Source of the DNA: a virus
IMG/VR virus record: IMGVR_UViG_3300024520_000134
Span: 1 to 45,268 of that record
DNA: 45,268 bases
Direction: 5' to 3' (one strand)
Part shown: positions 1 through 45,268 of the stretch, piece after piece
Layout of the letters: each line of letters opens with the position of its first letter
Position numbering within the stretch: the stretch's first letter is position 1
Position numbers and translations under genes: made by a program
The notes under the pieces: model-generated
The model's input: the letters and a program-made list of their open reading frames with translations, nothing else
What the model was told of the DNA's origin: nothing
The model's database searches: none

Positions 1-7
1 TGCTGGT

Positions 8-214
8 TCATTCCGCCTCACTCTCCCTCCAGTCGCCCGACCACGACCACGACCACGGCCACGGCCCCGACCCCGACCCCGACCGCGACAACGAGGACCC
101 CGACCGCGACCACGACACCGACCACGACACCGACCGCGACCGTGACCGCGACCACGAGGACCTCGACCGTGACCACGAGGACCGCGACCCTATGAGCATC
201 ATGTGCTGGTTCAT
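8..214 (-). CDS. repeat-coded micro-protein, cassette 1 (SX-dipeptide protein)
   Basis: Encodes 68 residues: a fixed head MNQHMMLIGSR, a middle in which serine (always TCG) alternates with W, R, G, V or P, and the tail DWRESEAE. The ATG at 214 is chosen because GGAGG lies just upstream and because the same MNQHMMLIG head starts the other cassettes. An in-frame upstream ATG at 265 would run into the preceding gene. The stop overlaps the ATG of the next cassette (ATGA), so the cassettes look translationally coupled. No known family is recognised. The middle is low complexity and the DNA hexamer repeat stays open in several frames, so a DNA-level role is also possible. Protein expression is inferred from the conserved ends and start signals. 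Confidence 0.55.
   Translation of the reverse strand: MNQHMMLIGSRSSWSRSRSSWSRSRSRSVSWSVSWSRSGSSLSRSGSGSGPWPWSWSWSGDWRESEAE
37..190. repeat. degenerate hexanucleotide repeat, left end
   Basis: About 25 tandem copies of a six-base unit, CGACCN on the plus strand (NGGTCG on the minus strand). The variable base changes the residue between each serine in the minus-strand frame. The same repeat fills the right end of the window. Such tracts often break assemblies, which could explain why the window starts here. Confidence 0.9.
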
Positions 215-231
215 GATGCCTCCGATAGCGC

Positions 232-588
232 CTACTCGACCCCCGAAGGTAACGCGTGATTCCAAATATCAATATCAACGATGGCCCCGTGTGCGACTCT
301 GCGAACGCCTGGGCAGCGCTCAAAGCGTGTTACCTCCCCCGCAGCCAGCGCGGTCTCGTATGTTCCAGTATCCACACACCAACCGGCCTCGCGTAGGTGG
401 ACAAATAGGGGGCCTATTTTGTCCACCGTGCCAATAGCGTACATTGTACAGGTGCGAATTAAGATAGTTTCGCCTAGCCGGTACTCGGATGAGTAGTCGG
501 TGGCTGCAGAGGGTGACTCGGCTGCGCCAAACAATTTAGCGGCGACTGCATCGGTGATTGCTTTTGTGATTTCTGTTTTATCGAACAT
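232..588 (-). CDS. hypothetical protein, 118 aa
   Basis: Not assigned to a named family. The N-terminus (residues 1-25) looks helical. The rest looks like a compact beta-rich domain with RLGETILIRTCTMYAIGTV near residue 37 and a HGAIVDIDIWNHALP segment close to the end. The look of the sequence (regular residue use, no low complexity) supports a real gene. It follows a hairpin terminator and a tRNA-like gene in the leftward arm and precedes the repeat-coded micro-gene array. Its ribosome binding site is weak (AGG about 12 bases upstream). Cytoplasmic; no membrane segment or signal peptide seen. Function unknown. Confidence 0.7.
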   Translation of the reverse strand: MFDKTEITKAITDAVAAKLFGAAESPSAATDYSSEYRLGETILIRTCTMYAIGTVDKIGPLFVHLREAGWCVDTGTYETALAAGEVTRFERCPGVRRVAHGAIVDIDIWNHALPSGVE

Positions 589-599
589 AGCTGGTACCT

Positions 600-632
600 A
601 GAAAGCCCCGAACGCTCTACGCGGACGGGGCT
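600..632 (-). terminator. hairpin terminator after tRNA-like gene
   Basis: On the minus strand AGCCCCG pairs with CGGGGCT (7 bp, 15-base loop) and is followed by TTTCT. It lies directly downstream of the tRNA-like gene at 636-729. The T tract is short, so it may leak and allow expression of the next gene at 588. Confidence 0.55.
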
Positions 633-635
633 GGG

Positions 636-729
636 TGCTGTGGGCCGGGTTCGAACCGGCGACCTCCAAGGTGAATCCTGAGAGTCGAAACTGCGGGCCT
701 TGGCGCTCTACCAACTGAGCTCCCACAGC
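636..729 (-). tRNA. tRNA-like gene with expanded anticodon loop
   Basis: The acceptor stem GCTGTGG/CCACAGC, D arm GCTC-AGTTGGTA-GAGC and T arm GCCGG-TTCGAAC-CCGGC are all canonical. The anticodon stem CCAAG/CTTGG is intact, but the loop between its strands is 28 bases instead of 7, so 21 extra bases are present and no anticodon can be assigned. The 3' end reads ACCC, so CCA is not encoded. Taking an intron at the usual 37/38 position does not give U33, so an ordinary tRNA intron does not fit. It may be a tRNA with an unusual insertion, a decoy or processing substrate, or a decaying pseudogene. Confidence 0.7.
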
Positions 730-735
730 GAGACG

Positions 736-1089
736 CTAGACGATGACAGGCAGTACCGCGTGTGCTTTGCCGGCTAACACACGGTTGAGACTCGATAGTG
801 GCCCATCAGGTGCCGATTCGGTGCCGAGGATCTCCGCCACGAGATGTGCAGGCTCTGCGAGTTCATGCGTCCAAACGCTGCGCCCTGCTGCGGCTTCGAC
901 GGCTCTGTGAAACTCCTTAGCCGGCATACAAAGGAGGTCCTGACGGAGCTGCGCAAGCGCCACGGACCTAGCAGGCACGCCGACCCACCAAGACGTGTCG
1001 GCTAATGCAATGGCGTCAATAGATGTTGATATCGCGGCCACTTTGTCCTCGATAGGGTGCCGGGTGATGTTGCTTGCTTCGATATTCAT
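736..1089 (-). CDS. hypothetical protein, 117 aa
   Basis: No named family assigned. The middle (residues 33-77) has ADTSWWVG, then LRQDLLCMPAKEFHRAVE and GRSVWTHELA, a pattern of small conserved-looking blocks that suggests a folded soluble domain. The ATG at 1089 has AAGG about eight bases upstream. It lies 8 bp downstream of the gene at 1098-1394 and just upstream of the tRNA-like gene, so all three probably share one leftward transcript from the control region. No membrane segment. Function unknown; this position in an early-type arm would suit a small host-takeover or regulatory protein, but that is inference. Confidence 0.7.
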   Translation of the reverse strand: MNIEASNITRHPIEDKVAAISTSIDAIALADTSWWVGVPARSVALAQLRQDLLCMPAKEFHRAVEAAAGRSVWTHELAEPAHLVAEILGTESAPDGPLSSLNRVLAGKAHAVLPVIV

Positions 1090-1097
1090 TGCGTACC

Positions 1098-1394
1098 TTA
1101 AATTGCGACAAAAGCGCTCTCGGGCATATCAAACACAGGTCGACCCAGTCGCCACTCGAAGGCTGTGTCATCAGGCTCTAGCTCGTCGATGGCCCGGAGC
1201 GCAGCCGCCAGAGCATCGTCGATGGCGCAAAGTAGATAGTCCGATAGATTGGCGGGACAGAGCACCATCTCGCCGGCGGTGGTAGACCACTGAGCCGTGC
1301 CGAGGTAGGCCGTCTCACTATAGATGTCGACCGATTGATCATCATTTAGATCCGCGAAGTACTGCGCCCCGCTGTGTTCCAGTTCCACGTCCAC
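1098..1394 (-). CDS. hypothetical protein, first gene of leftward arm
   Basis: 98 residues, acidic, starting at GTG 1394 (VDVELEHSGAQYF). The N-terminal part looks like beta strands (YFADL, DIYSETAYLGTAQW), followed by an alanine-rich helix (residues 58-72) and an acidic stretch with DELEPDD. No family recognised. The ribosome binding site is weak (GGGG close to the GTG). It is the promoter-proximal gene of the leftward arm, next to the 700-bp control region. A longer overlapping reading frame reaches to 1759 but has arginine-rich, low-quality composition and was not accepted. Confidence 0.65.
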   Translation of the reverse strand: MDVELEHSGAQYFADLNDDQSVDIYSETAYLGTAQWSTTAGEMVLCPANLSDYLLCAIDDALAAALRAIDELEPDDTAFEWRLGRPVFDMPESAFVAI

Positions 1395-1423
1395 CCCAGG
1401 ACTTTGGGGCCGCGGTGTATTCT

Positions 1424-1443
1424 TGTCAAGATATCAGTTGACA
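1424..1443. promoter_or_regulatory. inverted repeat TGTCAA-N8-TTGACA
   Basis: Perfect 6-bp arms separated by GATATCAG, 30 bases upstream of the first leftward gene. Each arm reads as a -35 hexamer (TTGACA) on one strand. No good -10 box follows at 17 bp on either strand, so it may be an operator rather than a pair of promoters. Confidence 0.35.
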
Positions 1444-1653
1444 GGTCCGCGATTATCTCGCCGCGCGCTTTGGGATTGGCACGATCTATGCTGTGGCCCC
1501 TATAGCTAGTACTCGTGCGCGCGGTGAGCTCACGCCGCCGCCCGGGTCCCACGCCGCCAGCCGCGGAGCGCAATCTCGAGGCGCCTACACGACCCTTCGC
1601 AAGGGGGGATCCGGTAGCAATTCGGCAGCCTATCCACGCCGCATTTCGCGTGC

Positions 1654-1683
1654 TTGACATAAAATGGGGCCCAAAGGTATTTT
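1654..1683 (+). promoter_or_regulatory. sigma70-like promoter TTGACA-N18-TATTTT
   Basis: A perfect -35 (1654-1659) and a reasonable -10 (1678-1683) point rightward into a folded segment ending in a strong terminator at 1838-1878, with no coding frame between. This arrangement predicts a short RNA. The -10 box overlaps one arm of the long inverted repeat, so folding of the DNA or binding there could affect promoter use. Confidence 0.45.
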
Positions 1684-1878
1684 CATCGTACGCCCGCAGC
1701 GGGCTCGGTTGCCCCCAGGCAACCAGGCCCGCGGGACTGCGTCCCTCGGAGCGTATCACATGAAAATACCTTAGGAACTCCCCTGATCCCTAAGGTATCC
1801 CGCTTCATCCCCAGTCAACCACAACCCCACGCAACGAGCCCCAGACGCTTTTCAGCCGGTGTCTGGGGCGTTTTTATT
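1674..1878 (+). ncRNA. candidate structured small RNA or attenuator
   Basis: Segment A (1674-1686, AAGGTATTTTCAT) is fully complementary to B (1760-1772). B extended to 1775 (ATACCTTAGG at 1766-1775) is also complementary to C (1789-1798), so A:B and B:C pairing exclude each other. Between A and B are nested hairpins: GCGGGC/GCCCGC enclosing GGTTGCC-CCCA-GGCAACC, and GGGAC-TGC-GTCCC. A rho-independent terminator closes the segment. A promoter with start near 1690 would lose most of A from the RNA, so A:B may act in DNA or in a longer transcript. No known RNA family is recognised. Confidence 0.45.
1838..1878 (+). terminator. rho-independent terminator
   Basis: GCCCCAGAC (1838-1846) pairs with GTCTGGGGC (1861-1869), a perfect 9-bp stem with a 14-base loop, followed by GTTTTTATTT. 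It acts rightward and ends whatever starts in the control region before the first rightward gene at 2106. Confidence 0.8.
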
Positions 1879-1911
1879 TGCCTCTCGCCCTCGCATAGTG
1901 CGCTGAGCCGT

Positions 1912-1974
1912 TGTCCAATTTTGGACACCACAGGCAAACTATAACTTGACACCCCGCGCTGCGATACCCATGCT
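1912..1974 (+). promoter_or_regulatory. palindromic operator and possible promoter for rightward arm
   Basis: TGTCCAA-TT-TTGGACA at 1912-1927 is a palindrome with 7-bp arms. TTGACA at 1946-1951 is followed 17 bp later by CATGCT, a weak -10. This is the last promoter-like signal before the rightward arm starts at 2106. The TGTCC half-site recurs at 8688-8729 and the CCAA-NN-TTGG core recurs at 7978-7989. Confidence 0.4.
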
Positions 1975-2105
1975 TCGGGTGTGGTCTTGCTACATCAACT
2001 CGCTCCATTGAAGCGCGTGCGCCGCGCCAAGAATCCCCCGCCAGAGGCCCCATCGCCCATAACCGCACAGCCCGCGCCCACTATTGCACATAAGACGGAG
2101 CCGAA

Positions 2106-2570
2106 ATGACCGTCAAAAGATCGCGCTCGCAGTCGCGGCTAATCACGAGCAGTCAGAGCTATCAGCCCACCGAAATTATCCAGTGCCCAAGCGCCGCGAA
2201 AGCCAGTGAGAAGCGTGGGTATGGGTGGGGAATGCACCTACCCCACCAGCGGGCGGGCGCCATCATCCTGGCGATCCGCGGGGGTCATCACGCTTGCTCG
2301 GCCATGAGCGACTATATAGTGGGGAGCGACCCGAGCGCGGCGGCGAACCCCAGCATGTTACTCAAGATCTGCAAGTCGCTAGCACTGACCGGCCTGCTGG
2401 TGCCGTACATCGAGGCTCTCCCACAGAATCGCATGCGCTTTATGTTCTTTCTAGCCTGGGCACCGCCGGACACCGATTCGGAGTATTGGCGGCACCTGCT
2501 CACCCTGGAAGAGTCCAACGAGCGCGTACCCGAGGCGGATAGCGCCATAACTCGTCGGTGGGTGGCCTAG
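2106..2570 (+). CDS. hypothetical protein, first gene of rightward arm
   Basis: 154 residues with no family recognised. The first 35 residues are serine-rich and polar. The remainder looks folded and helical (MLLKICKSLALTGLLVPYIEAL near residues 79-100), possibly a winged-helix-like fold, though that is only an impression. The ATG at 2106 has GGAG seven bases upstream. The stop overlaps the GTG of the next gene by one base (TAGTG), suggesting coupled translation. Position at the head of the rightward arm would suit a regulator or early accessory protein. Confidence 0.6.
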   Translation: MTVKRSRSQSRLITSSQSYQPTEIIQCPSAAKASEKRGYGWGMHLPHQRAGAIILAIRGGHHACSAMSDYIVGSDPSAAANPSMLLKICKSLALTGLLVPYIEALPQNRMRFMFFLAWAPPDTDSEYWRHLLTLEESNERVPEADSAITRRWVA

Positions 2571-3169
2571 TGGCGAAGTCCCCAGACTATCGGCCGCCAG
2601 CCCTCGATGCTGCGAGGTCCCCGAACATCTACGAATCTCTCCTTACAGCCCTTCGCGGGCTCTATGGCGAGCCAGCCTACGAGCTATTGCTGCCTGGACC
2701 TCCAAGGGGCTTCACTGTGGCGCGCAAGACCGAGGGGTCGCCCACGGCGATGAGGTCCCGGCTCTGGGCGCGCGAAGCTCAGGCCATGCTCGACCACGAA
2801 TATTCCGAGTTCTTTGTTTCGGCTACCAAAGATTCCCCGTTATTTTTCTTTACGCAAGCTTGGTTTGGCTCCGGGCGCCATTGCGACCCGGAAAACACGC
2901 ACAAGCTTCTCAAGGATGCACTATTCCGGCACGGTGAGGGGCTTAAAGATAAGTACACCGCCGGTGCATTCGCCGGTCCTTTATATGATTTACTCCAACC
3001 GCGCACCGAGGTGTATATTTGGCGCCTTTCGATGCCCGAGGCCGAAAAGGTCTCCAGCCCTCCGGCGCCGGCAACACTTGTACGCCCGCCAACGGCCGCG
3101 GATGTTCCGCGCCAGACCGTGACGGCGAAGCCGATTAAATCTAACAACCCCTTCGATATGTTGAAATGA
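2570..3169 (+). CDS. putative RusA-like endonuclease (tentative)
   Basis: 199 residues from GTG 2570. A GTG at 2558 is also in frame, but 2570 gives the usual one-base TAGTG overlap and has GGTGG upstream. The middle carries FGSGRHCDPENTHKLLKDAL, which resembles the D-P-(D/E)-N core of RusA-type Holliday junction resolvases. It is followed by a strand with LYDLLQPRTEVYIW, where RusA proteins usually place the end of the fold. The last 40 residues are proline- and valine-rich and look disordered. If it is RusA-like it would resolve branched DNA before packaging. The match is by eye and the catalytic aspartates are not all clear. Confidence 0.45.
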   Translation: MAKSPDYRPPALDAARSPNIYESLLTALRGLYGEPAYELLLPGPPRGFTVARKTEGSPTAMRSRLWAREAQAMLDHEYSEFFVSATKDSPLFFFTQAWFGSGRHCDPENTHKLLKDALFRHGEGLKDKYTAGAFAGPLYDLLQPRTEVYIWRLSMPEAEKVSSPPAPATLVRPPTAADVPRQTVTAKPIKSNNPFDMLK

Positions 3170-3209
3170 CCCACATGTATACCAACAGACTACAAGGCGG
3201 AGAACGCGC

Positions 3210-3830
3210 ATGGACATGAACGACATTATCGCTGCGATGTGTGGCTGCGAGGCCTGTGTCAGACGCCGCACGGCCGCCGCTGAGCGGTTCAAATCTCTCC
3301 GGGGTACCGAGGCTCCGGAAAGCTCCGACGAGCTCTTAGAAAGGCTCTCAGGCTTCCGCGTCGGCGACACGGTCCGGGTGATCAAGCACGACTGTGGCAC
3401 CACCCGCATCGTGGGCCTCATCTCCGCCGAGCGTATCGGCGAGTGTCCGACGTGCGAGCTGCTCACGGAGATTGATATCCCTCGTCCCGACGGCACCAAA
3501 ATGCCCGTGTCCTGGGTGTGGCACGCTCCGAGCACGTGGCTGGAGCGCGTGAGAGACCCGCGAGACTGCGCCGCGAACGGTCGCGCAGGCGACACGCAGC
3601 ACATTCTCACCATCGCACCAGGCTCGATGGTGAAGTACCGAAATCGGCCCGATGAGTCGCCCTACATCGGCATCGCTGTAGTCTGCGAGCTGGCGTACAA
3701 GACACCTGAGCGCCCATCCTGGCACATCGAGCCAGGCGACTACATGCTCCACGCTCGCGTGTGGAGCGAGACCACCGAGGCCGACGGCCAGTGGCTGCAC
3801 GCCACGCAAATCGTGGAGGTGATGCAGTGA
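3210..3830 (+). CDS. hypothetical protein with N-terminal Cys cluster
   Basis: 206 residues, start ATG 3210 with AAGGCGGAG upstream. Residues 11-16 read CGCEAC, and a second pair (CPTC) lies near residue 80, so a zinc site is possible. The sections FRVGDTVRVIKHDCGTTRIV and PGDYMLHARVWSETTE look like small beta-barrel segments that could bind nucleic acid or ligand. No family recognised. The stop overlaps the start of the SNase gene (GTGA). It is part of the small-gene block of the rightward arm. Confidence 0.65.
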   Translation: MDMNDIIAAMCGCEACVRRRTAAAERFKSLRGTEAPESSDELLERLSGFRVGDTVRVIKHDCGTTRIVGLISAERIGECPTCELLTEIDIPRPDGTKMPVSWVWHAPSTWLERVRDPRDCAANGRAGDTQHILTIAPGSMVKYRNRPDESPYIGIAVVCELAYKTPERPSWHIEPGDYMLHARVWSETTEADGQWLHATQIVEVMQ

Positions 3831-4303
3831 GGAGTCTCCCCGATATCCTAGCTTGGGGCCTAGTTGTAAGCCTCGGTGGCGTCCTCACAGCCTCCCATGT
3901 CCTAAACATAATCCACGCGTCACACTACAACGAAGACCCCCCAAGCATAGCGCTACCCCCCGCGTGCTCAACGGACGAGTACATCGCCACCATCGAGTAC
4001 ATCGTCGACGCCGATACCTACGACCTTCGCGTGCGGCTGCCCTACCTGCCCAGGCCCATCTACATCGTCGAACGTGTCCGCCTGGCGAAGGTAGACGCCC
4101 CAGAACGCCACACGAAAGAGGGCAAAGCTGCGGCTAGCTACGTGGCCGAATGGTTCGACCGAAACTATCAGGTCATCTACCAGGACCTCGGAAAAGACAA
4201 GTACGGGCGTCGAATTGCCCGGCTTGAGAGCACATCAACCGCGCAGTCGCTTGCCGACGCGCTCATCGGTTCGGGCCATGCGGTGCCGTATCTGGCAAAA
4301 TAG
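3827..4303 (+). CDS. membrane-anchored staphylococcal nuclease-like (SNase) protein
   Basis: 158 residues from GTG 3827, which overlaps the previous stop (GTGA). A hydrophobic segment at about residues 8-30 looks like a signal anchor. The SNase domain spans about 54-157. All SNase catalytic positions are visible by comparison with the staphylococcal enzyme: IVDADT (D61, D63), R85, D90, E93 in VDAPE, and R128 in KYGR. It should be a calcium-dependent nuclease for DNA or RNA acting outside the cytoplasm or at the membrane. Possible roles are host DNA breakdown, removal of competing DNA at entry, or nucleotide scavenging. The role is inference; the family call is strong. Confidence 0.88.
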   Translation: MRSLPDILAWGLVVSLGGVLTASHVLNIIHASHYNEDPPSIALPPACSTDEYIATIEYIVDADTYDLRVRLPYLPRPIYIVERVRLAKVDAPERHTKEGKAAASYVAEWFDRNYQVIYQDLGKDKYGRRIARLESTSTAQSLADALIGSGHAVPYLAK

Positions 4304-4324
4304 GGCTTATGGTACGCTTGTCGC

Positions 4325-4495
4325 ATGGCCCAAAAAGTTCTCGGATTCCGGAACTGGAAAATCGCTCTCGCCGTAGTAGGTTGCCTAGTCGCAGCCGTGA
4401 CGGTGATTGTCGTGGCTGCAGCACACAGCCATTGCAACGTAGCTATCAGCGCCAGTGGCGTGACTGTGCAGTGTTTGGAGACTCATCATGACTGA
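4325..4495 (+). CDS. small single-span membrane protein, 56 aa
   Basis: Starts MAQKVLGFRNWK, then a strongly hydrophobic segment at about residues 13-33 (ALAVVGCLVAAVTVIVVAAA), then a short polar tail with two cysteines. It overlaps the start of the next gene by 8 bases. Positive residues before the span suggest the N-terminus is inside and the short tail outside. No family recognised. It could be a holin-like, superinfection-exclusion or other accessory membrane protein. The start lacks a strong ribosome binding site, so translation may depend on the SNase gene just upstream. Confidence 0.55.
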   Translation: MAQKVLGFRNWKIALAVVGCLVAAVTVIVVAAAHSHCNVAISASGVTVQCLETHHD

Positions 4496-4832
4496 CGTCC
4501 TACTATGGCCTACCCCTGAATCGCTCAACGAACAAAACGCGGCTACCTGCTGGCGGCCGACGCATGAAGCTATGCTGGCCTCCAGGCAAGGCGACAAACT
4601 ACGCGATAAAGAGTCAGCCAAGCGCGCTGTAGCACTGGCAGACAACTGGCAAGAGAATGTGAAGACCTACGCTCCCGCCGGGGCTACGCATTACAAGTCC
4701 ACAGGCGCCGAAAGCATGATATTCGAGCCCGCAACGGGGAAAACGCTTATTACATCGCATGTGGAGTACGCCGAATTGCCCGCGCAGCACGGGCTTAGCG
4801 GCTGGTCACCGCTGCGCAAGGGAGTAGGATAA
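4488..4832 (+). CDS. hypothetical protein, 114 aa
   Basis: Start ATG 4488 with TTTGGAG upstream, inside the end of the small membrane-protein gene. Composition is that of a soluble globular protein, with a basic helix near residues 33-50 (SRQGDKLRDKESAKRAVAL). No family recognised. The stop overlaps the next start as TAATG, typical of this operon. Confidence 0.6.
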   Translation: MTDVLLWPTPESLNEQNAATCWRPTHEAMLASRQGDKLRDKESAKRAVALADNWQENVKTYAPAGATHYKSTGAESMIFEPATGKTLITSHVEYAELPAQHGLSGWSPLRKGVG

Positions 4833-5155
4833 TGGAAACGCAAGCGCAAATCAGGCAAAGGCTCCGCGGTGAGTCATGTGGTGAGTGTAAGACGTGTTGC
4901 GATGAGCTCAAGGCTCGCGTTGCGGAGCTTGAGGCGGAAATCGCAAGCAGAAAGCCTAGACCCTGGGACACGCATCCCAGTGATGGGACGCCGTTCCTAG
5001 CAGTGTACGAGACGCCGGAGCCCGACAGGGCCGTGTGTTACCCGGGCGCAAGATATGTGAAGACGCTGGATGGTTATGCGTTGATCCACCTCGGCAAGGG
5101 TGAGTGTGCGGGGTGGCTGCCGCTTCCCGCCGAGCGCAAGGAGGGCGGGGCGTGA
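4832..5155 (+). CDS. KEGGA-type small protein 1 with coiled coil
   Basis: 107 residues. The N-terminal part has CGECKTCC, which could bind metal, followed by the short heptad helix ELKARVAELEAEIASR. The C-terminal half looks like a small beta domain. It ends RKEGGA. The codons for KEGGA also contain AAGGAGG, the ribosome binding site for the next gene, whose GTG overlaps this stop. The RVAELE block and KEGGA end recur in the two following genes, so the three are probably partial paralogues. No function is known. Confidence 0.65.
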   Translation: METQAQIRQRLRGESCGECKTCCDELKARVAELEAEIASRKPRPWDTHPSDGTPFLAVYETPEPDRAVCYPGARYVKTLDGYALIHLGKGECAGWLPLPAERKEGGA

Positions 5156-5442
5156 GACTTGAAGGCTGTGGAGACAACTCATGCATGTTTGGAGCGTCGG
5201 GCGGCATGGGTACGAACTGCGGCTGCCGCTGCCTCGAACACATTCTACCCCCGCATGCACGAGCCGGGCGGGTGCGTGTTCGTGCGAATGTGTCTAAGCT
5301 GCGGGCCCGCGTGGCGGAGCTTGAGGTGGAGCTTGCGAGGTTGCTCCGTGAGAGGGTGGAACTGATGCGCCTCGTTGCATCCAGAGCCCTGCCCGACGAA
5401 GCCGTGAGCCTGAGCTATGAGAGCAAGGAGGGCGGGGCGTGA
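5152..5442 (+). CDS. KEGGA-type small protein 2 with coiled coil
   Basis: 96 residues from GTG 5152, chosen because it overlaps the previous TGA and has AAGGAGG upstream; an upstream in-frame ATG at 5104 lies inside the previous gene. The N-terminus is glycine- and cysteine-rich (GCGDNSCMFG, NCGCRC), then comes the heptad helix KLRARVAELEVELARLLRE. It ends SKEGGA and carries the ribosome binding site of the next gene. It shares the RVAELE block with its neighbours. Oligomerisation through the helix is likely; nothing more can be said. Confidence 0.6.
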   Translation: MRLEGCGDNSCMFGASGGMGTNCGCRCLEHILPPHARAGRVRVRANVSKLRARVAELEVELARLLRERVELMRLVASRALPDEAVSLSYESKEGGA

Positions 5443-5735
5443 TGTTGTATTCACTTGAACAACTGAAAGCGTACGGTGCTGCTCGGGCATTACTGCCGGA
5501 GCTGCCGACGCTCGCGGACCTGCACGCGCTCAAGGGGTCTCACGCCGAGCTCGTGGCCCGCGTGGCGGAGCTTGAGGCGAGGCATCAGTACATGTCTGGG
5601 CACACTATGGAAACCGCGTGTGAAGTGTGTGGCAAGGTTACTCGCAACAGTCTGGGCGACATAATGCACCTGGCCGTAAGCTTCGGAATCGCAACGGGCG
5701 CACTGCCCAGTGATAGCAAGGAGGGCGGGGCGTGA
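5439..5735 (+). CDS. KEGGA-type small protein 3 with coiled coil
   Basis: 98 residues from GTG 5439 (an ATG at 5442 is the next codon). It has LPTLADLHALKGSHAELVA followed by the shared RVAELEAR helix, then CEVCGK, a possible half zinc site, and the SKEGGA end. The AAGGAGG in its last codons serves the gene at 5732. Sequence between the shared blocks differs from its neighbours, so duplication was followed by strong divergence or by domain shuffling. Confidence 0.6.
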   Translation: MMLYSLEQLKAYGAARALLPELPTLADLHALKGSHAELVARVAELEARHQYMSGHTMETACEVCGKVTRNSLGDIMHLAVSFGIATGALPSDSKEGGA

Positions 5736-5929
5736 ACAGTGATGGAATCAATCGAAGCAAGGCCCAGCAGCTCATCTGCGAGGTGCTAGCCGAGCGTTGC
5801 GAGCAATCAGCGACAGTCCGGGAGGTCTTCAAGGACTGTTTTCCGCTACTGAGCAATCTCGTGCCGGGCTTTACGCCCTATCGACGAGCCGAGGGCTACG
5901 AGGGTAGCGAGGTGCCCAATGGCCTCTAG
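5732..5929 (+). CDS. hypothetical protein, 65 aa
   Basis: GTG start at 5732 overlapping the previous stop, with AAGGAGG upstream. Helical, with KAQQLICEVLAERCEQ and a following segment VREVFKDCFPLLSN. No family recognised. The end overlaps the ATG of the next gene at 5919 by 11 bases. Confidence 0.55.
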   Translation: MNSDGINRSKAQQLICEVLAERCEQSATVREVFKDCFPLLSNLVPGFTPYRRAEGYEGSEVPNGL

Positions 5930-6128
5930 GAAACCCAAAAAAGACCCCACATGCCCCGACAGAGCCGCCCGCATCGAGGATTGGAGCGAGGTGCGGAACC
6001 TCGGCATCCGAGAGGGGCTGGAAATGGCCCTTGCAGCTATCCCGAACTCGCGCAGCAACGTTTTGGCCCGAGCGGCCATCATCACCCGAGGTACCCGGCA
6101 CTTCGGCAGCCCAGATTGGCGAAAATGA
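5919..6128 (+). CDS. hypothetical protein, 69 aa
   Basis: ATG 5919. A lysine-rich N-terminus (MASRKPKKDP) is followed by what looks like two helices (IEDWSEVRNLGIREGLEMAL and SNVLARAAIITRG). It might bind nucleic acid, but no motif is diagnostic. The stop overlaps the next start as ATGA. Confidence 0.55.
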   Translation: MASRKPKKDPTCPDRAARIEDWSEVRNLGIREGLEMALAAIPNSRSNVLARAAIITRGTRHFGSPDWRK

Positions 6129-6703
6129 GCGACACACCAGAAAGCACCCCTCCAGCCTGGTTCCAGGACCTTGAGTTTCGGTCTTGGGTCAAGCGCGAGC
6201 TCGGCGGGCTACTCCCAACCCCTCCAGCCACGACGACGATCGAAGAGGCCACCGCCATGTTGATGGCGTCCACCTACGCCGCCTGGCTAGCAGGCCGAGC
6301 AAGTGTGCTTGAGCCCACAAAATCTCCACCCCTTAGCCCCGACAAAAAGGCCCTAGACCGCGCTCACGCCGCGCTGAGGCTCTGCGCTGTGCAACGGAAG
6401 GTGGAGCAGTCGTGGGACGGCGAGCACAGCATTGCAGTCTGCGGGCTCTGCAAGAACCGAGGCGGTAGGCACAAGCCGGACTGTCTCATGGTGGAGCTAG
6501 GGTCCGCCCCGGAGATTCCACCGCCCCCACCCAAGCCCGAACCGCCTGGACCTCAACTGAGAGCCGCTCGCCGAGCAATGGGTCTTACGCTCACGCCAAT
6601 GGCGGCGATGCTCGACATCACTTCCGTGGACCTCTCGTCCATGGAGCAAGGCCTGCTGCGCGACCGCGCACACGTAATCCTAGACCGCCTTCGAAACCTT
6701 TAG
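6125..6703 (+). CDS. hypothetical protein with zinc-ribbon-like middle and C-terminal HTH
   Basis: 192 residues from ATG 6125, overlapping the previous TGA. Residues 1-65 look helical. CGLCKNRGGRHKPDC (near residues 106-120) could form a zinc site. A proline-rich linker follows. The last 45 residues (LRAARRAMGLTLTPMAAMLDI and on) resemble an XRE-type helix-turn-helix. The next gene has a very similar HTH, so the two may derive from one ancestor. A transcription regulator is likely; its target is unknown. Confidence 0.6.
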   Translation: MSDTPESTPPAWFQDLEFRSWVKRELGGLLPTPPATTTIEEATAMLMASTYAAWLAGRASVLEPTKSPPLSPDKKALDRAHAALRLCAVQRKVEQSWDGEHSIAVCGLCKNRGGRHKPDCLMVELGSAPEIPPPPPKPEPPGPQLRAARRAMGLTLTPMAAMLDITSVDLSSMEQGLLRDRAHVILDRLRNL

Positions 6704-6714
6704 GCCGACAAACC

Positions 6715-6915
6715 ATGACATCCATCCCAAGACACCCAGGAGCCCGCCTAAGGCGCTCCAGAACTCTCAAGGGCCTCACCCTCACCGAGGCTGCAGACCG
6801 GCTTAGAATGCCGGCCATGAGCCTCCTATCCGTGGAACTCGGCTGCACCAACCTACAGTGGGCAACAAGCGTATTTCGACTATGGACCACCAGCCAAAAA
6901 ACAAGCACTACCTAG
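6715..6915 (+). CDS. small XRE-type helix-turn-helix protein
   Basis: 66 residues, mostly one XRE-like helix-turn-helix: GARLRRSRTLKGLTLTEAADRLRM and a recognition helix near residues 34-43. Its order LRRSR-KGLTLTEAADRLRM parallels LRAARRAMGLTLTPMAAMLDI in the gene just upstream. Probably a DNA-binding regulator, perhaps working with its neighbour. It overlaps the next gene at 6882. Confidence 0.6.
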   Translation: MTSIPRHPGARLRRSRTLKGLTLTEAADRLRMPAMSLLSVELGCTNLQWATSVFRLWTTSQKTSTT

Positions 6916-7160
6916 CCTCCGAGGAGCTACCCACCCCAGACGTGATATCCGTCGAGGTTTATGGTCGCTCAATGGGCAAGGACTACAAACAACGCGCCTG
7001 GGTGCAGTGGGGTGCGAGATTCCTTGAGCCTTGGCATATCTGGCGCTATTCGGGCGTCCCAAGCACTAAGCTTCGAGACAAAGCGTCATTGCAGCGACGC
7101 AAGTGTGGGGCCGTCGCGTGCCCGAAAAGCGGCTATTTCGAGGTAAAATCATGCGCCTAA
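6882..7160 (+). CDS. hypothetical protein, 92 aa
   Basis: ATG 6882 (MDHQPKNKHY). A GTG at 6858 is in frame but lies deep in the previous gene. Rich in aromatic residues (WVQWGARFLEPWHIWRYSG) and basic at the C-terminus with three cysteines. Soluble. No family recognised. Confidence 0.5.
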   Translation: MDHQPKNKHYLASEELPTPDVISVEVYGRSMGKDYKQRAWVQWGARFLEPWHIWRYSGVPSTKLRDKASLQRRKCGAVACPKSGYFEVKSCA

Positions 7161-7297
7161 TCTGCGGCATAGCGGGTTTCTCGCTCATCACTCAATCGAA
7201 CCCATCCACACAGTCGGGGTCCGGGGTGCTCGGGGGTTTCAGCATGCTTCTCATCTTCATGTCCATATTCGGTGACCGGAGAGGGATGAGGCGATGA
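7151..7297 (+). CDS. small membrane protein, 48 aa
   Basis: ATG 7151 with GAGG upstream, overlapping the previous gene by 10 bases. It has two hydrophobic stretches, a mild one at residues 3-14 (LICGIAGFSLIT) and a stronger one at about 29-41 (GVLGGFSMLLIFMSIFG), and ends in a basic tail GDRRGMRR. It may span the membrane once or twice. No family recognised. Confidence 0.5.
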   Translation: MRLICGIAGFSLITQSNPSTQSGSGVLGGFSMLLIFMSIFGDRRGMRR

Positions 7298-7368
7298 TGG
7301 AGTTCCTAGCTTTCCTGTACCTTTGCGCCTGCCTGTCGAGCATGCTTCTGCTAGCGGTGGACTTATGA
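7294..7368 (+). CDS. very small membrane peptide, 24 aa
   Basis: MMEFLAFLYLCACLSSMLLL and four more residues: almost entirely hydrophobic. The start overlaps the previous stop (ATGA) and its own stop overlaps the next start (ATGA), so it sits tightly in the operon with no spare bases. That spacing supports real translation despite its size. Such peptides in phages can act as holin modulators or inhibitors of host membrane proteins; which applies here is unknown. Confidence 0.45.
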   Translation: MMEFLAFLYLCACLSSMLLLAVDL

Positions 7369-7547
7369 CCCAGGCCCAAGTCGAATGTAGGTGTCTAGGC
7401 TGTAGAGAGTGGCTGCCTGTCATCGGGTTCCCGGATGAGCTAGACACCGGCTGGTGGGCTCACAATGACGCTACCTGCCCGAAGTGCGACCATCGGATGC
7501 GCCTAGGGGACTGTGAGCGAAGGAGGGTGCGGACGTGTCCAGCCTAG
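7365..7547 (+). CDS. small zinc-ribbon-like protein, 60 aa
   Basis: ATG 7365, overlapping the previous TGA. Two cysteine pairs, CRCLGC near residues 8-13 and CPKC at about 37-40, plus later cysteines, give a likely zinc ribbon. The spacing and the aromatic-rich middle (TGWWAHND) fit a single folded zinc domain. Partner unknown. Confidence 0.55.
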   Translation: MTQAQVECRCLGCREWLPVIGFPDELDTGWWAHNDATCPKCDHRMRLGDCERRRVRTCPA

Positions 7548-7726
7548 AGCTCGAACGCCTGATAAGAGAGGACCCGCGGATTTGCAGTGATTGCGAGGCG
7601 TTTCTCGCCGAGGGTGAACGCGACCATCAGTGCGACAACTGCCATCAGAAGGACACCGAGAGGCCTGACGGCTCGGAGTGCGGGGCAGTACTTCGGGGTT
7701 ACTACAGCGGGGCGTTCGACCAGTGA
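7535..7726 (+). CDS. small zinc-binding-type protein, 63 aa
   Basis: GTG 7535. Contains CSDC and CDNC pairs about 17 residues apart (ICSDCEAFLAEGERDHQCDNCH), a likely zinc finger or ribbon, followed by a short acidic tail. It overlaps both neighbours. Possibly related in role to the preceding zinc-ribbon-like protein. Confidence 0.55.
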   Translation: MSSLELERLIREDPRICSDCEAFLAEGERDHQCDNCHQKDTERPDGSECGAVLRGYYSGAFDQ

Positions 7727-7866
7727 TGCCAATGTGGGCCCAGCTCCTACTATATCTGGTCGGTCACACCCTGGCGTGTGTGCTGTGGGAGGTCTTGGTC
7801 AGTCGAGGCAGGAGAGGGGCAGCGATGAGTAGGTGGGGCAAGGGGGAGGGGTGTGCCAAGGAGTGA
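7723..7866 (+). CDS. small single-span membrane protein, 46-47 aa
   Basis: GTG 7723 or ATG 7726; both fit the overlap with the previous stop. A hydrophobic span at about residues 5-24 (WAQLLLYLVGHTLACVLWEVL) is followed by a strongly basic tail (SRGRRGAAMSRWGKGEG). The tail would stay in the cytoplasm. It is the last gene of the small-gene block before the packaging promoter. Confidence 0.55.
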   Translation: MMPMWAQLLLYLVGHTLACVLWEVLVSRGRRGAAMSRWGKGEGCAKE

Positions 7867-7967
7867 TGTGGGGGAGGTGTGCCAAGAGGGGGTGTGGGGG
7901 TTTGATTACTGGGCGTGCGTCAAGCGCCGTGCCAACTCAAGTGCGCGGTTAGCGACATAGTGTACCG

Positions 7968-7998
7968 TTGACACTAACCCAAAATTGGGCAATACTTT
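7968..7998 (+). promoter_or_regulatory. promoter for packaging and structural genes
   Basis: TTGACA (7968-7973) followed after 17 bp by AATACT, or after 19 bp by TACTTT. Between them is CCCAA-AA-TTGGG (7978-7989), a palindrome placed where a repressor would block polymerase. GGTTAG (about 7948) and CTAACC form a wider inverted repeat around the -35. The 156-bp gap 7867-8022 holds nothing else that I can see. Confidence 0.5.
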
Positions 7999-8025
7999 TT
8001 ATCCGTTTCAAGGATTCCGGTATTG

Positions 8026-8667
8026 ATGACAGAGGGTAAATGTAATCATCCAAAGAAAACAGGAGGCCGTTGCACTCTCCCCGCTGGCTTCGGTGTGCCG
8101 GATAAACTAGGCAATGGCTACTGTTTTCATCACCGCACTGTCGAAGTTCATGCCGGTTCGGTTGTTGTTCAGGCTAGCCAATTAGCAGCAGGTCCGCTAA
8201 AGAAGACAGGCGGCGACTTCTGCTATCGCATGACCACCGAGACCAGGCTAGGCGAGATAATGGATGCGATGGGGGCCGAGATGACCATGCCCGATGTATC
8301 CACTGGCACCATCGAGGTGGACCTCACCTTCGAGCTCAAGGCTGCCCGAGCTATGCTCGCCCTATTCATGGAACGCCACGCAGCGCGCGAGGATGCTCTC
8401 CTGGCGTGGCATGAGGCCCACCAGCGTGGCGACCTAGCCTCGCCTCCTCCGCGCGTACTCAATATCGTCGATGGTCACAAGGCCGTGGCGGGGGTAGCCA
8501 CGCTAGCCAAGGTGATGCACGAGCTCCAACAGGCTGTACCTCGCGTGAAGTTCTTGGCTATCCTGGCGTCGATGGGAGAGAGCGTGAACCGTCACGTCGC
8601 GGACCCAGTGGCGAAGGCAGCGGTCCGGCAGGACTTTATAAATGCTTGCGCGGAGTACGTTGTATAA
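8026..8667 (+). CDS. probable terminase small subunit
   Basis: 213 residues from ATG 8026 (TTG 8023 is directly upstream; AAGGA at 8010 fits either). Residues 5-40 carry a Cys/His cluster, CNHPKKTGGRCTLPAGFG...YCFHH, a motif seen at the start of many phage small terminase proteins. The C-terminal half is helical, as expected for oligomerisation. It lies upstream of the large terminase with one small gene between. It would bind the packaging site and load the motor. No classical HTH is evident, so the role rests on the N-terminal motif and position. Confidence 0.6.
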   Translation: MTEGKCNHPKKTGGRCTLPAGFGVPDKLGNGYCFHHRTVEVHAGSVVVQASQLAAGPLKKTGGDFCYRMTTETRLGEIMDAMGAEMTMPDVSTGTIEVDLTFELKAARAMLALFMERHAAREDALLAWHEAHQRGDLASPPPRVLNIVDGHKAVAGVATLAKVMHELQQAVPRVKFLAILASMGESVNRHVADPVAKAAVRQDFINACAEYVV

Positions 8668-8687
8668 TCTAACCTCCTCTGTCTTGC

Positions 8688-8729
8688 ATAGTGGACACAC
8701 CTACCTGTCCACTATCCCGGACACTGTCC
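8688..8729. promoter_or_regulatory. operator cluster with TGTCC half-sites
   Basis: ATAGTGGACA (8688-8697) and TGTCCACTAT (8706-8715) form a perfect 10-bp-arm inverted repeat with an 8-base gap. GGACA-C-TGTCC follows at 8719-8729. A TATAAT lies at 8663-8668 just upstream, so a protein bound here could block a promoter. TTATAGAG occurs twice after it (8731, 8751). The gap 8668-8851 holds no gene. Confidence 0.5.
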
Positions 8730-8851
8730 ATTATAGAGGACGGATAGAAATTATAGAGCAACTGTCTGCGGCGGTCGCGCCGAGCCTAACCCCCTCCCCC
8801 ACACGCAAAATTTTTCCCCAATAAAAACCCAGACCTTTGTTTCCCCTACCC

Positions 8852-9154
8852 ATGGAAATCTACAACGACACCCGACTATCCGCAGGAGCTAGGTTGCTCT
8901 GGCTCGCAATGCAAGGCAATATAATCGAGGATGGAAGGCCCAAGAGCACCCAGTATTTTGCCACGAAGGACTACCTAGCGGGACTGATAGGCGTGTCGGT
9001 CAACACCGCCAACCGCTACATCCGAGCACTTCGTTCTACAGGTTGGCTCTCGGCCAACGGCGACGCGTGCGTGCAGACGTGGGATCTGCACTCGCTACCC
9101 ACTGGCGAAGACGAAGTCCCCACGAGAGAGAGCCCTCATGCCCAGGAAACCTAG
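8852..9154 (+). CDS. winged-helix DNA-binding protein
   Basis: 100 residues from ATG 8852. The TTG at 8837 is in frame but has no better signal; neither start has a clear ribosome binding site. ATKDYLAGLIGVSVNTANRYIRALRSTGWL (residues about 38-68) is a typical winged-helix element as in replication initiator and GntR-like domains: the recognition helix is VSVNTANRYIRAL. Placed between the two terminase genes, downstream of an operator cluster, it may assist packaging-site recognition or repress the module. It overlaps the large terminase by 17 bases. Confidence 0.6.
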   Translation: MEIYNDTRLSAGARLLWLAMQGNIIEDGRPKSTQYFATKDYLAGLIGVSVNTANRYIRALRSTGWLSANGDACVQTWDLHSLPTGEDEVPTRESPHAQET

Positions 9155-10901
9155 TATCGAACTCGCCGAAGCTGCGCAGTCACCCGCGTATGGGCGAATG
9201 TCCACGGCGCAGAAAGGGTTGCTCAGTGCTGCGTTGGCGATTGAAGTCGACGAGCCCGCGCCAGTCGTGCTCACCCCGCAAGCGGCGAAGGCCGGGCAGT
9301 CGTCCTTGCTGGCGCATGTGCAGAACTGTAAGGCCACGACGGGCAAGCCCTACTTGGTGAATTGGCACCTTGAGCAGCTGGCGGCCGCGTTGGAGAAGCT
9401 CTACCGGGGCGAGATCACCCGGCTCATGGTGCTGATGCCTCCGCGTCATGGCAAGTCGGAGCTCGTGTCTCGCCACTTCCCGGCGTGGTGCTTGGGTCAG
9501 AACCCGGACGAGCAGATCATCGCGTGCTCGTATAGCGCTGATTTGGCCGCGATGATGGGCGTGGCGGTGCAGAGAATCATGCACCAGATCGAGTACTGCG
9601 AGGAATTTGGCACGCGTATTGCCGGCACGGCCAACGAGCGGCAGGCCCAAAACTCCGTGGCGAAGGCGCAGCGCCAGACGTTCTTCGAGGTGGCCAACGG
9701 CTCGGGCTACTACCTCGGAGCGGGTGTCGGCGGGCCCATCACGGGCAAGGGATTCACGCTCGGTATCATCGATGACCCGATCAAGAATAGGAAGGAGGCG
9801 GAGTCGAAGACCATCCTCGATAGCATCAACGATTGGTGGGACTCCACATTCTCCACACGTGGTGAGGGTGGTATGGCGCCCGGTGGCGAGGAGCGGATTC
9901 TTGTCACACTCACACCCTGGAACGAGGGCGATTTGTCCGGGCACATCCTTCGACAGGCGCGGGAGACGGGAGAGGACTGGGTGGTTATCCGGTTCCCTGC
10001 GCTGGCGGAGGAAGCTGCAGCCCCGTCGCCGGATGCTCTGGTCTCGCAGATCGTCGACACGCCTGACGGCTCACACATTCGCAGCCCCACACCGGACTCA
10101 CCTGGCGACGGCATCGGGCCGGCGTCCGATGTAGTGAAGAGTGCGCGAGCTGCTGCCCTGGGCTCCGGGACACTAGGCCCGCTCTACATCGGCACGCCCG
10201 GGTTCTGCCACGACCCCCGCCAACCGGGCGAAGCGCTGTGGCCAGACAAGTACGGCACGCGAAAGCTTGAGGTCATCCGCGAGCGCAACGCCCGGGACTG
10301 GGCATCGCTCTACCAATGCCGGCCAGCGCCGGACAAGGGGTCGGTCTTCGAGCGCCCATGGTGGAAGTGGTACGACAGCCCGCAAGCATTGCCGGAAATG
10401 CAGAGTCGGTGTTTCAGCATCGACGCGAGTTTCAAGGACCTTTCCACATCCTCCTACTGCGTGATGCAGCTCTGGGGCGTCGTCGGCCCCGACCGGTATC
10501 TCCTGAAACAGTGGCGGCGGCGCCTGGACTTCCCGGCACTCCTGGACCTGTGCCGATCTGTCTTCCCCCTCTACCCCGAAGTCTTGACCAAGCTCATCGA
10601 GGAAAAAGCCAACGGCGCGGCTCTGATATCGATGCTCAAGGACACCTTCCCCGGCATCGTGCCCATCAATCCGCGGGACTCGAAGTTTGTGCGGGCGCTG
10701 GCGGTGCAGGATTTCGTGCGGGGCGGGAACGTCTATCTGCCACGCTTCGAGACCTGGGCCCACGAGCTGGTGGTCGAGGCCTCTGCGTTCCCCAACGGAC
10801 TCCACGATGATATGGTTGATGCGATGGTGCAGATGCTGCTCCACTACCAGTACAACCCTGTGACCTTCCTTGAGGCGATGGTTGACAACTGGATGAACTA
10901 G
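9138..10901 (+). CDS. terL: terminase large subunit
   Basis: 587 residues. The ATPase domain has the Walker A-type motif MPPRHGKS at 100-107 and a Walker B-type GIIDDP at about 209-214. The C-terminal RNase H-like nuclease has the first aspartate in FSIDAS (D429), and a late HDDMVDA near 572 matches the terminal acidic motif. ALWPDKY and YQCRPAP blocks are typical of the family. It cuts concatemeric DNA and pumps it into the prohead through the portal, encoded 8 bp downstream. Length and motifs are complete. A headful mechanism is likely for this class, but ends cannot be judged from the window. Confidence 0.95.
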   Translation: MPRKPSIELAEAAQSPAYGRMSTAQKGLLSAALAIEVDEPAPVVLTPQAAKAGQSSLLAHVQNCKATTGKPYLVNWHLEQLAAALEKLYRGEITRLMVLMPPRHGKSELVSRHFPAWCLGQNPDEQIIACSYSADLAAMMGVAVQRIMHQIEYCEEFGTRIAGTANERQAQNSVAKAQRQTFFEVANGSGYYLGAGVGGPITGKGFTLGIIDDPIKNRKEAESKTILDSINDWWDSTFSTRGEGGMAPGGEERILVTLTPWNEGDLSGHILRQARETGEDWVVIRFPALAEEAAAPSPDALVSQIVDTPDGSHIRSPTPDSPGDGIGPASDVVKSARAAALGSGTLGPLYIGTPGFCHDPRQPGEALWPDKYGTRKLEVIRERNARDWASLYQCRPAPDKGSVFERPWWKWYDSPQALPEMQSRCFSIDASFKDLSTSSYCVMQLWGVVGPDRYLLKQWRRRLDFPALLDLCRSVFPLYPEVLTKLIEEKANGAALISMLKDTFPGIVPINPRDSKFVRALAVQDFVRGGNVYLPRFETWAHELVVEASAFPNGLHDDMVDAMVQMLLHYQYNPVTFLEAMVDNWMN

Positions 10902-10909
10902 GCACACCC

Positions 10910-12985
10910 ATGGGCGCGAAACATAAACTCACCGACGCAACAAAGGCCGCTATCGACACGGCCAAGGCCCTGACAACCGCCGACGGATGGCAGTCGTTCA
11001 TGACGAACATGGGTGTTCCGGGCAAGGACAAGGGAGCGTCGGTCCGGTTCAAGGCGCGCAATCGGCTAGACGTTGGCACCATCGATGCCGTGTATCGCCA
11101 GGATGGGCTGGCCGCGACGATGGTAGACGACATCGTCAACGAGGCCTTTCGCTGCGGCTGGCGGCTCACGTTCCCTTCGCCTGTGGGCAGTGAGGTCGCC
11201 ACGACCTACAAAGGTGCGTCGCCCGACCAAGACGACAGGCAACCCACGATCAGCGACCAAGCTCTGGGCTCTGGCAAGACGGAACCCGTGCCCGCGCAGC
11301 TTGTCGCGTCTATCAATCAACGGCTCACGGAGTGGCATAAACAAACAAGCTTTCTCGACCGCTCGAAAGAGCACTTCAAGCAATCCCGCTACGCGGGCTC
11401 GGCTGTCATGGTGCTGGGTGCGGAGGACGGACGCGACCCGTCGGAGCCCCTCGACACAAACGCCAAGGGCCTCACCTTCAACTGGATGAGGTCGCTCGAT
11501 AGGTTCCAAGTTAGCCCGTCCGGCTCGCTTGTCGACGACCCGGCTAGCCGTTGGTATGGCCTACCCGTCTGGTATATGACGACGTCGACGGTGATGGGCG
11601 GGGCCAGTTCAAGCTCGCTCCCCCCGGGCGGGGTTGCGGAGCTCGATGACGTTTCGCCCGCTACTGGCCAGGAGACGGCTGTAGCTGCCTTTTCGCTAAA
11701 CAGTACCAACGTCCACACCTCCCGCATCTGGCGGACCGATGCAACGAAGCTCTCGGAGCGTGCGCGCTTGCACAATGGTGGCTGGGGGGAGTCCGTCCTT
11801 GACCGAACATGGGACGCGCTCTCCCACTACAACTCCGCGATGGCCGGAGTAGGAACAATTATCCAAGACTTCACGCAAGGGGTCTACGCCATCGAGGGGC
11901 TCAAGGAACTGCTAGCCTCCGAAAAGTCGGGCCTCATCCGCAAACGCTACAGTATCATGGACCAAACCAAGTCCGTGGTGAACGCGCTCATTGTGGATGC
12001 AGAAAAGGAATCATACACGCGCCAGTCGACGACCGTCACTGGTCTGCCCGAGCTGATTGATCGCTCAATGCTCTGGATGACGGCGGTCTCGGGCTCACCG
12101 ATGACACGGTTGTTCGGTGTCTCACCTGGTGGGTTCGGCACGGGCGAAGCGGAGGGGCAGAACTGGCAGACGCGCGTAGGCGCGTGGCAAGGCGAGGATC
12201 TTCGTCCATTCCTCGAACACGTCTACGGGCTGCTCTTCCAGACGAAGGATTTCGCCGACGTCCCCGACGGCTGGCAGATTGATTTCAACCCTCTGCAAGT
12301 TGAGACACCCGACCAGATCTCCGACCGGCGAATGAAGAACGCCCAGTCGGATGCGATCTACATGCTCCAGGGTGCGGTCTCCCCCCGGGAAGTCGCGCAC
12401 TCCCGGTTCGCTGGCTCCAAGTATGGGGAGGACATCGCGCTCGATCTCGACACGCGCCAGCGCCTAGAGGCCCAGGGCCCAGCTGGCGAGGGTCCGCCGG
12501 AGACGGCTGCGGAGGCCACGGCCGCCAACCTAAACGCCGCAGCGGAGGCCACAGCCCAGGCTAAGGACACGGTCAAGCCTACCGGCCGCGAGATTGGCAG
12601 TGCCGTGGGTATGTCCGCCATCGAGGCGGGTGGCGAGCCCGGAACTCTCGAAGCACCCGCGGCACCGGGGGGCAACGCGGACACAGCCGCATCGGTGGGT
12701 GTCGGTGCGGAAGATGTCGCAAAGACGGCCCTCAACGGGGCACAGGTCAATTCGCTCCGGGAGCTTATGGCGGATGCGGTTGCTGGTACACCGTTGGAGT
12801 CCGTCGTCGGCGTGGCGATGTTCAGCTTCCCCACCATGACCCGCGACGAAGCGCTGGCGATGTTCAAGCCGGCCGTCGACAAAGCGGTGTCGGCGCCCAA
12901 GCCAGCTCCACCGGTTGCGCCTCCGCCAATCCCACCTGCTAACCCAGAACTAGGCGAAGCAAACCCAGAACTGAACAAGCCCTAA
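10910..12985 (+). CDS. portal protein (DUF1073-like)
   Basis: 691 residues. The core (about 40-520) matches the DUF1073 portal family: an early VDDIVNEAFRCGWRL block, the helix region with RKRYSIMDQTKSV, and PMTRLFGVSPGGFGTGE followed by WQTRVGAWQGEDLRPFLE. A dodecameric ring at one vertex would dock terminase and then the neck. The last 170 residues are rich in alanine, glycine and proline (ending in a proline-rich tail) and are longer than in typical members. This is probably a disordered internal extension. Directly follows terL. Confidence 0.9.
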   Translation: MGAKHKLTDATKAAIDTAKALTTADGWQSFMTNMGVPGKDKGASVRFKARNRLDVGTIDAVYRQDGLAATMVDDIVNEAFRCGWRLTFPSPVGSEVATTYKGASPDQDDRQPTISDQALGSGKTEPVPAQLVASINQRLTEWHKQTSFLDRSKEHFKQSRYAGSAVMVLGAEDGRDPSEPLDTNAKGLTFNWMRSLDRFQVSPSGSLVDDPASRWYGLPVWYMTTSTVMGGASSSSLPPGGVAELDDVSPATGQETAVAAFSLNSTNVHTSRIWRTDATKLSERARLHNGGWGESVLDRTWDALSHYNSAMAGVGTIIQDFTQGVYAIEGLKELLASEKSGLIRKRYSIMDQTKSVVNALIVDAEKESYTRQSTTVTGLPELIDRSMLWMTAVSGSPMTRLFGVSPGGFGTGEAEGQNWQTRVGAWQGEDLRPFLEHVYGLLFQTKDFADVPDGWQIDFNPLQVETPDQISDRRMKNAQSDAIYMLQGAVSPREVAHSRFAGSKYGEDIALDLDTRQRLEAQGPAGEGPPETAAEATAANLNAAAEATAQAKDTVKPTGREIGSAVGMSAIEAGGEPGTLEAPAAPGGNADTAASVGVGAEDVAKTALNGAQVNSLRELMADAVAGTPLESVVGVAMFSFPTMTRDEALAMFKPAVDKAVSAPKPAPPVAPPPIPPANPELGEANPELNKP

Positions 12986-13022
12986 GTGCGTACGCTGCGG
13001 CGCGCCGAGCCTAGGATTTTCG

Positions 13023-13934
13023 ATGCCAGCACAAGACTTTCGCGCGTACCTGCCGCCACTGCCGAGCGCTTTGCCGGCAGTCCTGCAAGCCCAATGCTGC
13101 TGTCCGCTGCATCCGCTCACCCATGCGGACGGGAAGGCAAAGCCCGTGCGGAAGCGTGGCGGCAAGGTGCAGCGTCGCGGGATTACCCAGATCGATCTGA
13201 GCGGGCCGACGAAAGATTATTTCGGCGACATGACCAAGCTAACGGACGCGAGTTCGGACGCAATTCGAAAAGCTCTGCTGGCGGACATCGACAAGCTCCT
13301 ACCACCGCTCGAAGACGGGGACGATGCGGAGGCTATCAAGGGGCGGTCACTAAAGCAGATCGCCAGGTCCGTCAAGCAAGCACACAAGCGTATCGAGAAG
13401 TTGCAAAGCTTCGCGGAGCGCACGGCCAAGAGCGCGGCTAGTACAACTCAACAGGTCCATAAGTCACAGCAAGCCGCGCAGCTTGCTCAGATTGGTATCG
13501 AGGTTTTCAACGAAACCCCGGGACTCCCCAAGATAATGGGCGAGTTCGTACGGGTCAACACGAAGCTCATCAAATCGATACCCAGGGACGAGCTGCGGCG
13601 CGTTGAAGCGATTTTGGTCGACGCCGTCAAGCGCGGTCGCAGGCATGAGTCTGTCGCAAAGGACATTGCGGCCGAGTTCGATATCGCCGAAAATAGAGCA
13701 GCCCTCATCGCACGGGACCAAGTAGGCAAAGCAAACTCAGACCTCTCGAAAAGCAGAATGATCGCCAATGGAGTGGACAAGGCTATCTGGAGAGTCATCG
13801 CCCCCGGTGAGTCCAGGGTGCGCGAGACGCATGCGGCAAGAGAGGGGCGAGTGTACAAGATCGCCAACGGCGTCGACGGGGTACACCCAGGCGATGAGGT
13901 CCAGTGTCGGTGCTACGCGGAGCCCCTAGTATGA
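13023..13934 (+). CDS. minor head protein (phage Mu gpF-like)
   Basis: 303 residues from ATG 13023 with AGGA upstream. The C-terminal 120 residues carry the Mu F-like pattern: ALIARDQVGKANSDLSKSRM, then W-V-I-A-P-G-E-S-R-V-R-ETH, and the closing PGDEVQCRCYAEP. The N-terminal third is basic (PVRKRGGK) and the middle is a helix-rich stretch. Members of this family attach near the portal inside the head. A shorter frame starting at 12986 was rejected. It overlaps the next gene by ATGA. Confidence 0.85.
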   Translation: MPAQDFRAYLPPLPSALPAVLQAQCCCPLHPLTHADGKAKPVRKRGGKVQRRGITQIDLSGPTKDYFGDMTKLTDASSDAIRKALLADIDKLLPPLEDGDDAEAIKGRSLKQIARSVKQAHKRIEKLQSFAERTAKSAASTTQQVHKSQQAAQLAQIGIEVFNETPGLPKIMGEFVRVNTKLIKSIPRDELRRVEAILVDAVKRGRRHESVAKDIAAEFDIAENRAALIARDQVGKANSDLSKSRMIANGVDKAIWRVIAPGESRVRETHAAREGRVYKIANGVDGVHPGDEVQCRCYAEPLV

Positions 13935-14308
13935 CCGCTGCTCAAGGTAGAGCCCGATTGCCCTCCGTCTTCTATCCGAGCGAGAGCCAGCTGGAAGACC
14001 ACGCGGCGCCTTGGGTTCTCCGGCATCCAGGGGCAACGCTCACCATACTTGGTGCCATGCTGGTCATCCTGCAAGGCGCCGGCACTCACTGGTTGCACGA
14101 GCGCTCTGCGCCCGAGCGCAAGAAGAGCGAGGCGGAGATTCGAGGTATCCGCCGGGACATCCGGACGCTCGCTATTTACCAGCTCGAGGCGCAGCGTTCG
14201 AATAGGGATATACTTGCAAATCTTGCGGAGGCGCAGAACATTCACGTCGCCCGCCCGCCCGAACTCGTCGAAGCGGAAGAGAAGGCGCGGAAGCTCCGCA
14301 ATAGGTGA
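13931..14308 (+). CDS. membrane protein with coiled coil, possible lysis or virion factor
   Basis: 125 residues from ATG 13931. A hydrophobic span at about residues 36-57 (TLTILGAMLVILQGAGTHWL) is followed by a long charged helix (SEAEIRGIRRDIRTLAIYQLEAQ). The order short polar head, one membrane span, long helix resembles inner-membrane spanins and some holins, but no signature confirms this. It lies between head genes, so a particle role is equally possible. This and the other small membrane proteins are the only lysis candidates seen. Confidence 0.6.
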   Translation: MTAAQGRARLPSVFYPSESQLEDHAAPWVLRHPGATLTILGAMLVILQGAGTHWLHERSAPERKKSEAEIRGIRRDIRTLAIYQLEAQRSNRDILANLAEAQNIHVARPPELVEAEEKARKLRNR

Positions 14309-14311
14309 TCA

Positions 14312-14707
14312 ATGGCTGTAGACACCTTCCCAACGGCTTGTGACCCTAGGCTCAACTTCGGGGTGGATTGCGCGGACCTTGTGCTCGTCGGACATTCATT
14401 GACGCGAGAGATTGGCTGGGACACGCCCGTCATCGACCCGGAAACGGGCAAGGAGACTTGCGCGTGGGCACCCGCGGATTTCACGGACTACGTTCCGGAG
14501 GCCGTCGTTCTAGATTCTGCAAATCAGGTTGTGGCCACATTCGAGGTTACTCCCGCGGTGGGCGACGACACGGGGACGTTTTCGCTATTCTTAGACGCCT
14601 CGGAAATCACGGAGGCTCTACGCGCCGTCGCCGTCCGGTGGCGATTCTCGGTCGATTCCGTGCCCACTAGAGAACCACTAGTCTACGCACAATTCAAGGT
14701 CACGTGA
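14312..14707 (+). CDS. hypothetical virion protein, beta-rich
   Basis: 131 residues. The pattern YVPEAVVLDSANQVVATFEV, then DDTGTFSLFLDASEITEAL and RWRFSV, suggests an immunoglobulin-like or fibre-base beta sandwich, as in proteins that contribute to baseplates or head decorations. No family assigned. It opens a block of fibre-like genes and its stop overlaps the next start (GTGATG). Confidence 0.55.
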   Translation: MAVDTFPTACDPRLNFGVDCADLVLVGHSLTREIGWDTPVIDPETGKETCAWAPADFTDYVPEAVVLDSANQVVATFEVTPAVGDDTGTFSLFLDASEITEALRAVAVRWRFSVDSVPTREPLVYAQFKVT

Positions 14708-15165
14708 TGTCGGACACCATCAGGATACGCATAAGCCAAGGACCGTCGGGTCCGCCCGGAAGTGACGGCAGCTCCACGGGTTCGGACACCACGGCGCAAA
14801 CCGATAGCGACGTTGTGCCGGGCACTCCTGTGTACGCGACCATTGGCAGCCATTTTGATGTTGCTCAAGCGTCGGGACTGCCCCAAGCTCGGGCGGTGGG
14901 CCTCGCCACTTCGGCAACCCTTGCGGGCTTTGCCGCGGACGTGCAGACTCAAGACATTCTATCTCTCACGGCTGGTCAGTGGGACGCCGTCACCGGACAG
15001 GTCGGCGGGCTAACATCTGGATCGACATATTGGCTAGACTTCGTCGCGGGGCTACTCACGACCGTACCCCCAGCGCTGAGCGCCTCCACCCACAATACCC
15101 GTGTTGGCGTGGCGCTCACCAGTGTAGCTCTCGACATCAAAATCAGAGCCCCGATCAAACTGTAG
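14707..15165 (+). CDS. fibre/decoration protein paralogue 1 with collagen-like start
   Basis: 152 residues from ATG 14707 (GTG 14704 is directly upstream). After RIRISQ comes GPSGPPGSDG, a short collagen-like G-X-Y run. The C-terminal half contains LTAGQWDAVTGQVGGLTSGSTYWLD and a closing VGVALTS segment. These match LTTGEWDAVAGTTGGLTVGAKYFL and VGIALSS in the next gene, so the two are paralogues with different N-termini. Probably a trimeric surface protein of head or tail. Confidence 0.65.
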   Translation: MSDTIRIRISQGPSGPPGSDGSSTGSDTTAQTDSDVVPGTPVYATIGSHFDVAQASGLPQARAVGLATSATLAGFAADVQTQDILSLTAGQWDAVTGQVGGLTSGSTYWLDFVAGLLTTVPPALSASTHNTRVGVALTSVALDIKIRAPIKL

Positions 15166-15177
15166 AAAGACAGCACA

Positions 15178-15651
15178 ATGGCAACCCAAATCCCACTAGT
15201 TGAAGTAAACGGCGAAATTGAACGACTGCAGCCGGGCGACGACATCGCTACCGGCGGGTCCCAGGTTACGAAAACCTACACAGCGACGTCCATCCCGGGG
15301 CAAGTTGTATACGCCGACTTCGGCACATCCGTCGCACTGGCGCAAGGAAACGCGGATGCGCCTTCCAAGATTGTGGGTCTTAGCCCGTCCGCTGTCACTG
15401 CAGCAGCCAGCGGTCCCGTGCAATACGCGGGTCCAGTCACACTCACCACGGGGGAATGGGACGCTGTAGCCGGCACTACGGGCGGCCTGACGGTTGGCGC
15501 GAAGTACTTTCTGAGCGACGTCGCGGCGGGCATGATGCTGGAACAGGGCGCATTGACAGGCATCACCCAAGGCGAATACTTGGTCGAGGTAGGAATCGCC
15601 TTGTCATCTACCGAACTGCTTTACCAACCGTCTCGCCGCGTCCGACGATAG
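15178..15651 (+). CDS. fibre/decoration protein paralogue 2
   Basis: 157 residues. The N-terminus (ATQIPLVEVNGEIERLQPGD) resembles the start of the large fibre that follows (PLVESGGELGNLLVAD), suggesting a shared attachment segment. The C-terminal half is homologous to the preceding gene (GEWDAVAGTTGGLTVGA). It may dock onto the same site as the large fibre, either as a short decoration or as a competing tip. Function inferred from sequence and neighbours only. Confidence 0.6.
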   Translation: MATQIPLVEVNGEIERLQPGDDIATGGSQVTKTYTATSIPGQVVYADFGTSVALAQGNADAPSKIVGLSPSAVTAAASGPVQYAGPVTLTTGEWDAVAGTTGGLTVGAKYFLSDVAAGMMLEQGALTGITQGEYLVEVGIALSSTELLYQPSRRVRR

Positions 15652-15660
15652 GTCTTCTCT

Positions 15661-17736
15661 GTGGCTAATCACAAACCCCTCGTTGAATCGGGCGGCGAGT
15701 TGGGCAACCTCCTGGTTGCTGATCAGTTAGACGTTCCGCTAGAACAAGTGGTCGACGTTCCGGTGTACTCGGGGAGCGCGAAGAAAGTTCTAGCTGTCAA
15801 CACGGGAGAGACCGCGCCCGAATGGATTAGCCACCAAGGTGTCGACGGCGCGGGCACAAACACCCACGCACAAATCGACTCGCACATTGCCAACCTGGCG
15901 AACCCGCACGGGATAACGGGTAACGAAGACCTTGTAACGGGAATAATTTCGGGCGGCCTTGTCACGATAAACGGAGGAGACGCGACGCTGGTCGATGTCG
16001 CGGCCGGTGTAGGATTGATCGTCGATTGGACTAGCGGCTCGTCCGTTAGAACTCCCGTCCCATTCGGCCCGTTCATCGGCGAGGCCATACCGGACATAAC
16101 TAAGGTGTTCACGCATTTTTATGTGAACGCCGCCGGTGGTTTGGTCAAAATTAGCGGCGTTGGTCCGACGGCTATCCAGAGAAAAACACTGATCAGGCTC
16201 CAGTCGGCGATCCACGGCGGAGCAGTAATCGACGACGTAAGCACCGATCGCGGCTTAGGCTTCCAAGTCACCGCAACAATCTTGGACTACCTATACAAGA
16301 TTGGCGCCCTAAATACCGACAATCGCTTTTTTGCGAACGGCGCAAACCTGCAATGTGACAAGACCTCGGGCACGACAACGCTACCGTTCGTCAATGCTAC
16401 CAACGATACACAAGACGCTGCGACGAAGATAAACCCGTCCGTGTCGCCAGCAGCGAATCTACCCGTCTCGTACCGCGACGGGGTCGGCGGGTTCACGTTC
16501 AATCCAGCACTGACTACCATCGACCCCGATTTGTGGGATAATGGCAGCGGCACGCTACAATCCGTTACAACCAACGATTGGACAGTCATACGCTTCCACC
16601 ATTTTGGCCTGACGAATACGTGGGTTGTAACTCCTGGACAAGCTGTCTACAACACGCTCGCCCAAGCTGAGGCGTCGGTTAACACGGAGAACCCAACGAT
16701 TGATCCGGCACTAGAGACCGGGGAAAGTGTGCTTACAACATTCCTGGTTGTGAAAGAAGGCACGACGGATCTCAGCAACGCCTCCAACGCGGTGTTCCTG
16801 AACAACGTGTCATTGAACGGCGGAGCGGGGACGGGGCAAGTTGCCGGCACATACTTGGGCCTATTGGACACAGCCGATGTGGACTATGTTGGCCATGCGA
16901 CCCATGTGCCTGTGGTTGACGGGTTAGAAACTAAACTAGCTCTAACTAGACTGAATCACGCAACGCATCTGGACGGGATCGGAGTGAACTCCCATGCCGT
17001 GATTGACGCGCACATTACATCGCACAACCACACCGAGTCGGACATTACCGATCTTGGCACGTACCAGCCAACGTCGGAGAAAAATGCTGCAAACGGGTAC
17101 GTTGGGCTAAACGGCAGCTCGAAGATAGCAGGCACGCAGCAATTTTACGGGGCAGCGGCGGACACCGCATGCGTAGGTAATGACGGGAGGCTGAGCGACG
17201 CTCGAACACCAACCGCACACACCCACGTCGAAGCAGATATAACCGACCGACGTCTGGATGGCAGAACGTTCACCGCCGGCGAGATGGTGAGCACGTTTAC
17301 GAGTGACTGGGTAGTCAGCGCGATGGCCCCTCTTGCCGACGGTGCGGATAATTTCTATCAGCTGCGGTTGATGGATGACACTGTCAGCGAGGGCGCCGGA
17401 TTTCATGTCGACGTACCATCGGACGCCGTGAACATGACGATCACGACGCGGGCAGTCGCAATCGCTACACCTGCTGGGGCGGTGACAGCAACAATGCAGT
17501 TGCATTTTCGTGAGATTGCGGACAATGCAAGTCAGCCTGCGTGGAACGCCGCGGAGAATCTCACGACCATTGACCTGGCCGCGAACATCTTCCTGCTCAA
17601 GGATACAACCACGCAGACTATCACGGCCTGGGGGCTGACCGCTGGCCGGCGGTATATCGCGCAAATTGTCAGGACAGGCGGAACCCTAGTGGGTGACCTC
17701 GGGCTTGAGTCCGTGGCATGGGAGTGCACAGCGTAA
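15661..17736 (+). CDS. large tail- or head-fibre protein
   Basis: 691 residues from GTG 15661. The N-terminal PLVESGGELGNLLVADQLDVP is probably the attachment segment. The middle is beta-rich with repeated HIxxHNHTESDITDLGTY and AHTHVEADITDR segments typical of phage fibres. The last 150 residues read like a compact beta domain that may bind receptor. It ends TAATG with the lectin-like gene. Its place between minor head and protease genes, rather than after the baseplate, is unusual and suggests a head- or neck-linked fibre. Confidence 0.75.
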   Translation: MANHKPLVESGGELGNLLVADQLDVPLEQVVDVPVYSGSAKKVLAVNTGETAPEWISHQGVDGAGTNTHAQIDSHIANLANPHGITGNEDLVTGIISGGLVTINGGDATLVDVAAGVGLIVDWTSGSSVRTPVPFGPFIGEAIPDITKVFTHFYVNAAGGLVKISGVGPTAIQRKTLIRLQSAIHGGAVIDDVSTDRGLGFQVTATILDYLYKIGALNTDNRFFANGANLQCDKTSGTTTLPFVNATNDTQDAATKINPSVSPAANLPVSYRDGVGGFTFNPALTTIDPDLWDNGSGTLQSVTTNDWTVIRFHHFGLTNTWVVTPGQAVYNTLAQAEASVNTENPTIDPALETGESVLTTFLVVKEGTTDLSNASNAVFLNNVSLNGGAGTGQVAGTYLGLLDTADVDYVGHATHVPVVDGLETKLALTRLNHATHLDGIGVNSHAVIDAHITSHNHTESDITDLGTYQPTSEKNAANGYVGLNGSSKIAGTQQFYGAAADTACVGNDGRLSDARTPTAHTHVEADITDRRLDGRTFTAGEMVSTFTSDWVVSAMAPLADGADNFYQLRLMDDTVSEGAGFHVDVPSDAVNMTITTRAVAIATPAGAVTATMQLHFREIADNASQPAWNAAENLTTIDLAANIFLLKDTTTQTITAWGLTAGRRYIAQIVRTGGTLVGDLGLESVAWECTA

Positions 17737-18431
17737 TGGCTCTAGAGTTCTCAAACGGTGGGGAGGCCGTGCGCTGCGGGACCGCTACAGACCTAGACGG
17801 ATTCTTCGGAACCGCTATGTGGTGGATGGACATGAACACGCTCGGCGGGAATAGTGAGGGCAGAGTGCTGTCCCGTGTGGATTCCAACGAAGTTGGTGGC
17901 GCGTGGACGTTGGCAATGAATGCGTCGAGCCGATTGGTCGTCTACTCCGAATACACCGTAGGCAATGGCATATGGGTCTCGCCGGTCAATTCCTTGCAAG
18001 TCGGCAACTGGTATCACGTCGCGGTTGTGTGGGATAGGGAGAACGCTGGCAGTGACGTCCCACTGGTCTACATTGACGGTGCCAGCGTCACCGTCTCGGC
18101 CTTGTTGTCGCCTAGCGGTACAGTGCTGTCAGACGCCGGCAAGGAGCTCATTATCGGCGACCGGTTCGACGATCTTGCGGGCGGTAATGTGGGCTTCGAC
18201 GGTCGAATCGCTGATATGCGAATGTACACCGATCTCATGCCCGCAGATCGAATAGCGTCAATCTACGCCGCCCAAGGTACGGACAGGGATGTGACTAGTC
18301 TACTTAGGCGCTGGCCTATGCAGAGCGCCAACGCGCCCGGGAAGGATTACTCGGACGCCCAAGATAATGGGATACTCACAACTCCCTCCTCGCCACTCAT
18401 CGCAGACGACCGGCTGACCATTCGAGGGTGA
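17736..18431 (+). CDS. LamG/concanavalin-like lectin domain protein
   Basis: 231 residues from ATG 17736 (overlapping the fibre stop as TAATG). Features of a LamG-type jelly roll: LEFSNGGEAVRCG, WYHVAVVWDR, LVYIDGASVTV and FDGRIADMRMYTDLMPADRI, the standard order of the last strands. It probably binds glycans on the host surface, as a tip to the preceding fibre or a separate decoration. No enzymatic motif seen. Confidence 0.8.
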   Translation: MALEFSNGGEAVRCGTATDLDGFFGTAMWWMDMNTLGGNSEGRVLSRVDSNEVGGAWTLAMNASSRLVVYSEYTVGNGIWVSPVNSLQVGNWYHVAVVWDRENAGSDVPLVYIDGASVTVSALLSPSGTVLSDAGKELIIGDRFDDLAGGNVGFDGRIADMRMYTDLMPADRIASIYAAQGTDRDVTSLLRRWPMQSANAPGKDYSDAQDNGILTTPSSPLIADDRLTIRG

Positions 18432-18435
18432 CAAC

Positions 18436-18990
18436 ATGCCAGACGTGATTCATCGCACAACCAGAGACGCCCGTGGCGCATTGCTCCAGCGGAGTAGCAT
18501 GCACGCTCCTGGCGCTGAGTGGTTATCGAGCCCCACATTCGCGCAAGTCCAGGGAATCCCTCGCAAGTACTGGAAAGTCGCAGGCGAGACCGTCGTGGAA
18601 ATGACCATCGCAGAGAAGTCCGCGATGAACACCTTGCTGCGGCAGGCCAGGCGAAGCAGCCAGCAGCAGCGGGTCGAGGATGGTTTGGCCACGGACGGTC
18701 TCGTGGCGGGCCTTGACCGATCCGTCGTCGTGACGGGCCTTGAGCTCCGCGTCTCAGTCGGCGACTTGCTTACCGATGACCTGACTGTGCTGGCAGCGGA
18801 CCCCGTGTCGCAGAAGCACGTGCGCGCCCTGCTAGTGCGTCGCATGGCAAGCCCAGCGCCTGTGCATGTCGTACTCGTCCTTGAGCGGACGGACGGTCTA
18901 TTTGCCAGCCTGACGCGGCAGGAGACCACTATTGCTGTCCTCGGTGACTGGACCATATCCCCCAACGGCGCAGAATTGATGGCAGCATAA
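18436..18990 (+). CDS. hypothetical protein in fibre block
   Basis: 184 residues. The first 60 have FAQVQGIPRKYWKVAG and EMTIAEKSAMNTLLRQARRSSQQQ, the latter a long helix. The second half looks beta-rich (VVVTGLELRVSVGDLL, APVHVVLVLERTDGLF). It may be an assembly or attachment protein for the fibres, but no family is recognised. Ends TAATG with the next gene. Confidence 0.55.
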   Translation: MPDVIHRTTRDARGALLQRSSMHAPGAEWLSSPTFAQVQGIPRKYWKVAGETVVEMTIAEKSAMNTLLRQARRSSQQQRVEDGLATDGLVAGLDRSVVVTGLELRVSVGDLLTDDLTVLAADPVSQKHVRALLVRRMASPAPVHVVLVLERTDGLFASLTRQETTIAVLGDWTISPNGAELMAA

Positions 18991-19175
18991 TGGGCGAGAT
19001 TCGAGCACAGAGACGAGATTTCGCCGGAGAGGCGGAGGCCCTGGCCACGGCTGCCAGCAACCTAGCAGGCCTCCGGCAGGCGGTCGTTCTGCTCGCCCGC
19101 GGCCAGGCCCGTCAGGACCGGCGCGACGAGTACATCACCGATCAACTACGCTTGCAGAGAGGTCGGGGGCTCTAG
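18990..19175 (+). CDS. small helical protein, 61 aa
   Basis: ATG 18990 overlapping the previous stop. Almost wholly helical (RDFAGEAEALATAASNLAGLRQAVVLLAR, then a charged arginine-rich tail). A CGGGGG/CCCCCG hairpin lies around its stop codon but lacks a T tract, and a 12-base unit CTCCTTGTCCG is doubled right after it. No family recognised. Confidence 0.5.
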   Translation: MGEIRAQRRDFAGEAEALATAASNLAGLRQAVVLLARGQARQDRRDEYITDQLRLQRGRGL

Positions 19176-19242
19176 ACCCCCGCCGCTCCTTGTCCGCTCC
19201 TTGTCCGCTCATCGCTAATCGCCTAACCTAGACAGAGTACCA

Positions 19243-20409
19243 ATGTTGCAAACCGTCACACGTTTCGACCGCGCCGACATGGCGACCCGGAAACCGGAGA
19301 CCGACCAGTGGGGGAACCTAATTGTCGAGGCGGTCGTGTGCAAGCCGGGTGTGTACAAATACCGCCAAGCCGACGGCACGATGCGACGCGAGCTCAAGCC
19401 GCCCGAGGAAGTATTCGCCGCGGACCACATGGCGTCCGTGCGGCATGCTGTCGTGACAGACGAGCATCTTCCGGGCCAGCAACCAGTCAACCCGAACAAC
19501 GCTCGCCAGTTCACCCGCGGGCATGGGTTCGAAGCTCGTGAGAGCCACGCCGTCCTAGTCGCTCGCATGAAGGTGACGGACGGGGAGTTGATTGGCGAGA
19601 TCACCAGCGGGCGCAAGACGGGCGTGTCGCTCGGGCTCAACTGTACGATTGACCACACTCCAGGGATCTGGAACGGTGAAGCCTACGACGTCGTGCAGCG
19701 CGGAATGTTTACCAACCAGATATCTGTGACTGGCAACCCAAGAATTGCAGACGCAACAATCCGCATGGATTCCGCGGACGCGGTAATGGTGGACGACCCA
19801 CCAAAGACAGGAAACAAACCAATGGCAACTATGCAACTCACCGTAGGTGATTCTATCCTAGAGGTAGAGCCTGGCGCAGGGTCGGTTATCAAGACACGAC
19901 TAACCGCGCTAGACTCGGAAATCTCTCAACTCAGAGCGGAGGTCAAGTCGGTCGCCGCGGAGCGTGATACCGCTCAAGCGCAGCGCGACACGGCTGTCGA
20001 AGGCCTCAAGGGCAAGGAGGGTCTGACCGTCGACGCTGCGGACATCCCCGCTCTCTTCGCAGCTAGACGGGACCTCATGTCCGACGCCGCGCATCTATTG
20101 GACGAGGCGCAGCTCAAGACCGCGGACAGCTTGTCGGACAGCGAAGTCCGCAAGCTCGCAGTCACCGAGGCCGCAGAGAAGCTTACCAACGACTCGGATG
20201 ATTACATCCAAGCGCGGTTCGACTCGCTTGTTGAGATCAAGAAATCCGCGAACAATGGCAAGCTTGCGCAAGCACTAGCATCACCGGCGCCGCTCGCAAC
20301 TCCACAGACCGGCGGCGACTCCTACGTCGCGCGCATCAACAAAGGTTTGCAAGCTGTAGACAGCTTGCACAAGAGAGGCGTCGGCGGCATGCGTCGGCAG
20401 GAAGGCTAA
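19243..20409 (+). CDS. prohead protease-scaffold fusion (DUF2213-like)
   Basis: 388 residues. Residues 1-190 match the DUF2213 pattern: LIVEAVVCKPGVYKYRQADG, RRELKPPEEVFAADHMAS, TDEHLP, ITSGRKTGVSLGL, GIWNGEAYDVVQRGMFTN. Residues about 205-290 form a long coiled coil (LDSEISQLRAEVKSVAAERDTA) as in scaffolds. It precedes the decoration and capsid genes, the usual protease-scaffold-capsid order. It should shape the prohead and be removed by proteolysis. The catalytic residues are not certain by eye. Confidence 0.8.
   Translation: MLQTVTRFDRADMATRKPETDQWGNLIVEAVVCKPGVYKYRQADGTMRRELKPPEEVFAADHMASVRHAVVTDEHLPGQQPVNPNNARQFTRGHGFEARESHAVLVARMKVTDGELIGEITSGRKTGVSLGLNCTIDHTPGIWNGEAYDVVQRGMFTNQISVTGNPRIADATIRMDSADAVMVDDPPKTGNKPMATMQLTVGDSILEVEPGAGSVIKTRLTALDSEISQLRAEVKSVAAERDTAQAQRDTAVEGLKGKEGLTVDAADIPALFAARRDLMSDAAHLLDEAQLKTADSLSDSEVRKLAVTEAAEKLTNDSDDYIQARFDSLVEIKKSANNGKLAQALASPAPLATPQTGGDSYVARINKGLQAVDSLHKRGVGGMRRQEG
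19822..20409 (+). CDS. possible separate scaffold from internal start
   Basis: Inside the protease-scaffold gene, in the same frame, an ATG at 19822 is preceded by AGGAAA at 19809-19814, an ideal ribosome binding site. It lies at the junction between protease and coiled coil and would give a 195-residue scaffold (MATMQLTVGDS...). Nested scaffolds of this sort are known, as with lambda Nu3 inside C. Inference from position and signal only. Confidence 0.4.
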   Translation: MATMQLTVGDSILEVEPGAGSVIKTRLTALDSEISQLRAEVKSVAAERDTAQAQRDTAVEGLKGKEGLTVDAADIPALFAARRDLMSDAAHLLDEAQLKTADSLSDSEVRKLAVTEAAEKLTNDSDDYIQARFDSLVEIKKSANNGKLAQALASPAPLATPQTGGDSYVARINKGLQAVDSLHKRGVGGMRRQEG

Positions 20410-20414
20410 CCCCA

Positions 20415-20951
20415 ATGGCACAACTAGCAGGAACATACACGGAGCAGCTCTCGCCGGCTTTGGAAGGTCTCGCCGCCGACGGCTCTGTTGACCAGTTTAT
20501 TCGGACTCTCACCGACCCAAACAACGCGACCTTGTTTGGCCGCGCAATCGTGCAAGCCACGGGCGCGACCGACGGGGAGCTCGGGAACACACCGAACGGC
20601 ACCGACGGGGTATTCGTTGGCGTGAGTCGCCGCACCCATGACGTCGAAGCGAGCCAAGTACCGCTGGCCACCGAGGCGGTTCCCGCCACGCAGCCGATCA
20701 ACGTCATGACAAAGGGCCGCTTCTGGGTCCGTCCGGAAACCGTGGTGACCGCTCTGGATTCCCCGGTGTACTATCGGCATTCGAATGCTGGTGCCTCGCC
20801 CGAGGGTGTCGGCCGATTCCGTCACGACAACGACGCGGCATCCGGAGACGTCACGCTCATCCCGGCCACCGCCGCCCGTTGGCGGAGGATCAACACAGCG
20901 GCCGGCGAAGGCGATGGCGGGCTTGCTGTTCTAGAGATTAACCTGCCTTAG
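20415..20951 (+). CDS. probable capsid decoration (cement) protein
   Basis: 178 residues, between scaffold and major capsid genes. NATLFGRAIVQATGATDGELG, VGVSRRTHDVEASQVPLAT, KGRFWVRPETVVTALDSPVYYRH and a final LAVLEINLP follow the order seen in structural cement proteins of DUF2184-type heads. It probably binds the outside of the shell after expansion. Confidence 0.7.
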   Translation: MAQLAGTYTEQLSPALEGLAADGSVDQFIRTLTDPNNATLFGRAIVQATGATDGELGNTPNGTDGVFVGVSRRTHDVEASQVPLATEAVPATQPINVMTKGRFWVRPETVVTALDSPVYYRHSNAGASPEGVGRFRHDNDAASGDVTLIPATAARWRRINTAAGEGDGGLAVLEINLP

Positions 20952-20973
20952 TGCTAGGCTAGGAGAAAAGATT

Positions 20974-21954
20974 ATGTCAAAAGAAACTGACCAACTCCCG
21001 GTCTACGTAAAGATTGCCGAGTACCCTAAACAGGGCCTTGAGGCCTTGGGCGTCGCCGACTCACAAAGCAACCTATTTTTCGCGCGAGAGCTTGAACATA
21101 TCATTCCGGAAATGTTTGAGGTCGAACACGCGCGAATCAACGCGCGGCAGATTTTCCCTATCGACCGCTCCGCCGGGCCTCTCGCAAAGATCATCACATA
21201 CCGCCAGTTCACGAAGGTGGGCTCCGCGAAGATCCTGACCGACTACGCCGACGACATTCCGTTGGTGCAGGTCCACGGCGAAGAGTTCACGGGTAACGTG
21301 AGAACTATCGGCAACGCGGCGGTATGGTCCGTCGATGAGATCGACGATTCCGCAAGTCTTGGCCGGCCTCTCGACAGGCTGCAAACCGACACAGCGCGCG
21401 AGGCAATTCTCCGCACGGAGAACGATATCGCATTCAATGGTGACGCAACTCATGGCCTTGTCGGGCTCTTCACGGACCCGAATATTCCTACGACCACAGT
21501 TGTCAACGGTGGCGGTGGTACCACGCCATGGTCCACGAAAACCGGGCTAGAGATGGTCGCGGACATGGCCGCGTGTGTGGACGAGATTCCAACGACTACC
21601 GGCGACGTTGAGGCGGCGGCTAGATTGCTCATCGCGTCACGAGCTTATCGTCTCGCAAAAAACACGCACATCAACGCTGGGGGTAGCACAGTGAGCGCCC
21701 TAAAGTGGTTTGTCGACAACAACGATGTTGAGGTTGTGCCCATCCGCGAGTTTGAGGGTATCGGCCCCGCCAGCACGGACGGCATGATGGCCTACACTCC
21801 AGACGTCAAAAAGATCCGCATGAACGTGACAATGGAGATCGAGCAACGCCCTCCGCAGGAGCGAGACCTCGCAGTCAAAGTTATCTACCGCGAGAAGTTC
21901 GGCGGCCTGACCGTTCACAAACCGCTGTCGCTCCACATTTGCGACGGTCTCTAG
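20974..21954 (+). CDS. major capsid protein (DUF2184-like)
   Basis: 326 residues with GGAG before ATG 20974. The block FFARELEHIIPEMFEVEHARINARQIFPI, then ITYRQFTKVGSAKILTDYADDIP, and a C-terminal EIEQRPPQERDLAVKVIYREKFGGLTVHKP match the DUF2184 family of HK97-fold capsid proteins. The long N-terminal helix region and the P domain are intact. Forms the icosahedral shell with the scaffold and cement proteins encoded just upstream. Confidence 0.92.
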   Translation: MSKETDQLPVYVKIAEYPKQGLEALGVADSQSNLFFARELEHIIPEMFEVEHARINARQIFPIDRSAGPLAKIITYRQFTKVGSAKILTDYADDIPLVQVHGEEFTGNVRTIGNAAVWSVDEIDDSASLGRPLDRLQTDTAREAILRTENDIAFNGDATHGLVGLFTDPNIPTTTVVNGGGGTTPWSTKTGLEMVADMAACVDEIPTTTGDVEAAARLLIASRAYRLAKNTHINAGGSTVSALKWFVDNNDVEVVPIREFEGIGPASTDGMMAYTPDVKKIRMNVTMEIEQRPPQERDLAVKVIYREKFGGLTVHKPLSLHICDGL

Positions 21955-21963
21955 GATTCGACT

Positions 21964-22326
21964 ATGCCAAAACCCACCAGCACCAAGAAACCTGCCGCGT
22001 CCGTCGACGTGTACAACCATACCACGCGTCGCCTAGGGTGTTATCTCGCCATGGGCAAAGACGCCCACGGCCAAGTCCGGCCACAAAGGTTAGTCGCCTT
22101 TGTGCCCGGCAACAACAAAATGCCCAAGGCCGACCTAGACGCGTGCCAAGCCAACGCAACGTTCCTTGAGAACTTCAGTGTCCGCGAAGTCTTGGGCCGC
22201 ACGGGCAAGAAGATCAAGCGCAAAAACTTGGACGTCGGACGAACCGACCCGCTGCAAGCGTCCGAGGAAGATAAGCTTGCGCAGCAACTTGAGGCGGCCC
22301 GCAAGGCTGCCGCAGCCGGAGCCTAG
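21964..22326 (+). CDS. hypothetical head/neck protein, basic
   Basis: 120 residues. A lysine-rich start (MPKPTSTKKPAAS), then DVYNHTTRRLGCYLAMG and a C-terminal coiled tail of alternating charge and alanine. It lies directly after the capsid gene where head-completion proteins are usually encoded. No family assigned. Confidence 0.6.
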   Translation: MPKPTSTKKPAASVDVYNHTTRRLGCYLAMGKDAHGQVRPQRLVAFVPGNNKMPKADLDACQANATFLENFSVREVLGRTGKKIKRKNLDVGRTDPLQASEEDKLAQQLEAARKAAAAGA

Positions 22327-22329
22327 CCC

Positions 22330-22704
22330 ATGACAGCGATCGCCACAGTAGACAGCGTCCGAAACAGAGATTTGCTGAACGAGCTCATCGATGTGTCGGA
22401 CGGATTCATCCAATGCGTATTGGATGACGAAGCTGCCTGCCTGGTTGGCGATCTATGGGGCACCTTGCGTGCTACAGGCGAAGCGCTTGCGGCTGGGCAC
22501 ATCGCCTTGCAAGCGCTCGAAGGTTCAGGCGGACCGTCCGGGCCGGTGGTGTCAGAGTCGGCTGGTGGTCTCTCTCGCAGCTACGCCGCGCCCGGAGGTC
22601 TTAGCCGTTCAGATAGCGAGTGGGCGACGACGACGTTCGGCCAAAGGTTCTTGCGTCTTCGCGCCACGCTACCCGCATCACCCGCGGTGTTGGGGGTAGA
22701 CTAA
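22330..22704 (+). CDS. head-tail connector (DUF4054-like)
   Basis: 124 residues. The first helices (DLLNELIDVSDGFIQCVLDDEAACLVGDLWGTL) and the loop GGPVVSESAGGLSRSYA...GGLSRSDSEWATTTFGQRFLRLR correspond to the DUF4054 family of connector (gp6-like) proteins. It would ring the portal and open the way for the tail. Stop overlaps the next start as TAATG. Confidence 0.7.
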   Translation: MTAIATVDSVRNRDLLNELIDVSDGFIQCVLDDEAACLVGDLWGTLRATGEALAAGHIALQALEGSGGPSGPVVSESAGGLSRSYAAPGGLSRSDSEWATTTFGQRFLRLRATLPASPAVLGVD

Positions 22705-23201
22705 TGGGCCGGAGCTCGATCAAAGACATCGACCGCGGCTGGAAAAATATCGGCCGGAACCTCAGCGCCTACTCTAAGAAAACGATCTACGTGGGCCTCC
22801 CGCGTGAGAAGCCTGGACCGACCACCGACGAGGGCTACTCGATGGCAGAGATAGGTGCGCTCCATGAGTTCGGCTCCCTGGATGGGCACGTACCCGAACG
22901 AAAATGGCTCCGCTCCGCCGTGGATCACTTTCGTTCCGCCATCACCGAGCGCTACGTGAAATTGTGGGAACGCATCATGCGGGGCAACTACGTCGACGTC
23001 GACGAGGGGTTCAACCGCATTGGCATGTTCGGAGTCTCGCGCATTCGAGAGTACATCCGCAAGGTGGGCCCCGGTATCTGGCGCCCTCTCAGCGCTTTCA
23101 CAATCGCACGCAAGCTATCCGACCGTCCGCTTATCAACACCGGCCAGCTCATGCAAAGCATTACCTATATCGTGACGGGCAAAAAGGACAATCGTGTCTA
23201 A
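22704..23201 (+). CDS. neck/tail completion protein (virion morphogenesis type)
   Basis: 165 residues from ATG 22704. IYVGLPREKPGPTT and YSMAEIGALHEFGSLDGHVPERKWLRSAVD resemble HK97 gp10-like and Mu-type virion morphogenesis proteins, which have the same G-x-x-H-E-F-G and P-x-R-x-(F/W)-L pattern. It ends with a TGQLMQSITYIV segment as is usual. Likely a neck protein joining head and tail. Confidence 0.75.
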   Translation: MGRSSIKDIDRGWKNIGRNLSAYSKKTIYVGLPREKPGPTTDEGYSMAEIGALHEFGSLDGHVPERKWLRSAVDHFRSAITERYVKLWERIMRGNYVDVDEGFNRIGMFGVSRIREYIRKVGPGIWRPLSAFTIARKLSDRPLINTGQLMQSITYIVTGKKDNRV

Positions 23202-23847
23202 CCCCGAGAATCAATTTGAAACGCTGTCCGGCGCGGAGCTTCTCACCGCATGGGGAGACTACCTACAAGGGAAGGTCGACAAGCGTGGGGGTGCCGTGTC
23301 GGCAGCGGGGAGCAACACTAGGCTATCCGCGAGCTGGATGAACCTCGTCGATGACCTAATGCTGACCGTGGCGAACGGTGGGATCCAGACGACCCAGACC
23401 GTCGACAATACCGCGAGCCCCACCGTTATCCCCGCGCTAACAGTTGGGAGCACGCACTCGTTTACGGTCGACGTTCCAACGACCTACAACACGGTCGAGC
23501 TCACATGGTGGTCGCTTACGCGTACCGGAGAATCCAATGCCCCCGACGGGCTGGAGTTCTCGATGTTCTCGCGCACCGGGCTCTCACCGTCAGAACTGAT
23601 GCTGCACGCCGAGCTGCCCGAGGGCAATGTCGCTGGCGCGCTGGACTTCTCGCCAACGGATGGCAACCGAGTCCTACGCGACGCCTACGCCCGGGAGCTT
23701 GAGGAGATCGTCACAGACACGCGGCGCGTGTATTGCTGGATAAAGAATACCGGCAGCCTCTCGTCCCCGGAAATGCAGTTCGCCTACGCGGCGAAGACCT
23801 ACGACCTAGCGCTCACCGAGATTCCAGTCCAGGGCATACCAATCTAG
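23194..23847 (+). CDS. hypothetical virion protein in neck module
   Basis: 217 residues from GTG 23194, overlapping the previous gene by 8 bases. N-terminal helix (QFETLSGAELLTAWGDYLQGKVDKR), then a beta-rich body with repeated TV- and TY-containing strands. It ends LTEIPVQGIPI. No family recognised; position suggests a neck or collar component. Confidence 0.6.
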   Translation: MSNPENQFETLSGAELLTAWGDYLQGKVDKRGGAVSAAGSNTRLSASWMNLVDDLMLTVANGGIQTTQTVDNTASPTVIPALTVGSTHSFTVDVPTTYNTVELTWWSLTRTGESNAPDGLEFSMFSRTGLSPSELMLHAELPEGNVAGALDFSPTDGNRVLRDAYARELEEIVTDTRRVYCWIKNTGSLSSPEMQFAYAAKTYDLALTEIPVQGIPI

Positions 23848-23849
23848 AC

Positions 23850-24254
23850 ATGGCCGTTCTTCGCACACTCTCGCGCACCATCAGAGCATTCCGTCACAAA
23901 GGCGGATTGCAGGTGGAGCGCCACGACTCGACAGGCCGGAACGCCTACGGTGAGGACAGCTCTGCCGTGGTCAATTTGTTCCGGCTCGACCCCGTCGTGG
24001 TGCAGCCGCTTGAGGGTGCCGACCTCCTGCAAGTGCCGGCGGGCCAGCGGGACCGCGAACGCGTGCTTGTCCACGCATGCCAAAAAGTCCGGATCTCTCG
24101 TGGCGGTTCGACGATGGGCGCGGATGTGCTGCTCTACGCGCCGGTGCCTGGAGGCCCCACGCATCGCTACGTCTTCGAGACTGCCGAGCCGTGGGTTGCG
24201 CAAGCCGGCTTCTGGCGATGTCGCGCAGTGCGGCTAGAGGGGGACGGCACATGA
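23850..24254 (+). CDS. hypothetical neck-module protein, 134 aa
   Basis: ATG 23850, 2 bases after the previous stop. Contains LQVERHDSTGRNAYGEDSSAV and a basic, beta-rich body ending in FWRCRAVRLEGDGT. It lies between the morphogenesis protein and the terminator-like protein, where tail-tube attachment proteins are often encoded. The family is not certain. It overlaps the next gene as ATGA. Confidence 0.6.
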   Translation: MAVLRTLSRTIRAFRHKGGLQVERHDSTGRNAYGEDSSAVVNLFRLDPVVVQPLEGADLLQVPAGQRDRERVLVHACQKVRISRGGSTMGADVLLYAPVPGGPTHRYVFETAEPWVAQAGFWRCRAVRLEGDGT

Positions 24255-25081
24255 TTGGCCCCGTCGTACGCATCGACCTGCTCCAGCGCACGCTGGTGAG
24301 CGTCTTCGCTGCCGAGCTGGGCATCCCTGTCATCTTCGGCAAGAGCAATCTCCCACGCCCGCCACGGCCCTATGGGCGCATCGACCTGACGTCTGGCCCC
24401 TCGCGTCGCACAATCGGGCACGATCGCACACGCAGCGTCACAGAGTCCGCCTACCTACTGGATGTCCCCGCGACTCCCACGGTGGGCAGCACTGCATTGG
24501 TACGCGTAAACGGCGTTCCGCTGTGGCGCACGGTCCCAGCGGGTGAAACGCAGACGACCCTTCGAGACGCGATGGTCGTGCTGGTCAACGGCGACCGCGA
24601 GCCCGCGACCGCGGAGGCAGCATCGGCCACGCAGATTCGAGTCACCGAGGCCGAGCCCGGCTCCCTCATCTCGCTGGTGTCGTCCTTCCCCGCGAATGTA
24701 GACGCCGGGTCCACACAGTCGTGCGTGGAGCTCTTGCATGCTGTGCACAGCTGCACACTTGATTTCCAGATCTACGGCGCCGACAATCGCATCGGCACGG
24801 ACCGGGCTGCGGGTGACTTGATGGGCAAGGTGCAGGCTATCCTTGACCTTCGACGGACACTCCGCGAGTTCGAAGACCAGCGCCTCACGGTCAACACCTC
24901 CACGGAACCTACGGACCTGGGCGACCTCGAAGACGGTGGCGCGATATTCGAGAGCCGCTACACAATCGGGCTCCAAGCTTGGATCACCTCGATGTATTCT
25001 GAGGTCATCGACACAATTGAAACCGTTGAGGGCGAATTGCAAATCAACGGCACGGATGTACCATTTACCACCGCGACATAG
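24251..25081 (+). CDS. probable tail terminator/neck protein
   Basis: 276 residues from ATG 24251. The N-terminal 60 and C-terminal 120 residues look like the alpha-beta fold of tail terminators (LHAVHSCTLDFQIYG, GDLMGKVQAILDLRRTLREFED, and FESRYTIGLQAWITSMYSEVIDTIETVEGELQ), the standard order in gp12-like neck terminators. Residues about 75-170 form an inserted beta domain (VNGVPLWRTVPAGET) not usual in the family. It would cap the tail and meet the connector. Directly before the sheath gene. Confidence 0.65.
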   Translation: MIGPVVRIDLLQRTLVSVFAAELGIPVIFGKSNLPRPPRPYGRIDLTSGPSRRTIGHDRTRSVTESAYLLDVPATPTVGSTALVRVNGVPLWRTVPAGETQTTLRDAMVVLVNGDREPATAEAASATQIRVTEAEPGSLISLVSSFPANVDAGSTQSCVELLHAVHSCTLDFQIYGADNRIGTDRAAGDLMGKVQAILDLRRTLREFEDQRLTVNTSTEPTDLGDLEDGGAIFESRYTIGLQAWITSMYSEVIDTIETVEGELQINGTDVPFTTAT

Positions 25082-25090
25082 GGACGGACC

Positions 25091-26485
25091 ATGGCAGTAC
25101 CAATCGAGAGAATAGTAAACGTGACGGTCACCAAGACCAGCGCGGCCGTGAGCCGGCAAGGTTTCGGCACACCCCTTGGTGTGCACCAAGTGGCAGACAC
25201 AATCCAGGCGAATAGATTTCAGACCTATTCGTCCCAGCAAGAGCTGATTGACGCGGGCTTTGCTACGGACAGCTCCGCGGTTGAGTGGGCCGGGGTGATC
25301 AAGTCCCAGAACCCAGCGCCCGTACAGTTCGCCATCGGCCGCAGAGTCCCCGGCACGCCGAAAACCTACGACGTGACCATCACTGCGCCCGACGTTGGCA
25401 GCTGGGTGTTCAATGTCGCCGATGCTGCGGCGAGTTATTCGAAGGACTACGGCGTAGTTGTCACGGCCCTCGATACGAACGAGACCATCGCGGAAAAGAT
25501 TCGCACGCAAGTCGAGCAAGACGAGTTCGCTATCATCACGGTGCCGGCTGGGCCTATCGCTGTGGCGACGTTCAAGACCACCGCCGGGATCTCTGGCGTG
25601 GACTACACGCTCACGCTCACCCCGGCCGGGGCGGGCACGGGGACGACGGTCATCGACGACGCCAACGTAAACCCGGAAGCGCTGGCCACATGCTTGACGG
25701 CTATCAACTCCGAGAACGCCAAGGACTGGTTCCTCTTTACCATCGACACACGAACCGATGCGGACCTAACGGCCGCGGCGTCCTTCGCTTCGTCGAATAG
25801 GTTTCTGAAAATGTTTGTCGGCCAGACCAAGTCCGACGACATGAGGACCGGGACCACGCCGAATATCGGCGACACCCTGGGCGCGCTATCGTATACGAAC
25901 GTTGTGCTGATGTGGCACGGTGCCGACTTGAGCTACCTTGATGCAGCCATGACAGGCGTCGCGGCTGCGGCAGACCTCGATGCAGAGAACGGGGCCATCA
26001 CTTGGGCGAACAAACAACTCGTCGGCGTGGCCACGTCGGACCTGCAAACCGGCGACATCAACAACGTCGTGGCGCAGAACGGCAACGTCTACGTCGAAAT
26101 CGCTAGCCGTGGCGTCACCCTAGACGGCAAGTCCGTAGAGGGCGAGTTCGCGGATGTCGAAACGACAATGGCCTGGGCCAAGGCGCGCGTTCAGGAGGCG
26201 GTGTTTAGCGTCATCGCTACGACGCCAACGAAGATCCCATACGAGGACGACGGCATCGCAGCCCTCCAAGCGGCGTCACAGGGTGTCATGCGTGCGGGTG
26301 TCAAGATACGCCACTTCTCTGGCGACGACCCAGCCTACCCGCGCACGCGTGTTCCAACGGCCGCAGAGGTTCGGGCAAACCTACCCGCCGACGTGACGAG
26401 CCGCGTGCTGCGGAACGTCATCAGCGAGGCGAAGATCTCCGGAGCAATCCACTCAACGGTGCAAAGCGTGCTGATAAGCGTGTAA
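25091..26485 (+). CDS. tail sheath protein (DUF3383-like)
   Basis: 464 residues. The start IVNVTVTKTSAAVSRQGFGTPLG and TYSSQQELIDAGFATDSSAVEWAGVIKSQNP with AIGRR, and the C-terminal RVPTAAEVRANLPADVTSRVL...SGAIHSTVQSVLISV, follow DUF3383-type contractile sheaths. Its presence establishes a contractile tail. It polymerises around the tube encoded next and contracts on injection. Confidence 0.9.
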   Translation: MAVPIERIVNVTVTKTSAAVSRQGFGTPLGVHQVADTIQANRFQTYSSQQELIDAGFATDSSAVEWAGVIKSQNPAPVQFAIGRRVPGTPKTYDVTITAPDVGSWVFNVADAAASYSKDYGVVVTALDTNETIAEKIRTQVEQDEFAIITVPAGPIAVATFKTTAGISGVDYTLTLTPAGAGTGTTVIDDANVNPEALATCLTAINSENAKDWFLFTIDTRTDADLTAAASFASSNRFLKMFVGQTKSDDMRTGTTPNIGDTLGALSYTNVVLMWHGADLSYLDAAMTGVAAAADLDAENGAITWANKQLVGVATSDLQTGDINNVVAQNGNVYVEIASRGVTLDGKSVEGEFADVETTMAWAKARVQEAVFSVIATTPTKIPYEDDGIAALQAASQGVMRAGVKIRHFSGDDPAYPRTRVPTAAEVRANLPADVTSRVLRNVISEAKISGAIHSTVQSVLISV

Positions 26486-26492
26486 GGAAATC

Positions 26493-26942
26493 ATGGGCGC
26501 ACTCAAAAAATACGACCCTAAGAAAGTCTCGGTCACCTTCCGAGGTGTCTCGCTAAACTCCGGGATTATCGACGGCTCATTCGTCACGTTTTCACGTGCG
26601 AACCGAAACTCTTCGCTCAACACAGGCGCGGACGGGGGCTCGACTCTCATCATCAACAACAACCGCAACACGGTTGTAACGTTGTCGCTGCGCGCTGGCT
26701 CGGACACGAACGACTACCTGTCGGACATCGTGCTAGAGGATGAAGCCGACAACGACACGAAGACCATCGGCACCTTGCAAATAAAGGACATGACCGGCAA
26801 GACTCTGCACATTGACGAAGAGGCCTCGCTCGATGGTCCCCCCGATGGTGAGTACGCCACCGAGGAGTCAGAGAACGGCTGGAACTTCAACTGTCCCAGC
26901 ATGAGGATCGACGCCCGAGGCAGCAACGCCGCGGCGGGCTAG
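26493..26942 (+). CDS. tail tube protein 1 (DUF3277-like)
   Basis: 149 residues. YDPKKVSVTFRGVSLNSGIIDGSFVTFSR, then NTVVTLSLRAGSDTND, and GWNFNCPSMRIDARG match the DUF3277-like tail tube family. It shares fold order and several positions (Y-x-P-x-x-V, G-x-F-(V/I)-T, T-x-x-L-x-(L/I)-R-x-G) with the next gene, so there are two tube paralogues. It lines the channel within the sheath. Confidence 0.82.
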   Translation: MGALKKYDPKKVSVTFRGVSLNSGIIDGSFVTFSRANRNSSLNTGADGGSTLIINNNRNTVVTLSLRAGSDTNDYLSDIVLEDEADNDTKTIGTLQIKDMTGKTLHIDEEASLDGPPDGEYATEESENGWNFNCPSMRIDARGSNAAAG

Positions 26943-26948
26943 TAGCAC

Positions 26949-27482
26949 ATGGCCGTCAACGTAGCATCCGGAGGCATTGCCGATCTCGGAGACGTGGGGC
27001 CCGACAAGGCTCCGGCGTATGGCAATCGCCTATTGAAGTACAATCCCCGTGAGGTCAAGTTGATTTTCGGGGGGCTGCCTGTACACATAGGCGCAGCTGC
27101 GGGGACGTTTATCACCATCGAGCGCACCAAACCTTCGTACAAACTACTCAAGGGCACCGACGGCGAAGGCACGAGGATACGCACACAAGACTTCTCTTCG
27201 ACGCTACGCCTCACAATCCGCAAGGGCTCGGGCATCAACGACGCCCTATCCGAGCTGTCCGCTGCGGACGATCTTACGGGAGCCGTGGCCCTGCCGCTCT
27301 ACTTGACAGACTGGAACGGCCGCTCTAGGTATATCGCACCGATTGCTTTTCTTGAGCAACCGGTCGACACTGAGTTCAGCACCGAGGAAGGTGCCAACAC
27401 GTGGACCTTCCTATGTGACACGTGGCTACCATTCACGGGTGGCCTAAACTACGCTATGGCAGCCTCCCCACCAGGGGCTTAA
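26949..27482 (+). CDS. tail tube-like protein 2 (paralogue)
   Basis: 177 residues. After an extra N-terminal 25 residues it reads KYNPREVKLIFGGLPVHIGAAAGTFITIERT, then STLRLTIRKGSGIND and ANTWTFLCDTWLPF, parallel to the preceding tube protein. It may be an alternative tube ring, a tube initiator at the baseplate or a terminator at the head end. Two DUF3277-like genes side by side is notable. Confidence 0.7.
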   Translation: MAVNVASGGIADLGDVGPDKAPAYGNRLLKYNPREVKLIFGGLPVHIGAAAGTFITIERTKPSYKLLKGTDGEGTRIRTQDFSSTLRLTIRKGSGINDALSELSAADDLTGAVALPLYLTDWNGRSRYIAPIAFLEQPVDTEFSTEEGANTWTFLCDTWLPFTGGLNYAMAASPPGA

Positions 27483-27496
27483 AACAGAAAGCCGAC

Positions 27497-28030
27497 ATGA
27501 GAGAACTGAAATGGAAAGAGATAGACGGCGTCAACTACGAATGTAGAATGATGCCAGCGACCGTAGCCCAGAAAACACTAATCCGACTGGGCGATGTCCT
27601 AGGCGAACCACTGGTCCGCACCATCGCGTCGGGCTTCGAGGGGGGTCTGGACAGTGGTCTTGAGCGCGTAGTCGATGCCGGGGCGATGCTCCTCATGTCG
27701 AAGCTAACGCCCGACAGCTCCGACGAAATCATTAAAACGTTGCTCGATGGCGTGCGCCCCGAAGGCGAGGGCGACCTCTCCAACAAAAAGCTTTTTGATG
27801 AGCACTTTGCAGGTAAAATAAAAACTCTCTACATCGTGTGCATGTGGTCCATCCAGGTTAACTACGACGATTTTTTCGTCGCCGCCCGTTCAAGCCCCGC
27901 ACTATCCGGGGTTCTGGAACGGGCAGACGGGGCCTTGTCAGCGCTAACTGCAATCCTGAAATCTGGAATCTCGTCATCAGCGGCGACAACGTCAACCTCC
28001 AGAACCTCGTCGCCCTCCAGCAAGACCTGA
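27497..28030 (+). CDS. tail assembly chaperone, short form
   Basis: 177 residues from ATG 27497. Follows the tubes and precedes the tape measure, the standard place for chaperones. The body (VAQKTLIRLGDVLGEPLVRTI, SSDEIIKTLLDGVRPEGEG, LSALTAILKSG) is helical and resembles the first part of such proteins. The last 20 residues become serine/threonine-rich low complexity, as if the frame continues past its functional end. This supports a frameshifted long form in the -1 frame. Confidence 0.7.
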   Translation: MRELKWKEIDGVNYECRMMPATVAQKTLIRLGDVLGEPLVRTIASGFEGGLDSGLERVVDAGAMLLMSKLTPDSSDEIIKTLLDGVRPEGEGDLSNKKLFDEHFAGKIKTLYIVCMWSIQVNYDDFFVAARSSPALSGVLERADGALSALTAILKSGISSSAATTSTSRTSSPSSKT

Positions 28031-28128
28031 GTATCAACGACATGTGCGATGCTATCGAGTATCAGCATGTCGTCAGGTCTTGGGCACACGCCGCAGAACT
28101 AGACGCCAAGGATCCAACGAAGGACTAG
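27497..28128 (+). CDS. tail assembly chaperone, -1 frameshifted long form
   Basis: The -1 frame is open to 28128, 3 bases before the tape measure, and ends with a chaperone-like segment, NPEIWNLVISGDNVNLQ and INDMCDAIEYQHVVRSWAHA. A perfect X-XXY-YYZ slippery heptamer, T TTT TTC, lies at 27871-27877 in the correct frame. A later slip after the AILKSG codons would join the frames more smoothly and is an alternative. This matches the G/G-T mechanism of tailed phages. The slip position is inferred. Confidence 0.5.
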
Positions 28129-28131
28129 ACA

Positions 28132-29931
28132 ATGGGAATCACCGTCCGCGAACTAATCACGAAGCTGTCCGTCGATGGTGACAAGGCTATCGACGACTTG
28201 TCACGCTTCGGGCTGGCGGTCAACGGAGCGAAGGCGGCGCTTGGGTTGTTGACCCAGGGCTTCGACGCGGCGCGACAAATCGCGTTTGGGTTTGTCGCGG
28301 AGCAGACGAAGGCGGCCGACGAAATCGCAAAGACTGCAAGATCGATGGGCATGCAAGCCACGGAGCTGCAGCGCCTGATCTTCGCTGGTGAGCAAGCCGG
28401 CGTACCGATGCAGAACCTGATCAAGTCCTCGCAGAATCTAGCGAGGAACCTTCGAGACGCGGCGGCAGGAGGTGGCAAGCCCTTCGTCCTGGCTCTGAAA
28501 CAGATGGGTCTGAAGACCAAGGACTTGATTGGCCTCAAGTATGAGGACCAGTTAGCCAAGATTGGCGAGGGGCTTCGAACTTTGCCCGGCGACCAGATGC
28601 GGCTAGCCACGTCGGCGCGAGTTCTAGGTGAGGAAGCCGGGCCGAAGTTCGCGTCCTTCCTCAAACTAAGCACAGACGAGATCAAGGCCTTAGGCAATGA
28701 AGCGGAACGCCTCGGGTTTATCATTGGCGACGATGGGCTCAAGGCGGCCGAAGATTACCAGGATACGCTAAACAAGCTATCTAACACCGCGAAAGGGCTC
28801 AAGCGCGCCATCGGTGTCGAGGTAGCCCCGGCGATAGAGAAGACAGTAAAGCGAATTAATGAGTGGCTCATCGCTAACCGCAAGATGATTCGGCAGAAGA
28901 CAAAGCAGTTTTTACTAGCCGTCGCCAACGTAGTTGAACAGGTCATCGACAACTTTGAAAAATGGGCTAGTGACCTATCGGACTTTGTACGCCTCGCGGG
29001 TCGCGCAATAGGGATTTTTCGGGACATGGTTGACGGTGTAGGAGGCCTGGAGAATGCGCTCAAGCTCGCGGCAATAGCCTGGACCGTCTACAAGGTGGCC
29101 CAGGCAACAGCGCTTGGGCCCCTAGGCCTTGCCTTGATAGCCGTCACAGGTCTCGCCGCGGCCTTCCTAGATGTCGAAAGCAACGCGGACAAGGCATCTC
29201 GAGCGCAGAAAGATTTCGGGCAAAAAGAATTCTTAGGCTCCGGGCGAGTCTCCGACGGGCGCAGGGAATCCCTTATAAGCCGCTTTTTGGAGCAGGGCGA
29301 TCAGTCTCGCCAGCAGGCCGGAGTAGGCGAGGACCTACTATTTGACCTGTCAATGCTTAGCGGGTCGGATCTCACGGAGATATTCGACCGCGTCAATTCC
29401 CAGAGGCTACTAAAGCACGGCAAGGCACGCGAGGATTTCGTCCGCTTCGTGCGAGCGACTCGTCATCAGGTCAGCACTGTGATCGGCATGGCCAAAGAGG
29501 ATGAGCGCAAAGAGGAATTGGCAAAGGAAAAGGCGCACGCGAAAAAACGCGCGGACGCCTCGGCCGAGGAGATGCGCAAGGCCTACGCAAAGCTCCGCCG
29601 GTTGGCGAACACGCAAAAAGGCGGCGACGGACCGGGCTCCATCGGAGACGCCGAACTGTTCAAGCTCATCGACGTAGCCGCGTCACAAGGCCGGTCGCTG
29701 ACGGGACTGATAGGCACCCGCAAAATCGAAGGCGGTACCCCGCCCGTAGTGGCAGTCAAGATTATCAAGACCACCGTCACCCAGCAGATCGATGCGCCCA
29801 TCACGGTGACCGGAGTACCTGGCGAAGGTGCCGAGGAGCTGTCTGACCGTGTGCTCGAAGGTGTGCGGGAGATCTGGAGGGGCGAAGTTGAGGAAGCTCT
29901 AGAGGAACTGACACCGGCGTTTGGGAGATAG
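28132..29931 (+). CDS. tail tape measure protein
   Basis: 599 residues. Residues 1-200 are helical (FGLAVNGAKAALGLLTQGFDAARQ, TAKGLKRAIGVEVAPAIEKTVKRI). A hydrophobic stretch near 310-350 (LAAIAWTVYKVAQATALGPLGLALIAVTGLAAAFL) is typical of tape measures and may enter the host membrane. At about 0.15 nm per residue the tail would be near 90 nm. Residues 505-545 (GDAELFKLIDVAASQGRSL...) are duplicated in the next small gene. It sets tail length and leaves through the tube at injection. Confidence 0.85.
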   Translation: MGITVRELITKLSVDGDKAIDDLSRFGLAVNGAKAALGLLTQGFDAARQIAFGFVAEQTKAADEIAKTARSMGMQATELQRLIFAGEQAGVPMQNLIKSSQNLARNLRDAAAGGGKPFVLALKQMGLKTKDLIGLKYEDQLAKIGEGLRTLPGDQMRLATSARVLGEEAGPKFASFLKLSTDEIKALGNEAERLGFIIGDDGLKAAEDYQDTLNKLSNTAKGLKRAIGVEVAPAIEKTVKRINEWLIANRKMIRQKTKQFLLAVANVVEQVIDNFEKWASDLSDFVRLAGRAIGIFRDMVDGVGGLENALKLAAIAWTVYKVAQATALGPLGLALIAVTGLAAAFLDVESNADKASRAQKDFGQKEFLGSGRVSDGRRESLISRFLEQGDQSRQQAGVGEDLLFDLSMLSGSDLTEIFDRVNSQRLLKHGKAREDFVRFVRATRHQVSTVIGMAKEDERKEELAKEKAHAKKRADASAEEMRKAYAKLRRLANTQKGGDGPGSIGDAELFKLIDVAASQGRSLTGLIGTRKIEGGTPPVVAVKIIKTTVTQQIDAPITVTGVPGEGAEELSDRVLEGVREIWRGEVEEALEELTPAFGR

Positions 29932-29933
29932 TT

Positions 29934-30140
29934 ATGGTGGCCGAAACCGATATAGACGACGTGGAGCTCCTCGAATTGATTGCCGAAGCCGAGCGGTCGT
30001 GCGTGTCGCTGACAAGTTTGATAGGTCCGCGCAGGCTTGCTAAGTCGGGGCCTCCCATAATCTCCATTACCCGGCCCCACCTGTTCACGGCCTACGTCTT
30101 GGCACTCGCCGGGCTGACACCTAGCAAGGAGGTGAGGTAA
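29934..30140 (+). CDS. small protein homologous to tape measure C-terminal segment
   Basis: 68 residues. Residues 6-45 (IDDVELLELIAEAERSCVSLTSLIGPRRLAKSGPP) align without gaps to tape measure residues about 504-543 (IGDAELFKLIDVAASQGRSLTGLIGTRKIEGGTPP). It therefore arose by partial duplication. The segment may bind a baseplate hub or plug, so a free copy could compete with or extend that contact. It starts 3 bases after the tape measure stop. Confidence 0.65.
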   Translation: MVAETDIDDVELLELIAEAERSCVSLTSLIGPRRLAKSGPPIISITRPHLFTAYVLALAGLTPSKEVR

Positions 30141-30142
30141 CC

Positions 30143-30781
30143 ATGGCCGCGAGCATCCAGCCCCAGGACATCATCACGCCAACGTCCATCACGCTTGTGC
30201 GTAAGGACCCCTTGCAAGATTTGCCCGCGTCCGTGGGCGGTCGAGAGAGGCTCCGCGGTTTCGTTGAGGCGGTCTCTCTGGTGGCGAGCCCCAAGACCGA
30301 CAAAGACAAGTTCCGCCCTGACGTTACGATGCGCCAGAGGCATGCCATGCAAACCACGTTTACGCGGCTGCCCGTGCAGCGTGGGGCGAACGTGACCGAC
30401 CACAGCTACGAGCGCCCGCCGGTCCTGCAGTTCACGGGTTTCATCACGGAGACACCGTTTATCGACATCACGTCGGCGCTCTCGCTCGCTGGCCGCCTGC
30501 CGGGGACTAGCCGCGTGCAGTCGCAACTGCGCGTGCTCGAAGGATTCTACAATCTCCGGGAGCCCCTATTCGTTTCGACATCCGTCCGACCCTACGACAA
30601 CATGGCGATCTCGACGTTCGTCGTAGACAAGAACCCAGACACCGGAGCGGCCGTACAGGTCACGCTCACTCTACAGCAGATCACAACCGTCGACACCCTG
30701 CAAATCGAACCTATCCCGGACACTCTTTTCGACCAGCTCGGCTATTCGGGCATTGAAGTCGCGACCTCGACGGCGAGCTAA
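30143..30781 (+). CDS. baseplate hub/Dit-like protein
   Basis: 212 residues. Starts after the small tape-measure-like gene. The FRPDVTMRQRH...NVTDHSYERPPVLQFTGFITETPF block, SQLRVLEGFYNLREPLFVSTSVRPYDNMAISTF, and VTLTLQQITTVDT fit the Dit-like N-terminal domain found in simple contractile phages. It would link tube end and baseplate. Ends TAATG with the next gene. Confidence 0.75.
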   Translation: MAASIQPQDIITPTSITLVRKDPLQDLPASVGGRERLRGFVEAVSLVASPKTDKDKFRPDVTMRQRHAMQTTFTRLPVQRGANVTDHSYERPPVLQFTGFITETPFIDITSALSLAGRLPGTSRVQSQLRVLEGFYNLREPLFVSTSVRPYDNMAISTFVVDKNPDTGAAVQVTLTLQQITTVDTLQIEPIPDTLFDQLGYSGIEVATSTAS

Positions 30782-31149
30782 TGGCCACGCATATCATACC
30801 AACGCCCCCCGTCGGCCGCTTCCGGTGGATGCTCCGCCGCGAGTTCGAAGGCCGGTTCTATCGCTTGCTCTTCCGCTGGAACCGGCGCGCCGGCTTCTGG
30901 TTCGTAGACTTCGGCACGGACCGAAACACCGCGCTCGTTCGCAGCGCGAAGATGAATCTACGCAGCGACATCCTCGCACCCTACAAGTACCGCGACGTCC
31001 CACAGGGCATCCTAAGCGTAGTCGACAGCTCGGGCGATAATGTCGAGCCCACGCTGGCGGACTTCGGCACGCGTGTCGTGCTAGAGTACACCGACGCCGT
31101 GGTCACGGACCCAACCATCCCAGACCCCGACGAGATACTCCCGGATTGA
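30781..31149 (+). CDS. baseplate plug-like protein, 122 aa
   Basis: 122 residues from ATG 30781. The pattern FRWMLRREFEGRFYRLLFRWNRRAGFWFVDF and NLRSDILAPYKYRDVPQGILSVVDSS recalls the small plug protein of contractile baseplates with GFWFxD and DxxxPxxxxxxPxGxL. Lies between the Dit-like and hub genes. The TGATG overlap with the next gene suggests coupled translation. Confidence 0.7.
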   Translation: MATHIIPTPPVGRFRWMLRREFEGRFYRLLFRWNRRAGFWFVDFGTDRNTALVRSAKMNLRSDILAPYKYRDVPQGILSVVDSSGDNVEPTLADFGTRVVLEYTDAVVTDPTIPDPDEILPD

Positions 31150-32288
31150 TGGGCAGCAAGCGCCAATATCAGCGACACCTCAAGTTGGTGTATGGAAATC
31201 CGGAGCTCAACACGAGCTCGGAAGGTCCGTCGCGTGCGTTCACGATCGACACCTACGCCGGTCGGGGGCTGCGCGTGACTTTCAAGGCGAGCCGGAACAA
31301 TCGTGGTGAGCCGGACCGCTGCACAATCGAGATCTACAATCTCCCAGAGACGCTACGCAACAGCCTCAAGCTCGACCTAGAGGCGCAGCGACTCGCGCGT
31401 GCGGAGGCCCAGAAAGCCTTCGCGGAAACTCCGGACGGCATCGTCGAAGTGTCGGACGAGCGGCGAGCTAGAAACCTGCGCGAAATCTCCGACGCGTTCC
31501 GGGTCAATCTCTTTGTCGGCTACGGTCCGGACGCTACCGACCTCACCCTACTATTCCGCGGCGATTTGCTTGACGTGCAACCCAACGTTCGACGCGGCGG
31601 CGTGGAGACTATCACGCGGATCAAGCTGGGTGACACGCTGCTAGCACTGCGCGACGGGTACATGCGGCAAAGCTTCGGGGCTGGGGCGAACCTCGCAGGC
31701 GTTATCGAAGGCGCAGCGAGAGCCGCAGCGCTCGACGTTGACGCGGGTTCGAAAGTACTGATTTCGCAAATCCTCCCCAACGCAGTCACGACCAAAGTGG
31801 CAAACGGCTGGGTCGCTGCCGGTCGTGTGGGCGACACGATCACAGAGCTGATAGACCAGTTTGGGCTACAATGGTGGGTGCGCGAGGGCACAATATACTT
31901 CGCCGCGCAAGGTGCCACGCTTGACGATTTCGCTCTACAGTTCACCGAGGGTGTCGACATCCTAGACTATGCCGAGACCGGTGTTTATGACGACATACGT
32001 GCTCGGGTACTCCTAAATCCTGACGTCGTTCCGGGGCGAGGCGTACGACTGCGGATGCGCAATACCGCCGCTGGGCGCAGCGCTTCTACCTTCGCAACCG
32101 CCTTCGAGGACTTCGGCTACCGAATCGACCAAGCCGACTACCAGGGAGACACCCACGGCCCGGCATGGTGGGCGGACTTCCTAGGCGCAGGCGCAGATTC
32201 CCGAATCCTGGCGCCGTCTGGCGAGTTCACTCACAGCGACTTCACCACAGACGACGTGATCGCTGAGCTAGAGAGAGAGCGCGCATGA
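31149..32288 (+). CDS. baseplate hub protein (gp27/gpP-like)
   Basis: 379 residues from ATG 31149. LRVTFKASRNNRGEPDRCTIEIYNLPETLRN, LTLLFRGDLLDVQPNVRRGGVETITRIKLGDTLLALRDG and INL-type downstream regions resemble the hub proteins at the tip of contractile tails. It forms the trimer that carries the spike encoded next. Confidence 0.75.
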   Translation: MGSKRQYQRHLKLVYGNPELNTSSEGPSRAFTIDTYAGRGLRVTFKASRNNRGEPDRCTIEIYNLPETLRNSLKLDLEAQRLARAEAQKAFAETPDGIVEVSDERRARNLREISDAFRVNLFVGYGPDATDLTLLFRGDLLDVQPNVRRGGVETITRIKLGDTLLALRDGYMRQSFGAGANLAGVIEGAARAAALDVDAGSKVLISQILPNAVTTKVANGWVAAGRVGDTITELIDQFGLQWWVREGTIYFAAQGATLDDFALQFTEGVDILDYAETGVYDDIRARVLLNPDVVPGRGVRLRMRNTAAGRSASTFATAFEDFGYRIDQADYQGDTHGPAWWADFLGAGADSRILAPSGEFTHSDFTTDDVIAELERERA

Positions 32289-32974
32289 CCTCGCAAGCTC
32301 TACAGACGGCACTGATACCCCCGCGCAAAGGTCGGAGGCTCGTGCACGCGCTACAAGCCGCGGTGCGCAAGACCAAGCTAGAGCTCAACGTCGCGTACCC
32401 CTGCGAGGTCACGGCCTTCGACCCCACGACACAGTTGGTCAACGTCGTCGTGGACTTCTCGCACGTACTGTCGAGCGATGACGTCGAGCAACCGCTAGAA
32501 CCGGAGACGCTGGAGAATATTCTTGTGAGCTTCGAGGGCCAGGCCCGGCCGAGTGGGGGGTATCTCACATTCCCGATCGCCGCTGGCGATAAGGGCTACG
32601 TCACCGTGTTCGACCGCTCCGTCGACCGGTGGATCGACACGGGCATCGGTGGCGACCCGCAGCTCCGGCACACACACAGCCGCATCGACGGCGTGTTCAA
32701 GCCCCTGCGCGACTTGACGCGCTCGATACCTTCCTTCGACGAGGCTGCGGCGGTGCTCGAACACAGCTGTATCAAGCTTGGCATGGGCGCCACCGAGGCG
32801 GCTGTTCTGGGTGATATCATGAAAGCTTGGGCCGATAGCTTCGTGACCTGGGCGTCTACCCACACGCACACCTACAGCCCTGGCCCCAGCCCACCAGCAC
32901 CAACAACGCCGCCGCTGAGCTCTCCCCCGTCGACGACGAGCTTCCTCTCCTCAAAGGTGAAAATAGATGTCTGA
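32285..32974 (+). CDS. baseplate spike, Gp138-like N-terminal domain
   Basis: 229 residues from ATG 32285, overlapping the previous stop (ATGA). AYPCEVTAFDPTTQLVNVVVDFSHVL is the OB-like start of a Gp138/gpV spike; it continues YLTFPIAAGDKGYVTVFDRSVDRW, a characteristic block. The C-terminal part is proline-rich (SPGPSPPAPTTPP) after an HTHTHTY-type metal-like tip. It would puncture the outer membrane. Confidence 0.8.
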   Translation: MTSQALQTALIPPRKGRRLVHALQAAVRKTKLELNVAYPCEVTAFDPTTQLVNVVVDFSHVLSSDDVEQPLEPETLENILVSFEGQARPSGGYLTFPIAAGDKGYVTVFDRSVDRWIDTGIGGDPQLRHTHSRIDGVFKPLRDLTRSIPSFDEAAAVLEHSCIKLGMGATEAAVLGDIMKAWADSFVTWASTHTHTYSPGPSPPAPTTPPLSSPPSTTSFLSSKVKIDV

Positions 32975-33350
32975 CTTGCGCCTGACTAAGGACGGCCCAT
33001 CGGGATTCCTCGACATCTCCATTGTCGACAATGACCTCCAGCTCGTCGATGGTGACGACGAGCTTCGGCAGCGCGTTGAGTTCAAGCTGGAGTTTTTTCA
33101 GGGTGACTACGCTCCGGACATCAGTTTCGGCATCCCCTATTATGGCCGCGTGTTTGGCCGTGGTGTGAACATCTCCGACTTGTACGGCATCTTCGCCCAC
33201 GCTATCGAGAGCGAGGACGGAATATCCTACGTCGAAGACCTCGACATCTCGCTGGATTCTGTGGCGCGCGTGCTGCTAGTCTCAGGCTCGGCACGCGCCA
33301 CGTCTGGCACCACGATACCACTCAGCTTCACCTCCGGAGGTCTCCCATAA
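32967..33350 (+). CDS. baseplate wedge protein (gp25-like)
   Basis: 127 residues. DLRLTKDGPSGFLDISIVDNDLQLVDGDDELRQRVEFKLEFFQGDYAPDISFGIPYYGRVFG has the helix and the (E)-x-x-x-(D)-x-G-x-x-Y pattern of lysozyme-like gp25 wedges. Directly upstream of the J protein, the standard order. It connects the tail ring to the wedges. Confidence 0.78.
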   Translation: MSDLRLTKDGPSGFLDISIVDNDLQLVDGDDELRQRVEFKLEFFQGDYAPDISFGIPYYGRVFGRGVNISDLYGIFAHAIESEDGISYVEDLDISLDSVARVLLVSGSARATSGTTIPLSFTSGGLP

Positions 33351-34564
33351 TGCCACTCGAACAAACAGCGGACGGCCTACAAATCCAGCCGGTCGAAGAG
33401 ATTATATCAGAGACACAAACGGCATTCCGCGACCCGGCTACGGGGTTCGGCGCTGGCGTGAGAGTTGAACCTAACACGGGGTTCGGGCAATTCATTGCCA
33501 CGGAGTCCGAACGCGAGGCACTGCTACAACAAAACCTTCAACGTATACAGTCGAAGTTCGACCCCGCGACAGCCGAGGGGACAGACCTTGACGTGATTTG
33601 CGGGTACACGGCGACCATCCGTAGGGGCGAGACGCAATCCGCATCGGGCTCCGGGTACCTCACAGGCACACCCGGCACGGTCATACCCGAGGGCAACCGG
33701 GTCCAGAACGTTGAGACCGGCGACATATGGACCATCGCCGGCGGTGCTCCGGGCTACACGATTCCTGGGGGCGGTGGTATAGCTTGCTCTTTGCTAGCCC
33801 AAGAGACGGGGCCCATCACATTTCTCACGGCGACCACGTGGACGATCGTCGACACCGTGTCAGGCTGGGCGACGTTCGCTACGACCGCGGACATCGACCC
33901 AGAAGACACCGGCGACAATATCGAGACCGACGCGGAGCTTCGGCAGCGGCGCATCGACGAGCTCTTCGCCGGTGGTAATGATTTGAGTGGTATCAAGGCA
34001 AACGTTTCGAAGGTCGTGGACGAAGTCGCAGTCTACGAGAATCTCGACCCCGTCAACGTATCCCCCGACGGCATCCCGGGCGGTGCGCTGGAGACGGTTG
34101 TCGAAGGCGGTGAGGACACAGCGGTCGCTCAGGCCATCCTAGACCGCAAGCCCCCTGGCGCCGAGGCCTACGGTCAATCGGTCTACAAAATACTATCCGA
34201 CCAAGACGGCAATCCCATAAGCATAGGGTTCACGCGTGTGGCGGATGTTAATATCTGGATCAGTATCATCGTCAACGTTGGCGCAGCTGAGACACCGCTA
34301 CCCGACAACGTCTACACGCTGATCGCACAGGCCGCGCTAGACCACGGCAACGCCAACGCGAGGATAGGTCAGGACTCGATCCCGGAGACGTTCAATGGCG
34401 CGCTGTTTGAAGTGGTGAAGAATCAAGAAACGGGTGTCTATGGCGCGGAGTCCTTCGACATCGAGGTAGGGCTCACCGCATCAACGGCCAACGCTCCCAT
34501 ACCTATCGACATTAGAAGCCGCGCGGACTATGACAGCGCACGGATAGCGGTGGCCATACCCTAA
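33350..34564 (+). CDS. baseplate J-like protein
   Basis: 404 residues. A typical J signature: TAEGTDLDVICGYTATIRRGETQSASGSGYLTGTPGTVIPEGNRVQN, ETDAELRQRRIDELFAGGNDLSGIKANVSKVV and VVEGGEDTAVAQAILDRKPPGAEAYG. It forms the arms of the baseplate wedge with the gp25-like and DUF2612-like proteins. The stop is next to the start of the DUF2612 gene (TAATG). Confidence 0.88.
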   Translation: MPLEQTADGLQIQPVEEIISETQTAFRDPATGFGAGVRVEPNTGFGQFIATESEREALLQQNLQRIQSKFDPATAEGTDLDVICGYTATIRRGETQSASGSGYLTGTPGTVIPEGNRVQNVETGDIWTIAGGAPGYTIPGGGGIACSLLAQETGPITFLTATTWTIVDTVSGWATFATTADIDPEDTGDNIETDAELRQRRIDELFAGGNDLSGIKANVSKVVDEVAVYENLDPVNVSPDGIPGGALETVVEGGEDTAVAQAILDRKPPGAEAYGQSVYKILSDQDGNPISIGFTRVADVNIWISIIVNVGAAETPLPDNVYTLIAQAALDHGNANARIGQDSIPETFNGALFEVVKNQETGVYGAESFDIEVGLTASTANAPIPIDIRSRADYDSARIAVAIP

Positions 34565-35211
34565 TGGAATATGGCGACGAATACGGCGAGCTCATTGGTG
34601 ACGCTGTCACGGACATCGAGACCCATGTCGAAGATGGGCTGGACCGGTTAGCCTACGCGCTAGGCAATGCAGAGAACTTCCGGAAGATGCTCACCATCTT
34701 TCTGGAGCGCACGCAAAGCCTTGAACATGTGATGCGTGGTGTCTCGCCGACGCTGCTATTCGATATCACTACAGCCTACGGCGTGCAGCTCGACCAGATT
34801 GGCAATCTCTTGGGCTTTCCCCGGGAAGGTTGGGACGATGTCACATACCGCGTCTACCTCAAGACTCAAGCCCTTATCATCCTTCCGGATAGACGGACGC
34901 AAGGGAAGCTCATAGACGTCATCCGCTCACTGTTCGGCGGTGCGCCAGGGGCGATCGGGTACTCAGAGTACCGGTCAAAGGGCTATGTCCTAGGTGTCAC
35001 AGGGTTCACCATTGACCAGGTGTACTTCTGGAACCAGCGTTTCTATGAGCGCTGTCGGCCAGCAACGTACAACGCGCACACGATCTGGCATCCGGAGGAC
35101 GCGTTCGGCTACACCGACGCAACCTACGTGGTCACCGAAGAGTACGAGGGGTACTCCGACGCAACCGATACAGTTCTCGACATTGGCGGACCCTACAGCG
35201 CAATCGTATAG
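34564..35211 (+). CDS. DUF2612-like baseplate protein (gpI-like)
   Basis: 215 residues. HVMRGVSPTLLFDITTAYGVQLDQIGNLLGFPREGWDDVTYRVYLKTQALIILPDRRTQGKLIDVIRSLFGG matches DUF2612-like tail proteins that follow J. The C-terminal tail contains GYTDATYVVTEEYEGYSDAT, an internal duplicate GY(T/S)DAT, probably the site where the fibre attaches. Confidence 0.75.
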   Translation: MEYGDEYGELIGDAVTDIETHVEDGLDRLAYALGNAENFRKMLTIFLERTQSLEHVMRGVSPTLLFDITTAYGVQLDQIGNLLGFPREGWDDVTYRVYLKTQALIILPDRRTQGKLIDVIRSLFGGAPGAIGYSEYRSKGYVLGVTGFTIDQVYFWNQRFYERCRPATYNAHTIWHPEDAFGYTDATYVVTEEYEGYSDATDTVLDIGGPYSAIV

Positions 35212-35218
35212 GTGACTC

Positions 35219-36730
35219 ATGGCAACCAAACCGACCATCACATTTGTCAACCGGATTCGTGCGCAGGATTCTGTCTACACTAGCGGGCCCGCGCTTCTCG
35301 TCGGTACGGCAACGAAGATTGCTCCGCCGGGGTTCACCGCTCCAGCGGTGGGCGCTCAACTGCAGGAGGGCTTTAAAGCAAACCAGAAACCGCCGGCTCA
35401 GTGGCAGAACTTCTCCGATAATCGTATCGATGTATGGGGCTACTGGCAAGAGCAAGGCAGCTCCGCGGCGCTGCTCGTCCCACATGTCAAGGAGGCGGAC
35501 AGCGTGGGGACCACGGCGTTTGCGGGCGTTGTTGCCGGGGCAACTGCGGGCGACCAAGAGCCCATCACGGTCACACCCAACACGGGCGCGAATAACACAG
35601 GACTCTTCGTCCAAAGCGGCAGCGCTAAGCCTGGAGCAATCTTCGAGTCCACCGACGACCAAGAGGCCGCACTGGTGGTCCAGGGCAACGGCACACTCTC
35701 AGGCGGAGGAGTGGGCGATCCTGGGCTACTCCACATCAACATGGTTGACGGCGACTCGCCTGGCCTCAACGCAAAGTCATCCGCCGTCAGCCTTGCCCCG
35801 CTGGCGCTGTTCAAAATGAACGGCACGGCGCCTTGTGTAGAGATCGTCGGCGGAGCGTCCATCGGGGCCAGTGATGCCGGAACGTCATTAGTGGTCCGCG
35901 GAGGCGCGGATGCGGGCGGCTTTACGGGTGCCGAAGCGTTAGACGTTTGGAACTACAGCGCCTCCCCAGCGACGCACACCGTCAGCATTCGAAACAACAT
36001 TACCAGCGTGGCAAATGGTGTGCACCTTGACGTTGTCGCGGACGGGGCGCAGACGGGTCTGCAAGTCTATCAGGATGGCGGCGAGGCTCCAGCGGCAAGG
36101 CTGCGCTCGGCAGACGATGGCGGGACAAATAGCTCGGCACCGCTGGAGCTGGTGCCCCAGTCTTTTGCACTCGTTGGCAGCGGCCTCAACGTTGGCTCCA
36201 TCTGGGTGCAGACCGGCTCCTACGACTTGGGCACACAGTATTGCCCGCGGTTCTACGGTCAAGGCTCACACTTTATCCAATGGTCACGGAGCCCACACTG
36301 CGGGCTGGATGTCGACGACTACGGCACGACCGACGGCGCCGTGAATGATCTATGGTTCGACATCATATCATCGGTTGAGTTCCCCAACGAACTCATACCC
36401 ATCCTGGCTGGCAAAGTGGTAATGAGTCTAGACTTTTCTATGCATCGGACCAGCAATGTTTCGGACATCGTCGCCAACGGTGGTGGGGAAATACGTGTCG
36501 TGGACGTCACTAACGGCGGGAACGTCCTGTTCTCAGATCTCATAGACCTCGCGCCGCTAAACAATGGCACCGACGAGAACAGGCTCAAGACCTACTATAG
36601 CAAGACATTTGAGCCCACACTGGGCTTGGGTGCGCGTGAGTTCCAGATCCAGGCACGTCGCCAGGACGCTGGGGCCGTTGGCAGCATATCGGTCACCGAT
36701 ATGCGATTCCGCATCAGACCAAGACCCTAG
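35219..36730 (+). CDS. terminal tail fibre/adhesin
   Basis: 503 residues. The start MATKPTITFVNRIRAQDSVYTSG and the beta-rich middle rich in T, G, A, V repeats, with LAPLALFKMNGTAPCVEIVGGASIG and related blocks, look like a trimeric beta-helix. The C-terminal 170 residues (GSYDLGTQYCPRFYGQG to ITVTDMRFRIRPRP) form a compact tip that should bind receptor. It is the last gene of the rightward arm and shares its CTAG stop with the polymerase gene on the other strand. Confidence 0.75.
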   Translation: MATKPTITFVNRIRAQDSVYTSGPALLVGTATKIAPPGFTAPAVGAQLQEGFKANQKPPAQWQNFSDNRIDVWGYWQEQGSSAALLVPHVKEADSVGTTAFAGVVAGATAGDQEPITVTPNTGANNTGLFVQSGSAKPGAIFESTDDQEAALVVQGNGTLSGGGVGDPGLLHINMVDGDSPGLNAKSSAVSLAPLALFKMNGTAPCVEIVGGASIGASDAGTSLVVRGGADAGGFTGAEALDVWNYSASPATHTVSIRNNITSVANGVHLDVVADGAQTGLQVYQDGGEAPAARLRSADDGGTNSSAPLELVPQSFALVGSGLNVGSIWVQTGSYDLGTQYCPRFYGQGSHFIQWSRSPHCGLDVDDYGTTDGAVNDLWFDIISSVEFPNELIPILAGKVVMSLDFSMHRTSNVSDIVANGGGEIRVVDVTNGGNVLFSDLIDLAPLNNGTDENRLKTYYSKTFEPTLGLGAREFQIQARRQDAGAVGSISVTDMRFRIRPRP

Positions 36731-38466
36731 GCCAGCGGCGTCGCGTCGGCCCAGTTGCGGCCCATCTTGATATCGACGCGCATCTCGGTGGAGCACCAGC
36801 CGTCAAACTGTTCCGCCATGATGTGCGCAGCAGCCCGAGCGATCTCCTCCGCTTGCGCCGTCGGGGCATAGCCTAGTACGGAGTCGTGCACGGACAGGCA
36901 TTGCCGGAGCTCGGGCACAAGCCGGTGTATCTCCGGCATCGCTCGCCGCATAGCGCAAGCAATGCCGCCTTGTATGACGTTGTTTCCAGCGGAGTGCAGT
37001 TTGGCGCGTGGCGAGTTGAAGTGCCGAGCTCGGCCGGTCCAGGTCCGGACATACCCACGGGCCCTCGCTATGCGCGTGCACTGGGACATGAAGCTTTGCA
37101 CCCCACCGAAAAGCTGGTGATAGCCCTGCAAGTACGCCTCGGACTCTCGGCGGGAGTATCCATAGTTCGCCGCGAACGCGTCAGCACCGATACCGTACTG
37201 CGCCGAAAAGTTGAGCGCCTTCGCCACAGGCCGCGGTACTCCCTGTTCTGCCGCCACGACGTCGTGCATCGACAGCCCCTTCGCTAGAATCTCCAGGAGC
37301 TTGGGGTCGCGGGAGTAGTGCGCCATAAGCACGATCTCCGCCTGGGCGAGGTCGAGCTCGATAAGCGACATACCCTCGGGCGCTGCGAAGAGTCGCTTCA
37401 CCCCGTAGTACGGGCTCTCGGTGTCAGCTGCGGCCCTCGGGATACCTTGCAGCGCTATCGTCTGACACGAGAGTCTACCGGCTACTGTGCCGGTTACGCG
37501 GAGGTTTGGGTGCACTCGCCCGTCGGGGTCTAGGTGCATAGCAATTGGCCGATAGTACGTGCCGTCGACTTTCTGCCAAGCGCGATAGTCGAGCACCATC
37601 TGGGCTCTCGGGTCACTATCGGCGAGCGCTTCGAGTGTCTCGCGCTTCGTGTTGGTACTGCCAAGCCAGGCCTTGAGTTGCTTGGGTGAGCGCGGGTTCA
37701 GTTTGTAACCCGCCAGCGCTTGGATCTCGCCCTCCAGCTGCTTCTCCTTGCGCGCCGCGTAGTCTCCGGACGTCGCCAGCCGGTGCCTGTCGATGTGGCA
37801 CCCGCCGATTTCGACCTCGGCGATGGTACGCTGGAAGTCCTCGACCTCCACAGCGATGCCGGACAGCTCCCAAGACTCAAGGTGCGAGGCCTGAAAGTCC
37901 CGGAGCTCGCGTGTGGTGATGAGGTCTTGGGTCCCGTACTCCAGCGTCTCCGCTCCCGAGAGGCGCCAGAGATTACTTTTTGCCGTGCTGCGAGCACCGC
38001 CGAACCGGCCTTGCAACATATCGACCAGCCGCTCTTCCGCCTCGCCCGCTTGGGGGTCCACGTATTTCGACGCGATGTCCTCCATCTTGAACGAGTCCTC
38101 ATTCTCGTTGAGCACGTGCGCGCGGAGCATGGCGTCTTCGAAGCGGTCGGGCAGAGCCATGCCCTCCTTGCGCATCATCTTGACGTCGAAGCCATAGTGG
38201 TAGCCGACTTGCACCCTATCCTTGCGCAGGATGTCGCTGCACATGTCACGAATCAAGGGCTCCGGAAGGTTCCGCCCCTCGGCATGCCGGAATGGGAGGT
38301 AGAACGCCCTCTCACCAGAGAGCAACCCAGTCCCGACCATCCTGTTCTTGATAAAGTCTAGCCCGTTGGTCTCCGTGTCCATGACAAGGTCGTCGTCGCG
38401 CTCGTTGATATAGCGCTTCGCTTCGGCGTACTTCTCTGGCGTGTCGATGAGCTCTTGGGTAGGCAT
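36727..38466 (-). CDS. polA: family A DNA polymerase, phage type
   Basis: 579 residues from ATG 38466. An upstream start would read through the tRNA-like gene. The 3'-5' exonuclease has DTE (30-32), HYGFD (90-94) and YGTQD (177-181). Polymerase motif A is D372 in LIELDLAQAEIVL; motif B is KALNFSAQYG (K416, F420, Y424); motif C is VHDS, with H527 and D528 but serine 529 where bacterial Pol I and T7 have glutamate. There is no 5'-3' exonuclease domain. Copies the phage genome. The stop shares CTAG with the fibre gene. Confidence 0.93.
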   Translation of the reverse strand: MPTQELIDTPEKYAEAKRYINERDDDLVMDTETNGLDFIKNRMVGTGLLSGERAFYLPFRHAEGRNLPEPLIRDMCSDILRKDRVQVGYHYGFDVKMMRKEGMALPDRFEDAMLRAHVLNENEDSFKMEDIASKYVDPQAGEAEERLVDMLQGRFGGARSTAKSNLWRLSGAETLEYGTQDLITTRELRDFQASHLESWELSGIAVEVEDFQRTIAEVEIGGCHIDRHRLATSGDYAARKEKQLEGEIQALAGYKLNPRSPKQLKAWLGSTNTKRETLEALADSDPRAQMVLDYRAWQKVDGTYYRPIAMHLDPDGRVHPNLRVTGTVAGRLSCQTIALQGIPRAAADTESPYYGVKRLFAAPEGMSLIELDLAQAEIVLMAHYSRDPKLLEILAKGLSMHDVVAAEQGVPRPVAKALNFSAQYGIGADAFAANYGYSRRESEAYLQGYHQLFGGVQSFMSQCTRIARARGYVRTWTGRARHFNSPRAKLHSAGNNVIQGGIACAMRRAMPEIHRLVPELRQCLSVHDSVLGYAPTAQAEEIARAAAHIMAEQFDGWCSTEMRVDIKMGRNWADATPLA

Positions 38467-38480
38467 GGCGGATATGTTCG

Positions 38481-38543
38481 TGGTGCTCCGAACGGGAGTC
38501 GAACCCGTACTCAAGTAGCGACCTTGAGAGCCATTTCCGGAGC
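38481..38543 (-). tRNA. D-arm-less tRNA-like gene with encoded CCA
   Basis: Acceptor GCTCCGG/TCGGAGC (with a G-U), T arm ACGGG-TTCGACT-CCCGT and an encoded ACCA end are tRNA-like. The anticodon-like hairpin is CTCAAG-GTCGCTA-CTTGAG. Only AAATGGC lies where the D arm would be, so the molecule is 63 nt and lacks the D arm. If the loop is read by convention the anticodon is CGC (Ala), but G32 and T37 are atypical. It sits in the 108-bp gap between the SSB-like gene and the polymerase gene. It may be functional, a tRNA mimic, or a deletion remnant. Confidence 0.65.
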
Positions 38544-38574
38544 AAAGCGCGGGCACTTCCCCCACGCGTGTACG

Positions 38575-39090
38575 TTAGAACGGAATGTCGTCGCTAGGTG
38601 CGGTGGCCGAACCGCCCGGTCCGGGACCGCCTTCGAGGGGCTTGACCTTATCTACTTGAGGGTTGGCCCGCCCATTGTATTCGACCATGGAAATCTCAAG
38701 AACCGCCCGTCGCCCCATGGCTTCCGCTACGCTGAACTCGAGTGGTTTTTTCTTATTCCCGTCCTTCGGTGGCGCCCATAGACCCAAGGCCTCTACCACT
38801 TCACGCAACTTGAACATGGCCTTCGGTGTCAGGGCAGTGAACGTTCGTACCTCGCGCCCCTCGTACTCTCCGCGGTCAATGGCGAAAGTCCACACCCACA
38901 TATCGTTGCCCGCTTTGCTCGTAGCTTCTTCGATTTCAATGACGCGTGCGACGTGGTCGCCGTCGGCGATATAGAATTGACTCTTCGTCGGTTCCGCGTC
39001 GTTGACAAGTGCTTCGTCACTCTCCTCGGGCAACTTAAAGACCTTATCATCGTCCGCGCCAGGGTTGCCGAATGGTGTGTCTGTGCTCAT
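38575..39090 (-). CDS. ssb: SSB-like protein (DUF669-type)
   Basis: 171 residues. SQFYIADGDHVARVIEIEEATSKAGNDMWVWTFAIDRGEYEGREVRTFTAL and KAMFKLREVVEALGL form an OB-like fold as in DUF669 phage proteins. The C-terminus is glycine/proline-rich and ends SDDIPF, the acidic tip by which bacterial SSB recruits partners. It should coat single-stranded DNA for the polymerase and recombinase. Overlaps the Sak4-like gene upstream as ATGA. Confidence 0.75.
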   Translation of the reverse strand: MSTDTPFGNPGADDDKVFKLPEESDEALVNDAEPTKSQFYIADGDHVARVIEIEEATSKAGNDMWVWTFAIDRGEYEGREVRTFTALTPKAMFKLREVVEALGLWAPPKDGNKKKPLEFSVAEAMGRRAVLEISMVEYNGRANPQVDKVKPLEGGPGPGGSATAPSDDIPF

Positions 39091-39851
39091 GCTTTGTTTC
39101 CTTGGGTCGCTAGTAGCGTGTCGTAGATTGCGGGCAGCTGCGGATTCTCCACAGTCAGCCCCAGCGCGTCGGCAAACTCGCGCCCTCTAGTCTTCGCCAG
39201 GAAGATGCCGTGTTTCTGTGTCAACAGGTAGTGTTTGCCGTCGTCGTTCCGGCTCATCGCCCACACATGGTCAAAATAGCCCATGATATGGGCGCCGAGC
39301 CGTTTGGTGAAGTCCGGATATGCCTCGGTGGGTCTAGGGTTTGGGTTCGTGGGTGTGGGCGACGGCCCACGCTCGCGGACTAGCGCAGTCACTAGGACAT
39401 TCATCGGCAGGTCACGCAGCTGCCGAAACGTCCGCGCAAGAATTCGCGTCACGGCCCCGTAGTCCTCTAGATAGACGTCGTCTATCGTCCGCTTCTTACC
39501 CCCGCTGGTCTTCACTTTGGCGGCGACAACTTCCTCAAGCACCACTGTGAGCAGCTCGGTGCCCGAGTCCACGACGAGTGTGCCGACGCTGGCGTACGCC
39601 TTGTCCTTGTTCGCCAGCGCCCAGAAAAGTTTCTGAACTTCGTCGGCGCTCGTGATTTTGTTGGTGACCCGCGCCGCTGTGTTCGACACGGACAGCATGC
39701 CGCCTTCGATATTCATCACCAGCGTCTCTCCCATTGCAGGGTGAGAGTGCCCGCTACAGGCTAGCGTGGTCTTGCCGCTACCTGGGGGGCCGTAGATCAG
39801 CGCCTTGACATGGAGTGGAAGGTCCCTAGCCGCGGTGATGTTAAGCGCCAT
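39087..39851 (-). CDS. Sak4-like RecA-fold ATPase (recombinase)
   Basis: 254 residues. Walker A GPPGSGKTT (21-29) and Walker B TLVVDS (near 107-112). Size and lack of other domains match Sak4-like single-strand annealing/recombination ATPases of phages. The adjoining SSB-like gene supports this, since these proteins work together. A loop with SPTPTNPNPRPTEAYPDFTKRLGAHIMG is also family-like. It overlaps the preceding gene by 11 bases. Confidence 0.8.
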   Translation of the reverse strand: MALNITAARDLPLHVKALIYGPPGSGKTTLACSGHSHPAMGETLVMNIEGGMLSVSNTAARVTNKITSADEVQKLFWALANKDKAYASVGTLVVDSGTELLTVVLEEVVAAKVKTSGGKKRTIDDVYLEDYGAVTRILARTFRQLRDLPMNVLVTALVRERGPSPTPTNPNPRPTEAYPDFTKRLGAHIMGYFDHVWAMSRNDDGKHYLLTQKHGIFLAKTRGREFADALGLTVENPQLPAIYDTLLATQGNKA

Positions 39852-40101
39852 CAGGTGTCACGATGTCCGTTGGAGGCGCTAGCCGGACCCGCAGATAGTC
39901 GCAGCTGATTGTAAAGAACCTGCCGCCGTGCTGCACGAGCGCCGAGTGATGGCCTGGGCTCGAGCCCCGCTGAACCGGAGGTATGAAGTTGGTATGCATG
40001 AGCTGGACCACCTGGCCTTGCAGGCTATCCAGGTGCCCGCCAAGGTGGGCGGTAGGTATGTCGATGACTAACTGTGTTTGTTGTTCGTGATTCGCACTCA
40101 T
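39841..40101 (-). CDS. hypothetical protein, 86 aa
   Basis: Start ATG 40101, overlapping the previous stop as TAATG. A beta-rich small protein: LVIDIPTAHLGGHLDSLQGQVVQLMH, then FFTISCDYLRVRLAPP. Lies between the Cas4-like nuclease and the Sak4-like ATPase, so a recombination accessory is likely, but no family is recognised. Confidence 0.6.
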   Translation of the reverse strand: MSANHEQQTQLVIDIPTAHLGGHLDSLQGQVVQLMHTNFIPPVQRGSSPGHHSALVQHGGRFFTISCDYLRVRLAPPTDIVTPDGA

Positions 40102-41207
40102 TACTTCTTGTCCTTGTTGGTGTAGTGCAGCTCTCGCACGTGCTCCGCGTCATGTCCGCGGAGCTCGGCGAGGCAAAGGTCTTGATAATTGCACGTCCGG
40201 CACTGCATCACGTGCAGTCGTCGCGGGGCGACGGCGTAGTGGGTATCGAGCATCAGGCCAAACGCGCCGATGGCGTGGCCCGTAGCGTTCAGTTCGCGCC
40301 GGATGTTCTCTAGCTCCTCGGGCGCCCGGTAGATAGTGGTGAGCACGTCGAAGGGCTTGAGTTTGTCGCGGACATCTAGGTAGTCGTTGGGGTCCAGGTT
40401 GTGCGCAAGAAGAGCCGTGCGATAGGTGGCCCAGTCCGTCGTGATCTGCTTGCGCGACATCTTGACCGGCGCTTTCGCCCGAGCCTTGAGTAGCTCGGGC
40501 ACTTCCGGGCATTTCGCACGAATCTGCAAGTGTGCTGCGCCGTGGATTTCGACTCCCATCTGCCGGAGTGCCACGATGTAGCTAGGGAGCTGGTAGTCGT
40601 AGTCGAGCGATTCAGCTCCCTGGATGTTCTTGCGCGTCTTGAAGTCAACGAGCCAGACATGCCCGGTCTCAAGGTCCCGCGCTACCCAGTCGATGTGACC
40701 ATGGTAGTTCGGGGTGGTGAGGCTGGCGGAGCCCGTGTCCATGACCACCCGTGCCTGACAACCGAATTGTGGCGGCCCTCCGTCGATGCCTGGTAGGGCC
40801 AGGGTCGCCCAGCGGCCCTCGCCGATGCCCAGAAACTCAAGCGCCCGGACGGCGATGAGCTGCGATTCTGCGGCGAGCTCGGCCGCTTCCTCCAGTACAT
40901 GCGGGCCTGCCAGCTCGGCGTAGGACTGCACAACCTCGCTGGCGAGCCACTCCTTACCAAGCTCCGCAATCTTGTCCGCTGCTGCCAGCTGGCACTCGAC
41001 TGGCCCGGCCCCGTCGCGCTCCGCCTCGATGCCCGCGCACATTCCCCGGTCCACGAGCGTGCCCCGTCGCAGCTGTGGGGCGTCTATGCGCGGCACGATG
41101 CCCTCGACATAGGAGTAGTAGTAGGCCTTGCGGCAGGCCAGGAAGCTCGCGCAACGCGAGTAGGACAACATTTGCCGGGCTGTGTCAGGCCCCTTTGTTT
41201 CGTTCAT
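40101..41207 (-). CDS. Cas4/RecB-like PD-(D/E)XK nuclease with Fe-S cysteines
   Basis: 368 residues. Catalytic motif: D173 (HIDWVAR), D188-F-K190 (WLVDFKTRKN) and Q206 in a following YDYQLPSY helix, as in Cas4 and AddB/RecB nucleases. C25 with C336, C339 and C345 (CRTCNYQDLC) fit the 4Fe-4S binding pattern of Cas4-like enzymes. The N-terminal LSYSRCASFLACRKAYYY is the standard S-x-x-x-x-x-x-C start. It would resect DNA ends for the Sak4-like ATPase. No CRISPR array is nearby. Confidence 0.88.
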   Translation of the reverse strand: MNETKGPDTARQMLSYSRCASFLACRKAYYYSYVEGIVPRIDAPQLRRGTLVDRGMCAGIEAERDGAGPVECQLAAADKIAELGKEWLASEVVQSYAELAGPHVLEEAAELAAESQLIAVRALEFLGIGEGRWATLALPGIDGGPPQFGCQARVVMDTGSASLTTPNYHGHIDWVARDLETGHVWLVDFKTRKNIQGAESLDYDYQLPSYIVALRQMGVEIHGAAHLQIRAKCPEVPELLKARAKAPVKMSRKQITTDWATYRTALLAHNLDPNDYLDVRDKLKPFDVLTTIYRAPEELENIRRELNATGHAIGAFGLMLDTHYAVAPRRLHVMQCRTCNYQDLCLAELRGHDAEHVRELHYTNKDKK

Positions 41208-41246
41208 GAACTTTATCTATGCGGCTTCGGCCACGGCTGTCAAGGC

Positions 41247-43115
41247 TTATATTGACAGCCTAGCGGCGTCGACGGTCGTCGCGTAGCGCTCGCCTTTTTG
41301 CACAATATGGGCCCCCCGCTCCAGCTCCGCTAAGGCTCCGAGTGCCGATGGCATGCCAATTGCAACGGCTTCGAGAATCTCCGGAATCGTCGTGGGGCCC
41401 ATCTCCACGTGTGAGAGTATGGCCTTAGCTGTCTTGGAGAGCCGCGGCGTGTATTGCTTGCGCGCGTATGGGTTGCCCCCACCGTCGTCGCCACCGTCTA
41501 GTAGGTTCTTGGCCTCCTCAGGTGTAAGCTCCGACACTGTGGGAGCGTATCGCCAGTCGGGGCCTGTGTTTATGTCGTAGTTTATTTTGACGGCTCCGAG
41601 CGGCCCGTCGGATTTCGTGTGGCGCTCCACTACCACCCACTCGGCATTTTCGTCGGGTCGATGGACTTGCAGGCCGGTTTCCAGGAAGCCGTTGAGGAAC
41701 TGTGAGCCCCACGCGCGCTGACGTGAGCGCGACGTGGTGCCAGACTTGTTTGTATGGTGGGCGAGCACGAAGCTCGTTTTGTACTCCGTGCGCCAGCGCT
41801 TGAGCGCCATCATCTTTTGCACAGACTCGCTCATGTAGCTCTCGGCGTTGGCGGCGGAATACAGCGGGTCAATGAAGCAAGCCACGGGCCTGATAGTTTC
41901 GATTTGCTTGCGGAAGGCCTCCATTACGTCGGCATCATCAAACTTTAGTCGCGCCGCCTCATGAAAAAATATCGGGATGTCGTTCGGCAGCTCCACGACT
42001 ATCGTGCCGTCTTTGTATAGCTTCGGCTTAGCGATGCCCGCCTTGACGAAGTGCATCGTACTGATACGGTCGACGATGTCTCCCGGGGCATCTTCCTGCT
42101 GCACCATGATGACCGGCCCAGTACGCCCGGGCTCGTTGCCCAGGAACGGGAATCCGCCGGCTAGGCTGACGGCCAGGTCAAACTCGATCCAGGTCTTGAA
42201 CGACCCCGGAGCGGCGACCATCATGGCGATAGTCTCATCGGGTAGCCACTTATCGAACAGCCACCGCGTTTCCCATGCGGCGTGTTCCTTCATGTAGGCG
42301 CCGTAGGGCTTGAGCCCGAAGCCCTGGGGCTTCGCCGGCTCCGAGCCAGTGGGCTGCGGTTGCGCCTGGAGAGGGTTGCGGTCCCTAGCCGTGCGACAGA
42401 CGGACTCAACTGTGGTTGTGAGCTCGCGGACATCTAGTGGTGCTGATAGCTTAGCATTCCAGGCCAGTAGTGTGGCGAGTACGATGTCCACGGACAGCCC
42501 TTTGCCCGCGAAGAACCCCGTTAACCTCGCAGCAGTGTCGTTGCGGGCACCCTCTACCACGTTGCCAGCGAGGGCATCGGCTATCCAATTGGCTCCGGAC
42601 TCCCGCTTCTCGGGCACCGTGGCCCGTGTGGCGCTGTGGGTGAGGAGCCATGCCGGTGCGCTCGATGGTTTCTCCTTGACTGCCCAGTCGTAGCGCGTGC
42701 CGGACTTGTGCTTGGTAGGCGGTAACATCACGATACCCCCCTCGCCGCGCACGTCCGTGGGACCGTGCGGCGACATGATGTCCGCGCCCGAGGCTACGGC
42801 CGTCACAGGTTGGCTGTAGAACAGATGGTAGCCGTCTGGCGTCTTGGCCATGAGTGCCGTGGGTGGGTGCCCACTAAGGCTGCCACCCTTGCGACCATCG
42901 ATGTCCACGACGACGACGCTAGATGTCCGGCCGGTGATTAGTGCGATACCGGCATCGGGCCAGCGTGCCCACCATGAGCGCACCTCTGCTTCTGTCGGGT
43001 GCCTAGTTTGGTATTCGAGCCAGTTGACCCTCGGGTGCTTAGCTTTCGGCGCGCACGGAAGTACGCTCCAGCCCTTCGCCAGGTACGCGAGAGCATGGGC
43101 CAACATGTCTGGCAT
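41247..43115 (-). CDS. primase-polymerase and RepA-like helicase fusion
   Basis: 622 residues. Residues 1-160 are the bifunctional primase-polymerase (PrimPol) domain: GWSVLPCAPKAKHP, ALITG, D71-I-D73 metal site and GYHLFY. Residues about 175-243 look like the helical PriCT/Primase-C region (EGARNDTAARLTGFFAGKG). Residues 285-560 are an AAA_25/RepA-type ATPase with Walker A AAPGSFKTW (301-309), CFIDPLYS as Walker B and FVLAHHTNKSG sensor. This is a phage-type replication initiator: opens and primes DNA for the polymerase. Confidence 0.9.
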   Translation of the reverse strand: MPDMLAHALAYLAKGWSVLPCAPKAKHPRVNWLEYQTRHPTEAEVRSWWARWPDAGIALITGRTSSVVVVDIDGRKGGSLSGHPPTALMAKTPDGYHLFYSQPVTAVASGADIMSPHGPTDVRGEGGIVMLPPTKHKSGTRYDWAVKEKPSSAPAWLLTHSATRATVPEKRESGANWIADALAGNVVEGARNDTAARLTGFFAGKGLSVDIVLATLLAWNAKLSAPLDVRELTTTVESVCRTARDRNPLQAQPQPTGSEPAKPQGFGLKPYGAYMKEHAAWETRWLFDKWLPDETIAMMVAAPGSFKTWIEFDLAVSLAGGFPFLGNEPGRTGPVIMVQQEDAPGDIVDRISTMHFVKAGIAKPKLYKDGTIVVELPNDIPIFFHEAARLKFDDADVMEAFRKQIETIRPVACFIDPLYSAANAESYMSESVQKMMALKRWRTEYKTSFVLAHHTNKSGTTSRSRQRAWGSQFLNGFLETGLQVHRPDENAEWVVVERHTKSDGPLGAVKINYDINTGPDWRYAPTVSELTPEEAKNLLDGGDDGGGNPYARKQYTPRLSKTAKAILSHVEMGPTTIPEILEAVAIGMPSALGALAELERGAHIVQKGERYATTVDAARLSI

Positions 43116-43399
43116 TATTCGTCACCCTGCTCCTTATCGAGCGCCCCGACTTCACCGTCGGCGTAGACGTTATTAAATAGTGCGTGACTCTCCACGCGGT
43201 AGAGCAGAGCGAACTTTTTTATCGTGTCCTCGGTCAAGCGTCGCTGTCCTTTTTCCAGACGACATATGAGTGCCTCGCTAATACCTAGAAATTGAGCTAC
43301 GTCGGACTGCCGCCAATCTTGCGCCTCACGTAGAGCTAACAGTCTGTTCGGTGGCGCTTCGTTCTTGGTTACCCGTCTACGTCTTGCTTTCTTACTCAT
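43115..43399 (-). CDS. XRE-family helix-turn-helix regulator
   Basis: 94 residues. LLALREAQDWRQSDVAQFLGISEALICRLEKGQRRLTEDTIKKFALLYRV is a clear XRE DNA-binding domain (residues 20-68) preceded by a lysine/arginine-rich start. It is a good candidate for binding the TGTCC or CCAAwwTTGG sites. Its stop and the next start overlap as TAATG, and its start overlaps the helicase stop (ATGAGTAA). Confidence 0.85.
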   Translation of the reverse strand: MSKKARRRRVTKNEAPPNRLLALREAQDWRQSDVAQFLGISEALICRLEKGQRRLTEDTIKKFALLYRVESHALFNNVYADGEVGALDKEQGDE

Positions 43400-45077
43400 T
43401 GATATAGCCCGCCAATTCTCGCATTTTGTTCACGAGCTCGCGCCCGCTGGTGATTTCGTTTGTGACACGATTGACAGTCATGTCAATTCTGTTTTGTTTA
43501 TCGCGCACGTTGCGCGAGATAATTTCGTCTAGCGGGTGATTCGCTAGCATGTCATATATGACGACTGACTGCGCCGTCTGCCCGATGCGCGCGATTCGGT
43601 CCTCCGCCTGGACATTGTTCGCCGGCACCCAGTCGCGTTGCACCATCAACATGTGCGCCGCTCGGGTTAGCGTGATGCCCGTCCCGCCCGCAACGGTCTG
43701 GATACCTATCACGGGCTCGTCGCCGGCCTGAAAAGCCTCGACCGCCGCCTGACGCTTCTCGGGTGGCACGTCGCCCATGATGACAGCGAAGCCGCGCTTG
43801 CGTAGCTCCTGGAGCGGCGCAGTGTTGCACGAGCAGATCACCAATGGGGCACCCTGCTCGCGGAAGCGCTCAACAACCTCTAGCATCTGAGGAATCTTCG
43901 CCTCAGCGAGCGCCGCCCGAGCGTCGGAGAAGCCCGAAAATTGCTCAAACTTGAGTAACTCAAGACCACCCTTGTCCACGGCGCGGAAGATCCTCTGGTG
44001 CTCCTTGGTGGTCTTGGGCAGCGAGACTTTGCTATCGCGAAGGTCTACATGGATCTCGGCATAGGTCTTGCTGGGCAGCTCCGGGAGCACATCCGCTCGC
44101 GCTCGTCGGATAGCCACGCGCCCGAGCGACCGCACGATTGCGTCAGGGTAGGGTGCTTTCGCCGGCCAGTCTATCCGGCCAGTGATCTGGTCAAAGTGTA
44201 CCCCGAAAGCGACGTCGAAGTATTTTGCCGTGGGCCACGCCCGCGAAAACAGTCCGAACGCTTGCAGCACTCCGCGCAGGTCTGGGGGTCGGTTCGTCAT
44301 CGGTGTTCCCGTCAGGGCCCACACCCGCGCACACCGCTTCGCGATGGCGGCTAGGGCCTGTGTGCGCTTGGCTGTGGTGGTTTTGTAGTAGTGCGCCTCG
44401 TCGACCACCAGGGTGATTGTTTCGCCGCCCAGCTGGGCGATGGCCCGCGTCATGCCCTCTGGACTGCAGATCACGCCCTCACCCTTGTCCGGATTGGTGA
44501 TGCCCGACGTCTTGAGCGCAGTTCGCCATGTGATGTCGGGGCGCCACGTCTCGCCCTCCTTGAGCCATGTGAGCCGCATGCTGGCGGGACATACCACCAG
44601 CACAGCCGCCGAGCTGGGCAGTGCCGCCAAGACCTGGACTGTCTTGCCCAGGCCCATCTCGTCCGCGAGCAACGCTCGTGGGTGTGTGGTGAGGTACTCC
44701 GCGCCGTCTTGCTGGTAGGGGTAGAGAGGGTGCGGCAGTTTGGCGCAGCGGCGGGTGAGATGGCCTAGCCGCCGCTCTAGTGATTGCGCGGCAGCGACTA
44801 GGGCTGCACCGATCTCCGGGTCGGGGGTCACCGAGGTTTCAAATGCGTGCAGCGCGGCCACGAGATCCGGGAGGTCCCGAAAGCTAAATATGTAGGGCTT
44901 GATTGAGCTCGCACGCTCGCCACCGTGGGCGATGCACAAGTGTTTGAATGCGAGGGCCTCGCACTTCGAGGCGCCGGAAATTGTCGCGCCGAATTGCTCA
45001 GCATCGATATGTCTTAGCCAGACCCGCAGCCCTGGAGGCAGCACGGGCTCAGGCAATTTTCGCACGGAGTATTTCAC
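43392..45077 (-). CDS. SNF2-family DNA helicase/translocase
   Basis: 561 residues from GTG 45077, overlapping the TGA of a micro-gene cassette (GTGA). Motif I is DEMGLGKT (139-146), motif II DEAH (226-229), and motif VI QAEDRIARIGQT lies near 507, the usual order in SNF2 translocases. The 110 residues before the helicase core may bind DNA or a partner. Phage SNF2 proteins remodel replication or recombination intermediates; in leftward order this is the first large gene after the repeat array. Confidence 0.9.
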   Translation of the reverse strand: MKYSVRKLPEPVLPPGLRVWLRHIDAEQFGATISGASKCEALAFKHLCIAHGGERASSIKPYIFSFRDLPDLVAALHAFETSVTPDPEIGAALVAAAQSLERRLGHLTRRCAKLPHPLYPYQQDGAEYLTTHPRALLADEMGLGKTVQVLAALPSSAAVLVVCPASMRLTWLKEGETWRPDITWRTALKTSGITNPDKGEGVICSPEGMTRAIAQLGGETITLVVDEAHYYKTTTAKRTQALAAIAKRCARVWALTGTPMTNRPPDLRGVLQAFGLFSRAWPTAKYFDVAFGVHFDQITGRIDWPAKAPYPDAIVRSLGRVAIRRARADVLPELPSKTYAEIHVDLRDSKVSLPKTTKEHQRIFRAVDKGGLELLKFEQFSGFSDARAALAEAKIPQMLEVVERFREQGAPLVICSCNTAPLQELRKRGFAVIMGDVPPEKRQAAVEAFQAGDEPVIGIQTVAGGTGITLTRAAHMLMVQRDWVPANNVQAEDRIARIGQTAQSVVIYDMLANHPLDEIISRNVRDKQNRIDMTVNRVTNEITSGRELVNKMRELAGYINE

Positions 45078-45163
45078 TGCGACTCACTCTCCATCCAGTC
45101 GTCCGACCCCGACCACGACCGCGACCACAACCTCGACCCTATGAGCATCATGTGCTGGTTCAT
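45074..45163 (-). CDS. repeat-coded micro-protein, cassette 3 (shortest)
   Basis: 29 residues: MNQHMMLIGSR, a short middle LWSRSWSGS, and DDWMESESQ. It is the complete short form of the cassette seen at 8-214, with the same head and tail. The start overlaps the stop of cassette 2 (ATGA); the stop overlaps the helicase GTG. If translated, it couples the array to helicase synthesis. Confidence 0.5.
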   Translation of the reverse strand: MNQHMMLIGSRLWSRSWSGSDDWMESESQ

Positions 45164-45268
45164 TCCGCCTCACTCTCTAGCCAGTCGCCCGACCACGACC
45201 CCGACCACGACCCCGACCCCGAGGACATCGACCACGGCCACGACCCCGACCACGACCCCGACCCCGAG
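45080..45268. repeat. hexanucleotide repeat array, right end
   Basis: Same CGACCN six-base repeats as at the left end, in two tracts (about 45095-45139 and 45187-45268) separated by the conserved cassette head and tail. The window ends inside a tract. The segment at 45153-45177 is identical to bases 1-25 of the window, then diverges, so the ends are different copies of one unit and not simple terminal duplicates. Confidence 0.9.
45160..45268 (-). CDS. repeat-coded micro-protein, cassette 2 (cut by window edge)
   Basis: The C-terminal part of a cassette: alternating serine with G, W, P or M, ending SGDWLESEAE. The start is outside the window or, if the ends are joined, at ATG 11 at the left edge: joining gives MNQH directly followed by SGSGSW in the same frame, lacking the MMLIG residues. 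The frame is preserved across the join, which is suggestive but not proof of circularity. Confidence 0.45.
   Translation of the reverse strand, partial: SGSGSWSGSWPWSMSSGSGSWSGSWSGDWLESEAE

Follow-up and report, generated by a model that had tools for sequence, protein, structure and literature searches.

A gene pair of a predicted Sm-like protein and a hypervariable serine-alternating micro-protein in phage genomes

Organisation of the locus

The window, which is the whole stretch of 45,268 nucleotides of the virus record IMGVR_UViG_3300024520_000134, harbours on its minus strand a partner gene, a short spacer, the consecutive micro-genes here called cassettes A, B and C, and a SNF2-type helicase gene, in this order. 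The partner gene (232-588) encodes a protein of 118 aa and is followed by a 17-nt spacer (215-231) with a GGAGG Shine-Dalgarno-like motif, which reads GCGCTATCGGAGGCATC and then the ATG of cassette A. Cassette A (8-214) encodes 68 aa, consisting of the head MNQHMMLIG, an S-[R/W/G/V/L] array and the tail GDWRESEAE. The start of cassette B (1-11), whose ATG overlaps the TGA of cassette A, leaves the contig at the left end, and its remainder (45160-45268), comprising the array and the tail GDWLESEAE, leaves the contig at the right end. Cassette C (45074-45163) encodes 29 aa, with the head MNQHMMLIG and the tail DDWMESESQ. Cassettes A and B, as well as B and C, are joined by an ATGA overlap, while cassette C and the helicase gene (43392-45077) are joined by GTGA, the start of the helicase lying on the stop of cassette C. 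The helicase corresponds to Pfam PF00176 and PF00271 and to PHROG 62 (DNA helicase), and is probably co-transcribed with the cassettes. The one relative of this helicase that was found lies in a locus lacking the array. The number of cassettes is given as at least three, because both contig ends fall within cassette B.

The initial annotation had described at least three overlapping micro-genes with fixed ends, and the intact cassettes A and C together with the ATGA joins agree with this description. It had also assigned the head MNQHMMLIG to all three cassettes; for cassette B this was an inference from the window alone, because the contig ends cut its head. A second contig, IMGVR 3300024517_000068 (L003), is 100% identical to the window across 20.9 kb, including an identical cassette A, and reaches 34 nt beyond the left end of the window, where it reveals the head of cassette B, MNQHMMLIGSGSWSW. 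The hexamer-coded middle of the cassettes was likewise recovered, with 44 matches to GGTCGNGGTCG (at most 1 mismatch) compared to 8.1 +/- 2.7 in shuffled sequences. The partner gene was absent from that annotation, and its presence makes the array one half of a two-gene module. Taken as a whole, the earlier interpretation is partly supported.

Viral genes in the record include terminase, portal, tail sheath, baseplate, PolA and primase. Upstream of the partner gene, at 634-729 on the minus strand, lies a tRNA-Ala(CGC) gene, which at 96 nt is unusually long and was also detected with Rfam. Short tandem repeats at 7850-7900 (a 26-mer, two copies) and 19183-19210 (an 11-mer, 2.5 copies) are unrelated to the array. 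Acidic residues outnumber basic ones in cassette C (four D and E, two K and R), so a net positive charge of the micro-proteins is not universal.

Predicted structure of the partner protein

The partner proteins belong to two related subfamilies, A1 and A2, which are homologous to each other (hhalign E 8e-12). The gene at 232-588 belongs to subfamily A1, and was found at E 7.5e-20 by an A1 profile made without the window sequence. Searching IMG/VR with the partner query alone revealed at least 389 confirmed relatives for A1 and at least 307 for A2. The partner loci analysed here are the best 80 of the at least 389 and the best 80 of the at least 307, leaving 140 loci after dereplication. In INPHARED one record was found per partner query; both are Manatee Spring metagenomic genomes, and the micro-ORF is present in them. 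A1 and A2 belong to no Pfam, PHROG, NCBIfam or PADLOC family, and matches in PADLOC, PHROGs and NCBIfam were at chance level only.

AF2 models drawn from 23 and 13 sequences reached a mean pLDDT of 86.7 for A1 and 83.3 for A2. In the Foldseek search, the A2 model matched Sm/LSm proteins with a best E of 3.9e-4 and a TM of about 0.6-0.7. The A1 model matched mostly Sm/LSm chains, with a best E of 2.2e-3 and a probability of 1.00, which is weaker than for A2. The Sm fold is defined by an N-terminal helix and a bent five-stranded barrel, and most of the top structural hits of the models were Sm/LSm proteins. Based on these models, the partner is predicted to be a small Sm/LSm-fold protein. Neither subfamily matched a Pfam Sm family at E<=1, and hhalign of the partner against one archaeal Sm sequence, an approximate query, gave no match (E 0.39). 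The protein is named Sm-like, and not a member of the Sm family, because similarity to Sm proteins was not found at the sequence level.

Association of the partner with the micro-ORF

A downstream micro-ORF with at least six S[WRG] dipeptides was found in 125 of the 140 dereplicated partner loci; several of the other 15 stop at a contig edge. The gap between both genes is exactly -4 nt, corresponding to an ATGA overlap, in 54 loci, and lies between -10 and +25 nt in 106. Starting from the arrays, a partner gene lies at most 600 nt upstream of 59 out of 76 long (TCGNGG)n tracts, always on the same strand, and for the remaining 17 no recognisable partner was detected within that distance. Under a strict definition of S[WRG]-dense ORFs, partner loci contained 164 in 0.85 Mb, and control loci 11 in 2.0 Mb. 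The micro-proteins range from 25 to 270 aa, with a median of 66. The design of a head followed by (S-x)n, for which the initial annotation had suggested a search of phage metagenomes, recurs across IMG/VR in hundreds of phages, most of them uncultured.

The heads differ between the two subfamilies. A basic K-rich head is present in 1 of 66 A1 loci versus 42 of 56 A2 loci (Fisher p 2e-19), and a N..G-type head motif in 31 of 66 A1 loci versus 1 of 56 A2 loci (p 3e-9). Docking could explain this association of head and partner, and so could common ancestry. Two to eight tandem cassettes were found in 25 of 143 loci, several of them with the -4 gap, therefore the tandem layout of the window has parallels. 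In one locus (L014), an A1 partner precedes a tandem series of four cassettes, whose heads are of the MIILKANEW type. Recognisable neighbours of the arrays include helicase, primase, methyltransferase and terminase genes.

The two-part module is thus well supported as a real and apparently undescribed entity. No description of it was found in a literature search covering mainly open-access journal articles, which, together with the libraries searched, agrees with the earlier statement that no such family had been described.

Reading frame of the hexamer arrays

Scanning IMG/VR for (TCGNGG)5 revealed at least 120 loci. The hexamer array is open in all reading frames. An open frame alone is therefore no proof of coding, and the evidence for coding is comparative; for this reason the sequence preceding the array was examined. 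Of 72 arrays with 12 units or more, 59 had an ATG no more than 20 codons before the array in the Ser-X frame, compared with 15 and 13 for the other two. The translations start with short heads (MNAALLRAGFDR-like, MRGLKQKYR-like and others), continue with (S-[R/G/W])n and end with a stop. Gly-Arg and Arg-Pro as the true coding frames are ruled out by this evidence from heads and frames. A frame-broken relative was observed in L058 (1366-1677, reverse strand), in which the array shifts among the Ser-X, Gly-Arg and Val-X frames.

The comparison with a reversed-hexamer control rests on run lengths among the matches listed, and match counts are not used as evidence. Among these listed matches, the median run length was 14 units for the hexamer versus 7 for the control, and 35 loci versus 2 had at least 20 units. 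In bacterial genomes (L327-L444) the same hexamer forms for the most part plain microsatellites, chiefly (TCGTGG)n or A/G mixes, and no consistent head or frame accompanies them. Such bacterial (TCGTGG)n and A/G-mixed (TCGNGG)n repeats are common in Myxococcales and gammaproteobacteria. The phage arrays do not behave as simple microsatellites: the three unit types make up about one third each, and frame and head are conserved. In the search for a host, no match was found in plasmids, and A1 had no match in the two bacterial bins (L336 and L416) where array-like heads occur.

Codon usage and composition of the arrays

Among the loci retrieved with the partner, the codon used for serine in the array is TCG in 56, TCT in 40, AGC in 16, TCA in 6, TCC in 2 and AGT in 2, and it is uniform inside an array (median uniformity 1.00). 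Arginine codons are nearly all AGG or CGG, and glycine is chiefly encoded by GGG. In loci picked by the partner and not by the repeat, the residue following serine is glycine in 890, arginine in 887 and tryptophan in 821 of 2932 cases. Because the serine codon differs across phages while the S-[W/G/R] composition stays at about 1:1:1, selection acts on the protein. The initial annotation had suggested examining whether the base pattern reflects such selection. Serine codons switch while the protein remains constant, as expected for a selected protein; on the other hand, the third base of TCG, although synonymous, is equally fixed, with 41 changes per 2164 units versus 74 and 51 at the non-synonymous positions. 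The fixation of this synonymous base is more than protein selection alone explains.

The base N in (TCGNGG)n is nearly random and the rest of the unit is fixed. At this base, {C,G,T} or {A,G,T} is the set found in most arrays, and A and C seldom occur together. Random mutagenesis targeted at N is unlikely for this reason, and because arginine is at about 1/3 and not 1/2. A putative recombination process that shuffles three preformed unit types fits the arrays better than point mutation.

Hypervariability of the arrays

Arrays differ between loci with identical or near-identical flanks, as in the pairs L577/L585 (77 versus 61 aa) and L579/L581 (55 versus 27 aa). In L453/L455 a single Trp/Arg change was found in the array, and in L024/L111 the arrays are unlike although the flanks are identical or near-identical. 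These pairs bear out the earlier proposal of a middle that varies in length by slippage or recombination. The order of units in (TCGNGG)n arrays is close to random, with identical neighbours slightly avoided (666 versus 734, z -3.2), and an internal duplication is present in 20 of 101 arrays.

Contig ends accumulate downstream of the partner: 26 lie within 300 nt downstream, 4 and 2 in the next bins, and 5 upstream (p 2e-4). This is consistent with what is expected from population-variable or unresolved repeats. As assemblies often break within arrays, the genomes of such phages may be fragmented in a systematic way or be listed as linear.

Diversity-generating retroelements resemble the arrays in that both show local hypervariation in a phage gene. 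However, the phage arrays vary by unit change and by insertion and deletion of blocks, and at the variable base most of them use no A or no C, a pattern that gives no hint of unbiased replacement. The reverse transcriptase PF00078 was absent from the 45 kb record, which may be incomplete, and a retroelement was rejected as the source of the variation.

A parallel module with DUF6948

DUF6948 (PF22253) proteins in BFVD resemble the A2 model (E 6.8e-4, TM 0.66). An alignment of five DUF6948 proteins showed a weak relation to A1 (hhalign E 6.5e-5, probability 64%), while a single DUF6948 sequence showed no convincing similarity to the partner. No match to Pfam DUF6948 was detected at E<=1 for members of A1 or A2, and the window had no DUF6948 match either. 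On the structural comparison, DUF6948 is predicted to be Sm-like too.

In the cultured phages Iodobacter PhiPLPE, Pectobacterium Koroua, Chlorobiaceae CV-1-33 and Vibrio IKEMa6-1, the next ORF after DUF6948 encodes (Gly-[Ser/Tyr/Asp])n; in PhiPLPE this micro-ORF is unannotated. An alternating downstream ORF was found in 72 of 72 dereplicated DUF6948 loci of IMG/VR, using a frame-tolerant score by which some were read in the wrong repeat frame. With a strict test of Gly-[S/Y/D/N] density, such an ORF was present in 71 of 80 DUF6948 loci, versus one in 199 control loci. In these micro-ORFs, glycine is followed by serine in 909, tyrosine in 696, aspartate in 517 and asparagine in 212 of 2734 cases. 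DUF6948 with its micro-ORF was observed in L610 (1432-2025), L611 (812-1406), L613 (1456-2107) and L616-L695, which include both cultured and uncultured phages, often with a 13-nt overlap. Both modules occur together in L110/L616, L020/L518, L477 and L483. Papers mentioning DUF6948 or the adjacent micro-ORF were not found in the literature search, which again covered mainly open-access journal articles.

Similar to A1 and A2, DUF6948 is a small protein, with a structure like that of A2 and a weak profile similarity to A1, and has an alternating low-complexity micro-ORF directly downstream. It differs in the tail, which is Gly-[Ser/Tyr/Asp] instead of Ser-[Trp/Gly/Arg], and in the gap, which is typically -13 instead of -4. 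The tails follow a common plan, in which a constant small spacer alternates with aromatic (W/Y), charged (R/D) and small (G/S) residues.

Comparison with known systems

An Sm fold combined with a disordered low-complexity tail is known from LSm14/Scd6 and from the RG tails of SmB/D. According to PMC5606850, the C-terminal tail of Hfq is a flexible low-complexity part on the Sm fold. Unlike in these Sm, LSm and Hfq proteins, the phage tail is encoded by a separate, translationally linked micro-gene, and it is hypervariable and sometimes present in several copies. RGG and FUS-type domains possess aromatic residues and arginine, or tyrosine, alternating with Ser/Gly spacers. The phage tails share this sticker-spacer pattern, but are strictly of period two and phage-encoded, and condensation is putative for them. 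The SD repeats of Clf/Sdr proteins are also Ser-X dipeptides, and NCBIfam matches to them were weak and below threshold; however, these are long surface proteins, while the phage product is short and bears no sign of export.

Proposed mechanism and alternative explanations

The fixed composition and free order of the arrays are what a multivalent sticker-spacer tail would need, and the Sm-like partner suggests RNA as a ligand. We infer the function of the module from these features. The product of the first gene would be a small Sm/LSm-fold protein, which would assemble into a ring if it forms oligomers as its structural relatives do. The second gene, overlapping or close behind and sometimes duplicated in tandem, would provide a head matched to the partner subfamily and a disordered tail, whose every second residue is serine and whose other residues are a nearly random series of tryptophan (aromatic), arginine (charged) and glycine (small). 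The head may dock on the Sm-like protein, and the many flexible tails would then yield a multivalent particle that binds or condenses RNA or DNA during early expression or replication of the phage. Under this proposal, array length and order drift fast because only composition matters and the hexamer slips and recombines. An Sm-like protein with a multivalent tail micro-protein that binds or condenses nucleic acids is our tentative reading, to which we give somewhat less than an even chance.

Another explanation, unlikely in our judgement, is selection for diversity itself: carried by the Sm-like protein, the tail would act as a decoy or as an interaction surface, serving to evade or block a host defence or another host factor. 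Unlike arrays between identical or near-identical flanks and the accumulation of contig ends downstream of the partner (26 versus 5 upstream, p 2e-4) would be expected from it. However, the near-random order and the composition of about 1:1:1 fit tolerated drift equally, unresolved repeats break assemblies as well, and neither a reverse transcriptase in the window record nor a match in PADLOC was found. The initial annotation had considered a displayed peptide; this is not supported by the locus, where a secretion signal was not noticed and replication genes lie nearby.

A toxin-antitoxin or antimicrobial pair, in which the Sm-like protein holds in check a Trp/Arg-rich peptide directed against membranes or RNA, would account for two small overlapping genes with a composition rich in tryptophan and arginine. 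It is improbable, as the same architecture occurs with Gly-[Ser/Tyr/Asp] tails carrying acidic in place of basic residues, no hydrophobic segment is apparent, and neither the tandem cassettes nor the freely changing order suits a toxin well. We consider a neutral or selfish microsatellite within a coding frame very improbable: despite the plain microsatellites of the same hexamer in bacterial genomes, phage arrays mix three units at about one third each, retain head and partner, and recur with other codons.

The remaining two explanations have hardly any probability left. An element acting at the DNA or RNA level, with frames open by chance, had been offered by the initial annotation as an origin or packaging tract; we also considered iterons and an RNA ligand of the Sm-like protein, including a TRAP-like repeat RNA. 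The hexamer is near-invariant inside arrays, synonymous base included, and phage arrays often lie near replication genes, as such an element would have it. Nevertheless, it is already contradicted by the block switching among six serine codons with constant amino acids, frame, head and ATGA overlap are all retained, and beyond NGG no nucleotide motif is common among phages. Peptidyl-tRNA drop-off at NGG codons is a topic in the literature, and a translational attenuator, with NGG codons near the start tuning downstream genes, would suit the variable codons of the Trp/Gly/Arg type, nearly all of which are NGG, but the DUF6948 micro-ORFs lack NGG codons, the arrays have 15-50 units and begin about 10 codons in, and the downstream genes vary among phages.

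Significance for phage biology

Standard annotation passes this system over, because the micro-ORFs are tiny, of low complexity and masked as repeats, assemblies tend to break in them, and the partner has no family model. The module would be a widespread phage system with hundreds of independent natural variants. A general phage kit, in which Sm-like scaffolds and sticker-spacer micro-proteins in basic Trp/Arg-Ser and acidic Tyr/Asp-Gly forms would build nucleic-acid condensates, with fixed composition and an order reshuffled from a three-unit codon alphabet, is a wider and rather unlikely generalisation of the tail-particle proposal. The DUF6948 module is present in cultured phages, therefore direct experiments are feasible now. 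The hundreds of variants make the two-part system a natural test of whether composition, and not sequence, carries the function of a disordered protein.
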